A DNA stretch of 34,370 nt. It comes from a virus. The DNA lies in the IMG/VR virus record IMGVR_UViG_3300043466_000074, positions 1-34,370 of that record. One strand, 5' to 3'. Made by a program: the position numbers and the translations under genes. Positions within the stretch are counted from its first letter, which is position 1. Each line of letters begins with the position of its first letter. A model generated the notes under the pieces. That model did no database searches and was not told the origin of the DNA. It saw nothing but the letters and a program-made list of their open reading frames with translations. Positions 1-34,370 of this stretch are shown piece by piece.

Positions 1-147
1 AATGAAGCATATCCGTTATTTACTCCCTTGTTTGCTGCGTTTTCAGGTGTAAATCCTAAAGCCGTAGTCACATCGCTAGAAGTGATTCCAGTTAAATAAG
101 TGCTATTATCTAAATTCCAGCTATTAGCACCATTCTTTTTTAGGAAT
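1..147. repeat. Left copy of 147-bp end overlap
   Basis: Bases 1-147 match 34224-34370 at all positions except 21 (T) against 34244 (A). On the coding strand this is GTA versus GTT, both valine. The frame of the fibre gene is continuous when the copies are superimposed: 851 + 3103 = 3954 nt, exactly 1318 codons. It is most simply the redundant end of a circular or circularly permuted assembly. Confidence 0.9.
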
Positions 148-851
148 CCAGCAGTGCCACTAAGCGCAGCGATAGCAGTTAAATCACCATCTAAAGGTTG
201 CTTGTTATTTAAAGCGGTTTGCGTAGCAGTTGAAATAGGCTTATCTAAGTCGCTTGTATTATCTACCGCCCCAAGTCCTACCATTGTTTTAGTAATACCG
301 CTAACCGTTCCCGTAAAGGTAGGCGAGTTAATAGGAGCTTTTAAATTTAAAGCGTTTTGCAGGTCTGTTTGCTCGCTTAATGTGCCTATTATTTGTCCCC
401 AAACAGGGTTTCCAGTTGCTGAAATCTCAACGTAAGCAGAGCCACTCCAACGATATAGCTTATTTGTGTCTTTGGCAAGGTAAAAATAGTCACTTGATCC
501 CGTAGTAGGGAAATCTGCAAGCGAATCAAATTGCAATATATTTACTTCGCCACCTGAGCGTAAAATATTAATCTCTACTAAGGTAGGTGTAATATTAAGC
601 GTTACATCTTGAGTTGCATCGGTTACATTAATATCGATGTTATTTTCGTTATTAACGTAATCAACAGTAATGTTTTCGACAATTACGTTTTGAGTAGCCG
701 TAACCGAAACCTCATCAACTGTAGTGCTAACATCTAGCAAAACAGTCTCAACGGTTTCAGTTACCGTAATATCAATCGTTTGGTCGTTAGGCTGAGCCGT
801 AACGCTAATATTATTAACGAATTCGGATACCTCAATTGTAATATCGTCCAT
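1..851 (-). CDS. Tail fibre, N-terminal part (continues at the right end of the window)
   Basis: The ATG at 851 lies two bases after the stop of the preceding gene and the frame is open to base 1. Read across the 147-bp end overlap it continues in frame into the gene at the right end, giving one protein of 1317 residues. Residues 1 to about 95 are rich in T, V, D, N and E with a strand-like alternation (ITVTE, VSVTA, NITVD), which I infer to be the virion-attachment region. Residues about 107-169 form a module (FPTTG, TNKLYRWSGSAYVE, VWGQI, DLQNAL) that recurs once at about residues 305-365. Between them is the common fibre motif LGAVDNTSDLDKP. The role is host recognition at the tail tip. 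It is partial here only because the circular molecule is opened inside the gene. Confidence 0.85.
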   Translation of the reverse strand, partial: MDDITIEVSEFVNNISVTAQPNDQTIDITVTETVETVLLDVSTTVDEVSVTATQNVIVENITVDYVNNENNIDINVTDATQDVTLNITPTLVEINILRSGGEVNILQFDSLADFPTTGSSDYFYLAKDTNKLYRWSGSAYVEISATGNPVWGQIIGTLSEQTDLQNALNLKAPINSPTFTGTVSGITKTMVGLGAVDNTSDLDKPISTATQTALNNKQPLDGDLTAIAALSGTAGFLKKNGANSWNLDNSTYLTGITSSDVTTALGFTPENAANKGVNNGYAS

Positions 852-853
852 TT

Positions 854-1192
854 CTATCTAGTTATTTCAGGTGTAATGTTAAAAGTTCCGTGTACATAAG
901 TTTTTACATCTCCTCCTGAGAAAGTAAACTGAATGTCATAAGAATAATTAAACACCTCAATATCTATAATTTGCTTGTTGATTTTAAACTGTCCTGCTGA
1001 AGCATTTGTAATAGTAATACCAGCCGAAGATGCCGAAGTTAAGGATAGAGCTGCAGTAGCATCTGAAGCACTCTTTCTTAATTGCATTCTAATAACCGCA
1101 CCAGTTAGATTTACTGCCGTGTTGTTAATCTTTAATTCAAAGGCTACCTCGTCGAATGTATCTCCTTTTATATGCGTGAAATTAAGACTCAT
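854..1192 (-). CDS. Putative baseplate/tail-fibre anchoring protein (BppU-like N-terminal fold)
   Basis: A 112-residue protein. The opening (FTHIKGDTFDEVAFELKINN, then VNLTGAVIRMQLR) follows the pattern of the BppU/phage baseplate N-terminal domain: a GDT motif, a strand of 'function' text, then a hydrophobic strand and a polar linker. The remainder alternates beta strands and ends in VHGTFNITPEITR. It sits immediately before the tail-fibre gene (2-base gap), which supports a role in attaching or organising the fibre. The family assignment is from pattern only; a generic tail accessory protein is the alternative. Confidence 0.6.
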   Translation of the reverse strand: MSLNFTHIKGDTFDEVAFELKINNTAVNLTGAVIRMQLRKSASDATAALSLTSASSAGITITNASAGQFKINKQIIDIEVFNYSYDIQFTFSGGDVKTYVHGTFNITPEITR

Positions 1193-1245
1193 TTTTTATC
1201 TTGTTTAAATATATTTTTAACTTTTGAACGTTTGCCTCTTTTGGC

Positions 1246-1746
1246 TTATAAATACCAGCCACCAAAGTCCGCTTGTTTGTCTGGGAACATATCTGCATTG
1301 TTATTCGTGTTATATTCTGGATATGAAGACTGATTAAAACTCATATAATCAATAAATCTACGAGTATAATGTTCTGCAATAGATCTTTCTTTTTCTACTA
1401 AGAAATCTATTTCATCTTTATTAACTATTTCAGCATTTTCTGAGCTATGCTTATAAACTCCTTTATTTGCAATTGTGTATGCTGAGAAAGGCAAAAATTC
1501 TACCATTGCCCAGTGAATAACCATAGGCTTAATATAGGTATTTAAAAGCATTGAATAAGGAGTTGTCAAATTGTTATTAACGATTCCATTATTAAATTTA
1601 TTAAATAATTTAGTTCCTAAATAATTTTGGATATGAATATCCTGTGCGACTTTAATCCATTGCACAAATTTATCTGTGTCAATGTTTCCATTTAACGCAG
1701 TAAATTTTACTAAATCATCACGAGTTATAAATAATGCTTGAGCCAT
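1246..1746 (-). CDS. Putative head-tail adaptor (DUF6712-like)
   Basis: A 166-residue, mostly helical protein. It starts MAQALFITRDDLVKFTALNG and has the phrase IQNYLGTKLFNKF, a pattern I associate with small connector proteins of Bacteroidota phages (DUF6712 type). Aromatic-rich middle (HWAMVEFLPFSAYTIANKGV) and a charged helix (EKERSIAEHYTRRFIDYM) precede a disordered N/D-rich tail. It begins 3 bases after the portal stop, so it is expected to be co-translated with the portal, as connector completion proteins usually are. The function is inferred from position and size; tail completion is the alternative. Confidence 0.55.
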   Translation of the reverse strand: MAQALFITRDDLVKFTALNGNIDTDKFVQWIKVAQDIHIQNYLGTKLFNKFNNGIVNNNLTTPYSMLLNTYIKPMVIHWAMVEFLPFSAYTIANKGVYKHSSENAEIVNKDEIDFLVEKERSIAEHYTRRFIDYMSFNQSSYPEYNTNNNADMFPDKQADFGGWYL

Positions 1747-1749
1747 TTC

Positions 1750-3483
1750 TTATTTAGGTAAAAATCCTTTATTAGGCATATTAATTGGTTTTTGATATAC
1801 TAAACTTGGATTAGTTGGTAAAATTTCTCCTGCTTTCCTTGCTTGTGCTGGTGTAATTTCTTGAGCACCTTTTCTTCTAGGATCTGTAAAACGTTTATAA
1901 GTTTCACGAGTCCAAAAATGATGGCAAGCTCCGCCTCCTTTATAAAGGAATATGTCATAAGTATCTGCGCCTCTTGGTCCCCATCCTTCATTAGTTGTAG
2001 GATTTTGACTCATTCGCATAATGTCTTCTTTGCGATACAATTTATTTGCAGAAAGCATTCTTTTGCAAAACTCACGAGATTTATCTGTCACTTGACCTGA
2101 ATACCTGTAACGAGATGCAAATAATTTTCCATCTTGCTCTGATTTTAAGTCTGGTCTTGCAACTCCAGTAGTTACAAATTCCCAAACCTTTGACATAATA
2201 GATTTTTGAGGATTATTTAAAGCCTCTAATTCTTCGTCTAAGCGTTCTTCGTCTTCGTATGATACAGGACGGCTATCAATCAATTCCCACTCATTAGGGT
2301 CCAGTTCTGCGCCAAATTCTTCAACGTTTAACTCGTCAATGTGAGATGATAATTTAACTCCTGTTTCCTCTTCCATTGTAGCCGAATCCATCTTTGGATT
2401 TTGGTCAATAAATTCAAGAGGTTGTAAAGTCTTAAAGTAAAGGTTTAAGGTTACACCATTAAAAGCTAAAATCTCATCTAAAGATTCTAAAACTCTTTGC
2501 TGCTTTGGTCTAATAACCAAGTTGTCAAATAAGATAGAAGCATTCTTTAATTCGTCAGCATTTGAACTAAATCCATTGCTTGAAGGAATACCAAATAATA
2601 AACCAGATGTGATTGAGTGACCAAGTAAAATTTTACCTCTAGCCTCCTCGCTTAAATATTGATAATGTGCAGGTGCATCATTTAAAGGAACTGAATCAAT
2701 AGTTGTTTTCTTTGTTTCATCGCTATTAAATGCTACTACTATTTTAGCACCAGTTGATCCTGTTAATTTACGTTTAACATCTGCTGCTTGCAATGCCATT
2801 TTCTCTTCGTCTGGCACTCCATTATTGAAGTTAATTACAGATGTCGGAGAGAATCCATTTTGTACATCATTGATTAAAAAATCAGCAATTTCTTCTTCTA
2901 AAGTAGCATAAGCTAATGCACCGATATAATCAACGTTGGAATAATATTTTTGTCCTACTGAATAATCACGAACGCAAAGCAATTCTAGTGTTTTGTCACC
3001 GTATCCAAATGCTGGAATTCTTTTAGGCGGAAATTTTTTAACTTCTTGCCAATTATCAGAATAATAATAAGCAGTAATTTCTCCTTTATCATTGCATTTT
3101 TCAGCTCTTAATAATTGAGCTGGAACGTGTTCAACACGAACGATTGCATTCTTAGCTTTATTGTATATTAATTGAAAGTAACCTTGACCAAGTAATTTGT
3201 AGTCTGTAATTACGCATTTTAAAACCTCAGGACGAAATAACATTTTCATCTGAGCGTAATCGTTTGGTTTCTTATTTGAATCCGTAGCATCCAAGCCACG
3301 ACCATAGATTAATTTATTAATTGAGTTTACAACAGAGTTATTAGTTGTGCTATTATTATAGCGATCAATTAAATATTGAAAGTAATCGTTATCATCACCA
3401 AATTCTACCCAGTTATCTCTTTTCGATTCAACTGATTGAGGAGGCTTATGTGATTCAAAATTAAAAACGTGAACGTTACTCAT
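1750..3483 (-). CDS. Portal protein with C-terminal MuF-like head-morphogenesis domain
   Basis: A 577-residue protein. Residues about 1-400 have portal character: an early WVEFGDDNDYFQYLIDRYNN segment, NSINKLIYGRGL, then the clip/stem region and a long helix with IRPKQQRVLESLDEIL. After an acidic linker (DEERLDEELEALNN) residues about 455-535 form a second domain: FASRYRYSG, SREFCKRMLSANKLYRKEDI, YDIFLYKGGGACHHFW. The spacing of Arg, Cys and His/Trp resembles minor-capsid/MuF-type domains of tailed phages. No separate MuF gene is present, so I read this as a portal-MuF fusion. It overlaps the preceding gene by 8 bases. The portal call is firm; the second domain is inferred from motif pattern. 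Confidence 0.8.
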   Translation of the reverse strand: MSNVHVFNFESHKPPQSVESKRDNWVEFGDDNDYFQYLIDRYNNSTTNNSVVNSINKLIYGRGLDATDSNKKPNDYAQMKMLFRPEVLKCVITDYKLLGQGYFQLIYNKAKNAIVRVEHVPAQLLRAEKCNDKGEITAYYYSDNWQEVKKFPPKRIPAFGYGDKTLELLCVRDYSVGQKYYSNVDYIGALAYATLEEEIADFLINDVQNGFSPTSVINFNNGVPDEEKMALQAADVKRKLTGSTGAKIVVAFNSDETKKTTIDSVPLNDAPAHYQYLSEEARGKILLGHSITSGLLFGIPSSNGFSSNADELKNASILFDNLVIRPKQQRVLESLDEILAFNGVTLNLYFKTLQPLEFIDQNPKMDSATMEEETGVKLSSHIDELNVEEFGAELDPNEWELIDSRPVSYEDEERLDEELEALNNPQKSIMSKVWEFVTTGVARPDLKSEQDGKLFASRYRYSGQVTDKSREFCKRMLSANKLYRKEDIMRMSQNPTTNEGWGPRGADTYDIFLYKGGGACHHFWTRETYKRFTDPRRKGAQEITPAQARKAGEILPTNPSLVYQKPINMPNKGFLPK

Positions 3484-3829
3484 AGAAAATTATGTTTTGT
3501 TCGTTTGCAACATATTCCGTGTTATTAATTGAATACGTTTCAACCGTTTGATTAGTACAGAAAATTTTATCTCTGTGTGCTAAATGGTAATCTAGTTTAC
3601 ATCCTACAACTCCGTAGTATTGTAAAGTAACATTATAAAAATGACCTTCTTCTAAAAAATCCCAAACTAAATCAAAATATGAATAGTAGGACTGCTTTTT
3701 AACATTAACTGATTTAGTAATTTCTTCGTTTGTCGATTCGTTTCTAATTACCAAATGGTTTGCATCGTCTAATCTTGTAGGAATAAACGTGAATCGCTGA
3801 ACTGAACTTGATTCTTTTAAAATTACCAT
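3476..3829 (-). CDS. Conserved phage protein of unknown function, upstream of portal
   Basis: A 117-residue protein with alternating beta strands (VQRFTFIPTRLD, HLVIRNESTNEEI, YYSYFDLVWDFLEEGHFYNVTLQYYG) and an Asn/Thr-rich end. I do not recognise a named family with certainty. It overlaps the portal start by 8 bases, so coupling to portal translation is likely and a connector or minor structural role is plausible. Its start codon carries the 16-nt motif ACGTTTATATAGTATG that also occurs at the starts of the protease and tail-chaperone genes. It follows an intergenic hairpin at 3869-3896. Confidence 0.7.
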   Translation of the reverse strand: MVILKESSSVQRFTFIPTRLDDANHLVIRNESTNEEITKSVNVKKQSYYSYFDLVWDFLEEGHFYNVTLQYYGVVGCKLDYHLAHRDKIFCTNQTVETYSINNTEYVANEQNIIFYE

Positions 3830-3842
3830 ACTATATAAACGT
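3827..3842 (-). promoter_or_regulatory. Start-codon motif ACGTTTATATAGTATG (copy 1 of 3)
   Basis: On the minus strand the 16-mer ends with the ATG of the 117-residue gene. The same motif, at the same spacing, ends with the ATG at 6861-6876 and 14310-14325. The shared part is ACGTTTAT, four variable bases (A/G, T/C, A/G, A/G), then TATG. It may be a promoter of a leaderless or near-leaderless transcript, or a translation signal; the sequence alone does not decide. Confidence 0.5.
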
Positions 3843-3868
3843 AATTAAATATGGTTTGTTTTTAAATG

Positions 3869-3896
3869 GAAAGAGGGACAATCAAGTCCCCCTTTC
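3869..3896 (-). terminator. Hairpin after tail-tube gene, possible weak terminator
   Basis: An 11-bp stem with one A-C mismatch (GAAAGGGGGAC against GTCCCTCTTTC on the minus strand) and a 6-nt loop. It follows the tail-tube stop by about 24 bases. The run after the stem is CATTTAAAAAC rather than a clean U-tract, so it may be a partial terminator, a processing site or a transcript stabiliser. Confidence 0.5.
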
Positions 3897-3919
3897 AAAA
3901 CACAAAAAACAATCTTGTT

Positions 3920-4447
3920 TTAAGTTCCAGAAACTACTGTAAATCCAGCAGATGTAAGCGAAGCACCTAAGAAGTTTGCAGGCACTGGCTCTTGTCCAGT
4001 CAATACCAAAGTATATCCTGAAAGATCACCCATTGCCGCACCTGTTACGATTGTTCCGCCTGTAACTTCCATGCCGTGTTTTAAACCTGCATAAAATAAA
4101 TTACCATTGTTATCTTCAACAATAACCTGAGGGCGACCATAAGCTAATAATTTAATTTGCTTGTGGTCACTCATAGTTAATTTTTTAAGAGTTAAGTTTA
4201 AAACTTGCTCAAAAAAAGTTGTACCGTTTTCACGGCTTGATGTAATTGTTTGCTCAAAGCTAGAGTTTCCTTTCAAATCATATTTAAATGCTGAAGGAGT
4301 CCCTGCCACTGCATCAATTACATCGGTATCGGTTGCATCGTATGTGTAACCACTTGCATCGTTCCAGTTTACAAAATATACAGATTTTAATCCACCTGTA
4401 CTGGTTTTGCAAGGTTCAATGCGCCCTAATGAAATATCACAAGACAT
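3920..4447 (-). CDS. Putative major tail (tube) protein
   Basis: A 175-residue protein opening MSCDISLGRIEPCKTSTGGLK, followed by a beta-rich body (FKYDLKGNSSFEQTITSSRENGTTFFEQVLNLTLKKL) and a Gly/Thr-rich end. The pattern 'small protein with a SxR-N-GT-FF strand pair and a glycine-rich C-terminus' fits tail-tube proteins of long-tailed phages. It lies between two hairpins (4477-4500 upstream and 3869-3896 downstream), so its transcript level may be set separately from that of the capsid. A head decoration protein is the main alternative. Confidence 0.65.
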   Translation of the reverse strand: MSCDISLGRIEPCKTSTGGLKSVYFVNWNDASGYTYDATDTDVIDAVAGTPSAFKYDLKGNSSFEQTITSSRENGTTFFEQVLNLTLKKLTMSDHKQIKLLAYGRPQVIVEDNNGNLFYAGLKHGMEVTGGTIVTGAAMGDLSGYTLVLTGQEPVPANFLGASLTSAGFTVVSGT

Positions 4448-4476
4448 AAGTATTTATATTTAAAAAGTTAAAAATT

Positions 4477-4500
4477 AGCACCCCGAATTAACGAGGTGCT
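4477..4500 (-). terminator. Intrinsic terminator after major capsid gene
   Basis: The minus strand reads AGCACC-TCG-TTAATT-CGG-GGTGCT with a bulged 8-bp stem, starting 16 bases beyond the capsid stop, followed by AATTTTTAAC. On the plus strand the same stem is followed by seven T, so it could act in both directions. It would limit read-through from the abundant capsid message into the tail-tube gene. Confidence 0.7.
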
Positions 4501-4516
4501 TTTTTTAGTTTGCTAA

Positions 4517-5470
4517 TTAGTTAGCAGAGTTAGTGATACCGTAAGTTACGATGTCTTCTACGATTCCGTATTGAACACCTGCGCTCATTCTCATAACCAC
4601 GCGGACATTCTGCGATCCGTCGATGTCTGCTAAGTCAATAACTTTAACCTCAGTCATATCAGACAATAAGCTAGTACCAAAATACAAGTTGTCTTTAGTT
4701 GTAGCGATAGCACGGTTAGCACCCATACCGTTTGCAACAAAGATTTTAACACCATCGAATGATAATGAACCGTTGTTGTACCATTGAGTTCCTTGAGCGT
4801 TAGTACCGTTAGCACCTAAACCTGAAGCACCAAATCCACCAAGAGCACGAACGTAAGCACGAGCGATGTTTTGAGAAACGTAGATGTAAAGATTTTCGTT
4901 AGTGTATAATGTAGCAGGAATAGCATCTACGATTTTGCCTAATTCAGCAACAACGTTAGAAGCAGTTACCGTAGTTCCAGCAACTTCTTGTGCAGTTGGT
5001 AGTGCCGCATCGGCAGCTAATAATGCAGCAAATCCATTAAATTCTCCAGCGTTAGCAGTTACACCAGCCCAGATGTTAGTTTCGTTCTTTGCAGCAACTT
5101 TAGCAGCAACGTGTGCAACTAAGAAATCAGCGAAAGACTTAGGCAATACATCAAATGAAGAAAAACCTTGTTGAGCTGATAACCAATCAGAATGGAAATC
5201 TTTCTTGCAAAGTTGTAAATTAACTTGAAACTCTTCTGGTTGTAAAATACGCTCAGTTAAAGTAACCGTTGAAGTTGCATCAAAATCACAAGTAGCGTTT
5301 TTCAAGATATCATCTGTAGCGATTTTCTTGATTACTTCTTTGTATTTAATGTTTGGCTTAATCTCGATTCCACCGTTGTCGATAGTTGGAGACGATAATA
5401 ATGCTGCTGCGATAATTTTATCTTTAAATTCGCCAGCATAAGTTGTGGTAATTGACGTTGTAGTTGCCAT
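4517..5470 (-). CDS. Major capsid protein (HK97-fold type)
   Basis: A 317-residue protein that forms the head shell. It begins MATTTSITTTYAGEFKDKI and has the long-helix region (FHSDWLSAQQGFSSFDVLPKSF, VAHVAAKVAAKNETNIWAG), a central A-domain, and a C-terminal strand pattern (VVMRMSAGVQYGIVEDIVTYG). Position directly after the protease and scaffold genes, size and high Ala/Thr/Asn content all fit. It starts 18 bases after the scaffold stop with an A-rich leader (AAAAAGAA) and is followed by a terminator. The fold is inferred from gene context and composition. Confidence 0.9.
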   Translation of the reverse strand: MATTTSITTTYAGEFKDKIIAAALLSSPTIDNGGIEIKPNIKYKEVIKKIATDDILKNATCDFDATSTVTLTERILQPEEFQVNLQLCKKDFHSDWLSAQQGFSSFDVLPKSFADFLVAHVAAKVAAKNETNIWAGVTANAGEFNGFAALLAADAALPTAQEVAGTTVTASNVVAELGKIVDAIPATLYTNENLYIYVSQNIARAYVRALGGFGASGLGANGTNAQGTQWYNNGSLSFDGVKIFVANGMGANRAIATTKDNLYFGTSLLSDMTEVKVIDLADIDGSQNVRVVMRMSAGVQYGIVEDIVTYGITNSAN

Positions 5471-5488
5471 TTCTTTTTGTAATTAATT

Positions 5489-6088
5489 TTAGTTGAATAA
5501 TTTGTTATAAACTGAATCCTGAATGTTTTTAGTACGATTCTTTCCGTATTTAAAACCTTCTGGTTTAACTTCTGATTCAGGATTAAAAGCCAATGGCTCA
5601 GCTCCTTCTTCTTGTGATGCTAATTCAATAGCCTCTTCTTTAACTTGAGCAGACAATTTTAATGCTTCGTTTTCTGCTTTTAAAACATCTAATTCAGCTT
5701 TTAATTCTGCAATTTGTGATTCGAAAAATGTTTCTTTAGAAACTGATTCAACGATTCTTTTAGGTTGAGGTGCAGATGCTTCTGCTTCCAATTCTGGTGC
5801 AACTGCTTCTTCAGGTGCTGCTTCAGCTTCAGGAGCTTCTTCTGCCATCGGTCCAACCGAAGCAATTATTCCTTCAACTTCTACAACTACCATTGAACCA
5901 TCTTGCAATTCATACTCTCCAACTGGCATCGGTACGATTCCATCTGGAGTCACAATGCCTACTGAGTATTCAGGCTCAAATTCTTCTGCTTCGATGACAG
6001 TTATGCCATCTGCTAAAGTCATTTGGGCAAGTTTAACCTCAAGCGACAATAGTGCTTTGATTTGGTTTAATTTGTCTTTGTACTTCAT
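5489..6088 (-). CDS. Capsid scaffolding protein
   Basis: A 199-residue acidic protein. Residues about 35-80 form a beta-rich segment (TPDGIVPMPVGEYELQDGSM). Residues about 80-110 are a Glu/Ala/Pro linker (EEAPEAEAAPEEAV), and residues about 115-155 are a predicted coiled coil (FFESQIAELKAELDVLKAEN). The basic C-terminal tail KYGKNRTKNIQDSVYNKLF is the kind of segment that contacts the capsid protein during assembly. It lies between the protease and capsid genes, the usual place for a scaffold. The function is inferred from composition and context. Confidence 0.8.
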   Translation of the reverse strand: MKYKDKLNQIKALLSLEVKLAQMTLADGITVIEAEEFEPEYSVGIVTPDGIVPMPVGEYELQDGSMVVVEVEGIIASVGPMAEEAPEAEAAPEEAVAPELEAEASAPQPKRIVESVSKETFFESQIAELKAELDVLKAENEALKLSAQVKEEAIELASQEEGAEPLAFNPESEVKPEGFKYGKNRTKNIQDSVYNKLFN

Positions 6089-6109
6089 TTTATTTGTTTG
6101 TTTAATTTA

Positions 6110-6295
6110 CTAGCTTACAGAACCTACAGTGCGAGGCTCATTTGTGTTAATTATAACTGAAGACCCTTGTCCAACTAAGGCACCTATGCCTTGATTGATT
6201 TGTTCTCCTTTGCAACACTCCTTTGAGTAGGTGCCATCCTCACATAAACAAGCATCTTTATTGCCTGCCTGTGGACTTGTTTTTTTATTTGCCAT
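6110..6295 (-). CDS. Small cysteine-rich protein of head module
   Basis: A 61-residue protein with four Cys in a short span (ACLCEDGTYSKECC) followed by QINQGIGALVGQG. I have an impression of similar small proteins near capsid genes in flavobacterial phages but cannot name a family. It overlaps the protease gene end by 11 bases and is 21 bases before the scaffold start, so it belongs to the capsid-assembly operon. The Cys cluster could bind metal or form disulfides. Confidence 0.65.
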   Translation of the reverse strand: MANKKTSPQAGNKDACLCEDGTYSKECCKGEQINQGIGALVGQGSSVIINTNEPRTVGSVS

Positions 6296-6863
6296 CTTTT
6301 AAAATGTTTAGTATTTCATTTATTAAATTTTCTGCTTCAATATCTTGTAAAGACATTTCTAATTTATCTGCAAAATATCCCTCAATTGAAAACCCTTTAT
6401 ACTTGCCATCTTTTGCGTCGCTCCAAACTTTGTCATCTTCGATTTTCATTGAAATCATCCAAGTTCCTTTTGGCAAACTAAATCCATAGTTTTTTGATTT
6501 GTCCATTTCAGGATTGTCAATTATCCAAGACTCGACAACAGTAGCACCATCAAATTTAGTCTTGTGTTCTAGAGTAGCGTTTGATTGATTGCCATTTTGT
6601 AGAAATAACTCGCTTGCTTTTTTAACTGTATTCTCGGAGAAGAAAACATAGAACTCATCTTTCCCGTGCTTGCGATAGATTTGCTTGTTAGGAATTAAAG
6701 CAGCACCCATAAGAATGCGCTTCTCAGCATCTACTTCCGCCAAATCCATTTTGTATTCTTTTGCCAAAGCAATAAAGTTTTCTTCGATAGCTGGAGCATC
6801 TACTAAGCTAACGGCATCAATGCCATCTAAATCCTTTTCAATTACTAATTCTACAATTCTCAT
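6285..6863 (-). CDS. Prohead protease (XkdF-like serine protease)
   Basis: A 192-residue protein matching the XkdF-like putative phage serine protease family. It has the opening ELVIEKDLDGIDAVSLVDAPAIE, then FYVFFSENTVKKASELF, a histidine in ATLEHKTKFDGATVVESWII (H100), GTWMISMKI, and the serine motif GFSIEG (S159). H100 and S159 are the expected catalytic pair of such maturation proteases, which cut scaffold and capsid termini during prohead maturation. The order protease, small protein, scaffold, capsid supports this. Its ATG carries the 16-nt ACGTTTAT motif. Confidence 0.85.
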   Translation of the reverse strand: MRIVELVIEKDLDGIDAVSLVDAPAIEENFIALAKEYKMDLAEVDAEKRILMGAALIPNKQIYRKHGKDEFYVFFSENTVKKASELFLQNGNQSNATLEHKTKFDGATVVESWIIDNPEMDKSKNYGFSLPKGTWMISMKIEDDKVWSDAKDGKYKGFSIEGYFADKLEMSLQDIEAENLINEILNILKDGK

Positions 6864-6876
6864 ATCGCATAAACGT
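6861..6876 (-). promoter_or_regulatory. Start-codon motif ACGTTTATGCGATATG (copy 2 of 3)
   Basis: Same start-proximal motif as at 3827-3842 and 14310-14325, ending at the protease ATG. It lies in the 40-base gap after the tape-measure stop. This gap separates tail from head genes, a reasonable place for a new transcription or translation start. Confidence 0.5.
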
Positions 6877-6903
6877 TTAAAAATTATTCTTGTTTTATTT
6901 TCA

Positions 6904-8862
6904 CTAACCTAAACTTGCAGATGCTACAATATTTCTGTCTAAACTTTGTGCCGTAGTAACATCATTTGAAACCACATAAGCCTTAACTGGAGGCTGCTCT
7001 TTTCCTATTGTGTTAGCTATTTGATTTGTACTAGCTGGACTTGTTCCTACTACATTAAATGAAGGAGTTCTTGGAGTAGCACCACCAGATAGAGCACCTC
7101 CACCGCCTCCGCCACCGCCTGGTACTTTAACCGCTAAAATATCCGAAACATTTTTATATCCCGCAGCTAAAGCTAAACCTGCATTTATAGGAGCTAAGAA
7201 TGGACCAACATAAGGAATGCCAACTGTTGATTCATACGCTTTTTGAGCTGAACTAATAGTGGAAATTGTTGCACTCGCAATTGCTAAAGCCTTTCCTGCT
7301 GCCGTTTCTTTTCCAATTAAATTAGCTACGTTTGCTAAGGTATCAGCAACTGCTAAAGCCGCCGCTCTCTTGGCATCTCTTTCTCCTTCAGCTATTTTCT
7401 TTCTAGCGTCAGAGTTTTGTTTTTCAAATGCAGTTCTTTCTTCCTCATTCTTAAATATCATTTCTGACATTAATTTTTCTCTCTCTGCGACTGCTGCTAA
7501 CCTTGTATCAAATGCAAGTTTTTCGTTGTTAGCTCTATCTAATTCCTTATCTGTTAATTGTTTAATTTGACGATTTGACTCATCAATTAAACCTTGCGTT
7601 TCTAATTGAAGTGCTGCATAATCTCTCTGCTCTTTTTCAATTCTTAATTTTTCAGCAGCGTCATCATATTTTTTAATAATCGTTGCTCTATCTTTTAAGA
7701 ATGCCTCATCGATTTTTGAAAAATCTTTATAACCTGCTTTAATTAATTTAGCTCGATCTTGATTGTATTTATCAATTCGAGTTTGTATTTCTTTGTTTTT
7801 ATCATTTAATAAAGAAATTTCTGCCTCTCTATTTATTCTATCAGCTTCTAATCTAGCAGCTGCTAATTCTTTTTTTCTATTCTCCTGCTCATCATCTCCA
7901 TCTTTTTCATCCGCCATCATTTGCCTTTTAAGCATTTTGGCTTGCTTGTTTAATTTAATGCCATTTCTTGCACCTTCTTCTTTTGCAGCATAGTATGCAG
8001 CTTCTCTATCTCTTTCTTCTTGTGCTAATTGTTTAGCTGCTTCACCTTTTAATGTTTTTCTTCTTTCACGAATAATAATTAAATCTTTTGCAGCAATACG
8101 AACACGTTCTTGAGATGCTGCATTTTCTGATTTAGTAACTTCTACTAATGCCTTTTGCTTTTCTTCTAATGAAGCAGTCTCATCCGTTAAAATATCACGT
8201 GATCTAACTAATAAATAAGCATTTTTTGCCTCCTCAACCGCAGAGATTTTACGTGCTTTGTCGTTTTTCTGTTGTTGCTTTTCTAAATCTTTTAATTTGC
8301 CAAATGTTGTTGTAGCTGCATCTCCTAATTGATCCATTGAAATGCTTGCCTGTTTGGTAGCATCTCCGAAGGCTTCCATACCTCCCTTAAAATCAAGAGT
8401 GATAAATTTATAACCTGCTTCAACTAAATCTATAAATGCTCTACCTAATCCAAAAACTGCATCCTTGACCTGAGTCATTACACCACTAAGTGCAGCAAAA
8501 ATTGCTTTTAACTCTTTACCACCTGCAACTGAATTTTGAAATGCTTCATATAAAAATTTAAGAGAAACTACAATAGCAGTAATAATTAATCCAATTGGAT
8601 TAGCTACTAATTGCCACATTTTTAAAAGTAAACCATTACCTGCTTCTGTCGCTCCTTTAAGACCAGGAATTAATTCCATAGCCCCCTTTTTTATAGCATC
8701 AAATGCACTTGATTTTTTGCCAACTTCGTCTAGCTTTTCATTTAAATCGCCAGTTTCATTCTTAACACCTTGAATATTATTTTTAAGGTCACTAAAAAAT
8801 TTAGCGATGCCAGATTGGTTTTTGGTTTTTACCTCAAGCGTAACTACTTTTTGCTCTGCCAT
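6904..8862 (-). CDS. Tail tape measure protein
   Basis: A 652-residue protein that sets tail length. A hydrophobic segment is at about 82-110 (LVANPIGLIITAIVVSLKFLY). Long charged coiled-coil regions span about 190-500 (EEKQKALVEVTKSENAA, RKKELAAARLEADRINREAEI). An Ala-rich stretch at about 500-580 includes YVGPFLAPINAGLALAAGY, and there is an eight-glycine run at about 590. At the usual 1.5 angstrom per residue the tail would be near 98 nm. It starts inside the end of the small gene at 8844-8999, and its length is shorter than that of many tape measures but normal for a genome of this size. Confidence 0.9.
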   Translation of the reverse strand: MAEQKVVTLEVKTKNQSGIAKFFSDLKNNIQGVKNETGDLNEKLDEVGKKSSAFDAIKKGAMELIPGLKGATEAGNGLLLKMWQLVANPIGLIITAIVVSLKFLYEAFQNSVAGGKELKAIFAALSGVMTQVKDAVFGLGRAFIDLVEAGYKFITLDFKGGMEAFGDATKQASISMDQLGDAATTTFGKLKDLEKQQQKNDKARKISAVEEAKNAYLLVRSRDILTDETASLEEKQKALVEVTKSENAASQERVRIAAKDLIIIRERRKTLKGEAAKQLAQEERDREAAYYAAKEEGARNGIKLNKQAKMLKRQMMADEKDGDDEQENRKKELAAARLEADRINREAEISLLNDKNKEIQTRIDKYNQDRAKLIKAGYKDFSKIDEAFLKDRATIIKKYDDAAEKLRIEKEQRDYAALQLETQGLIDESNRQIKQLTDKELDRANNEKLAFDTRLAAVAEREKLMSEMIFKNEEERTAFEKQNSDARKKIAEGERDAKRAAALAVADTLANVANLIGKETAAGKALAIASATISTISSAQKAYESTVGIPYVGPFLAPINAGLALAAGYKNVSDILAVKVPGGGGGGGGALSGGATPRTPSFNVVGTSPASTNQIANTIGKEQPPVKAYVVSNDVTTAQSLDRNIVASASLG

Positions 8863-8999
8863 TTCCAGTTTCTTTTAATTTGATTAAATCCTTTTTTAAA
8901 TGTTGTTGGCAGTTCATACTTACCTTTTGCAATTTCTATTTCTTCACTATGCCCATAGTGATCTAAAGTTGTCAATAAATCTAAAATTACCTTTATCAT
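8844..8999 (-). CDS. Small protein (51 aa) coupled to tape measure
   Basis: A 51-codon frame starting at an ATGA overlap with the stop of the preceding gene (8996-8999) and ending in TAG 19 bases inside the tape-measure gene. It reads MIKVILDLLTTLDHYGHSEE, continues with a charged middle (EIAKGKYELP), and ends in a basic, Trp-containing tail (FNQIKRNWKWQSKK). The exact start/stop overlaps on both sides argue that it is translated. I do not recognise a family; a tail-assembly accessory role is possible from position. Confidence 0.65.
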   Translation of the reverse strand: MIKVILDLLTTLDHYGHSEEIEIAKGKYELPTTFKKGFNQIKRNWKWQSKK

Positions 9000-9451
9000 A
9001 ATTGCACTACTTCAACGTGAACGTAAATCGATGTTGTCTGGGCAGTAATTTCCTCTAATAAAATATCAAAGGTAGTAGTACTTGAGCCATCTTTTCTAAA
9101 CAAAACTCCTAACATATCATTATCTAAATTAGGTGATGCACTTGCAGATTCTACTTGAGTTCTAACTTTAAAATCTGTAGAGGTTAAACGACCAGATGGA
9201 ATCGTAACTCTTATTTGGACAAATTTGCCAGATACGGAACCAACTCTTGTAGCACTATATAAATCACCGTTTACTGACCAGCTTGTAGTTGAATCTGCAA
9301 TATCAATGGGACCGATTCTACCATAGGCTACCGTTTCAATTCCAAATAAGCCTACTATAGCTTCTTCTACTGCTCTGTGTTCTAAAGCCGTTATATTTGA
9401 GCCAGTAGCTAAATTTGCTGCGATTAAATCTAAAACTTGTTGCTTTGTCAT
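8996..9451 (-). CDS. Putative tail/baseplate structural protein
   Basis: A 151-residue protein. A short helical N-terminus (TKQQVLDLIAANLATG, LEHRAVEEAIVGLF) precedes a beta-sandwich-like body (WSVNGDLYSATRVGSVSGKF, VQIRVTIPSGRL, ILLEEITAQTTSIYVHVEVVQL). The composition is that of a virion surface or baseplate protein. It lies directly downstream of the large baseplate gene and is coupled to the 51-residue gene below. No named family is recognised with confidence. Confidence 0.65.
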   Translation of the reverse strand: MTKQQVLDLIAANLATGSNITALEHRAVEEAIVGLFGIETVAYGRIGPIDIADSTTSWSVNGDLYSATRVGSVSGKFVQIRVTIPSGRLTSTDFKVRTQVESASASPNLDNDMLGVLFRKDGSSTTTFDILLEEITAQTTSIYVHVEVVQL

Positions 9452-9457
9452 TTTTTT

Positions 9458-11509
9458 TTATGCGTTATAATCTGAAGGAGAATAATCTAAACTTGAGTAA
9501 TCGCCAGTTTCTGGAGCTGGCTCTGTTAATATTCTAAAATCGGTTAATAATTCAAAATCTACCTCGCCCGTAGTTAAGTCAGTTGTAAATTTGTTAATAA
9601 TATATCGCTTATCTCTTATTATAATTCTATCATTTAGCTTTAAAATAGTCAATAAGCTAATAGGTAAAATGCCTTTTACTTTTACTATTCTAGATTTTTT
9701 GCTAAAAATGTTATTTATATAATTAAGATAATAATTATAGAATAATGAATTAGTCTCTAATATATTGGTATAAGTAGATTGTTCAGATCCAAAATTTATT
9801 GTATAGTTATCTCCTCCAATATTAGTATCCTGCCCAAATAAATTATAACTATTTAATTGAGTTGTCGAACTTCCATCGTTAAAATAAAAGTCCTGTGTTT
9901 GTATAGTTCCATAATCATATAAGAATACTGGATTAGGAATATAAGGATTATAATTTAAATCTAAAGAATAACCGACTTGAAGATTAGTGTCAGTAAACTT
10001 AGTCATTAACATAGTTTCAAATGGAAGTTCAATATTATACTCGCCTCCATCTATATCCATATTATAAAGCAAGTCCCCATAAGGTGTTTTGCTTCGAGAT
10101 AAGTATTCTACCGCCAAGAAGTTTTTAGCCTCTGCAAACTTAAAATTGATACTCTTATAAAGTTCGGGTTTACCTATTTCAATATTATCGCTTATAATGT
10201 ATTTAGATAAATTTCTAATAGACCCATCAAAATACCAGTTTTCTAATTGTTCTATATAATAGGTTTCTCCATCGTAAGAAAAGCACGTTAAATTAAATGC
10301 TTTTAATATACCACTAAAGAAATCTTCTATTTTAAAGTCTGGCATAAAATCAGCAATTGCAACGCTTGATGAAGATGTTTGTGCGGTGCTTTGTGTAGCC
10401 GTAACGTTTTTAACTATTGTATAAGATGGAGTATATTTTACAGTTTGAAAGAAATATATACTTGTAAAAGTTACTGGAGATATTGATGAAATATAGAAAG
10501 TATATTGACCAGTACCATCTAAAGGAAGGTCAATATACATCTCGGTTATTTGAGTTAAATAAGTCTGCTCATTTAACTTAACTCCGTTCTTGTAAACGTA
10601 AATCGTAAACTCAACTGCATCCTCTCCTATTGAAGGATCACTAAATGTAATTCTTATATTAGACTTTTCTAAAACCTCTGGATAAGTAGGCTCTGTATAA
10701 TTTAAAGTGCTATTAAAGATTGTAAACAAACTTGAGCTTCCAGTGGTAGAACTTACTGAATTAAAAATAAGTTTAGATGGCAAGAATTTAGGTGTAAACT
10801 CGTTAGCATTTTTTAGCCACAAGAAAGACCTTTCAAATTTGTCATCTGTTAAAAAACTACCAGAGAAAGTAATATTTAAATTAGAAGCAATTTCAGAAAG
10901 TAAAGCCGAAACTCTAACCGCTGGAAATAAATCATTATATCTGATAGGAGTAGCACTCTTAGAAATATCCCATGCACCAGGAATTGCGGTGTCATATTCC
11001 CATAAATTTTTAGAACTTATTAATGGAAACTTTATATCTGAATCTACAAGTGAAGTAACTCTATTTTTTACCGTTGTGCCTGAATAGCTAAATCCTAAGC
11101 TAGTATAGGTTAAATCTCTTAATGATTTATTATCAAATATGTCTTTTAAAGATACAATAGATCCAAAGAAAGTAATTTGATAGTTATCTAAATTACCATT
11201 TTTAAATTGAGCTTTCTCAAGCTGAATTTTACCTACTCTAAAAGGAATTGTGTCTAGCTCTATGTAAGCCTTCTTTCGCTTTCTAGCATCAAATCCATTT
11301 TCAATGTCATTTTCATACCAGTGCTTAAAAATAGCATTATTAATAGGAGTAGCTGGAACTGTAAACGATTGACTAAAATCTGTAAAAACTTTAGAAATGT
11401 CTGCAATATCTTGAACGCTAGATGTAATGCTAATCTTTTCATCACTGAATAGTTCGATTCGTCTAGATTTGCCTTCTTCGTCGTAAATATATAACCCTAC
11501 TATTATCAT
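9458..11509 (-). CDS. Large baseplate/tail-tip protein
   Basis: A 683-residue protein with a conserved-looking N-terminus (IADISKVFTDFSQSFTVPAT, FKHWYENDIENGFDARKRKK, LEKAQFKNGNLDNYQITFFG). I associate this pattern with large tail proteins of flavobacterial phages. A long beta-rich, Tyr/Asn/Ser-rich body follows, ending in PAPETGDYSSLDYSPSDYNA. Position just after the distal tail protein candidate and before the tape measure fits a tail-tip hub or Tal-like protein. It starts at a TAATG overlap with the preceding gene. The precise role is inferred from order and size. Confidence 0.7.
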   Translation of the reverse strand: MIIVGLYIYDEEGKSRRIELFSDEKISITSSVQDIADISKVFTDFSQSFTVPATPINNAIFKHWYENDIENGFDARKRKKAYIELDTIPFRVGKIQLEKAQFKNGNLDNYQITFFGSIVSLKDIFDNKSLRDLTYTSLGFSYSGTTVKNRVTSLVDSDIKFPLISSKNLWEYDTAIPGAWDISKSATPIRYNDLFPAVRVSALLSEIASNLNITFSGSFLTDDKFERSFLWLKNANEFTPKFLPSKLIFNSVSSTTGSSSLFTIFNSTLNYTEPTYPEVLEKSNIRITFSDPSIGEDAVEFTIYVYKNGVKLNEQTYLTQITEMYIDLPLDGTGQYTFYISSISPVTFTSIYFFQTVKYTPSYTIVKNVTATQSTAQTSSSSVAIADFMPDFKIEDFFSGILKAFNLTCFSYDGETYYIEQLENWYFDGSIRNLSKYIISDNIEIGKPELYKSINFKFAEAKNFLAVEYLSRSKTPYGDLLYNMDIDGGEYNIELPFETMLMTKFTDTNLQVGYSLDLNYNPYIPNPVFLYDYGTIQTQDFYFNDGSSTTQLNSYNLFGQDTNIGGDNYTINFGSEQSTYTNILETNSLFYNYYLNYINNIFSKKSRIVKVKGILPISLLTILKLNDRIIIRDKRYIINKFTTDLTTGEVDFELLTDFRILTEPAPETGDYSSLDYSPSDYNA

Positions 11510-12588
11510 TAAATTACGTTATTAATAAGATTAAATGCGTACTCAAACTCAATTTCGTAGTTTATATTTTTGTCCTTTAAAGAGGTTTTAATATCTGTAG
11601 ATTGAGTTTTAATTTCTACAGGTACATCGTCTAATAATACCGTTTCAGATAAAAGTAAATCTTGAATTAATTCGCTATAATTTTCAGGAACCCAGCCCGT
11701 GTTTAATCTAATACCTTGCTTGCCGTTTACGTTAAGTGAAGCCGTTTGTGGTCTTTTTGGATTGTAATCAACCGAATCAGGAAATAGGTTATAAGGTGTA
11801 CCCATTACATTTATCGAGCTAGACTTTGCCTTAAAAAAAGTTAAGAATTGCCAGCCCCCATATCGATTAACAAATTGGCATTGCACTGGAGTATATTTTG
11901 GCTCGCATATTGAAGACACAGTAAAGGTTTTAGCAATGCTTACCGATGTACCTGCTGGTTTCCAATTTAGTGTAACTGTATTTCCATTGTTAAACTTTGC
12001 AGATGTTGTACGAACTGGGACCTTAATAACAGATTTTGCATTGGTATCGTAAGATACTACTACTTCATTGCGTCCGTTTATATCCTTATAAGATACATCT
12101 ACTTTGCTTGAAGCATTTATTGTAAAATCTACAAGCGCATTTATGTATGGATATTTTGAGGATTCAATGCCTTCTTCGTAATTTATTTCTATGCTAGGAT
12201 TTGCTAAACAAACAAATAAGCTACTGGCATCTGTTTCATTATAGCCATCTGTGTACAAAGTGTAACCGTTTACACCAAAATGATCTACTGTATCTAAAAG
12301 TGTATAAGATCCCGTACTAGTTTCTTTGTAACGCTTTACTCTAACATTAGCAAAAAGCGTATTTCCACTATCGACGCTAGAAATAGTTTCTATGTATTCT
12401 TTAATGAATTGAGAGATATTATAATCTGTTCGTAATTGTGTAGACGAAGGTACTGATTTTGATAGCGTATAGGTTGCAGTTGATGGAATAGAAGAGCCTC
12501 CTGCTGATAAAAACAATTCGACCTTTGAGCCTACTTGACTAGCCTCGTTTATAGTAATAAAATATGGGCTTCTTGCGTTGATTATCAT
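11509..12588 (-). CDS. Putative tail-tip (distal tail-like) structural protein
   Basis: A 359-residue beta-rich protein. The N-terminus MIINARSPYFITINEA and repeated Ser/Thr strands are followed by a region with FVNRYGGWQFLTFFKAKSSS and NGKQGIRLNTGWVPENYSEL. The end is acidic and aromatic (INYEIEFEYAFNLINNVI). It overlaps its neighbours on both sides (ATGA at its start, TAATG at its end) and so forms a coupled pair with the large baseplate protein. A distal-tail or baseplate connector role is inferred from its position; no domain was recognised with confidence. Confidence 0.65.
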   Translation of the reverse strand: MIINARSPYFITINEASQVGSKVELFLSAGGSSIPSTATYTLSKSVPSSTQLRTDYNISQFIKEYIETISSVDSGNTLFANVRVKRYKETSTGSYTLLDTVDHFGVNGYTLYTDGYNETDASSLFVCLANPSIEINYEEGIESSKYPYINALVDFTINASSKVDVSYKDINGRNEVVVSYDTNAKSVIKVPVRTTSAKFNNGNTVTLNWKPAGTSVSIAKTFTVSSICEPKYTPVQCQFVNRYGGWQFLTFFKAKSSSINVMGTPYNLFPDSVDYNPKRPQTASLNVNGKQGIRLNTGWVPENYSELIQDLLLSETVLLDDVPVEIKTQSTDIKTSLKDKNINYEIEFEYAFNLINNVI

Positions 12589-13118
12589 TTTTGTGCTAAA
12601 TTATAACTTACTAATGTATCTAAATCTTGATTGAATGCTTTAATTAAATCAATGTCAATAAACTTTTTATATCCAGCTTCAAAAGGTTTAGTAAAAAATA
12701 AACTTGGTTTTAAACCAGTTGTAAATATGCTTCTTGAAATAATAAATGCAGTTGATTTATATGTAATATATCTTCCTGATTGTTTATCTCTAAATTGTAT
12801 TCCTTTTGTTTTTACCCACTTTTCAATTCCTTCAGTTAATCCACCTTTTTTGCCTGTACCTGTCCCAAATTTAAAAGGCGAGTTTGGTGCTTTTCTAGAA
12901 GTTTTAGATCCTTTAACTCCTTTATCTTGGTAGGCACCGTAATCATCCATTGTAAATCCTAACAAGAAATAATTTTCACCTGTTAAAATTTCACCTTTAA
13001 TACTATTATATAATTTCTTTGAAACGTTTTTCCCGCCTTTTGTTAGATTAGATCGTGATTGTTGAACGACATAATCTTTAAATCTTTTTATTACGGCTTG
13101 CGTTTCTTTAAGTTCCAT
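12585..13118 (-). CDS. Putative HK97 gp10-like tail-completion/neck protein
   Basis: A 177-residue protein, taking the ATG at 13118 that forms TAATG with the preceding stop; a TTG at 13124 would add two residues. It has the gp10-like signature of an N-terminal helix followed by GFTMDDYGAYQDKGVKGSK, then a basic loop region and FIISRSIFTTGLKPSLFFTKPFEAGY. Such proteins join head and tail or complete the tail. Basic residues predominate. Order (after chaperone and tail-terminator candidate) supports the call. Confidence 0.7.
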   Translation of the reverse strand: MELKETQAVIKRFKDYVVQQSRSNLTKGGKNVSKKLYNSIKGEILTGENYFLLGFTMDDYGAYQDKGVKGSKTSRKAPNSPFKFGTGTGKKGGLTEGIEKWVKTKGIQFRDKQSGRYITYKSTAFIISRSIFTTGLKPSLFFTKPFEAGYKKFIDIDLIKAFNQDLDTLVSYNLAQK

Positions 13119-13573
13119 TAGCAAATACTCATTTCATTAGGCACAATAACATCAAATGTTAAAGTCCAGCCTGCAATTTTATTTTCGAATCTATCTGTAA
13201 ACGGTTCTGCATTAGGATCTCCTACAATGACTACCTGATTAGAATATAATGAACCACGCATTAAATCAGCAACTAATCTTTGTGCAACTGTTAAACGAGT
13301 ATTTAAAACATCCTGCTCATTATCATTGCCTTCCCAAATATCAGTTATCTCTTCCTTTGACTCATCGACTAAGTCCATAAATAAAACAGATATATTTAGG
13401 CTTGTTGTAACTTCAGCAAGTGTTGCGTTGTTTACAATAATATGAGATAATGGAAAGATTGTCTGCTTATTTAAATCAACCTCAAATATATCTCCAATTG
13501 AAACCGTATTGACAAAAGGATTAGCTTTTAAATAGGTTTTTAATGTATCAACAATATAAAAGTATCCGTTCAT
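13118..13573 (-). CDS. Putative tail terminator/completion protein
   Basis: A 151-residue protein. It opens MNGYFYIVDTLKTYLKANPF, with VNTVSIGDIFEVDLNKQTIFPLSHI in the strand region and a helix DVLNTRLTVAQRLVADLM. The end, DPNAEPFTDRFENKIAGWTL, resembles tail-terminator-like proteins in Bacteroidota phages. Its ATG overlaps the stop of the frameshifted chaperone as TAATG, so its translation appears coupled to the -1 frame product. It starts 61 bases downstream of the unshifted chaperone stop. Confidence 0.65.
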   Translation of the reverse strand: MNGYFYIVDTLKTYLKANPFVNTVSIGDIFEVDLNKQTIFPLSHIIVNNATLAEVTTSLNISVLFMDLVDESKEEITDIWEGNDNEQDVLNTRLTVAQRLVADLMRGSLYSNQVVIVGDPNAEPFTDRFENKIAGWTLTFDVIVPNEMSIC

Positions 13574-14312
13574 TATTTTTTATTAATCATTTTCATTTCA
13601 ATTTCGGTCTTTTGTTTTTCAAAAGTTAAAAACGTTAAACTTTGATGAACGGGTAATTTGGTAATTTCATCAAATCGTCTAATGTCTCCCTTAGCAAGGG
13701 CATATAAAGACGAGTACCAACCCCATCGCTTACCGAATTGTGCTTGTTCACTAAATTCATTACCTGAGGATTCTCCTCCAAAAAGGTCATCGTACTTTGC
13801 AATAAGTCCTTCCCTAAATGATAAAAAAAAACATACGCACCAAGTGCAACATCTAAAGGCATATCTTTTAACACCTCGCAATATTTGTCTGAGCCTTCGT
13901 ATTCCTCAATTAAATACTTTTCGCCTTGCCTTCTTGTTATTGGTCTGTAAAGCACCGCCATTGCTTTATGAATGTCATCCCAGTCTACAATGTAAGTATC
14001 AAGGTCCACATATTCACCCGTTTTTAAATCGTCTAAGTTTGGAATAAATCCGAACTCCTTACCATTTAATTTAAATGATTTAATTAGTTGATGCTTCTTT
14101 GTAAACTGCTCAAACATCTTAGCGGTAATTTCGCTTACTTGTTTGTATTTAATAGTTGCAACATCCTTTAAATCAATATTACAAAATATCTGCACCATCT
14201 TTTGACGCAGAAACTCACCATCTTCATTATCTTTTGCAATCTTAATGAATTTCTGATACTGACTAAGTTTAATTTCACTCAATTCAGTTGGAATCGTTAT
14301 TTCTAACTTCAT
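13573..14312 (-). CDS. Tail assembly chaperone, -1 frameshifted long form (GT-like)
   Basis: Ribosomes reading from 14312 meet GTT TTT TTT TAT at 13832-13821, within a run of nine T. A -1 slip on T TTT TTT continues as TTA TCA TTT and gives a 246-residue product: 163 residues from the zero frame plus 83 from the shifted frame, ending at 13573. The shifted part (FGKRWGWYSSLYALAKGDIR, RFDEITKLPVHQSLTFLTFE) is clearly coding and typical of the T part of tail chaperones. Its stop forms TAATG with the next gene. Lambda G/GT is the model: both forms recruit tail-tube subunits to the tape measure. Confidence 0.8.
13635..14312 (-). CDS. Tail assembly chaperone, unshifted form (G-like)
   Basis: A 225-residue product of the zero frame. 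Residues 1-163 are shared with the long form (DNEDGEFLRQKMVQIFCNI, QFTKKHQLIKSFKLNGKEFG, YRPITRRQGEKYLIEEYEG). After the slip site the zero frame stays open for 62 more codons (HLGKDLLQSTMTFLEENPQV, LYMPLLRETLDDLMKLPNYP) and looks protein-like, so bases 13635-13823 may be read in two frames. This is unlike lambda, where G ends soon after the slip. It lies 32 bases after the terminase stop and has the 16-nt start motif. Confidence 0.75.
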   Translation of the reverse strand: MKLEITIPTELSEIKLSQYQKFIKIAKDNEDGEFLRQKMVQIFCNIDLKDVATIKYKQVSEITAKMFEQFTKKHQLIKSFKLNGKEFGFIPNLDDLKTGEYVDLDTYIVDWDDIHKAMAVLYRPITRRQGEKYLIEEYEGSDKYCEVLKDMPLDVALGAYVFFYHLGKDLLQSTMTFLEENPQVMNLVNKHNSVSDGVGTRLYMPLLRETLDDLMKLPNYPFIKV

Positions 14313-14325
14313 ATTATATAAACGT
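14310..14325 (-). promoter_or_regulatory. Start-codon motif ACGTTTATATAATATG (copy 3 of 3)
   Basis: Ends at the ATG of the tail chaperone. It differs from the 3827-3842 copy at one base. It lies in the gap between terminase and the tail operon. Confidence 0.5.
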
Positions 14326-14344
14326 TAAGTTGATTTTTTTGTTA

Positions 14345-15553
14345 TTAGTACACGTAATACTGCCCTTTGTTGGGGTTAGACAGGTTATAGAATACGTTGT
14401 AACGTATGGCATCGATAGCGTGATTGTAGTTGTCAATAACCAATCCAGACTTTTTATCGGAGTAGATGTAGTTGTTAAATTCTTTTGCAATGTTTTGTGA
14501 GTTAGGTTCTAAAACTATTTCGTAATCTTGCATCAAAGCAATCCCAGCACTTATTGATCCTGCACCTTTCTCAGTTGCTACAATGTTGCAACGCTGATTG
14601 GATAGTTCAGCAATTAATCTAGGCTCTGCGCTATCTGCTACAATCAAACTGCCTCCGCAAACCTGCTTGTTAATTACTGCAATCTCGCTTGTTGTTAGCT
14701 TTGGTTTGTAAAGATGCTCCTTGACATAAATCTTTCGCTTGTTTTTATCAATGGCTACTTCGACTAATGTTGTCGGATCGATTGAGAAACCAAAGTCTTG
14801 CCCAAAAGATGTCTGCAAGTTATCTGGATTAAATGGCCCAAAGCTCCAGTTGGTAAATACAACACCTTCTGCTTTGTCTAGCCAACCGCCAAGAATCTGA
14901 TGCTTGTATTTTTTTGGATTGTATTGCTTTATCCTTTCAATTTCATCTAAAAAGGATTGATCTAAATGCTCAATGTTATCCTCGAAAGTTGTGTGAATAT
15001 AAGTAACGTTATTCTTTACACCATTGAATCCTTCATCTATTCCTGCCGACTCAAAAAAACGTTGGTAAATCCAATGCTCTTTTGTCGCAGGGTTTAAGAT
15101 TAAAATCACTCTATTTTGAACTCCCTTTTGTCTTATCGATAGGTTTATTTTATCAAACGTTGCCTCGTCTGTTAGCTCTTCGGCCTCGTCTAATATCCAA
15201 GTGGTAACACCTTGCAATGATTTTAGGTTTGCCGTTTGATCGCCTGAAGAAGTTCTAATTCCTTTGAATATAATTTCAGAGCCTGAGGTCTTATTTATGA
15301 TTTCGGACTTTGTTATTTCAAAGTGATGGCCTGCTTCTAATAGCTCTATTTTCTCCTGAAATTCAGGAATGATAGATAGGTGTGCAGATGTCATTGTCTG
15401 CCTTGTGAATAGAATCTTATGCCCTTTCTCAAACGATAAGAGGCTGGCAAATGTGCCAACCCCAAAAGATTTCGATGAGCCACGACCTCCGGTAACAATA
15501 AAGAATCGTGTTGTATTTCCTAAAGCCTGATATTTTTTATTAAGAATTATCAC
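14345..15553 (-). CDS. terL: Terminase large subunit
   Basis: A 402-residue packaging ATPase/nuclease. Walker A is GGRGSSKS at 22-29 and Walker B is WILDEAEE at 119-126. The C-terminal nuclease has acidic residues at D253 (GQDFGF), D307 (VADSAEP) and D381 (NHAIDAIRY). This matches the PBSX/XtmB-like terminase group. The start is a GTG at 15553 inside a GTGA overlap with the small-subunit stop, which supports coupling. It acts at the portal vertex to cut and translocate concatemeric DNA; the permuted ends of this assembly are compatible with headful packaging. Confidence 0.95.
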   Translation of the reverse strand: MIILNKKYQALGNTTRFFIVTGGRGSSKSFGVGTFASLLSFEKGHKILFTRQTMTSAHLSIIPEFQEKIELLEAGHHFEITKSEIINKTSGSEIIFKGIRTSSGDQTANLKSLQGVTTWILDEAEELTDEATFDKINLSIRQKGVQNRVILILNPATKEHWIYQRFFESAGIDEGFNGVKNNVTYIHTTFEDNIEHLDQSFLDEIERIKQYNPKKYKHQILGGWLDKAEGVVFTNWSFGPFNPDNLQTSFGQDFGFSIDPTTLVEVAIDKNKRKIYVKEHLYKPKLTTSEIAVINKQVCGGSLIVADSAEPRLIAELSNQRCNIVATEKGAGSISAGIALMQDYEIVLEPNSQNIAKEFNNYIYSDKKSGLVIDNYNHAIDAIRYNVFYNLSNPNKGQYYVY

Positions 15554-15906
15554 TCCTTAAATTTAAAAACCTCTGCTGCGTTAAAGTTTACCTCGTGAGT
15601 ATTGTTGCTTTCAACGTGTGTCATTGATAACTGGCGAAGCTCATCAGGTGTAGCAATAAGCTTCATTAAACCCATTTGAAGAGTTGGATTATCTGATTTA
15701 TACCACTTAGATCGCATTGAAACTTTAATCTCTGTCTTGACTTTAGTTAATGCAGATTTTATAGAGTCGGATTCGTGTAATTTATGATTGTAAAATGTTT
15801 CTTTGCTACAAGGCAAGTAAGCAATAATATCCTCAAAAAAAAATAGTTTATACTTTTCTATCGCTTCTATTGATTGCTTCTCAAGTTCTAAATAATTATA
15901 AGCCAT
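15550..15906 (-). CDS. terS: Terminase small subunit
   Basis: A 118-residue protein directly before the large terminase gene, with GTGA overlap. The N-terminal half contains a helix-turn-helix-like segment (EDIIAYLPCSKETFYNHKLH). The rest (SALTKVKTEIKVSMRSKWYK, LMKLIATPDELRQL) fits small terminase subunits that bind the packaging site and regulate the large subunit. It overlaps the methyltransferase stop by 11 bases. Confidence 0.85.
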   Translation of the reverse strand: MAYNYLELEKQSIEAIEKYKLFFFEDIIAYLPCSKETFYNHKLHESDSIKSALTKVKTEIKVSMRSKWYKSDNPTLQMGLMKLIATPDELRQLSMTHVESNNTHEVNFNAAEVFKFKE

Positions 15907-17152
15907 AAGGTTGTCCGTTTTTCTTTATAACTAAACTTGGATCTAATTTTTGCATCCTTTCAACAATTACTTGGCAGTACTTTGGATCAAGTTCTGTTCC
16001 ATAACAAATGCGATTAATTTGATGTGCTGCCACCATAGTTGATCCTGAACCCAAGAATACATCAGCTACTAATTCTCCTGTTTTAGACGAGTTTTCAATT
16101 AATGGAGCAATTAATTTAATTGGTTTCATTGTTGGATGCACATCATTTCTTGAAGGTTTATCACAGTTGATAATAGTTGTTTTTCTTTTGTCAGATGTCA
16201 TTTCTTTTACAATTTCAAGCAATTCATTTTTGCTTAGCTTTTTAAAATCAACTTTATCTTCCATTACCGTTGTCTTTGTGCGATCATTTGTAAAATAATG
16301 AGCAGCTCCTTCTTTCCATCCATAAAGACAAGGTTCGTGTTTCCAATGATAATCTTGCCTTCCCATAACTAATGCATTTTTTACCCAGATTAAACATTGT
16401 TTTAATAATAATCCTGAATCCTTAAATGCTTGCCTAAAGTTTGCGCCTTCAGAATCTGCATGCCAAACATACCAAGCACCACCAGCCTTTGTGTAAGATC
16501 CTAATGAAGTATAGAAATCATAAAGAAATTGATAAAATGAGTCATTTGACATATTATCATTTTCAATTTTTAATCCTGTTCCACCTTCATAATTAACATT
16601 ATAAGGAGGATCTGTCATTACCATGTCACACAATTTATCGCCAAATAATTTGTCCCAACTTTCTACTTGTGTTGAACTTCCGCATAATAATTTATGATTC
16701 CCAATTTCAAATAAATCGCCTTCTACTATATCTGTTTCTATTGTTTCTGGTATTTCATAATTATCTTCTTCTGCAGTTGGTTCTTCAACAACATCATAAA
16801 CAGGTAAATCCAAACCCCAAGCTTCTAGTTCATCAGCATTCCATTCGTTTGCAAGCATATCCCAATCCCATTCGCCTCCGCTTGTATTGTCCTTAATTAA
16901 AAACTCTCTCTGCTTATCCTCTGGAAGATCCGTAACAATAACTGGTATCTCTTTTATTCCTGCTTCTTTGCAAGCTCTGAATCTCATATTGCCTCCTAAG
17001 ATTATCATATCCTTATTGACCACAATTGGTCTAATGGATAGCATTTCAGGAAAGTCTTTAATTGATTGTACTAGCTTTTTAAATTTATCATCCTTAATCA
17101 ATCTTGGATTATTAGGATTTAATTTTACTTCACTTATTTTTTTCAGTTCCAT
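15896..17152 (-). CDS. ParB-like domain fused to beta-type DNA methyltransferase
   Basis: A 418-residue protein. Residues 1 to about 115 are a ParB/sulfiredoxin-like domain (PNNPRLIKDDKFKKLVQSIK, then ILGGNMRFRACKEAGIKEIP with the GGNMR nucleotide-binding motif at 53-57). Residues about 140-415 are an N6-adenine/N4-cytosine methylase: DPPY at 181-184, HPTMKP at 339-344, FLGSG at 366-370. Catalytic motif before AdoMet motif is the beta-class order. Such phage enzymes protect DNA against host restriction or mark it for packaging; no cognate nuclease is seen, so it is an orphan. It starts at TAATG and lies directly before the terminase genes. Confidence 0.9.
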   Translation of the reverse strand: MELKKISEVKLNPNNPRLIKDDKFKKLVQSIKDFPEMLSIRPIVVNKDMIILGGNMRFRACKEAGIKEIPVIVTDLPEDKQREFLIKDNTSGGEWDWDMLANEWNADELEAWGLDLPVYDVVEEPTAEEDNYEIPETIETDIVEGDLFEIGNHKLLCGSSTQVESWDKLFGDKLCDMVMTDPPYNVNYEGGTGLKIENDNMSNDSFYQFLYDFYTSLGSYTKAGGAWYVWHADSEGANFRQAFKDSGLLLKQCLIWVKNALVMGRQDYHWKHEPCLYGWKEGAAHYFTNDRTKTTVMEDKVDFKKLSKNELLEIVKEMTSDKRKTTIINCDKPSRNDVHPTMKPIKLIAPLIENSSKTGELVADVFLGSGSTMVAAHQINRICYGTELDPKYCQVIVERMQKLDPSLVIKKNGQPYGL

Positions 17153-17514
17153 TAATGTTCGTTATATATTCTTCTTAATTCTCCTATCATATCTCTCCAG
17201 CACGATGGGCAGGATGATTCACGAAACGGAGTATTAAATACCGCTAAATAAATGCGTTGCAAATTTCTTTGAATACCTAAACTTAATGTATTTGGATTCG
17301 ATGCAAAGAATTCAGATAAATAAAGGTAATCATCCTCAGCTAAACAGTTCGGCTTTTTGTAAGGAAAGATTTTATTTAGTTTCTCTTTGCGTTCATCGCA
17401 TCCACAATCCCAATCTAATGCTTTAGATAATGCCTCAACTCCTGCTTTGATTCCTGTGGCTTCCGTGATTGCTTCAATCGTATCGCCTAGCCCTTTTGGT
17501 TTTCTTTTTGCCAT
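17152..17514 (-). CDS. Conserved phage protein with Cys pairs, unknown function
   Basis: A 120-residue protein. It begins MAKRKPKGLGDTIEAITEAT, followed by an amphipathic helix and CGCDERKEKLNKIFP; further Cys are at NCLAEDD and SSCPSCWRDM. The CxC, C and CxxC spacing suggests a zinc site, although I cannot name the family. It overlaps the sigma-like gene by 28 bases and ends in TAATG with the methyltransferase, so all three appear co-translated. A DNA-binding or adaptor role is possible. Confidence 0.7.
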   Translation of the reverse strand: MAKRKPKGLGDTIEAITEATGIKAGVEALSKALDWDCGCDERKEKLNKIFPYKKPNCLAEDDYLYLSEFFASNPNTLSLGIQRNLQRIYLAVFNTPFRESSCPSCWRDMIGELRRIYNEH

Positions 17515-17939
17515 TGCTTTAATTTTTGTTTACAACGTTGAATTGTTTCAAATATGTTCATTAATGAAATCCCTGAATCTTTTGACATTTTACGCATTGA
17601 CACATTGGTTGTAATGTAAATCAAATACATCTTTTTGTCGTACCAGTCCCACGTATTAATATAATCTAGGTATGGTTTTACAAAGTCAGCAACTTCTTCT
17701 TGATAATTATCTTCTTTTAAACTGTATTCTATTTCCTGTGTTATCTCTATTTTGTCTACTTTCTTTCTGTGTAGGTCCATTGTAAGTGATCGAAGCGTAA
17801 AATAAAAATAGGCTTCGTTTATTTGCTTACCGTGTACCCTAATGTATGCCTCCTGTACTATATCTTCTGCATAATTTTTCTCACCAAATCCTTCTACTAT
17901 TTTAATCCAGTGCCGATGGCGAGAATAAATTTTATCCAT
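17487..17939 (-). CDS. Sigma-70-like factor (region 2 and region 4 type)
   Basis: A 150-residue protein using the ATG at 17939, which forms TGATG with the preceding stop (a TTG at 17942 is the alternative). Residues about 20-50 (NYAEDIVQEAYIRVHG) match sigma region 2, and residues about 110-140 (NVSMRKMSKDSGISLMNIFE) form a region-4 helix-turn-helix, as in small ECF-like factors. It probably directs host RNA polymerase to late phage promoters, although homologues of this size can also be general DNA-binding proteins. It lies just before the packaging and structural genes, consistent with an early-to-late switch. Confidence 0.7.
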   Translation of the reverse strand: MDKIYSRHRHWIKIVEGFGEKNYAEDIVQEAYIRVHGKQINEAYFYFTLRSLTMDLHRKKVDKIEITQEIEYSLKEDNYQEEVADFVKPYLDYINTWDWYDKKMYLIYITTNVSMRKMSKDSGISLMNIFETIQRCKQKLKQWQKENQKG

Positions 17940-18127
17940 CAAAGATTGTACAATTCTTTTTTCACTCCTATAAAATCGGCTTGAAGATTTTTGTCTTCTT
18001 CCAGTTCGGCAAGTTTTCCGATAAAAAACTCAACCATATACAAAGCACAATCTTTTGCTTGTTCTTTATCTCCTGTAAAGAATAAGCAGTTGTTTACTAA
18101 GCTCTTTGCTTCTTCTGCGTGATTCAT
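17939..18127 (-). CDS. Small acidic helical protein, unknown
   Basis: A 62-residue protein (MNHAEEAKSLVNNCLFFTGD, then ALYMVEFFIGKLAELEEDKN). It is helical and acidic, with one Cys pair too far apart to define a site. Its ATG overlaps the preceding stop (ATGA) and its stop overlaps the sigma-like start. I recognise no function. Position suggests co-expression with the sigma-like factor. Confidence 0.6.
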   Translation of the reverse strand: MNHAEEAKSLVNNCLFFTGDKEQAKDCALYMVEFFIGKLAELEEDKNLQADFIGVKKELYNL

Positions 18128-18237
18128 TGGTTTTTCCGTATTTTCTTTGCCTTCTGAGCAACTTTGTATGCTAAGTAGAATATAACTATCAACTCAAACA
18201 AAACAAAGCCTACAATCGCAGTAATTAAATTATCCAT
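18124..18237 (-). CDS. Small single-pass membrane protein (37 aa)
   Basis: ATG at 18237, TGA ending at 18124 in an ATGA overlap with the next gene. It reads MDNLITAIVGFVLFELIVIF then LAYKVAQKAKKIRKNQ: one hydrophobic helix at about 4-23 and a strongly basic tail that should stay in the cytoplasm. It overlaps the DUF3310 stop by 8 bases. The role is unknown; modulation of a host membrane function is typical for such genes. Confidence 0.6.
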   Translation of the reverse strand: MDNLITAIVGFVLFELIVIFYLAYKVAQKAKKIRKNQ

Positions 18238-18439
18238 TGAACTTATCAAGTTCGTGTTCTAAATACCATTTTGCTTTTTCAATATCCTGCTTTTTGTTTG
18301 CTTTTCTATCAGCTCTCAAAATATATTTTACTGCGTTACCTAATGCAAAGTTCAATTCGTAGGCTTCAATAATATCTATTGCCTCAAATCCTTTGGCTTT
18401 GTAATGTTGTGGCGAATTAATCCATTCTATATTTTCCAC
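18230..18439 (-). CDS. DUF3310 (SaV-like) phage protein
   Basis: A 69-residue protein with the DUF3310 signature: NSPQHYKAKGFEAIDIIEAY, FALGNAVKYILRADRK, DIEKAKWYLEHELDKF. Many phages carry this family in early/nucleotide-metabolism regions; its biochemical role is uncertain. The start is a GTG at 18439 that overlaps the end of the HNH gene by 13 bases, with no nearby ATG. Confidence 0.8.
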   Translation of the reverse strand: MENIEWINSPQHYKAKGFEAIDIIEAYELNFALGNAVKYILRADRKANKKQDIEKAKWYLEHELDKFNG

Positions 18440-18906
18440 GCTAAATTTCTTTTAATTCTACTAATCATCACTTTTGATAAATTATATCTTTTACCAAGTA
18501 CAACTCCATTTTCACTACTATTCCTAATTTCATTTGCAATATCATAATTTATTTTAGCACAATGAACATCTTCAGGTTTTATCGGTTTTAAATGATACGC
18601 AGTTAAATGCTTTATAGAATCAAACCAATTATCTTGTGAAGTTCCAGCATATAAATGCGATGGATTACAACATTTACTATTTCCGCAACTATGACAAATC
18701 ATTTTCCCTTCAGGAATTTCGCCAATGTTTATTTCGTATGATAATCTGTGAGCTTTTAATGTTTTTAAATTATGTCTTAATTGCCCATAATTACCTCTCT
18801 TCATTAAAGAGCCTTTCCAATTCCAACATTCTTCATCAGATTTTTTGTCTATATATTTCCAAAATCTCTCAACTACGCTTTCTGGATGATTAACTAAGTC
18901 GCTCAT
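18427..18906 (-). CDS. HNH homing-type endonuclease
   Basis: A 159-residue protein using the ATG at 18906 (a GTG at 18912 would add two residues). The HNH_3-like core is at about 50-92: KAHRLSYEINIGEIPEGKMI, then CHSCGNSKCC, NPSHLYAGTSQDN, with C71, H72, C74, C79, H84 as metal or active-site residues. The C-terminal helix-turn-helix (NLSKVMISRIKRNLAW, about 142-158) would give site recognition. It is a free-standing gene inserted between two conserved small genes, as expected for a mobile endonuclease. Confidence 0.85.
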   Translation of the reverse strand: MSDLVNHPESVVERFWKYIDKKSDEECWNWKGSLMKRGNYGQLRHNLKTLKAHRLSYEINIGEIPEGKMICHSCGNSKCCNPSHLYAGTSQDNWFDSIKHLTAYHLKPIKPEDVHCAKINYDIANEIRNSSENGVVLGKRYNLSKVMISRIKRNLAWKI

Positions 18907-18929
18907 TGTCACAAAGTTTAAATAAAATT

Positions 18930-19274
18930 TTAATTAAAATCAATGTTTAATCCATAATTTTTCATAAGAATATGCAGTTGTGTATTTAAACCCTCTGCTC
19001 TGGTCCTATCCATTATCTCCATTTCCATACCAATACGAAAGAAATCCACCATTAATTTACCTGCTTGAAAGTATTGATCGCTTACCTCTGTATTTGGATC
19101 GCCTTGATATAGTCTTTGTTCTAGCTTTAATAAATCTTGAAGTAATCCGTTTGATTTGCTTTTAAGTGCTTGTTGATTAAATATACTTGGTCTAAAATCG
19201 CTTTCGATGTGATCGATTAAAGCGTTTAATAACCCGATATAAATTACAATCGTTTCTCTTTCTGTTAATTTCAT
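18930..19274 (-). CDS. Conserved small phage protein, unknown function
   Basis: A 114-residue helical protein (ERETIVIYIGLLNALIDHIE, KSNGLLQDLLKLEQRLYQGD, then FFRIGMEMEIMDRTRAE). Its start forms ATGA with the VRR-NUC stop. I recognise no named domain. Early-region position suggests a role linked to replication or recombination. Confidence 0.6.
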   Translation of the reverse strand: MKLTERETIVIYIGLLNALIDHIESDFRPSIFNQQALKSKSNGLLQDLLKLEQRLYQGDPNTEVSDQYFQAGKLMVDFFRIGMEMEIMDRTRAEGLNTQLHILMKNYGLNIDFN

Positions 19275-19621
19275 ATTTGGTTTAGCCTATATTTTTCTAG
19301 TAACGTAATACAATCCCCAACTGATTTGACAACTGCGTAATAATAACCGTGTGCAATAGCTTGCTTTTCAAACTCACGCTGGTATTCTGACTTGATTCCC
19401 TTTGGTGTTTTAACTTCTACAAAGATTCCATTCCATTTGTCGTTTGAAATCATCCAAAACATATCAGCAACACCACGCTTAACACCTTCCATTTTTAGTT
19501 TAACTGCTACCAGTAGATTTCGCTGCCCTCCGTTTGGTATTGCAAAGAATGGAAACTTTTCTGCTATATCTAAATACTTGCAAATCGCTACTTGTAGCTT
19601 GTGCTCTTCTTGGTTTCTCAT
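19271..19621 (-). CDS. VRR-NUC domain nuclease
   Basis: A 116-residue protein, taking the ATG at 19621 that forms TAATG (a TTG at 19630 is the alternative). The core (RGVADMFWMI, then IFVEVKTPKGIKSEYQREFE) has the D...ExK residues of PD-(D/E)XK nucleases of the VRR-NUC family. Phage members act as Holliday-junction or branched-DNA nucleases. It sits with replication genes and could resolve recombination intermediates before packaging. Confidence 0.85.
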   Translation of the reverse strand: MRNQEEHKLQVAICKYLDIAEKFPFFAIPNGGQRNLLVAVKLKMEGVKRGVADMFWMISNDKWNGIFVEVKTPKGIKSEYQREFEKQAIAHGYYYAVVKSVGDCITLLEKYRLNQI

Positions 19622-20376
19622 TATTCGCAAGGTTTTATTTCTCCAGTTGCAGTTAAGTAAGCCTTAAAGTCTGCTAAGTTTTCAATGAATTCTCGATAAC
19701 ATTGAGCTTTGCAAGCCATAATTAGTTCATCTTTGTCCTGATATTTAGGCAATAAGCTAGAATAAATACGCTTTTTATCTTCAACATTAGCCTCATATAT
19801 TCCAAACTGTACAATATAATCGTATAAAACGTGCAAGCCACCTGCAATCCAGTTCATTTTTATTGACCTTTCTTGACATCGCATCATTTCCTGAGCATAC
19901 ATATTTGCCGAATTAATAGCTGCCATCTTTAAATCTGCATCGCTTGGTTTTGATTTTGCGGGTTCTACTACTTTTGCATTAGCAACCTTGCGCATAACTT
20001 CATTCTTTTGTTCGATAAACTTACGAACCCAACCACAAAAATTAGATGAAGAAAAGAAAATCACATCATTTCCTGCTGAATTAAATTCACCGTTTAAACC
20101 TCGTTTTAAAGCGAGATTTATTTCATCGACAGATAGATGTCCAAACGATGCTATATCTTCCATTAAAACCAAAACTAAAGCCTTGTGTTCGTCATCTGGT
20201 AGTGGTTTTGATCCTAGCTTTATTTTAGCCAAAGATATTGAACGCATTGCAAGGTTCATCAAATCTTGTTCTGTAAGGCTTGAAATCTTTAAAGATGTTT
20301 GAGCTTCAACAACATCTTTCTCGTATCTGGATAGTCCAGATATTGCGCTACTTGTATGGATTAATGAAAGTTCCAT
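19621..20376 (-). CDS. Putative replication accessory protein, unknown family
   Basis: A 251-residue mostly helical protein. Segments include LGSKPLPDDEHKALVLVLME, INLALKRGLNGEFNSAG and SSNFCGWVRKFIEQKNEVMR. It lies between the replisome-organiser-like gene (overlap 29 bases) and the nuclease (TAATG). A helicase-loader-like role is possible from position and helical content, but no ATPase motif is visible, and I do not assign it to a family. Confidence 0.6.
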   Translation of the reverse strand: MELSLIHTSSAISGLSRYEKDVVEAQTSLKISSLTEQDLMNLAMRSISLAKIKLGSKPLPDDEHKALVLVLMEDIASFGHLSVDEINLALKRGLNGEFNSAGNDVIFFSSSNFCGWVRKFIEQKNEVMRKVANAKVVEPAKSKPSDADLKMAAINSANMYAQEMMRCQERSIKMNWIAGGLHVLYDYIVQFGIYEANVEDKKRIYSSLLPKYQDKDELIMACKAQCYREFIENLADFKAYLTATGEIKPCE

Positions 20377-21109
20377 TTTGTATTTCTTCGGTTAATTGGT
20401 CGTGAACATTTTTCAAACTTATTAAATTCTGTTGAAATTTACCTATTTCTTTTTTAGGCTCAACAGATCCTTTAGGTGCAAACAATCCTTGATAATTATT
20501 AGATATTGAATTGTTGATTGCAAGTTCCAATTCTAAATCAGATTTTGATTCCCATTCTTTAAACAATTGAGCCTTTCCAATTTCTGTGTACTTAGATTTT
20601 TTTTGTTTCTTATATTCAAACCATCTATTAAACAAAAGTTCACGTTCCGTAGGAATGTATTCAAATTCTTCTTGTTCTTTTTCTTCTTCTTTTTCTTTTT
20701 CTTTTTCTTTTTCTTTTTCTTCTTCTTTTTGTGGATGTGTATCTATACTGTATAGATACTCTATCAATACTCTATTCTTGACTTGCTTTAGCTCTTTTTC
20801 TACACAAGCCATTACTTTAGGGGAATTAGAGTCATTAAACTTAACCCAATTTAATAGAGCAATTTCATTGGTAGATTTACTCCATCTAATTTTATTCTTT
20901 TCCTGAAAGAAATCTATTAATTTCTGTACTGTTTCTGAGTTGTAACCAGTGTCAAAGCATATCTTTCTAATTGATGTTTCATAAATACCGCATTGCGTTG
21001 TCTTATCGTTTGTCATCAAGTACAGATAAAAGTACTTTTGCTCTGGTGTCAGCTCACCTACGAAAGAATCGCTCCAATAGGAAACCGATATTTTTCTAAA
21101 TGCTGCCAT
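20348..21109 (-). CDS. Replisome-organiser/DnaD-like replication initiation protein
   Basis: A 253-residue protein starting at the ATG at 21109, one base after the stop of the 56-residue gene; a TTG at 21130 is the upstream alternative. Residues 1-110 form a winged-helix initiation domain (AFRKISVSYWSDSFVGELTP, EQKYFYLYLMTNDKTTQC, GIYETSIRKICFDTGYNS). Residues about 128-150 are a Lys/Glu linker coded by a hexanucleotide repeat. The C-terminal part (NRWFEYKKQKKSKYTEIGKA, then a DnaD-like helix pattern) would contact other initiation factors. It probably binds the origin and recruits the host helicase. No phage polymerase or helicase is seen. Confidence 0.75.
   Translation of the reverse strand: MAAFRKISVSYWSDSFVGELTPEQKYFYLYLMTNDKTTQCGIYETSIRKICFDTGYNSETVQKLIDFFQEKNKIRWSKSTNEIALLNWVKFNDSNSPKVMACVEKELKQVKNRVLIEYLYSIDTHPQKEEEKEKEKEKEKEEEKEQEEFEYIPTERELLFNRWFEYKKQKKSKYTEIGKAQLFKEWESKSDLELELAINNSISNNYQGLFAPKGSVEPKKEIGKFQQNLISLKNVHDQLTEEIQNGTFINPYK
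20689..20724. repeat. Hexanucleotide tandem repeat (CTTTTT)n
   Basis: From 20689 to 20719 a C recurs every six bases with five T between (C at 20689, 20695, 20701, 20707, 20713, 20719). Minus-strand reading gives alternating GAA/AAG codons, hence the K/E linker of the replication protein. Slippage would change length in multiples of two residues without a frameshift. Confidence 0.85.
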
Positions 21110-21110
21110 A

Positions 21111-21281
21111 TTATTTATAAGTTTTATCAATAATATATTTAGCTATTAAATAAAATAACTCCCTTACAACCAATGGAGTCCATACACTATACCAACTCCA
21201 GTCAATTTGATTAGTTAATTTTAATGTTATTAAGATTAAAGTTAAAATCTCAATAAAACTTAAATGGTTTGAATTTCTCAT
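21111..21281 (-). CDS. Small membrane protein (56 aa)
   Basis: ATG at 21281 and TAA at 21111, one base before the next start. It reads MRNSNHLSFIEILTLILITL, KLTNQIDWSWYSVWTPLVVR, then ELFYLIAKYI and a basic end. Two hydrophobic stretches around IDWSWYSVWTP match the small phage proteins called 'transmembrane fragile-X-F'. It is the first gene after the attenuator-like RNA at 21290-21380, and so the first product of that operon. Confidence 0.6.
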   Translation of the reverse strand: MRNSNHLSFIEILTLILITLKLTNQIDWSWYSVWTPLVVRELFYLIAKYIIDKTYK

Positions 21282-21307
21282 TTTATTAAATAAAAAAAGC
21301 CAGACAT
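21278..21307 (-). other. Nine-codon leader frame in the terminator
   Basis: The frame reads MSGFFYLIK. Its ATG is beside the 3' arm of the terminator stem, it runs through the T-tract, and its TGA overlaps the ATG of the 56-residue gene as ATGA. Translation would require read-through of the terminator. It may be chance, but the exact overlap is of the type used throughout this genome. Confidence 0.3.
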
Positions 21308-21380
21308 TGCGTAGGAGTGCAAGCTGGCTTTGGTTTTTAACCCTATTTAATCACCTGAAAGCTCCTACCCTCTCAGTTGA
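21290..21380 (-). ncRNA. Structured leader RNA with kissing hairpin loops and terminator
   Basis: On the minus strand hairpin 1 is UCAACUGAGAG-GGUAGGAG-CUUUCAGGUGA (21380-21351; one A-G mismatch). A small GGUU-AAA-AACC hairpin follows (21342-21332). Hairpin 2 (21331-21296) has an outer stem AAAGCCAG/CUGGCUUU, an inner stem UUGC/GCAA and the 8-nt loop ACUCCUAC, followed by a U-tract. The loops GGUAGGAG and ACUCCUAC share 7 perfect complementary bases. With a TAnnTTTG box just upstream, transcription would give an RNA of about 90 nt ending here, or read through into the operon. Confidence 0.7.
21292..21331 (-). terminator. Intrinsic terminator (part of leader RNA)
   Basis: Minus-strand stem AAAGCCAG/CTGGCTTT (21331-21324 and 21303-21296) followed directly by four more T; the downstream arm and tract together hold seven T. 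It lies between the early operon end (21402) and the replication operon start (21281). Confidence 0.8.
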
Positions 21381-21386
21381 TTTATA

Positions 21387-21394
21387 CAAAGATA
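21387..21394 (-). promoter_or_regulatory. Promoter -7 box TATCTTTG
   Basis: Matches the Bacteroidota consensus TAnnTTTG. No clear -33 TTG element is seen in the AT-rich upstream sequence. A start near 21380 would begin the leader RNA at the foot of hairpin 1. Confidence 0.6.
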
Positions 21395-21406
21395 ATAATT
21401 ATTATC
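21391..21406. promoter_or_regulatory. Perfect 16-bp palindrome, candidate operator
   Basis: GATAATAATTATTATC is self-complementary over all 16 bases. It overlaps the upstream half of the TATCTTTG box and the stop of the gene at 21402. Placement suggests a dimeric repressor site, but an all-AT-rich palindrome can arise by chance. Confidence 0.45.
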
Positions 21407-21668
21407 TCATTTTACACACTCGCTTTTCAAAGATTCCAGCAAAGTGTGGGAAGTCTTGTTCAAACTTACGAGCGTAATCTGCCGTGTAATTATTATTAAT
21501 CTTAAACTCATCGTTGCGTTCTATTTTCGATTCCCAACGGATGCGTTCAAAAATTGCCTTAGCTCCTATCTTGTTCTGCCCTGCGCTTATTAACTGATAG
21601 GCATAGTGAACAAACTCTTTGTAAATTCTAGGATTTCTTTCGTTGTATTCTTGGAATGTTTCTCTCAT
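21402..21668 (-). CDS. Conserved phage protein (early region), unknown function
   Basis: An 88-residue protein using the ATG at 21668 (a TTG at 21680 is the alternative). It has the widely conserved phage pattern NPRIYKEFVHYAYQLISAGQ, IGAKAIFERIRWESKIERND, FKINNNYTADYARKFEQDFP. Members are common in siphovirus early regions but have no established role. It is the last gene of the early operon, with a promoter box just after its stop. Confidence 0.75.
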   Translation of the reverse strand: MRETFQEYNERNPRIYKEFVHYAYQLISAGQNKIGAKAIFERIRWESKIERNDEFKINNNYTADYARKFEQDFPHFAGIFEKRVCKMR

Positions 21669-21756
21669 CTGGTTTAACAAGTTTTAGTTTTATATAATTT
21701 TCACGTAAGGTTTTGGCAATATGTTCCTGCCATTGATTGAAAGTAATTTGATTCAT
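21628..21756 (-). CDS. Small basic protein (42 aa)
   Basis: ATG at 21756 in an ATGA overlap with the preceding stop, TAG at 21628 inside the next gene. It reads MNQITFNQWQEHIAKTLREN, then a basic end (PRIQRKKS). The overlap pattern supports expression, but the 41-base overlap with the next gene and short length keep confidence moderate. Function unknown. Confidence 0.5.
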   Translation of the reverse strand: MNQITFNQWQEHIAKTLRENYIKLKLVKPDERNIPRIQRKKS

Positions 21757-21962
21757 AGTTTTTCTATTTCTTGTTTAACTTCTTGCCAATAAGTAACTTC
21801 TGCTTGCGTATCATTATAAATTGATACTACTTTTAGTATCTCATCTACTGCAACTAATGCACAATTAATACATTTAACCCAATCATCGTCAAATACATCA
21901 TATCCAAATAATGATTGTTCAAATTTTAAAACAAGTTCATTTGCCTTTTTTTTTGGTGTCAT
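21753..21962 (-). CDS. Small phage protein (69 aa), unknown
   Basis: Helical 69-residue protein (PKKKANELVLKFEQSLFGYD, then CINCALVAVDEILKV, YWQEVKQEIEKL). I recall the 'KKANELVxKF' opening from other Bacteroidota phages, without a known role. ATGA overlaps are present at both ends. Confidence 0.65.
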   Translation of the reverse strand: MTPKKKANELVLKFEQSLFGYDVFDDDWVKCINCALVAVDEILKVVSIYNDTQAEVTYWQEVKQEIEKL

Positions 21963-22213
21963 AATCTATTTAATTTAACGATGTTCCAGTTTGGTATTCC
22001 TATTGTTCTATTAATCAAAGTTGGATGATTAAAGATTAGAGTGCGATCATCTGCGGTTGTATCAATCAATCTGCTTGTCAGCGTTTCTGTTGATGCTCCA
22101 ACTTTGTATTCGCATTCGTACATATCGCCAATATGTAGCTTGTATTTCTTGACTTCAAAGATAAAAATCTCACGTCCTGAATCTGCTTTTAAAACATCTG
22201 TAACGTTTCTCAT
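21959..22213 (-). CDS. Small phage protein (84 aa), unknown
   Basis: An 84-residue protein with predicted beta strands (EIFIFEVKKYKLHIGDMYEC, TLTSRLIDTTADDRTLIFNH). No family is recognised. It is coupled to the next gene by ATGA and separated by 4 bases from the previous one. Confidence 0.55.
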   Translation of the reverse strand: MRNVTDVLKADSGREIFIFEVKKYKLHIGDMYECEYKVGASTETLTSRLIDTTADDRTLIFNHPTLINRTIGIPNWNIVKLNRL

Positions 22214-22217
22214 TTCT

Positions 22218-22427
22218 TTATGAATTTATATATTCGTTAATAACTTGTTCAAATTCTGTAATAACTTCAGGGTATCTTAATTGTCCCTTCTTATTATTGT
22301 AGATCTCCTGTTGTACTGCTGCTGGTGTAAACTTGCGAGCCGTAATAGGCAGGATGCCTTTCTTGTTTAATCTATCAGCTATCAGCTCATACATTACCAT
22401 TTTTGGAATCTTTCTTTTATACATCAT
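22218..22427 (-). CDS. Small basic protein (69 aa), unknown
   Basis: Two consecutive ATG codons (22427, 22424) are possible starts. The protein (KMVMYELIADRLNKKGILPI, TARKFTPAAVQQEIYNNKKG) looks helical and basic, with a helix-turn-helix-like order that could bind DNA, but no family is recognised. It overlaps the previous gene by 11 or 8 bases. Confidence 0.55.
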   Translation of the reverse strand: MMYKRKIPKMVMYELIADRLNKKGILPITARKFTPAAVQQEIYNNKKGQLRYPEVITEFEQVINEYINS

Positions 22428-22605
22428 CTTTGGGTTTTAATTCGTATGGTCGTGTGCCAATTACTTTGTAACCTGACCACATTTGCCAATCAACATATTT
22501 AACATATTCTTCACTAGATGCAAATCTTTCGATGCTGCTGTAATAATTGCCTGATGGAGATTTTAAATCTACTCGCAATACTTGTGGATATTCTTCAGCT
22601 TCCAT
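22417..22605 (-). CDS. Small protein (62 aa), unknown
   Basis: A 62-residue protein (LRVDLKSPSGNYYSSIERFA, then YVKYVDWQMWSGYKVIGTRP). It begins two bases after the SSB-like stop. I recognise no family; the beta/aromatic content suggests a small globular fold. Confidence 0.55.
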   Translation of the reverse strand: MEAEEYPQVLRVDLKSPSGNYYSSIERFASSEEYVKYVDWQMWSGYKVIGTRPYELKPKDDV

Positions 22606-22606
22606 A

Positions 22607-22855
22607 TTAAAAAGGTAAATCGTTTTTCTTTTCTGATGTCCAAATTACTTTGCCATTACCTAAATAATTCTTAGGTGTTTTATTATCTCTTTCTTCTTTA
22701 GTTTGAGATTCAAATATGCTTGCGTTGTTTCCGTACTTATCAACTTCATCATTGATAGTGATAGTCACGTTTAAAAATTGTCCAGTTTTACCAGCAATCA
22801 ATTTAGTCTTGTCAATCTTCGCTACGTTTAGCGATGCGTTTAGAATAGTTGCCAT
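22607..22855 (-). CDS. Small single-stranded DNA-binding-like protein
   Basis: An 82-residue protein with strand pattern LNASLNVAKIDKTKLIAGKT, GQFLNVTITINDEVDKYGNN, and the C-terminal tip KKNDLPF. An acidic or aromatic tip of the DLPF type is the partner-binding tail of bacterial SSBs. It is shorter than typical SSBs but follows a pattern of small SSB-like proteins beside ERF genes. It would coat single strands during annealing and replication. It is coupled to ERF by TAATG. Confidence 0.7.
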   Translation of the reverse strand: MATILNASLNVAKIDKTKLIAGKTGQFLNVTITINDEVDKYGNNASIFESQTKEERDNKTPKNYLGNGKVIWTSEKKNDLPF

Positions 22856-23376
22856 TAATTTGTTAGTTTATTTTTACGGTTTGTGAATAAATCAATAATT
22901 TCTTTGTTACCTGCGATTTGCATTTTCTTAGAATCATAAAGTTTTTCTAAGTCTTCTATTGTATTAACTCTTGCAATTGCATCAATCCAAGTATTTAAGC
23001 TAGGCGATACTGATTGACCTGCTGCATCTGTGTCTTTGTCGGTCACTAAAGAAAGCATACTGCTTAGACAATATCTGCGGTAGTACGTCACAGCCGATCC
23101 GTAGCTCTGGTACTCATTCATTGCTCCTAGTTTAACCAAAGGAATCGTAGTGAATGATTCTAGTTGCTCGCCTGATTCAACGTGAAACAGAATAGTCCTA
23201 ATGCCATCGTTTTCTAGCAGTTGCGTAAAGCATAACTTGTGTTTATTTAGCAAAGGATTAATAACACTAAAAATTTGTGGAAGATCTGCATAAGTATAGT
23301 TGTGACCTTTAGTGTCTTTGTGAATAATTGGGCACTCATTTTGAAACTCGCTTAGTGCTTTGATTAAGTTTTTCAT
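22855..23376 (-). CDS. erf: ERF-family single-strand annealing protein
   Basis: A 173-residue protein with the ERF signature: FQNECPIIHKDTKGHNYTYA, DLPQIFSVINPLLNKHKLCF, QLESFTTIPLVK, and GAMNEYQSYGSAVTYYRRYC followed by LSLVTDKDTDAA. ERF proteins anneal complementary strands for recombination and circularisation. The neighbouring SSB-like and VRR-NUC genes would form a recombination set. Family members are usually about 180-210 residues, so this is near full length. Confidence 0.9.
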   Translation of the reverse strand: MKNLIKALSEFQNECPIIHKDTKGHNYTYADLPQIFSVINPLLNKHKLCFTQLLENDGIRTILFHVESGEQLESFTTIPLVKLGAMNEYQSYGSAVTYYRRYCLSSMLSLVTDKDTDAAGQSVSPSLNTWIDAIARVNTIEDLEKLYDSKKMQIAGNKEIIDLFTNRKNKLTN

Positions 23377-23521
23377 TAGATATAATGTTTATTAGTTTAG
23401 AATTTGATTTGTGACACTCGTGTTGAATTAAATCTCTGACTCCCCAAAGTTCTGAATTGTAGGACCAAGTCATTGTGTAAATGCCAGCCTTGTCTTGGAA
23501 CTGTGCTTTTAAAACTTTCAT
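23336..23521 (-). CDS. Small protein (61 aa), unknown
   Basis: A 61-residue protein (MKVLKAQFQDKAGIYTMTWS, then LWGVRDLIQHECHKSNSKLI). It starts at an ATGA overlap with the 36-residue gene and overlaps ERF by 41 bases. The first half looks globular and the overlapped tail basic. No function assigned. Confidence 0.55.
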   Translation of the reverse strand: MKVLKAQFQDKAGIYTMTWSYNSELWGVRDLIQHECHKSNSKLINIISNEKLNQSTKRVSK

Positions 23522-23628
23522 AGTCCCTGAACAATAAATAAAACTTGGAATGCAATACCGATCAAAACGGCTGAAACGATTAAGTCAATTAAATCTTGAC
23601 GGTTGAAATTTTTAATGTAATTTCTCAT
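23518..23628 (-). CDS. Small membrane protein (36 aa), first early gene
   Basis: ATG at 23628, TGA at 23518 in an ATGA overlap. It reads MRNYIKNFNRQDLIDLIVSA, then VLIGIAFQVLFIVQGL. A basic N-terminus is followed by a single hydrophobic helix (about 13-34). It is the first gene behind the 23670 promoter, and so probably among the earliest products of infection. Function unknown; membrane-targeted host takeover is a reasonable guess only. Confidence 0.55.
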   Translation of the reverse strand: MRNYIKNFNRQDLIDLIVSAVLIGIAFQVLFIVQGL

Positions 23629-23669
23629 TTTTTTGTTAGTTTAGAATAGCTTTGTTGCTATTGGTATGA

Positions 23670-23677
23670 CAAATATA
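23670..23677 (-). promoter_or_regulatory. Promoter -7 box TATATTTG for early operon
   Basis: Matches the Bacteroidota TAnnTTTG box, with the first ATG 42 bases downstream. No clear -33 TTG is seen, but A-tracts (A8, A9, A6 on the minus strand at 23701-23729) lie upstream and could act as an UP-like element or curve the DNA. Confidence 0.65.
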
Positions 23678-23740
23678 AAAGAATAATTTGAAATAAAATA
23701 ATTTTTTATTTTTTTTTAATCTTTTTTTTAGTGTGTAATA

Positions 23741-23773
23741 AAAAAGACTTGAAGCATTACCTCAAGCCTTTTG
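23741..23773 (-). terminator. Strong intrinsic terminator ending envelope cassette
   Basis: Minus-strand stem AAAAGGCTTGAG / CTTCAAGTCTTTT with loop GTAATG, one bulged pair, and a run of T ending in TTTTTTATTA. It is about 57 bases beyond the stop at 23830 and ends the transcript that carries the fibre, lysis and envelope genes. Confidence 0.8.
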
Positions 23774-23829
23774 TGTCATTCTGTTCTAAACCTATTTATG
23801 AAAAACTGTCATTAACCCTGCAAAAGTAA

Positions 23830-24996
23830 TTATAAATTTACCTTAGTTCCTATCATTGCTAAGTAATTTATTGGGACTGCTGGATTTGTATTGACTCCCA
23901 TCTTTAATCCAAAGTTGAATTTAAATCGTTTTGTTAATGCAATATCAAAGGCTGCCCCACCTAAAAAGCCTACATCGTCACTAATGACAAACATCTTTTG
24001 GCTTGTTAAATATCCAGTTGATGAGCCACTAATATAAATGTCTGGCGATATTGTGAGCCGTTTGTTTAGTTTAATTGGTATCGTGTAAAAAAGCAGAATG
24101 TTATTTGATATATTTAATCCGACATCTGCACCTGAAAATGATAGTGTATAGTTTGCACCTGATACACCATATTTGCCCATAGGATAGATGTAAGCAGCCG
24201 TTCCGAATCCTAGTATAGATCCACCTAAATAAACGCCTGTAACTCCATAATTTATAATGCTCTCTAGTTTGCCTGCGTTAAAGTTCATCTTGGTATATCT
24301 ACCACTCAAAGCAAACTGATCTAGTGTGGACCAAATCATTGTGCTAACTCCCCACGATGTGTTTCCCATAAGAGAAGACTGACTAAGACCAGCGGATGCA
24401 ATGACCGATACAACATCAGTAGTAGGGGCAAGCGTAAAATCACTTGAATAAATAATCGGATTAGTTTTAGCCACGCTCTTTGCCGAAGATTTCTTTTCAC
24501 TTTTTGACTCTGATTTACTTTCCGATTTTTCCTCAGATTTAGATTCAGATTTAGTTTCTGTTTTAGTTTCACTTTTCGATTCCGCTTGAGGTGTTGAAGA
24601 TGATTGAGAGCTGGAAGCAGGCGGAGGCGGTGCAACTGAAACCGATGCTGCTACTGCTGAACTTGCTGCTTGACTTGTTGCTTGTGAAGTTGCTTGTGAT
24701 GTAGCTTGTGCAACTGCTTGTTGAACGGCATTAGTAACCGTTTGCTGGACCGCTAGTTGTGCTTGTGGACAGGGGAAATTAATAGTGAGGTTATTAATCC
24801 AAGCCTGAAGCTCTCCAGTTGTAATATCGTTAGCCGTTACGGTTCTAAATTTACCACGATATACAATCGTTGTTCTGCCATTAGCCAAAGGAACTGTAAC
24901 AACTACAACCTGTCCAGAACAGGGATCAATAAAAGTTTGCGTAAGTACTTGAGCCGTTAATGAAAACGGAAATAAAAGCACTAATAACCATTTCAC
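23830..24996 (-). CDS. Exported outer-membrane beta-barrel protein with repeat linker
   Basis: A 388-residue protein with a GTG start inside a GTGA overlap. A signal peptide is evident (KWLLVLLFPFSLTAQ). Then come a Cys-containing exported segment (about 20-80), an Ala/Gln/Ser-rich stretch (about 85-125), a proline patch (APPPPASS) and a Ser/Lys/Glu repeat (about 138-175, unit SKSE). Residues about 185-388 alternate polar and hydrophobic residues (SGANYTLSFSGADVGLNIS, IPIKLNKRLTISPDIYIS) and end VNL, as an outer-membrane barrel would. Low-complexity linkers in this place suit a cell-surface spacer. Pore, anchor or receptor-masking roles are possible. Confidence 0.65.
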   Translation of the reverse strand: MKWLLVLLFPFSLTAQVLTQTFIDPCSGQVVVVTVPLANGRTTIVYRGKFRTVTANDITTGELQAWINNLTINFPCPQAQLAVQQTVTNAVQQAVAQATSQATSQATSQAASSAVAASVSVAPPPPASSSQSSSTPQAESKSETKTETKSESKSEEKSESKSESKSEKKSSAKSVAKTNPIIYSSDFTLAPTTDVVSVIASAGLSQSSLMGNTSWGVSTMIWSTLDQFALSGRYTKMNFNAGKLESIINYGVTGVYLGGSILGFGTAAYIYPMGKYGVSGANYTLSFSGADVGLNISNNILLFYTIPIKLNKRLTISPDIYISGSSTGYLTSQKMFVISDDVGFLGGAAFDIALTKRFKFNFGLKMGVNTNPAVPINYLAMIGTKVNL

Positions 24997-25700
24997 TTGA
25001 ACAGCTTCTTTTTAATCATTCGTACAATGATTTTAGCAGATGCGTTTTCTAATGCCTTCTTTGTTGTCGATCCGATAGTTGATTGATTAAACTTAATTTC
25101 TGCAAAGTTCCCATCGTTCATTAAAGTTGCCTCTCTTGTTGTTTTTGCTTCGCCTAGCCCTGAGCCTGTAAAGTATTCCCCAGTTTCAGCGTTTACAAAT
25201 TTAACTTGCAAGCCTAATCTAGTTACAACTGTTTGCTTTACACCATCCTTAAAGCTAATTGATTCATCCTCAGATACACTAAAGTCGTACACCTCAATGT
25301 AAACAAAGTATTGTGCAAGCTTTATTTTGCCTCTACCATCTAATTTGTTCTCTGTTATTCCTGATTGACTAGCTTGAAATTGCTTAACCATTCGGTTTTT
25401 AATCTCAGCTTTATCTTCAGTAAACGTAAAACGATTGGTTTCTTCTAGGAATTCAACAACGATATTAGTAACACCAAGTCCGACACGCTTATCTTTAAGC
25501 TCTGGATAGCTTGCATACACCTCTTCGCTAATTCCTAGCGACAATAATTGAATAGGAATCTTAGGTCCATCATAATCCATTAAAGAATCGATGTTGATTT
25601 TCTTTTCAAACGATGCCGTGTAGCTTTCAGTCTTTGTCGATGCTATCTGACCAAAGCAGGACAACGATGAGAGCAATAAGCAGATAGTCCATTTTACCAT
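24993..25700 (-). CDS. CsgG-like exported protein
   Basis: A 235-residue protein. The N-terminus (VKWTICLLLSSLSCFGQ) is a signal peptide with a Cys at about 15 that may be a lax lipobox. The body matches the CsgG/curli-secretion pattern: GLGVTNIVVEFLEETNRFTF, then KLAQYFVYIEVYDFSVS, then LQVKFVNAETGEYFTGSGLG, and a last helix KKALENASAKIIVRMIKKKL. CsgG is a nonameric outer-membrane pore for curli subunits. Here the gene overlaps the barrel gene (GTGA) and lies downstream of lysis genes. CsgG-like genes are known in phage genomes, but their role is unsettled. Confidence 0.75.
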   Translation of the reverse strand: MVKWTICLLLSSLSCFGQIASTKTESYTASFEKKINIDSLMDYDGPKIPIQLLSLGISEEVYASYPELKDKRVGLGVTNIVVEFLEETNRFTFTEDKAEIKNRMVKQFQASQSGITENKLDGRGKIKLAQYFVYIEVYDFSVSEDESISFKDGVKQTVVTRLGLQVKFVNAETGEYFTGSGLGEAKTTREATLMNDGNFAEIKFNQSTIGSTTKKALENASAKIIVRMIKKKLFK

Positions 25701-26002
25701 TTCGGTGCTTCTTCTAATTCTTCTTTTGCCGTCTTCGCTTTTGGCTTTTCTTTTGCTGGTTTTTCAACTACTCGCTCTACAATCTTAGTGCCTCCACCAG
25801 ATGCTTGCTTTTGTTGCTGAGTGTTGTTAGTCGTAATGTTAATTACAGGAGCTGGTGCATTTGTCGCTGGTGTTGCAACTTCTGTCTCTGACTCCCCTGT
25901 TAATTGCTTTGTAACAAATCCACCCACACCTAGTGCAATTGTGCTTGCTAATCCAATTAAAATGCTCTTTAATGAGCCACCTGATTCTTGTTCTTCTGCC
26001 AT
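25694..26002 (-). CDS. Small membrane protein with P/K/E tail
   Basis: A 102-residue protein with one hydrophobic segment (SLKSILIGLASTIALGVGGF, about 10-29) followed by a Thr/Asn/Pro region (PAPVINITTNNTQQ) and a basic/acidic tail (EKPAKEKPKAKTAKEELEEA). The tail resembles TonB-like or envelope-spanning linkers. It overlaps the CsgG-like start by 7 bases. It could be a holin-like or spacer protein, but I do not assign it. Confidence 0.6.
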   Translation of the reverse strand: MAEEQESGGSLKSILIGLASTIALGVGGFVTKQLTGESETEVATPATNAPAPVINITTNNTQQQKQASGGGTKIVERVVEKPAKEKPKAKTAKEELEEAPKW

Positions 26003-26003
26003 T

Positions 26004-26360
26004 TTATAAAATGTTTATTGGTAATTTGGAAACGTTTCCTTCTGTATCGATTAAAATTAGGTCATAAATCCCTGCTTTTGTATTATCAAAATTGACAACT
26101 AGATTGGATTCATTTGATGTTGCAGTAAATCCTTGTGCTTTTGTTGGCTCTGACTCACCTAATTTATTTAATTGAAGCGAGTATTTAGCACCAATAGTTG
26201 TATTTGCTTTAATATATGCCGTTCGATTTATTATTGAATAGCTTACTAAAGCATTATTTTCTGGTTTACTTCCTAATTGTATCGACTCTTCAATGACAAT
26301 CTGAGGCTCAGTACAAGATGCAAACACCACAAGAATTGTCAATGCTATTAAATATTTCAT
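26004..26360 (-). CDS. Lipoprotein
   Basis: A 118-residue protein with a lipoprotein signal (MKYLIALTILVVFASC, Cys16). The mature part is Glu-rich near the start (TEPQIVIEESIQLGSKPEN) and then beta-rich (YSLQLNKLGESEP, YDLILIDTEGNVSKLPINIL), resembling a single Ig-like domain. It is coupled to neighbours on both sides. It probably sits in the outer membrane as part of the envelope cassette. Confidence 0.7.
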   Translation of the reverse strand: MKYLIALTILVVFASCTEPQIVIEESIQLGSKPENNALVSYSIINRTAYIKANTTIGAKYSLQLNKLGESEPTKAQGFTATSNESNLVVNFDNTKAGIYDLILIDTEGNVSKLPINIL

Positions 26361-28123
26361 TTGAATAAGTTTATCCCTGTTAATTTAATGTTATCTGTAT
26401 TTAGATTGATTCCTAATTGATAACCAGTCTTGCTACTTGCATCCATAACTGGACTCACTCTAATAAACGTATTTAGATCAGATCCGTTATTAATCGAACT
26501 AAACTTTAATTTAAACGGAATCAGATTACCTGTGACTGGGGACTTCATATCCTTGTCAATTGATCCGAATTTAATCTTGCCGTCTTTATTGTTTACGAAT
26601 GTATACCACGTGTTCGGTAATTCGTTTGTAATGCTTTCAAATTTAAGTTTAGTTGCATCATATATAAATTCAAATTGAAGCCCTGAGAGTGTCAAGGATT
26701 TAGTGTCAATAGCAACTGGTATTTCAATCGAATTGCTTGTAACTGTCTGCCCTTTAATAGTAACGTTAATAGATTGAATTGTCTGAGTTGTATTAATTAG
26801 CAGGTTTGCTTGCGGTGAGCTTAAATTTTTCTTTAGTGAAGGGATAGCATTCGATGCAATAGAGTTTCCAATTATAACCTGAGATGAATGGCTTCTATTT
26901 ATATCGCCTTCTAAAACGTATTTAAGTTTAAGCGGTAAATTCTTTCCTATTTCTGCGGTTTTAAAATAAACTACATTGCTTGCATCTTTCCAATTGGATG
27001 CCGTTAATCCATTAAATGTTGAATCAGTAAAGGTTGCAACTGGCATATAAATATCAGTTCCTGCCACATAATTAGCAGGTAAACTAACAATGGGATCAAC
27101 TCCTACTGCTTGCGAGAATATACGGACCACATCACCCCCATCAAATTTTTTGCTTTTGTTTATATCTGCTGCATAATAGCCTGCCCCAGTTATAATTGAT
27201 TGACCTTTAAAAGTACCATCTAAATTTTGGGTATTAAATTCAGCTTGCGCAGTTGTAAAGTCTGAAACTGTAACTGCTGAAGCGTGTAAATCTAGGTAGC
27301 TATCAGCGTTTACGCTATTATAAACCTTGTAAACCGTGTTAGGTTTTAGCTGGGTTTGATCGATTGGAATTGTTCCATTGCCTAACGCATCAACTTTGTA
27401 CTTTGTTTTTCTTAACGTATCCTCAAACACCACACGATTGAGTGTAAGCACATCAATGTTTGTGTTATTGTCTAGCGTAGCCGTGACATATTTAGAAGCC
27501 GTAGGATCTAGCATAATGACATTAGTTAAAGGAGTTGTCATTTCGGTAGAACCTGCCGAGCCGTTTTGATTAAACGATGCCCCAAAGTTCATTAAGATTG
27601 GATTCCAAGCAAAGCCTTGAGCGGTAGTCTTTAATCTAAAGCGAATTACTATCAATCTATCTCTTCCTAAACCCCCAGATTGTATTGCCCAGTTAAGATA
27701 ATAGCGTAGAATTGTTTTTGGTCCGCCTTGTGTATAATTGTATTGGGCAAAGTTGTAGTTTATATTTCCGTTAATAGTGTTATTGGATGCCGTTTTATTA
27801 AACGAATAACCAGGATATAAAAAATGAGATTGAGAAATCTGTGAGCCTGCTGGAATGATACCGCCATTGCCCATTGTGCCAGTATGATTTATAGACACAA
27901 AATCAAATGCCGTGTTTTCAAATTCAAAATCAAAATATAAAGAGCGAGATGAAGTATTGCCATTGCCATCTGCAAATACAACGACATCAAACAAATCGCC
28001 CTTGTTAATTACATTGCCGTTTATGTTAAGATTCGTTGAATCGTTTTGAAAGTATAATTTGATTGTCTGAGAGTTAGCAATATAACTAAATAAGACTAGA
28101 GCAAAGGCGAGAAGATTTTTCAA
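26357..28123 (-). CDS. Secreted cohesin/dockerin-like protein
   Basis: A 588-residue exported protein with a TTG start inside a TTGA overlap; the signal peptide (KNLLAFALVLFSYIANSQ) fixes this start. The first about 200 residues and residues about 440-580 are cohesin-like beta sandwiches (the second contains IPVAIDTKSLTLSGLQFEFI and GNLIPFKLKFSSIN). At about 319-338, ADINKSKKFDGGDVVRIFSQ fits a dockerin-type calcium loop, with a second GDINRS at about 406. Cohesin and dockerin bind each other, so self-assembly is conceivable. It could be the cargo of the CsgG-like pore or a surface adhesin. Confidence 0.65.
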   Translation of the reverse strand: MKNLLAFALVLFSYIANSQTIKLYFQNDSTNLNINGNVINKGDLFDVVVFADGNGNTSSRSLYFDFEFENTAFDFVSINHTGTMGNGGIIPAGSQISQSHFLYPGYSFNKTASNNTINGNINYNFAQYNYTQGGPKTILRYYLNWAIQSGGLGRDRLIVIRFRLKTTAQGFAWNPILMNFGASFNQNGSAGSTEMTTPLTNVIMLDPTASKYVTATLDNNTNIDVLTLNRVVFEDTLRKTKYKVDALGNGTIPIDQTQLKPNTVYKVYNSVNADSYLDLHASAVTVSDFTTAQAEFNTQNLDGTFKGQSIITGAGYYAADINKSKKFDGGDVVRIFSQAVGVDPIVSLPANYVAGTDIYMPVATFTDSTFNGLTASNWKDASNVVYFKTAEIGKNLPLKLKYVLEGDINRSHSSQVIIGNSIASNAIPSLKKNLSSPQANLLINTTQTIQSINVTIKGQTVTSNSIEIPVAIDTKSLTLSGLQFEFIYDATKLKFESITNELPNTWYTFVNNKDGKIKFGSIDKDMKSPVTGNLIPFKLKFSSINNGSDLNTFIRVSPVMDASSKTGYQLGINLNTDNIKLTGINLFK

Positions 28124-28635
28124 AGCAATTTATTAATTAAAGAGTTACACGATTTTTTTAATGCACTTGAAAGGTTTTGCTGATTGAATTGACCGCCTTC
28201 ATCTATTAGCAATGTAGACATAGAAACCTCTTCAGCCTGCTCTTCTACGATTGCCTTGCTTACAACTTTGCCTTTATAATACAATGTGCCTCTCAATCGA
28301 ATTACAACCGCATCTGTTGCACCGTGAAAGATGGATAAATTTGCCTCTCTTTTAAAGACATCCATATAAAGTATTTCTACTTTTAATACTTTGTCTGAGC
28401 CATCTGCCAAATCATATTCCTTTACGACTAGATATTCTTCAAGGATATTTTTAACCCCAAACTCTAGCTTGCGATTGCCTGCTAAATTTCCTATTTGAAC
28501 CTTGTTTTGTACAGGTGCGACTGTTATCGGCTCAGTTGGGAAGAAGTGCTTATAAATAAAATAAGTCTGTACCGTAAAACTGATGCCAATAATAAGAGAA
28601 GCAATCTTTGCGGTAATTGCAAATGCGTTGTTCAT
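28120..28635 (-). CDS. Membrane-anchored CsgG-family-like protein
   Basis: A 171-residue protein with an N-terminal membrane helix (about 5-30, ITAKIASLIIGISFTVQTYF). Its C-terminus (STLLIDEGGQFNQQNLSSAL, KKSCNSLINKLL) aligns with the end of the CsgG-like protein at 24993 (ATLMNDGNFAEIKFNQSTIG, then KKALENASAKII). The middle (KVEILYMDVF, VIRLRGTLYYKGKVVS) fits the same strand order. The two may be diverged relatives, one anchored and one exported. It is the first gene of the envelope cassette, coupled by ATGA to the small basic gene. Confidence 0.55.
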   Translation of the reverse strand: MNNAFAITAKIASLIIGISFTVQTYFIYKHFFPTEPITVAPVQNKVQIGNLAGNRKLEFGVKNILEEYLVVKEYDLADGSDKVLKVEILYMDVFKREANLSIFHGATDAVVIRLRGTLYYKGKVVSKAIVEEQAEEVSMSTLLIDEGGQFNQQNLSSALKKSCNSLINKLL

Positions 28636-28754
28636 CTTCCCTGTCCTTTATAACGTTTTGGTTTCTGCTCGTATTTAGAGAATGATCTCTTAGCTTTACC
28701 TTTTTTCTTTCTTCCGAATGAGATTTTTGAGTTGCCATTTGTTGCCTTTGCCAT
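28632..28754 (-). CDS. Small highly basic protein (40 aa)
   Basis: ATG at 28754 in a TAATG overlap with the endolysin stop; TGA at 28632 in an ATGA overlap with the next gene. It reads MAKATNGNSKISFGRKKKGK, then AKRSFSKYEQKPKRYKGQGR. A similar pattern with FGRKKxGKAK and KYRGQGR is a small basic protein I recognise from Bacteroidota phages. Strong positive charge suggests nucleic-acid or lipid binding. The longer frame at 28550-28738 is a shadow of it. Confidence 0.65.
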   Translation of the reverse strand: MAKATNGNSKISFGRKKKGKAKRSFSKYEQKPKRYKGQGR

Positions 28755-29602
28755 TATGCTAGTAAATTATAGTATTCTTTAAAATGCTTTTGTCTATCTG
28801 CTAAACCAATTGTGCCACCATTTACACGCTTAGTGACTGCCGTTACAACTTCAGGAGTTGCACCTCTATCACATATTGCCCAAAGGTTGTTGCGTTTAAA
28901 AAAGAATGCAGCAGATGCTAATGGATATTTAGTCGCAACTAAATCAGGTTGCGCAATAATAGACTCAGGAACTGTTGCATCAAATAACGAGTAATTGTCC
29001 TTACCTGTTAATTGAATGTAACCCCTGCCTCTATATTTGTAACCATCACCAGATGCTTCAGGTCCATTTCCCATTCTTGAAGCATATACACGATTCGCAA
29101 TCTTTTCAGGCTTGCGTTCGTATTGCATTGCTAGATTTACATTTGTAAAATACTTTCTGAAAATGCCTAATAATCCCTTTGCAGAATAGTTTAGGTTTTC
29201 ACTTACTGCTCTAAAGCCTCCGCTTTCGTGTCCACATTGAGCTAAGAAATGTGCAAGTCTTAAATTGTTTGTAATCCCAAACTTGGATGCCGTGTCATGA
29301 ATTTGATCAATAACCGCTTGAGGAATATGACCTTTTAATCTGTCAAGTTTAAATGCGCTTGTGGCTTCGATAGTTGGCACAGGAGCGACGATAACCTGAG
29401 GCGCAGGTGTTTCTACAGCTGGAGCAAATAACTTCGCCCACGTTGCATCTCCTACAATCCCATCTGGAGTTAAGCCGTGAGCTGATTGCCAGCCTTTAAC
29501 TGCTGCCTCCGTTTTAGGACCAAATTTACCAATAGGATCAACTCCTAATTTAATCTGTAGCTTTACTACATCATCGCCTTGTGAACCTACTTTTAAAAGC
29601 AT
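28754..29602 (-). CDS. Endolysin: peptidoglycan-binding + GH19 lysozyme
   Basis: A 282-residue lysis enzyme. Residues 1 to about 60 are a PG_binding_1 domain (LKVGSQGDDVVKLQIKLGVD, FGPKTEAAVKGWQSAHGLTP, DGIVGDATW). Residues about 85-280 are a GH19 domain: LAHFLAQCGHESGGFRAVSE with E126 and E135 as the likely catalytic pair, YKYRGRGYIQLTGKDNYSLF, and NNLWAICDRG. It cuts the peptidoglycan glycan chain. No signal peptide is seen, so a holin is required; the candidate is at 30198-30485. Confidence 0.9.
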   Translation of the reverse strand: MLLKVGSQGDDVVKLQIKLGVDPIGKFGPKTEAAVKGWQSAHGLTPDGIVGDATWAKLFAPAVETPAPQVIVAPVPTIEATSAFKLDRLKGHIPQAVIDQIHDTASKFGITNNLRLAHFLAQCGHESGGFRAVSENLNYSAKGLLGIFRKYFTNVNLAMQYERKPEKIANRVYASRMGNGPEASGDGYKYRGRGYIQLTGKDNYSLFDATVPESIIAQPDLVATKYPLASAAFFFKRNNLWAICDRGATPEVVTAVTKRVNGGTIGLADRQKHFKEYYNLLA

Positions 29603-30208
29603 CTATTTAATTTTAGTATAATATCCAAAACCATACAACGGTTTTCCATCTAAATCAATCTGTGCTTTGATATTAAAGATTGATTCTTTTTTAGTCTTGT
29701 AAAGTATGCCAGCCTCGATGCCACGAATGCCTATTGAATTGCTTGTATTAATTCCACCGCCCACAAACAAAGATCGTGATGGCGGTAGATAGCGTGTGAT
29801 AGTCTTCGTTTCTTTAATCTCAGGAATGTTATAGTTTTCCTTAATCTTACGGCTCGCAATTTTGTTTTCGTTTATTGTGTCTAAAACTGAAATGTATCCA
29901 TAGCTTCCAACTCTAATCGTGTCGCTATAAATTACCTTATTTAAATACAACTGAAGCAAAGCCATATATTGACGCTTCAATGTTGCATAGTTTGTGTCTG
30001 GTAGCATCTCAGGTTTGGATGCTACCTCGACAATAATCTCTTTTAATACAGGCACTTTTTTGACAATTAACGAATCGTATCTTTTCCACGTTGTATCGTG
30101 AACAACTAGCGTGTCGTTTGGCTTTGCCTCTCCTGCTTGCTTATGCTTTGTATAAGCGTAGAAGATAGCAATCATACAACAAATGAAAAGAACGATATTA
30201 ACCTTCAT
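29603..30208 (-). CDS. Membrane-anchored envelope protein, spanin-like candidate (DUF6808-like)
   Basis: A 201-residue protein with an N-terminal membrane anchor (KVNIVLFICCMIAIFYAY) and a long periplasmic helical part (DTLVVHDTTWKRYDSLIVKK, KEIIVEVAS). The C-terminal strands (RSLFVGGGINTSNSIGIRGI, KAQIDLDGKPLYGFGYYTK) look like an outer-membrane-facing barrel piece. I recall DUF6808-type proteins of this layout in Bacteroidota phages. Adjacent to the endolysin and holin candidates, it may act at the disruption of the outer membrane, as spanins do. The call rests on position and layout. Confidence 0.55.
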   Translation of the reverse strand: MKVNIVLFICCMIAIFYAYTKHKQAGEAKPNDTLVVHDTTWKRYDSLIVKKVPVLKEIIVEVASKPEMLPDTNYATLKRQYMALLQLYLNKVIYSDTIRVGSYGYISVLDTINENKIASRKIKENYNIPEIKETKTITRYLPPSRSLFVGGGINTSNSIGIRGIEAGILYKTKKESIFNIKAQIDLDGKPLYGFGYYTKIK

Positions 30209-30485
30209 CTTCAGGCAATGGATTTAAGTCACCTTGCAGATTCTTTTCACGTTCTGCGTCTGTCTTGCGATTAGCTACTTTCTCATAGCTTGCAATGCCA
30301 AAGCATCCGAATGTTAAGCCTGCAAAGACTTCCAAAATAATTGGTTCAATGACAAATGTTTGTCCTTCTAATCCTGTTACAACATCTGCGATGCCGTAAA
30401 TTGTTAGAACTCCGAAAGATGCAAAACCTAGTATTGCTTTCTCGTTAATTTCATTGTCATCCTTGAAGATGTCTAAAAATGCCAT
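30198..30485 (-). CDS. Putative holin (two membrane segments)
   Basis: A 95-residue protein using the ATG at 30485, 4 bases after the previous stop; an upstream start would overlap it. It has two hydrophobic segments (ILGFASFGVLTIYGIADVVT and PIILEVFAGLTFGCFGIASY) separated by a short loop, and a charged tail (NRKTDAEREKNLQG, EDEG). Size, topology and position one gene before the endolysin fit a holin that permits endolysin release. No family was recognised with confidence. Confidence 0.6.
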   Translation of the reverse strand: MAFLDIFKDDNEINEKAILGFASFGVLTIYGIADVVTGLEGQTFVIEPIILEVFAGLTFGCFGIASYEKVANRKTDAEREKNLQGDLNPLPEDEG

Positions 30486-30489
30486 AGTC

Positions 30490-30759
30490 TTATTCTTTTT
30501 TGAGTTTATGTAATAATTGAGCCTTAGCAATGATTGCAAAGTTCTCGTTGTCTTTAATGAAATTCTTAAATGTTTCTTGATCTGATGAGTCCAAGTCTAG
30601 CGTTTCGCCTTTGTTTAAAGCTACTGCCCAATCCCAAAATTTTAATGCGTCTCCTTTAGATTGTTGAACTAATGAATTAGCTACTAATTTTCCTGCGTTT
30701 GCGTTGTCGATAGCATTGCCATCAAGATCTACTAAATTAAAGTTTAAATCGATTTTCAT
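30490..30759 (-). CDS. Small phage protein (89 aa), unknown
   Basis: An 89-residue protein (KIDLNFNLVDLDGNAIDNAN, AGKLVANSLVQQSKGDALKF, then FIKDNENFAIIAKAQLLHKL). The initial strand and DGN motif followed by helices resemble small tail-associated proteins of phages. It lies after the DUF7936-like protein, in the tail-to-lysis transition. Function unknown. Confidence 0.6.
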   Translation of the reverse strand: MKIDLNFNLVDLDGNAIDNANAGKLVANSLVQQSKGDALKFWDWAVALNKGETLDLDSSDQETFKNFIKDNENFAIIAKAQLLHKLKKE

Positions 30760-30801
30760 TTTGTTTTTTGTTTTTGTTTTTTGTGTTATAAAAGTACTAA
30801 A

Positions 30802-31119
30802 TTATTGTGAATCCCACGGCAAAGGGTAAGCCACAATCGGAGGGTTTAAAAAGTTCTGAATCTGAGCGTCTAAATTCGCTTCGATTGTTTCAGTATCCAA
30901 TGAATCAGATAACCATCCTTCGACCATTTCTTTTGTCACTTCATCGTAAGGAGTGAAACTAGCTTCGTGTGGTGCTTCGACCGCTAAAGCTCCGTAAGTG
31001 TCAGCTATAAATTCTTCGTGTGCCTTTTGCGCTCTGTAATGAATTACAGAAATTACTTTGTCCATCCCGTCTAAAGAGGGGATAGAATCTAGTTGTGAAA
31101 TTACCCAGTTAAATGCCAT
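30802..31119 (-). CDS. DUF7936-like small tail-associated protein
   Basis: A 105-residue protein beginning one base after the tail-fibre stop. It reads MAFNWVISQLDSIPSLDGMD, VISVIHYRAQ, then FTPYDEVTKEMVEGWLSDSL and ends NPPIVAYPLPWDSQ. The motif set (WxIxQLDxxPSLDG, FTPYxxLT, NPPxxxxPLPW) is that of short phage proteins found next to fibre genes, recalled as DUF7936. It may be a fibre-associated or chaperone-like protein. Confidence 0.65.
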   Translation of the reverse strand: MAFNWVISQLDSIPSLDGMDKVISVIHYRAQKAHEEFIADTYGALAVEAPHEASFTPYDEVTKEMVEGWLSDSLDTETIEANLDAQIQNFLNPPIVAYPLPWDSQ

Positions 31120-31120
31120 A

Positions 31121-34100
31121 TTATTTGTTTTTTAATGTATCTAATTCTGCTTTTAATTCTTGAACTGCTTTTACTAACATAGGAACTAAAACAGAAGTCT
31201 TAATTGATTTGTAAGTTTCGCCATCTGCTCCTTTTTCTGTTGAAACATCTACCATATTAGGGAATACTTCCTCAAACTCTTGAGCAATAAAACCTATCTG
31301 CTTTGTATTTTCTCCTTTAAGATTAAAGTTTCTTACTTTAAGTTTTGCAATATCTCCTAATTTAGGTGTAGCATCTACGATATTTTCTTTGAATTTAACG
31401 TCTGAAATAGTACCATATGAGCCAGTTCTATTAACTACCGAACCATTAGACCATACTATGAATTTGCTATTAGTAGAATCAATACAATAAATAAATTCAA
31501 AGTTTGTAGAGTTTGGAGAATATCCAGAATAAGCCATATACATACCATATGCATTAGAAGATTCATTTACTACCGTTAAAGAATAATCTGAAGTATTAGC
31601 TTTAATTTGTGTTTTACCCACGCTAGTAATCCGCATACGTTCGGCACCTCCAGTTGCAAAAGCTACTGCATTCCATTGACTAGCTTTGTAACCGCCAAAA
31701 GTTAATATATCTCCACTATCCCATTTTAATACATCAAAACCTGCAACATTTAAAACATCTACACCTGCGTTAGCAGATATTTGCAATCTTGCTGTTGGCG
31801 CAGTCGTCCCGATGCCGACGTTGCCACCATTTTGAATAGTAAATATATCAACAGTATCTGTTTTATTTGTCACTCTCAAGCTATTAGAGTTAGCTCCTAT
31901 TTTAATATAAGAATCAGAAGCTCCGCTTGAATATCTACCAATTTCTAGTTTACCATTATTATCATCAAAAATTCTAATACCGCCAGCTACTGACAATTTA
32001 CCGTAACCACTTGGCGCAGTCGTTCCTATTCCAACATTTCCAGAATTAGTTATAACTAAATCTTGAAAAACACCTGTAGGGCTAGTAATACTACCTGAGA
32101 ATCTACCTAACCATGTAGATATACTTGCGTCTGTGCCAGTATTGACACCTACTAATCCTGTAGCATAGTTTGCATATTTCATTAAGCCATGTCTACCAGC
32201 AACATCTACTATAACGCCACTATTGTCTGTGGCTACAGTTAGTCTTGTTGCCGTAACACTACTCGAAAACGTAGCGTTTCTAGTTCCAGTAGGTACTTGT
32301 AAAACCTCATTACCGTCTTTATTATAAAGAGTAAAATCAAAAGAACTACCAGCTCTAGACCAAATATAAGTTCCTCCGCTACCGTTTACCCCCATTTGCC
32401 CTTGAGCAGTTGGAGAAGTATTTGAACTTAAAATAAATCTACCTTGTGATTCTACATTACTTGTAAAAGTTCCACTTGTCCCATTCAAAGCTCCCGTAAG
32501 TGTACCTCCTGATAAAGGCAGGTAAGCAGATAAAGCAGAAGGAACTACGTAATCAGCACCAGCAACGGCAGCAACTAAATTGCTTGATGAATTAGTCTTA
32601 ACCATTGCGTTTGCCCCAACCGATTGGAAGCCAGCATCGCCTTGAAAAAATGAATTACTTTGAACATACAAAGCGTATCCAGTTCCACCGTTTACAACTC
32701 TTAAAGCATCGCTTGAACTTGATGTATTTATAGTCCCACCGCTTAATGGTAGATAGTTTGCTAAAGAAGCAGTAGATGCTTTATTATTAAACGTATTCCA
32801 ATCTGTAGAACTTAAAGCTCCCGTAGTACTTGTAGAAGCTAAAGCTAAAGATAAAACCTGAGTGCTTAACGAAAGACCGTTTGCCGTTCCGATTGTTACG
32901 GCATTATGAAGTTCGCTTGTTAAGGCTAACGTTCCTGTAGTCGCTGGAAGTGTATAAATAGCACTTGAACCATTATAATTAAACTGTGCGTTTTTAGTAT
33001 TACCTCCGTTTACAAAGTTAAAATAATCTGCAGTACCTCCTATTTGAGTATAGCCAGCAGTCTGATTAAAACCACCGCTTTCACTGAATTTTAAAATATT
33101 AGAATGAATGGCGGTAGTAAAAGTCTTAACACCCGAAATAGATTGAGCGCCAGTCGTTGTAACATAGCCAGCAAGCGAAGGAATATCGCTAGTAAGTGCA
33201 ATAGTACCAGCTGCGTCTGGGAATGTAAAATTTCTTTGAGCAGTTAAACTAGATAAGACCAAATTAGCACCAAAAGTATTTGGCAATCCTAAAAATATTC
33301 CAGTGCTACTAGCGTCAATACTATTATAGCCAGAAAGGAATGATATATTCGTGTCTTGCTTTAAAAGTATTGTGTTTTGCAATAATGCAAAGCCAGTAAA
33401 TGTTTTTGTTCCTGAGATTGTTTGATCGCTACTTGTATCTACATAACCACTTAAAGAAGCTGAAGTTAAATAAGTGCTTGAATCTACACTACCGTCTGCC
33501 TTTAAAAATTGTGCAGATGTACCGCCAGACTTTACTAGCGTAGTTGCATTTAAAGTGCCTATAATAGTAACTGCATTACCACTACCACTAGTCTTATTAA
33601 CGTAAATTCCTTCACCGTTTCCAGCCTTGCTAATATTTAAAGCTATACCGCTTCCACTTGAATGAGTTATACCTACGGTATCTGCACTTCCTGAGCTAGA
33701 AAATGTACCCTTAGCTGCAATGATTGTATGAGTTCCTAAATCTACGTTTCCAGTTGCACCCGTATAAGGTACAAAACCTGAAATATCTGGCATTGTTGCT
33801 AAAGTTCCATCGCCTCTTACGTATTGTGCCGTTGTACCTGCACCCGTAATCGATAAAGTTCCTGAGCTAGTAATAGGAGAACCCGAAACACTAAACGCAC
33901 TTGGAACCGTTAAGGCTACCGAAGTAACCGTTCCCGTATTTGACGTATAACCGTTCGGATTTGACGCAGGGTAATAAGTATTAAGTGCGTTTTGTAAATC
34001 TGTTTGATTAGATAACGTTCCCGTGATTTGTCCCCATACCGTAGTTGAAGGCGAAACTTCAACGTAAACACTACCGCTCCAACGATAGATTTTATTTGTA

Positions 34101-34370
34101 TCTAATGTGATGTAAATCTTACCCGTTTCTCCAGTGGTAGGAAGTGTGCCAAAGCTAGACACCTCGATAACATCGTCCACGTAGCTAGGCAATTGTGATG
34201 AAGGAACTTTGCCTCCGCCATCTAATGAAGCATATCCGTTATTAACTCCCTTGTTTGCTGCGTTTTCAGGTGTAAATCCTAAAGCCGTAGTCACATCGCT
34301 AGAAGTGATTCCAGTTAAATAAGTGCTATTATCTAAATTCCAGCTATTAGCACCATTCTTTTTTAGGAAT
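31121..34370 (-). CDS. Tail fibre, C-terminal part with S74 intramolecular chaperone
   Basis: Continues the frame that starts at 851. After the second copy of the module (TNKIYRWSGSVYVE, residues about 305-365) comes a repetitive fibre shaft with GTVTSVALTVPS, repeated NVGIGTTAP blocks and many Ser/Thr/Gly strands. The end has the Peptidase S74 chaperone: GSYGTISDVKFKENI, QIGFIAQEFEEVFP, and a coiled-coil end (VPMLVKAVQELKAELDTL). S74 domains trimerise the fibre and then cut themselves off at the conserved Ser of the S-D motif, so the mature fibre is shorter by about 100 residues. Frame is open to base 34370, as expected for a gene cut by the circular opening. Confidence 0.9.
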   Translation of the reverse strand, partial: FLKKNGANSWNLDNSTYLTGITSSDVTTALGFTPENAANKGVNNGYASLDGGGKVPSSQLPSYVDDVIEVSSFGTLPTTGETGKIYITLDTNKIYRWSGSVYVEVSPSTTVWGQITGTLSNQTDLQNALNTYYPASNPNGYTSNTGTVTSVALTVPSAFSVSGSPITSSGTLSITGAGTTAQYVRGDGTLATMPDISGFVPYTGATGNVDLGTHTIIAAKGTFSSSGSADTVGITHSSGSGIALNISKAGNGEGIYVNKTSGSGNAVTIIGTLNATTLVKSGGTSAQFLKADGSVDSSTYLTSASLSGYVDTSSDQTISGTKTFTGFALLQNTILLKQDTNISFLSGYNSIDASSTGIFLGLPNTFGANLVLSSLTAQRNFTFPDAAGTIALTSDIPSLAGYVTTTGAQSISGVKTFTTAIHSNILKFSESGGFNQTAGYTQIGGTADYFNFVNGGNTKNAQFNYNGSSAIYTLPATTGTLALTSELHNAVTIGTANGLSLSTQVLSLALASTSTTGALSSTDWNTFNNKASTASLANYLPLSGGTINTSSSSDALRVVNGGTGYALYVQSNSFFQGDAGFQSVGANAMVKTNSSSNLVAAVAGADYVVPSALSAYLPLSGGTLTGALNGTSGTFTSNVESQGRFILSSNTSPTAQGQMGVNGSGGTYIWSRAGSSFDFTLYNKDGNEVLQVPTGTRNATFSSSVTATRLTVATDNSGVIVDVAGRHGLMKYANYATGLVGVNTGTDASISTWLGRFSGSITSPTGVFQDLVITNSGNVGIGTTAPSGYGKLSVAGGIRIFDDNNGKLEIGRYSSGASDSYIKIGANSNSLRVTNKTDTVDIFTIQNGGNVGIGTTAPTARLQISANAGVDVLNVAGFDVLKWDSGDILTFGGYKASQWNAVAFATGGAERMRITSVGKTQIKANTSDYSLTVVNESSNAYGMYMAYSGYSPNSTNFEFIYCIDSTNSKFIVWSNGSVVNRTGSYGTISDVKFKENIVDATPKLGDIAKLKVRNFNLKGENTKQIGFIAQEFEEVFPNMVDVSTEKGADGETYKSIKTSVLVPMLVKAVQELKAELDTLKNK
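34224..34370. repeat. Right copy of 147-bp end overlap
   Basis: Pairs with 1-147; the sole difference is at 34244 (A) versus 21 (T), a synonymous third base. Confidence 0.9.

Follow-up and report, generated by a model that had tools for sequence, protein, structure and literature searches.

A conserved run of at least nine T and two selected C-terminal tails on one stretch of DNA in a candidate tail-assembly chaperone gene of Bacteroidota phages

The window analyzed here is a virus record, IMGVR_UViG_3300043466_000074, of 34,370 bases. It carries on its minus strand a gene, referred to below as the slip gene, in which a run of nine T is followed by two overlapping continuations, one in the original (zero) frame and one in the −1 frame. 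The gene, its slip site, and its neighbors are the following.

13635 to 14312, minus strand: predicted zero-frame product, 225 amino acids plus stop, consisting of a shared N-terminal region of about 163 amino acids and then a 62-amino acid zero-frame tail
13823 to 13831, minus strand: slip site, nine T, in the phase GTT TTT TTT TAT (13832-13821), with heptamer T TTT TTT
13573 to 13824, minus strand: −1 frame tail, 83 codons plus TAA, predicted helical C-terminal domain with the KRWGWYSSLYALAKGD motif
13638 to 13822, minus strand: dual-coding overlap spanning 62 zero-frame codons, with each frame open and, as judged across relatives, under purifying selection
13766 to 13778, minus strand: GAGGA-GAA-TCCTC inverted repeat, 46 bases past the slip site, not conserved and judged incidental
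13118 to 13573, minus strand: next gene, 151 amino acids, phrog_30964, function unassigned in PHROG
14345 to 15553, minus strand: terminase large subunit, upstream neighbor (PF04466, PF17288)
6904 to 8862, minus strand: tape-measure-like protein, 652 amino acids, downstream in the same direction, weak match to phrog_2854 (E 3e-8)

The reading in the −1 frame starts with LSFREGLIAKYDDLFGGESSGNEFSEQAQFGKRWGWYSSLYALAKGDIRRFDE... and stays open for 83 codons, so that a −1 shift at the run would give a fusion of about 246 amino acids; in the window, the third frame meets a stop almost immediately past the slip. An earlier reading of this DNA, made from the letters alone and called here the sequence-only reading, had pointed to the nine T in this phase, to the zero frame remaining open for 62 codons past them, and to the −1 frame ending in TAATG with the next gene, and all three features are present, the −1 stop (TAA, 13575-13573) overlapping the ATG of the next gene. 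In 287 of 379 relatives the −1 stop coincides with or adjoins an ATG (ATGA in 199, TAATG in 87), which suggests that translation of the next gene is coupled to that of the fusion and not to that of the zero-frame protein. In the other genes of the window the equivalent frame is open for at least 62 codons at only 25 of 4888 positions; since the arrangement of open −1 and zero frames is also conserved in 384 of 388 distinct relatives, it is more than a chance occurrence. The order of genes is terminase large subunit, slip gene, genes without assigned function, tape-measure-like gene, head protease, and portal. A second T9 run occurs on the coding strand at 15835-15843, inside a 118-amino acid open reading frame (15550-15906).

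Relatives of the slip gene were collected from viral and genome contigs by one plain scan and five scans with aligned queries, which returned more than 400 loci; 434 loci were fetched, of which 388 were distinct after the removal of duplicates. The scans employed patterns taken from conserved stretches and retained the best 80 loci per scan, and it should be noted that relatives without the motif or without the shift would escape them. The sequences are mainly metagenomic contigs and belong to a large set of Bacteroidota phages, most of them uncultured. Kinship was controlled by the use of disjoint pairs and of 105 representatives under 70% identity, and not by a full tree-based model; pair identity was measured on the upstream part only, and a recombinant could blur pairs. 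A search of about 800 Bacteroidota genomes yielded two informative extra loci. One (L439), from a Flavobacteriaceae-family genome, is a prophage lying within a long chromosomal contig; its slip site is kept and is followed by a 67-codon zero-frame tail. The other (L440), also from a bacterial genome, reads GGT TTT TTT TTG, the T9 having moved by one base, and has a 40-codon zero-frame tail; it is intermediate between the Nonlabens-phage-like members described below and the long-tailed members. Two low-quality long-read PLSDB "plasmid" records, CP045836.1 (L436, Lysinibacillus pakistanensis) and NZ_CP040811.1 (L437, Escherichia fergusonii), were left out. Each is about 66-67 kb in length, with two matches to the slip gene and many frame breaks, and they look like head-to-tail dimers of a Bacteroidota phage genome of about 33 kb that have been filed as plasmids.

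The −1 shift is found, in one codon phase, in 384 of the 388 distinct relatives, with T9 in 354 and T10 in 30 among the matches listed, and no run of T7 or T8 occurs among these 384. In the four exceptions, two contigs end just upstream of the site (L037 and L139), one has a 1-nt upstream deletion (L004), and one has no T run where it is expected (L142). The isolate phage P12024L also carries the T9 slip site. This conservation bears out the proposal, made in the sequence-only reading, of a programmed −1 slip at the T run; eight or ten T, which had been held to count against it, are represented by the 30 relatives with ten T, in which the shift is still −1, and by none with eight.

The way in which the frame changes is less clear-cut. 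Every member that has the run also has the heptamer T TTT TTT in phase, and ribosomal slipping is for this reason possible. The compared sequences indicate that the length of the run is itself conserved, and not just the heptamer: where codon 1 is without its T (AGT, GAT, or GGT), codon 4 is always TTG and the run stays at nine, and at least four divergent lineages that are missing T on one side have T on the other (L317/L341/L345, L273, L280, and L208; the same compensation is seen in L440). Stimulated ribosomal −1 frameshifting involves a slippery heptamer and then a hairpin or pseudoknot 5-9 nt on. Of these two elements the heptamer is present, but no conserved downstream structure was detected by covariation or folding energy in 105 diverse representatives. 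The GAGGA-GAA-TCCTC hairpin had been noted in the sequence-only reading as a possible, if unusually distant, stimulator; it does lie 46 bases downstream in the window, but it is kept in only 2 of the 388 relatives, and a stimulatory role is not supported.

Transcriptional slippage, by comparison, produces a population of mRNAs with bases inserted or deleted in the run. A published criterion for functional transcriptional slippage is a conserved nine-base run together with conserved overlapping open reading frames (PMC1088944), and the slip gene has both, a run of at least nine A or T with overlapping reading frames being found in non-identical homologues (T9 or T10 in 384 records). In 360 of 385 relatives the third frame runs into a stop codon exactly two codons past the slip, and TAG, TAA, and TGA all occur there. 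Such a stop would soon terminate the products of U8 or U11 transcripts, although its presence is in part a consequence of the two coding frames. T9 runs elsewhere in the contigs of the relatives show no obvious deficit relative to T8, a finding that, on the reasoning of the same study (PMC1088944), speaks against a strong tendency to slip in these hosts. Because a run of at least nine is conserved and a stimulatory RNA structure was not found, we lean slightly toward slippage of RNA polymerase on the T run, with the addition of one U, as the mechanism. The −1 shift of the sequence-only reading is retained in either case; what it did not consider was transcriptional slippage, which is suggested by the strict rule of nine or more T. 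In the open-licence literature no report of transcriptional slippage for a phage tail chaperone was found.

The principal alternative is ribosomal −1 frameshifting on U UUU UUU, of the lambda/P2 type, in which case the dual coding would be unchanged and the extra T's would be kept by the amino acids that they encode. Tailed phages commonly use such lambda-type ribosomal shifts (PMC5009743), and the in-phase heptamer is what they would use, but the lack of a conserved downstream structure in the 105 representatives, the lack of any run of seven or eight among the 384 shifted relatives, and the matching of each loss of T in codon 1 by a T in codon 4 all weigh against it. We regard ribosomal slippage as a serious candidate that nevertheless falls short of being probable.

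The case that the zero-frame tail is coding does not depend on which of these mechanisms operates. In all 373 relatives compared, the zero frame is open for 45 codons, whereas 37 were predicted to be so by synonymous-codon sampling of each −1 protein, and the third frame is open over the same distance in none of the 373. Once the zero frame has closed, further stops in it are about as frequent as expected (1200 versus 1015). Between disjoint pairs, the −1-frame synonymous difference drops sharply at the slip, going from about 0.30 upstream to 0.05-0.21 within the overlap, and recovers at about codon 56, from which point it is 0.27; for codons 3-45 its ratio to the upstream value is 0.44 (0.40-0.49). 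In close pairs, third-position change in the −1 frame is 0.096 in the overlap as compared with 0.229 upstream and 0.195 after the overlap. A natural experiment is provided by codons 60-67, for which the ratio is 0.47 (0.26-0.72) in relatives with the zero frame open but 0.82-1.08 in those where it is closed or closing; for codons 69-75 there is no clear difference between the open- and closed-zero-frame groups. Furthermore, transitions in the overlap that leave the −1 protein unchanged tend to exchange similar amino acids in the zero frame (BLOSUM62 score of −0.21 versus −0.76 expected), and no −1-synonymous change there creates a zero-frame stop (for transversions, 0 versus 15% expected), while after the zero-frame stop such stop-making changes are at expectation. 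Similarity at the protein level was not by itself used as evidence of coding because the −1 motif KWGWYQS directly imposes some of the conservation seen in the zero frame (NGxGI.QS). As judged by these comparisons the dual coding is real, both frames past the slip being under selection so that one stretch of DNA serves for two proteins. The sequence-only reading had proposed both the dual coding of the overlap and an analysis of synonymous rates as a check on it, and the check, carried out in hundreds of relatives, upholds the proposal.

The zero frame is open for 47-88 codons past the slip in all of the listed relatives but five. These five, which are Nonlabens-phage-like records, stop 16-26 codons past the slip and are the only relatives with the early zero-frame stops that the sequence-only reading had regarded as contrary to its proposal; since they do not have the long zero-frame tail, the tail is not needed in every member.

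Several other explanations of the overlap were weighed. A regulatory element or folded RNA within the overlap would, like a second protein, lower synonymous rates, and the extreme conservation of the first eight codons past the slip might be taken for the mark of such an element; however, neither covariation nor unusual folding energy was found, and the constraint varies with codon position and with where the zero frame stops, which makes an RNA element very improbable as the source of the constraint. It is slightly more improbable still that the zero-frame tail is a by-product, held open by chance or codon bias where only the −1 frame matters. The shadow of KWGWYQS in NGxGI.QS and the five relatives with early stops are in keeping with this reading, but chance is ruled out by the 373 open frames against 37 expected, and the reading is refuted across the group by this excess, by the end of the synonymous constraint where the zero frame ends, and by the conservative character of the zero-frame changes. 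To be ranked equally low is the possibility of two independent overlapping genes, with a −1 domain translated from its own start and no frameshift: an ATG, GTG, or TTG does occur near the slip in the −1 frame in 160 of 378 relatives, and P12024L_41 is annotated from an internal ATG, but ATG itself is found there in only 9 of the 378, the window has none before the motif, the run of nine is left unexplained, and single-reading-frame homologues of the fusion exist. The notion of a single broken gene with an indel from sequencing or assembly is scarcely credible and is refuted by T9 or T10 in 384 distinct records, in isolate phage P12024L, and in the L439 prophage, even though homopolymers are prone to errors and the two excluded long-read "plasmid" records, with their many other frame breaks, show T8 and T7.

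The explanation that best accounts for these observations is a single gene from which selection maintains two products. Conventional translation would give the protein of 225 amino acids, and a programmed −1 change at the T9 run would give the fusion of about 246 amino acids, in which the first 163 or so residues are shared and are joined to a different, well folded, helical C-terminal domain; both frames would be read over some 62 codons after the slip, with both readings kept by selection. From the sequence comparisons we consider this combination of a programmed −1 shift at T9 with a dual-coded overlap to be quite probable, and we infer that both products are made. In AlphaFold models, the zero-frame product has a mean pLDDT of 75.8, with a long helix (residues 153-180) that runs across the slip and a tail that is mostly of low confidence from about residue 190-193, whereas the −1 domain is all helical with a mean pLDDT of 85.9. 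Viral proteins of 226-267 amino acids in BFVD match the zero-frame and −1 models in one uninterrupted frame, as if the fusion existed elsewhere without a shift. The BFVD entries concerned are A0A6J5N0W0, A0A516L5A8, A0A6J7WJY4, A0A6J7WDG4, A0A6J5MY57, and A0A6J7XA66. Because the −1 domain folds confidently and the zero-frame tail does not, and because uninterrupted viral reading frames match both models, the −1 domain probably represents the original continuation, onto which the zero-frame tail was later overprinted, a sequence of events suggested by the models and not by a rooted tree.

In phage lambda the G/GT chaperone is encoded between the major tail protein and tape measure genes and binds the tape measure and tail tube proteins, a set ratio of the two products being needed for tail assembly. 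By analogy with gpG and gpGT, which the slip gene resembles in giving a long and a differently ended product within a block of tail and neck genes, its two products are fairly likely to act as a tail-assembly chaperone pair. The gene lies directly after that for the terminase large subunit, and the tape-measure-like gene is several genes downstream; a major tail protein was not identified among the genes of the window. The identification as a tail chaperone in the sequence-only reading is plausible but weakly supported, by the gene position, although the order is not that of lambda, and by two weak matches, to phrog_166 ("tail protein") by 12 of 58 members, with a best E of 5e-4, and to a single Foldseek model ("tail assembly chaperone protein") with an E of 0.043; searches of Pfam, NCBIfam, PDB sequences, and PDB folds gave no match. 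The PHROGs that are matched, 32199 and 38404, are both without assigned function. Flavobacterium phage 6H gp10 was considered as a shifted relative and rejected, being a weak fold relative with no clear shift site. When the several parts are combined, it can be proposed, tentatively and as somewhat less likely than not, that these Bacteroidota phages make two tail-assembly proteins with alternative C termini by RNA polymerase slippage at T9-10, with the two ends encoded in different frames of one stretch of 55-88 codons and the zero-frame end having been overprinted on the older −1 domain.

The significance of the system is that in hundreds of phages a single DNA segment appears to encode two full-size C-terminal ends, both of them retained, with the standard product having a selected tail of its own. 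It allows a direct test of RNA polymerase versus ribosomal slippage in phages as the basis of a C-terminal switch and offers a well sampled case of overprinting, with living relatives in which the zero frame stops early.

Frameshifted tail chaperones are a textbook example of recoding in which the zero-frame product normally ends near the slip, and the survey by Xu et al. (2004) is reportedly the founding one of conserved tail-gene frameshifts. No report of the slip gene family or of a long dual-coding overlap in a chaperone was found in the open-licence literature. One likeness is to potyvirus P3N-PIPO, in which a slip also gives a fusion with a C-terminal part from another frame of a coding region, both frames being selected (PMC5009743); this is an unrelated RNA virus system and a mechanistic analogy only. 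The bacterial insertion sequence elements, Thermus dnaX, and Shigella mxiE, in which transcriptional slippage occurs on 9 A or T, resemble the slip gene in having a conserved run of at least nine with overlapping reading frames (PMC1088944) but differ in that the slip gene is known from DNA sequence. Another counterpart is the P12024L_40 and P12024L_41 pair (PHROGs 32199 and 38404) of the Nonlabens phages P12024L and P12024S, which is homologous and has the same place after the terminase, the T9 slip site, and the −1 domain, but in which the zero frame stops 25 codons past the slip, so that there is no long dual coding. In the P12024L record (JQ823123.1, L038, 9001-9695) the two halves of this one frameshifted gene are annotated as separate hypothetical proteins. 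With lambda gpG/gpGT the slip gene shares a −1 shift near the end of a short gene, a common N-terminal part, and a C-terminal domain that the −1 frame encodes (PMC5009743), and this architecture of a short reading frame plus a −1-frame C-terminal domain is present and conserved in 384 relatives; the likeness is one of gene architecture rather than of demonstrated sequence homology. The slip gene differs from lambda in its gene order, which here is terminase, slip gene, several others, and the tape-measure-like gene, and in that the slip takes place at a conserved run of T9-10. It differs also in that lambda-type chaperones stop soon after the slip, as the sequence-only reading had remarked of lambda G, whereas here both products are long: the distance from slip to stop averages 26 nt in 2476 annotated phage cases (PMC10885494), whereas the zero frame continues for 186 nt in the window and for 141-264 nt in most relatives, and it is by this length that the zero-frame tail departs from the known kind.

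Follow-up and report, generated by a model that had tools for sequence, protein, structure and literature searches.

A conserved phage RNA with kissing hairpins, a candidate attenuator of viral replication genes

The window analysed here is the whole of IMG/VR virus record IMGVR_UViG_3300043466_000074 (34,370 nucleotides), where a short region of the minus strand, just ahead of replication genes, had been annotated from its letters as a compact RNA of about 90 nt with two hairpins, the second of them a terminator. The locus raises the question of whether such an RNA is conserved, whether its two loops pair under selection and what it would do in front of replication genes. Sequence, predicted fold and covariation agree on the compact RNA and on the terminator, and the features of the locus are collected in Table 1.

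On the minus strand the locus runs from a promoter box (TATCTTTG) through hairpin P1 (AAUCAACUGAGAG-GGUAGGAG-CUUUCAGGUGAUU), mini-hairpin P2 (GGUUAAAAACC) and hairpin P3 (AAGCCAGCUUGC-ACUCCUAC-GCAAUGUCUGGCUU) to a U-run, with an ATG 10 nt later. The GUAGGAG of the first loop and the CUCCUAC of the second are perfect complements over 7 bp, as the initial annotation had claimed and as can be read directly on this strand. That annotation gave stem 1 as 11 bp with one mismatch, of which the mismatch stands (a single A·G in the window, conserved as a purine-purine mismatch) and the length becomes 12 pairs; for stem 2, the 4-bp inner stem and the U-tract were right, whereas the outer stem, given as 8 bp, came to about 7 bp. 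P2 is additional to the two hairpins described before and has other sequences in other lineages (GGUA/UACC in L157 and L210, GGUAA/UUACC in L209 and GGAUU/AAUCC in L218); it was not found in L158.

The predicted fold had an MFE of -30.2 kcal/mol, where shuffled sequences averaged -19.6 kcal/mol (z = -3.2), and a scan of the window for any two kissing hairpins followed by a U-run returned the RNA at 21382-21292 as its sole match, with about 0.18 matches expected per shuffled strand. These single-sequence statistics are suggestive of the kissing arrangement, the proof of which comes from conservation.

Table 1. Features of the locus (positions in the window)
Feature	Position	Strand	Description	Basis
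Upstream gene	21402..21680	minus	phrog_13625, unknown function	profile match
Palindrome	21391..21406		GATAATAATTATTATC, perfect, 16 bp; overlaps the -7 box as well as the upstream gene's stop codon	sequence
-7 box	21387..21394	minus	TATCTTTG, Bacteroidetes type, consensus TAnnTTTG; predicted +1 at 21382	sequence
P1 hairpin	21349..21382	minus	21382-21370 with 21361-21349, 12 pairs; loop GGUAGGAG at 21369-21362	fold and covariation
Kissing strand 1	21362..21368	minus	GUAGGAG	covariation and tests not selected for complementarity
P2 mini-hairpin	21332..21342	minus	GGUU-AAA-AACC	sequence and fold
P3 terminator hairpin	21297..21330	minus	21330-21319 with 21310-21297; loop ACUCCUAC at 21318-21311	fold and covariation
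Kissing strand 2	21311..21317	minus	CUCCUAC	covariation and tests not selected for complementarity
U-run of intrinsic terminator	21292..21298	minus	RNA of about 91 nt predicted to end here	sequence
56-aa ORF	21111..21281	minus	phrog_1374; ATG 10 nt after the U-run
Replisome organizer / DnaD-like replication initiator	20348..21130	minus	PHROG 6251, E 1.5e-44

Both the promoter box and the palindrome reported just upstream were found there. In flavobacteria the -7 box TAnnTTTG lies at -12 to -5 (PMC9723704), and so the predicted start of transcription is the first base of P1. Of 114 unique RNAs, 86 had a TAnnTTTG-like box 25-27 nt ahead of loop 1. The palindrome is a possible repressor operator, and imperfect palindromes like it occur in L001, L002 and L004. 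In another group of loci (L014, L016, L017, L020, L052 and L077), several carry inverted repeats around the promoter, for example GTCAC...GTGAC, that are unlike GATAATAATTATTATC and are candidates for lineage-specific operators.

With regard to the flanking genes, in 87 of 168 contexts the gene immediately upstream of the RNA was a phrog_13625 homolog. Downstream, the position ahead of the replication operon was confirmed in the window, with the replisome organizer following the 56-aa ORF, and in 98 of 160 contexts the first downstream gene belonged to a single cluster that includes replication initiators. The remaining first genes were small ORFs, HNH endonucleases, antirepressor-like proteins, a VirE-type primase (L209) and a helicase-like protein, names that come from reading the sequences, as the profile search named only the initiator of the window. 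Of the 114 unique RNAs, 100 had the ATG of an ORF of at least 40 aa at -3 to +14 nt from the U-run; among random same-strand positions the count was 259 of 2065 (12.5%). The first start codon usually lay 8-12 nt past the U-run. Two further observations in the window concern a low-complexity run of CTTTTT type inside the replisome organizer gene (about 20700-20730), which encodes a Lys/Glu-rich stretch, and a ParB-like N-terminal domain fused to an N6/N4 DNA methyltransferase (15896-17152, minus strand).

When the occurrence of the RNA was followed, searches with phrog_13625 and with the replisome organizer returned about thirty viral contigs each, most of which carry it, and a pattern scan with the majority loop gave 86 stretches in IMG/VR; altogether it occurs in more than 100 viral contigs from several lineages. 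Conversely, three loci that keep phrog_13625 at 48-60% identity (L022, L024 and L028) gave no RNA with the model. Across 84,980 bacterial and archaeal species genomes the majority-loop pattern had one match (Hydrogenophilales, L146), which was rejected as chance, the RNA model not matching there. The absence of at least the majority allele from species genomes therefore points to virulent rather than integrated phages, and no integrase was found in the subset of ORFs scanned. Each matching record holds one copy of the RNA, except for a 59-kb contig (IMGVR_UViG_3300027969_000114) with two different copies at 21066 and 52167, about 31 kb apart, which is perhaps two phage genomes joined. A weak echo of the same RNA site was also seen on the opposite strand of G002. 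A related-looking element at L202:8286-8366 has a 10-nt complement (CGGGUAGGAG/CUCCUACCCG), and GGGUAGGAU precedes the downstream start there, so that its terminator loop could also pair with the ribosome-binding region.

Rfam 15 gave no match above the gathering threshold in the whole window, and in E-value mode with a 251-base stretch only chance-level matches far below the thresholds were obtained; the hairpins lie side by side with no junction, which bears out the first impression that neither a known class nor a purine-riboswitch core is present. The similarity of the locus at the DNA level to named phages was limited to a short match within the low-complexity part of the replication gene, and ten concatenated RNAs compared with phage records gave chance fragments only. 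By terminase the nearest named phages are Nonlabens P12024S/L (64% identity), and the RNA was not found in them or in the Polaribacter phage stretches examined. Thus, the element is apparently undescribed. A riboswitch binding a metabolite or a protein would fit the conserved purine mismatch of P1 and the constant GU..AG flanks of the loops; in view of the lack of an Rfam match and of almost any conserved unpaired core outside the kiss, this is a very improbable identity for it.

Covariation was assessed in 62 distinct RNAs, where 98.8% of the cells of the structure are standard pairs and double-sided changes are found in 19 of 29 pairs, compared to 9.8 in shuffles; sliding the partner by one column lowered pairing to 35-51%. 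In P1, 10 of 12 pairs vary on both sides with 99.2% of cells paired, P3 covaries in both its outer and inner stem, and the kissing helix was paired in 100% of this set with double changes at three pairs. Position 14/23 is GU in 49 of the 62 RNAs, and G·U pairs settle that the element acts as RNA and on the minus strand. A cruciform or an origin at the DNA level was considered and is disfavoured by these G·U pairs, by the promoter and by the U-run.

As the 62 RNAs had been gathered by a script demanding near-complementary loops, the kissing helix needed independent tests. A nested covariance model without the loop pairing, applied to loci fetched by protein similarity and to the window, gave 49 strong matches (slightly fewer independent contigs, some loci being overlapping views of one contig), and all 49 had perfect 7-bp loop complementarity, with five alleles; having been derived from the biased set, this model leans towards known loop sequences, but pairing adds nothing to its score. 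Among these matches there was not one case of complementarity lost with the flanks kept, and compensatory alleles were found instead. A scan that constrained the terminator stem alone, with any 8 nt accepted as loop 2 and no condition on loop 1, found 38 different full-length RNAs, every one of them complementary (36 by script and two placed by eye, L345 and L346, for which the script had chosen the wrong hairpin, their actual loop UGUGGUAG pairing with UCUACCAC). In a second lineage, whose stems are unrelated and which was searched with NNN open in both loops, Watson-Crick complementarity held in 18 of 19 different RNAs, and the remaining one, L292 (GUGGGAG/CUUCCAC), paired via a single G·U. 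This wobble pair, also noted in L300, is an apparent evolutionary intermediate between loop alleles. In wider NNN-free scans most of the non-complementary matches were also without hairpins, as expected of chance hits. A further loop-free pattern for the GAG-type terminator gave no matches, its spacing probably being unfit for the known members, and carries no weight as evidence. The counts from the nested model, the loop-2-free scan and the second lineage place the loop-loop pairing under selection, as had been proposed, and at the level of sequence the structure, its conservation and this selection can be taken as established.

The loops occur in ten alleles of the form GUNNNAG/CUNNNAC: GUAGGAG, GUGAGAG, GUCAGAG, GUCGGAG, GUGGAAG, GUGGUAG, GUCGCAG, GUAGUAG, GUAGAAG and GUAAGAG. 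Because most scans prescribed the GU..AG flanks, the constancy of these is only partly tested. Different alleles are found behind near-identical upstream genes (AGG in the window and GAG in L001), and the second lineage has three to four letters at the variable positions 12/14 and 60/62 of the loops in an otherwise similar RNA.

What the RNA does was approached from its setting. The sequence has the anatomy of an attenuator leader, with a promoter, a structured leader and an intrinsic terminator directly before an ORF. Because there is no space for a promoter between the terminator and the gene, expression from the nearest promoter needs read-through. We regard this conserved RNA family, with somewhat better than even confidence, as a transcription attenuator that acts on the replication operon from a promoter-proximal position, the loop contact setting the efficiency of the terminator. 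Transcription would start at the first base of P1 and pass P1, P2 and P3; a fraction of the transcripts would stop in the U-run, releasing a free RNA of about 91 nt, and read-through would produce the mRNA of the downstream genes, often led by the replication initiator. The loops of P1 and P3 would pair over 7 bp and this contact would tune the terminator, the kiss most likely locking P3 and favouring termination. The element is most likely a brake on the replication genes of the virus. Against this reading, the downstream genes could also be supplied by polycistronic transcription from upstream genes.

A plain leaky terminator, in which the kiss would merely stabilise the 3' end or set a fixed, unregulated low read-through, is consistent with the lack of any known signal or ligand, as the fold alone could set a fixed ratio. 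However, a simple terminator has no need of another hairpin whose loop covaries and is retained in many contigs, which makes this account highly doubtful. The exact bracketing of the RNA by promoter and terminator would also suit a small RNA acting on its own in a structural or regulatory role, possibly as a dimer or ring, next to which the start codon reflects only genome compactness, and kissing-loop homo-oligomers are known among phage-borne RNAs (PMC12286853). The tight, repeated spacing from U-run to ATG, the recurrent replication gene and the lack of a link to terminase or packaging genes speak against such a role, which we consider improbable for the family. Three GC-rich loci with the alleles GUAGUAG and GUAGAAG (L232, L267 and L306) have no ORF directly after the U-run and their longer neighbouring ORFs are mostly on the opposite strand; they are possibly stand-alone small RNAs, in line with that role, and their setting is unexplained by a pure leader function.

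The geometry of the kiss was considered next to these readings. In an intramolecular 7-bp kiss, P1, the paired loops and P3 form a stack of about 31 bp, some 85-90 Å long, a distance that the average linker of 17 nt must bridge at nearly full extension, with a folded P2 shortening the linker further; longer stems do not come with longer linkers, as far as the approximate, automated stem ends tell. Bending would ease this strain. That a full intramolecular kiss looks strained counts against the attenuator reading. Pairing of loop 1 with loop 2 in both directions between two RNAs would need only short linkers. The linker geometry and a near-random turnover of alleles hint at intermolecular action as well, and the loops may pair between two RNA molecules and not within one.

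Self-recognition in trans would follow from such pairing: the terminated RNA would kiss nascent leaders of the same allele and force their termination, giving replication feedback or the exclusion of phages with the same loop type, and the alleles would be compatibility groups. The ten alleles and their differences between phages with near-identical upstream genes fit this idea, as do the varying loop positions of the second lineage, the linker that is short for an intramolecular kiss and the two-kiss dimer that would accommodate it. Precedents exist in the P4 leader RNA, which terminates the P4 replication genes early (PMC4825925), and in plasmid RNAI, where loop changes alter compatibility (PMC10724649). 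On a tree of the upstream gene, the alleles changed 27 times, compared to 32.9 for shuffled labels (28-37). However, mosaic recombination alone is able to shuffle alleles, the type of downstream gene also changing often on this tree (13 changes vs. 15.9 shuffled), and the loops can equally satisfy each other in cis. Furthermore, faster loop change between close RNA pairs was not seen overall (32 changes vs. 49 expected), and loop hypervariability was discarded as an argument for diversifying selection. The window has a few further GUAGGAG/CUCCUAC sites that might serve as trans targets, scattered and without pattern. Self-recognition in trans appears unlikely but is a serious alternative, and its specific form as a brake whose aborted leaders stop same-loop nascent leaders and exclude co-infecting phages of the same allele, with ten or more alleles as incompatibility groups, is rather unlikely.

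The RNA is a compact element with a covarying 7-bp contact that is absent from Rfam 15, and it sits where phages decide the dose of the replication initiator. Its natural loop alleles offer a ready set for testing RNA self-recognition in replication control or superinfection exclusion, and the RNA could serve as a small natural scaffold for orthogonal RNA attenuators.

Several named systems share parts of this design. In the purine riboswitch two hairpins make a loop-loop contact, often followed by a terminator, whereas here there is no enclosing P1, no three-way junction core and no Rfam match. The HK022 put antitermination RNA, which renders RNA polymerase resistant to terminators, places two hairpins, themselves not terminators, at the start of an early phage operon, and no covarying 7-bp kiss is known between their loops; the present RNA also has two hairpins early in a phage operon, but the second is a terminator and the loops kiss. 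The phage-borne phi29 pRNA joins its copies through paired loops. ROOL, GOLLD and OLE are likewise oligomeric RNAs with paired loops, ROOL and GOLLD being phage-borne (PMC12286853). With all these the present RNA shares paired loops potentially able to join RNA copies, but it is a small terminator-ended leader adjoining replication genes and without a packaging link, the TerL gene (15553-14345) lying about 6 kb away behind the replication genes and not at a pRNA-type location.

Closer in function are the antisense controls of plasmids. In pT181-type attenuators and in plasmid copy control, the sequence of the loop, together with the upper stem, sets specificity (PMC3753616, PMC10724649). Loop-loop kissing and a terminator before a replication initiator are common to pT181-type systems and the present RNA, in which, by contrast, the complementary loop belongs to the same RNA and no antisense transcript is evident from the opposite strand; on the plus strand just beyond the terminator no TAnnTTTG box was seen by eye, and the YUNR U-turn motif, also checked by eye, is absent from the majority-allele loops GGUAGGAG and ACUCCUAC. 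In phage P4, pairing between the CI RNA and the seqA-seqC leader terminates the phage's own replication operon prematurely (PMC4825925). Here too a phage leader RNA stands upstream of replication genes. P4, however, processes a longer leader and uses separate target sites, while in the present case the two partners are loops within a single RNA of about 91 nt with its own intrinsic terminator; carriage by prophages or satellites of P4 type was not seen for the majority allele, with the single chance match among the species genomes. The P4 CI RNA and the kissing-loop antisense controls of plasmids are the functionally nearest systems, and belonging to either would require action in trans, which is hypothetical for the RNA described here.
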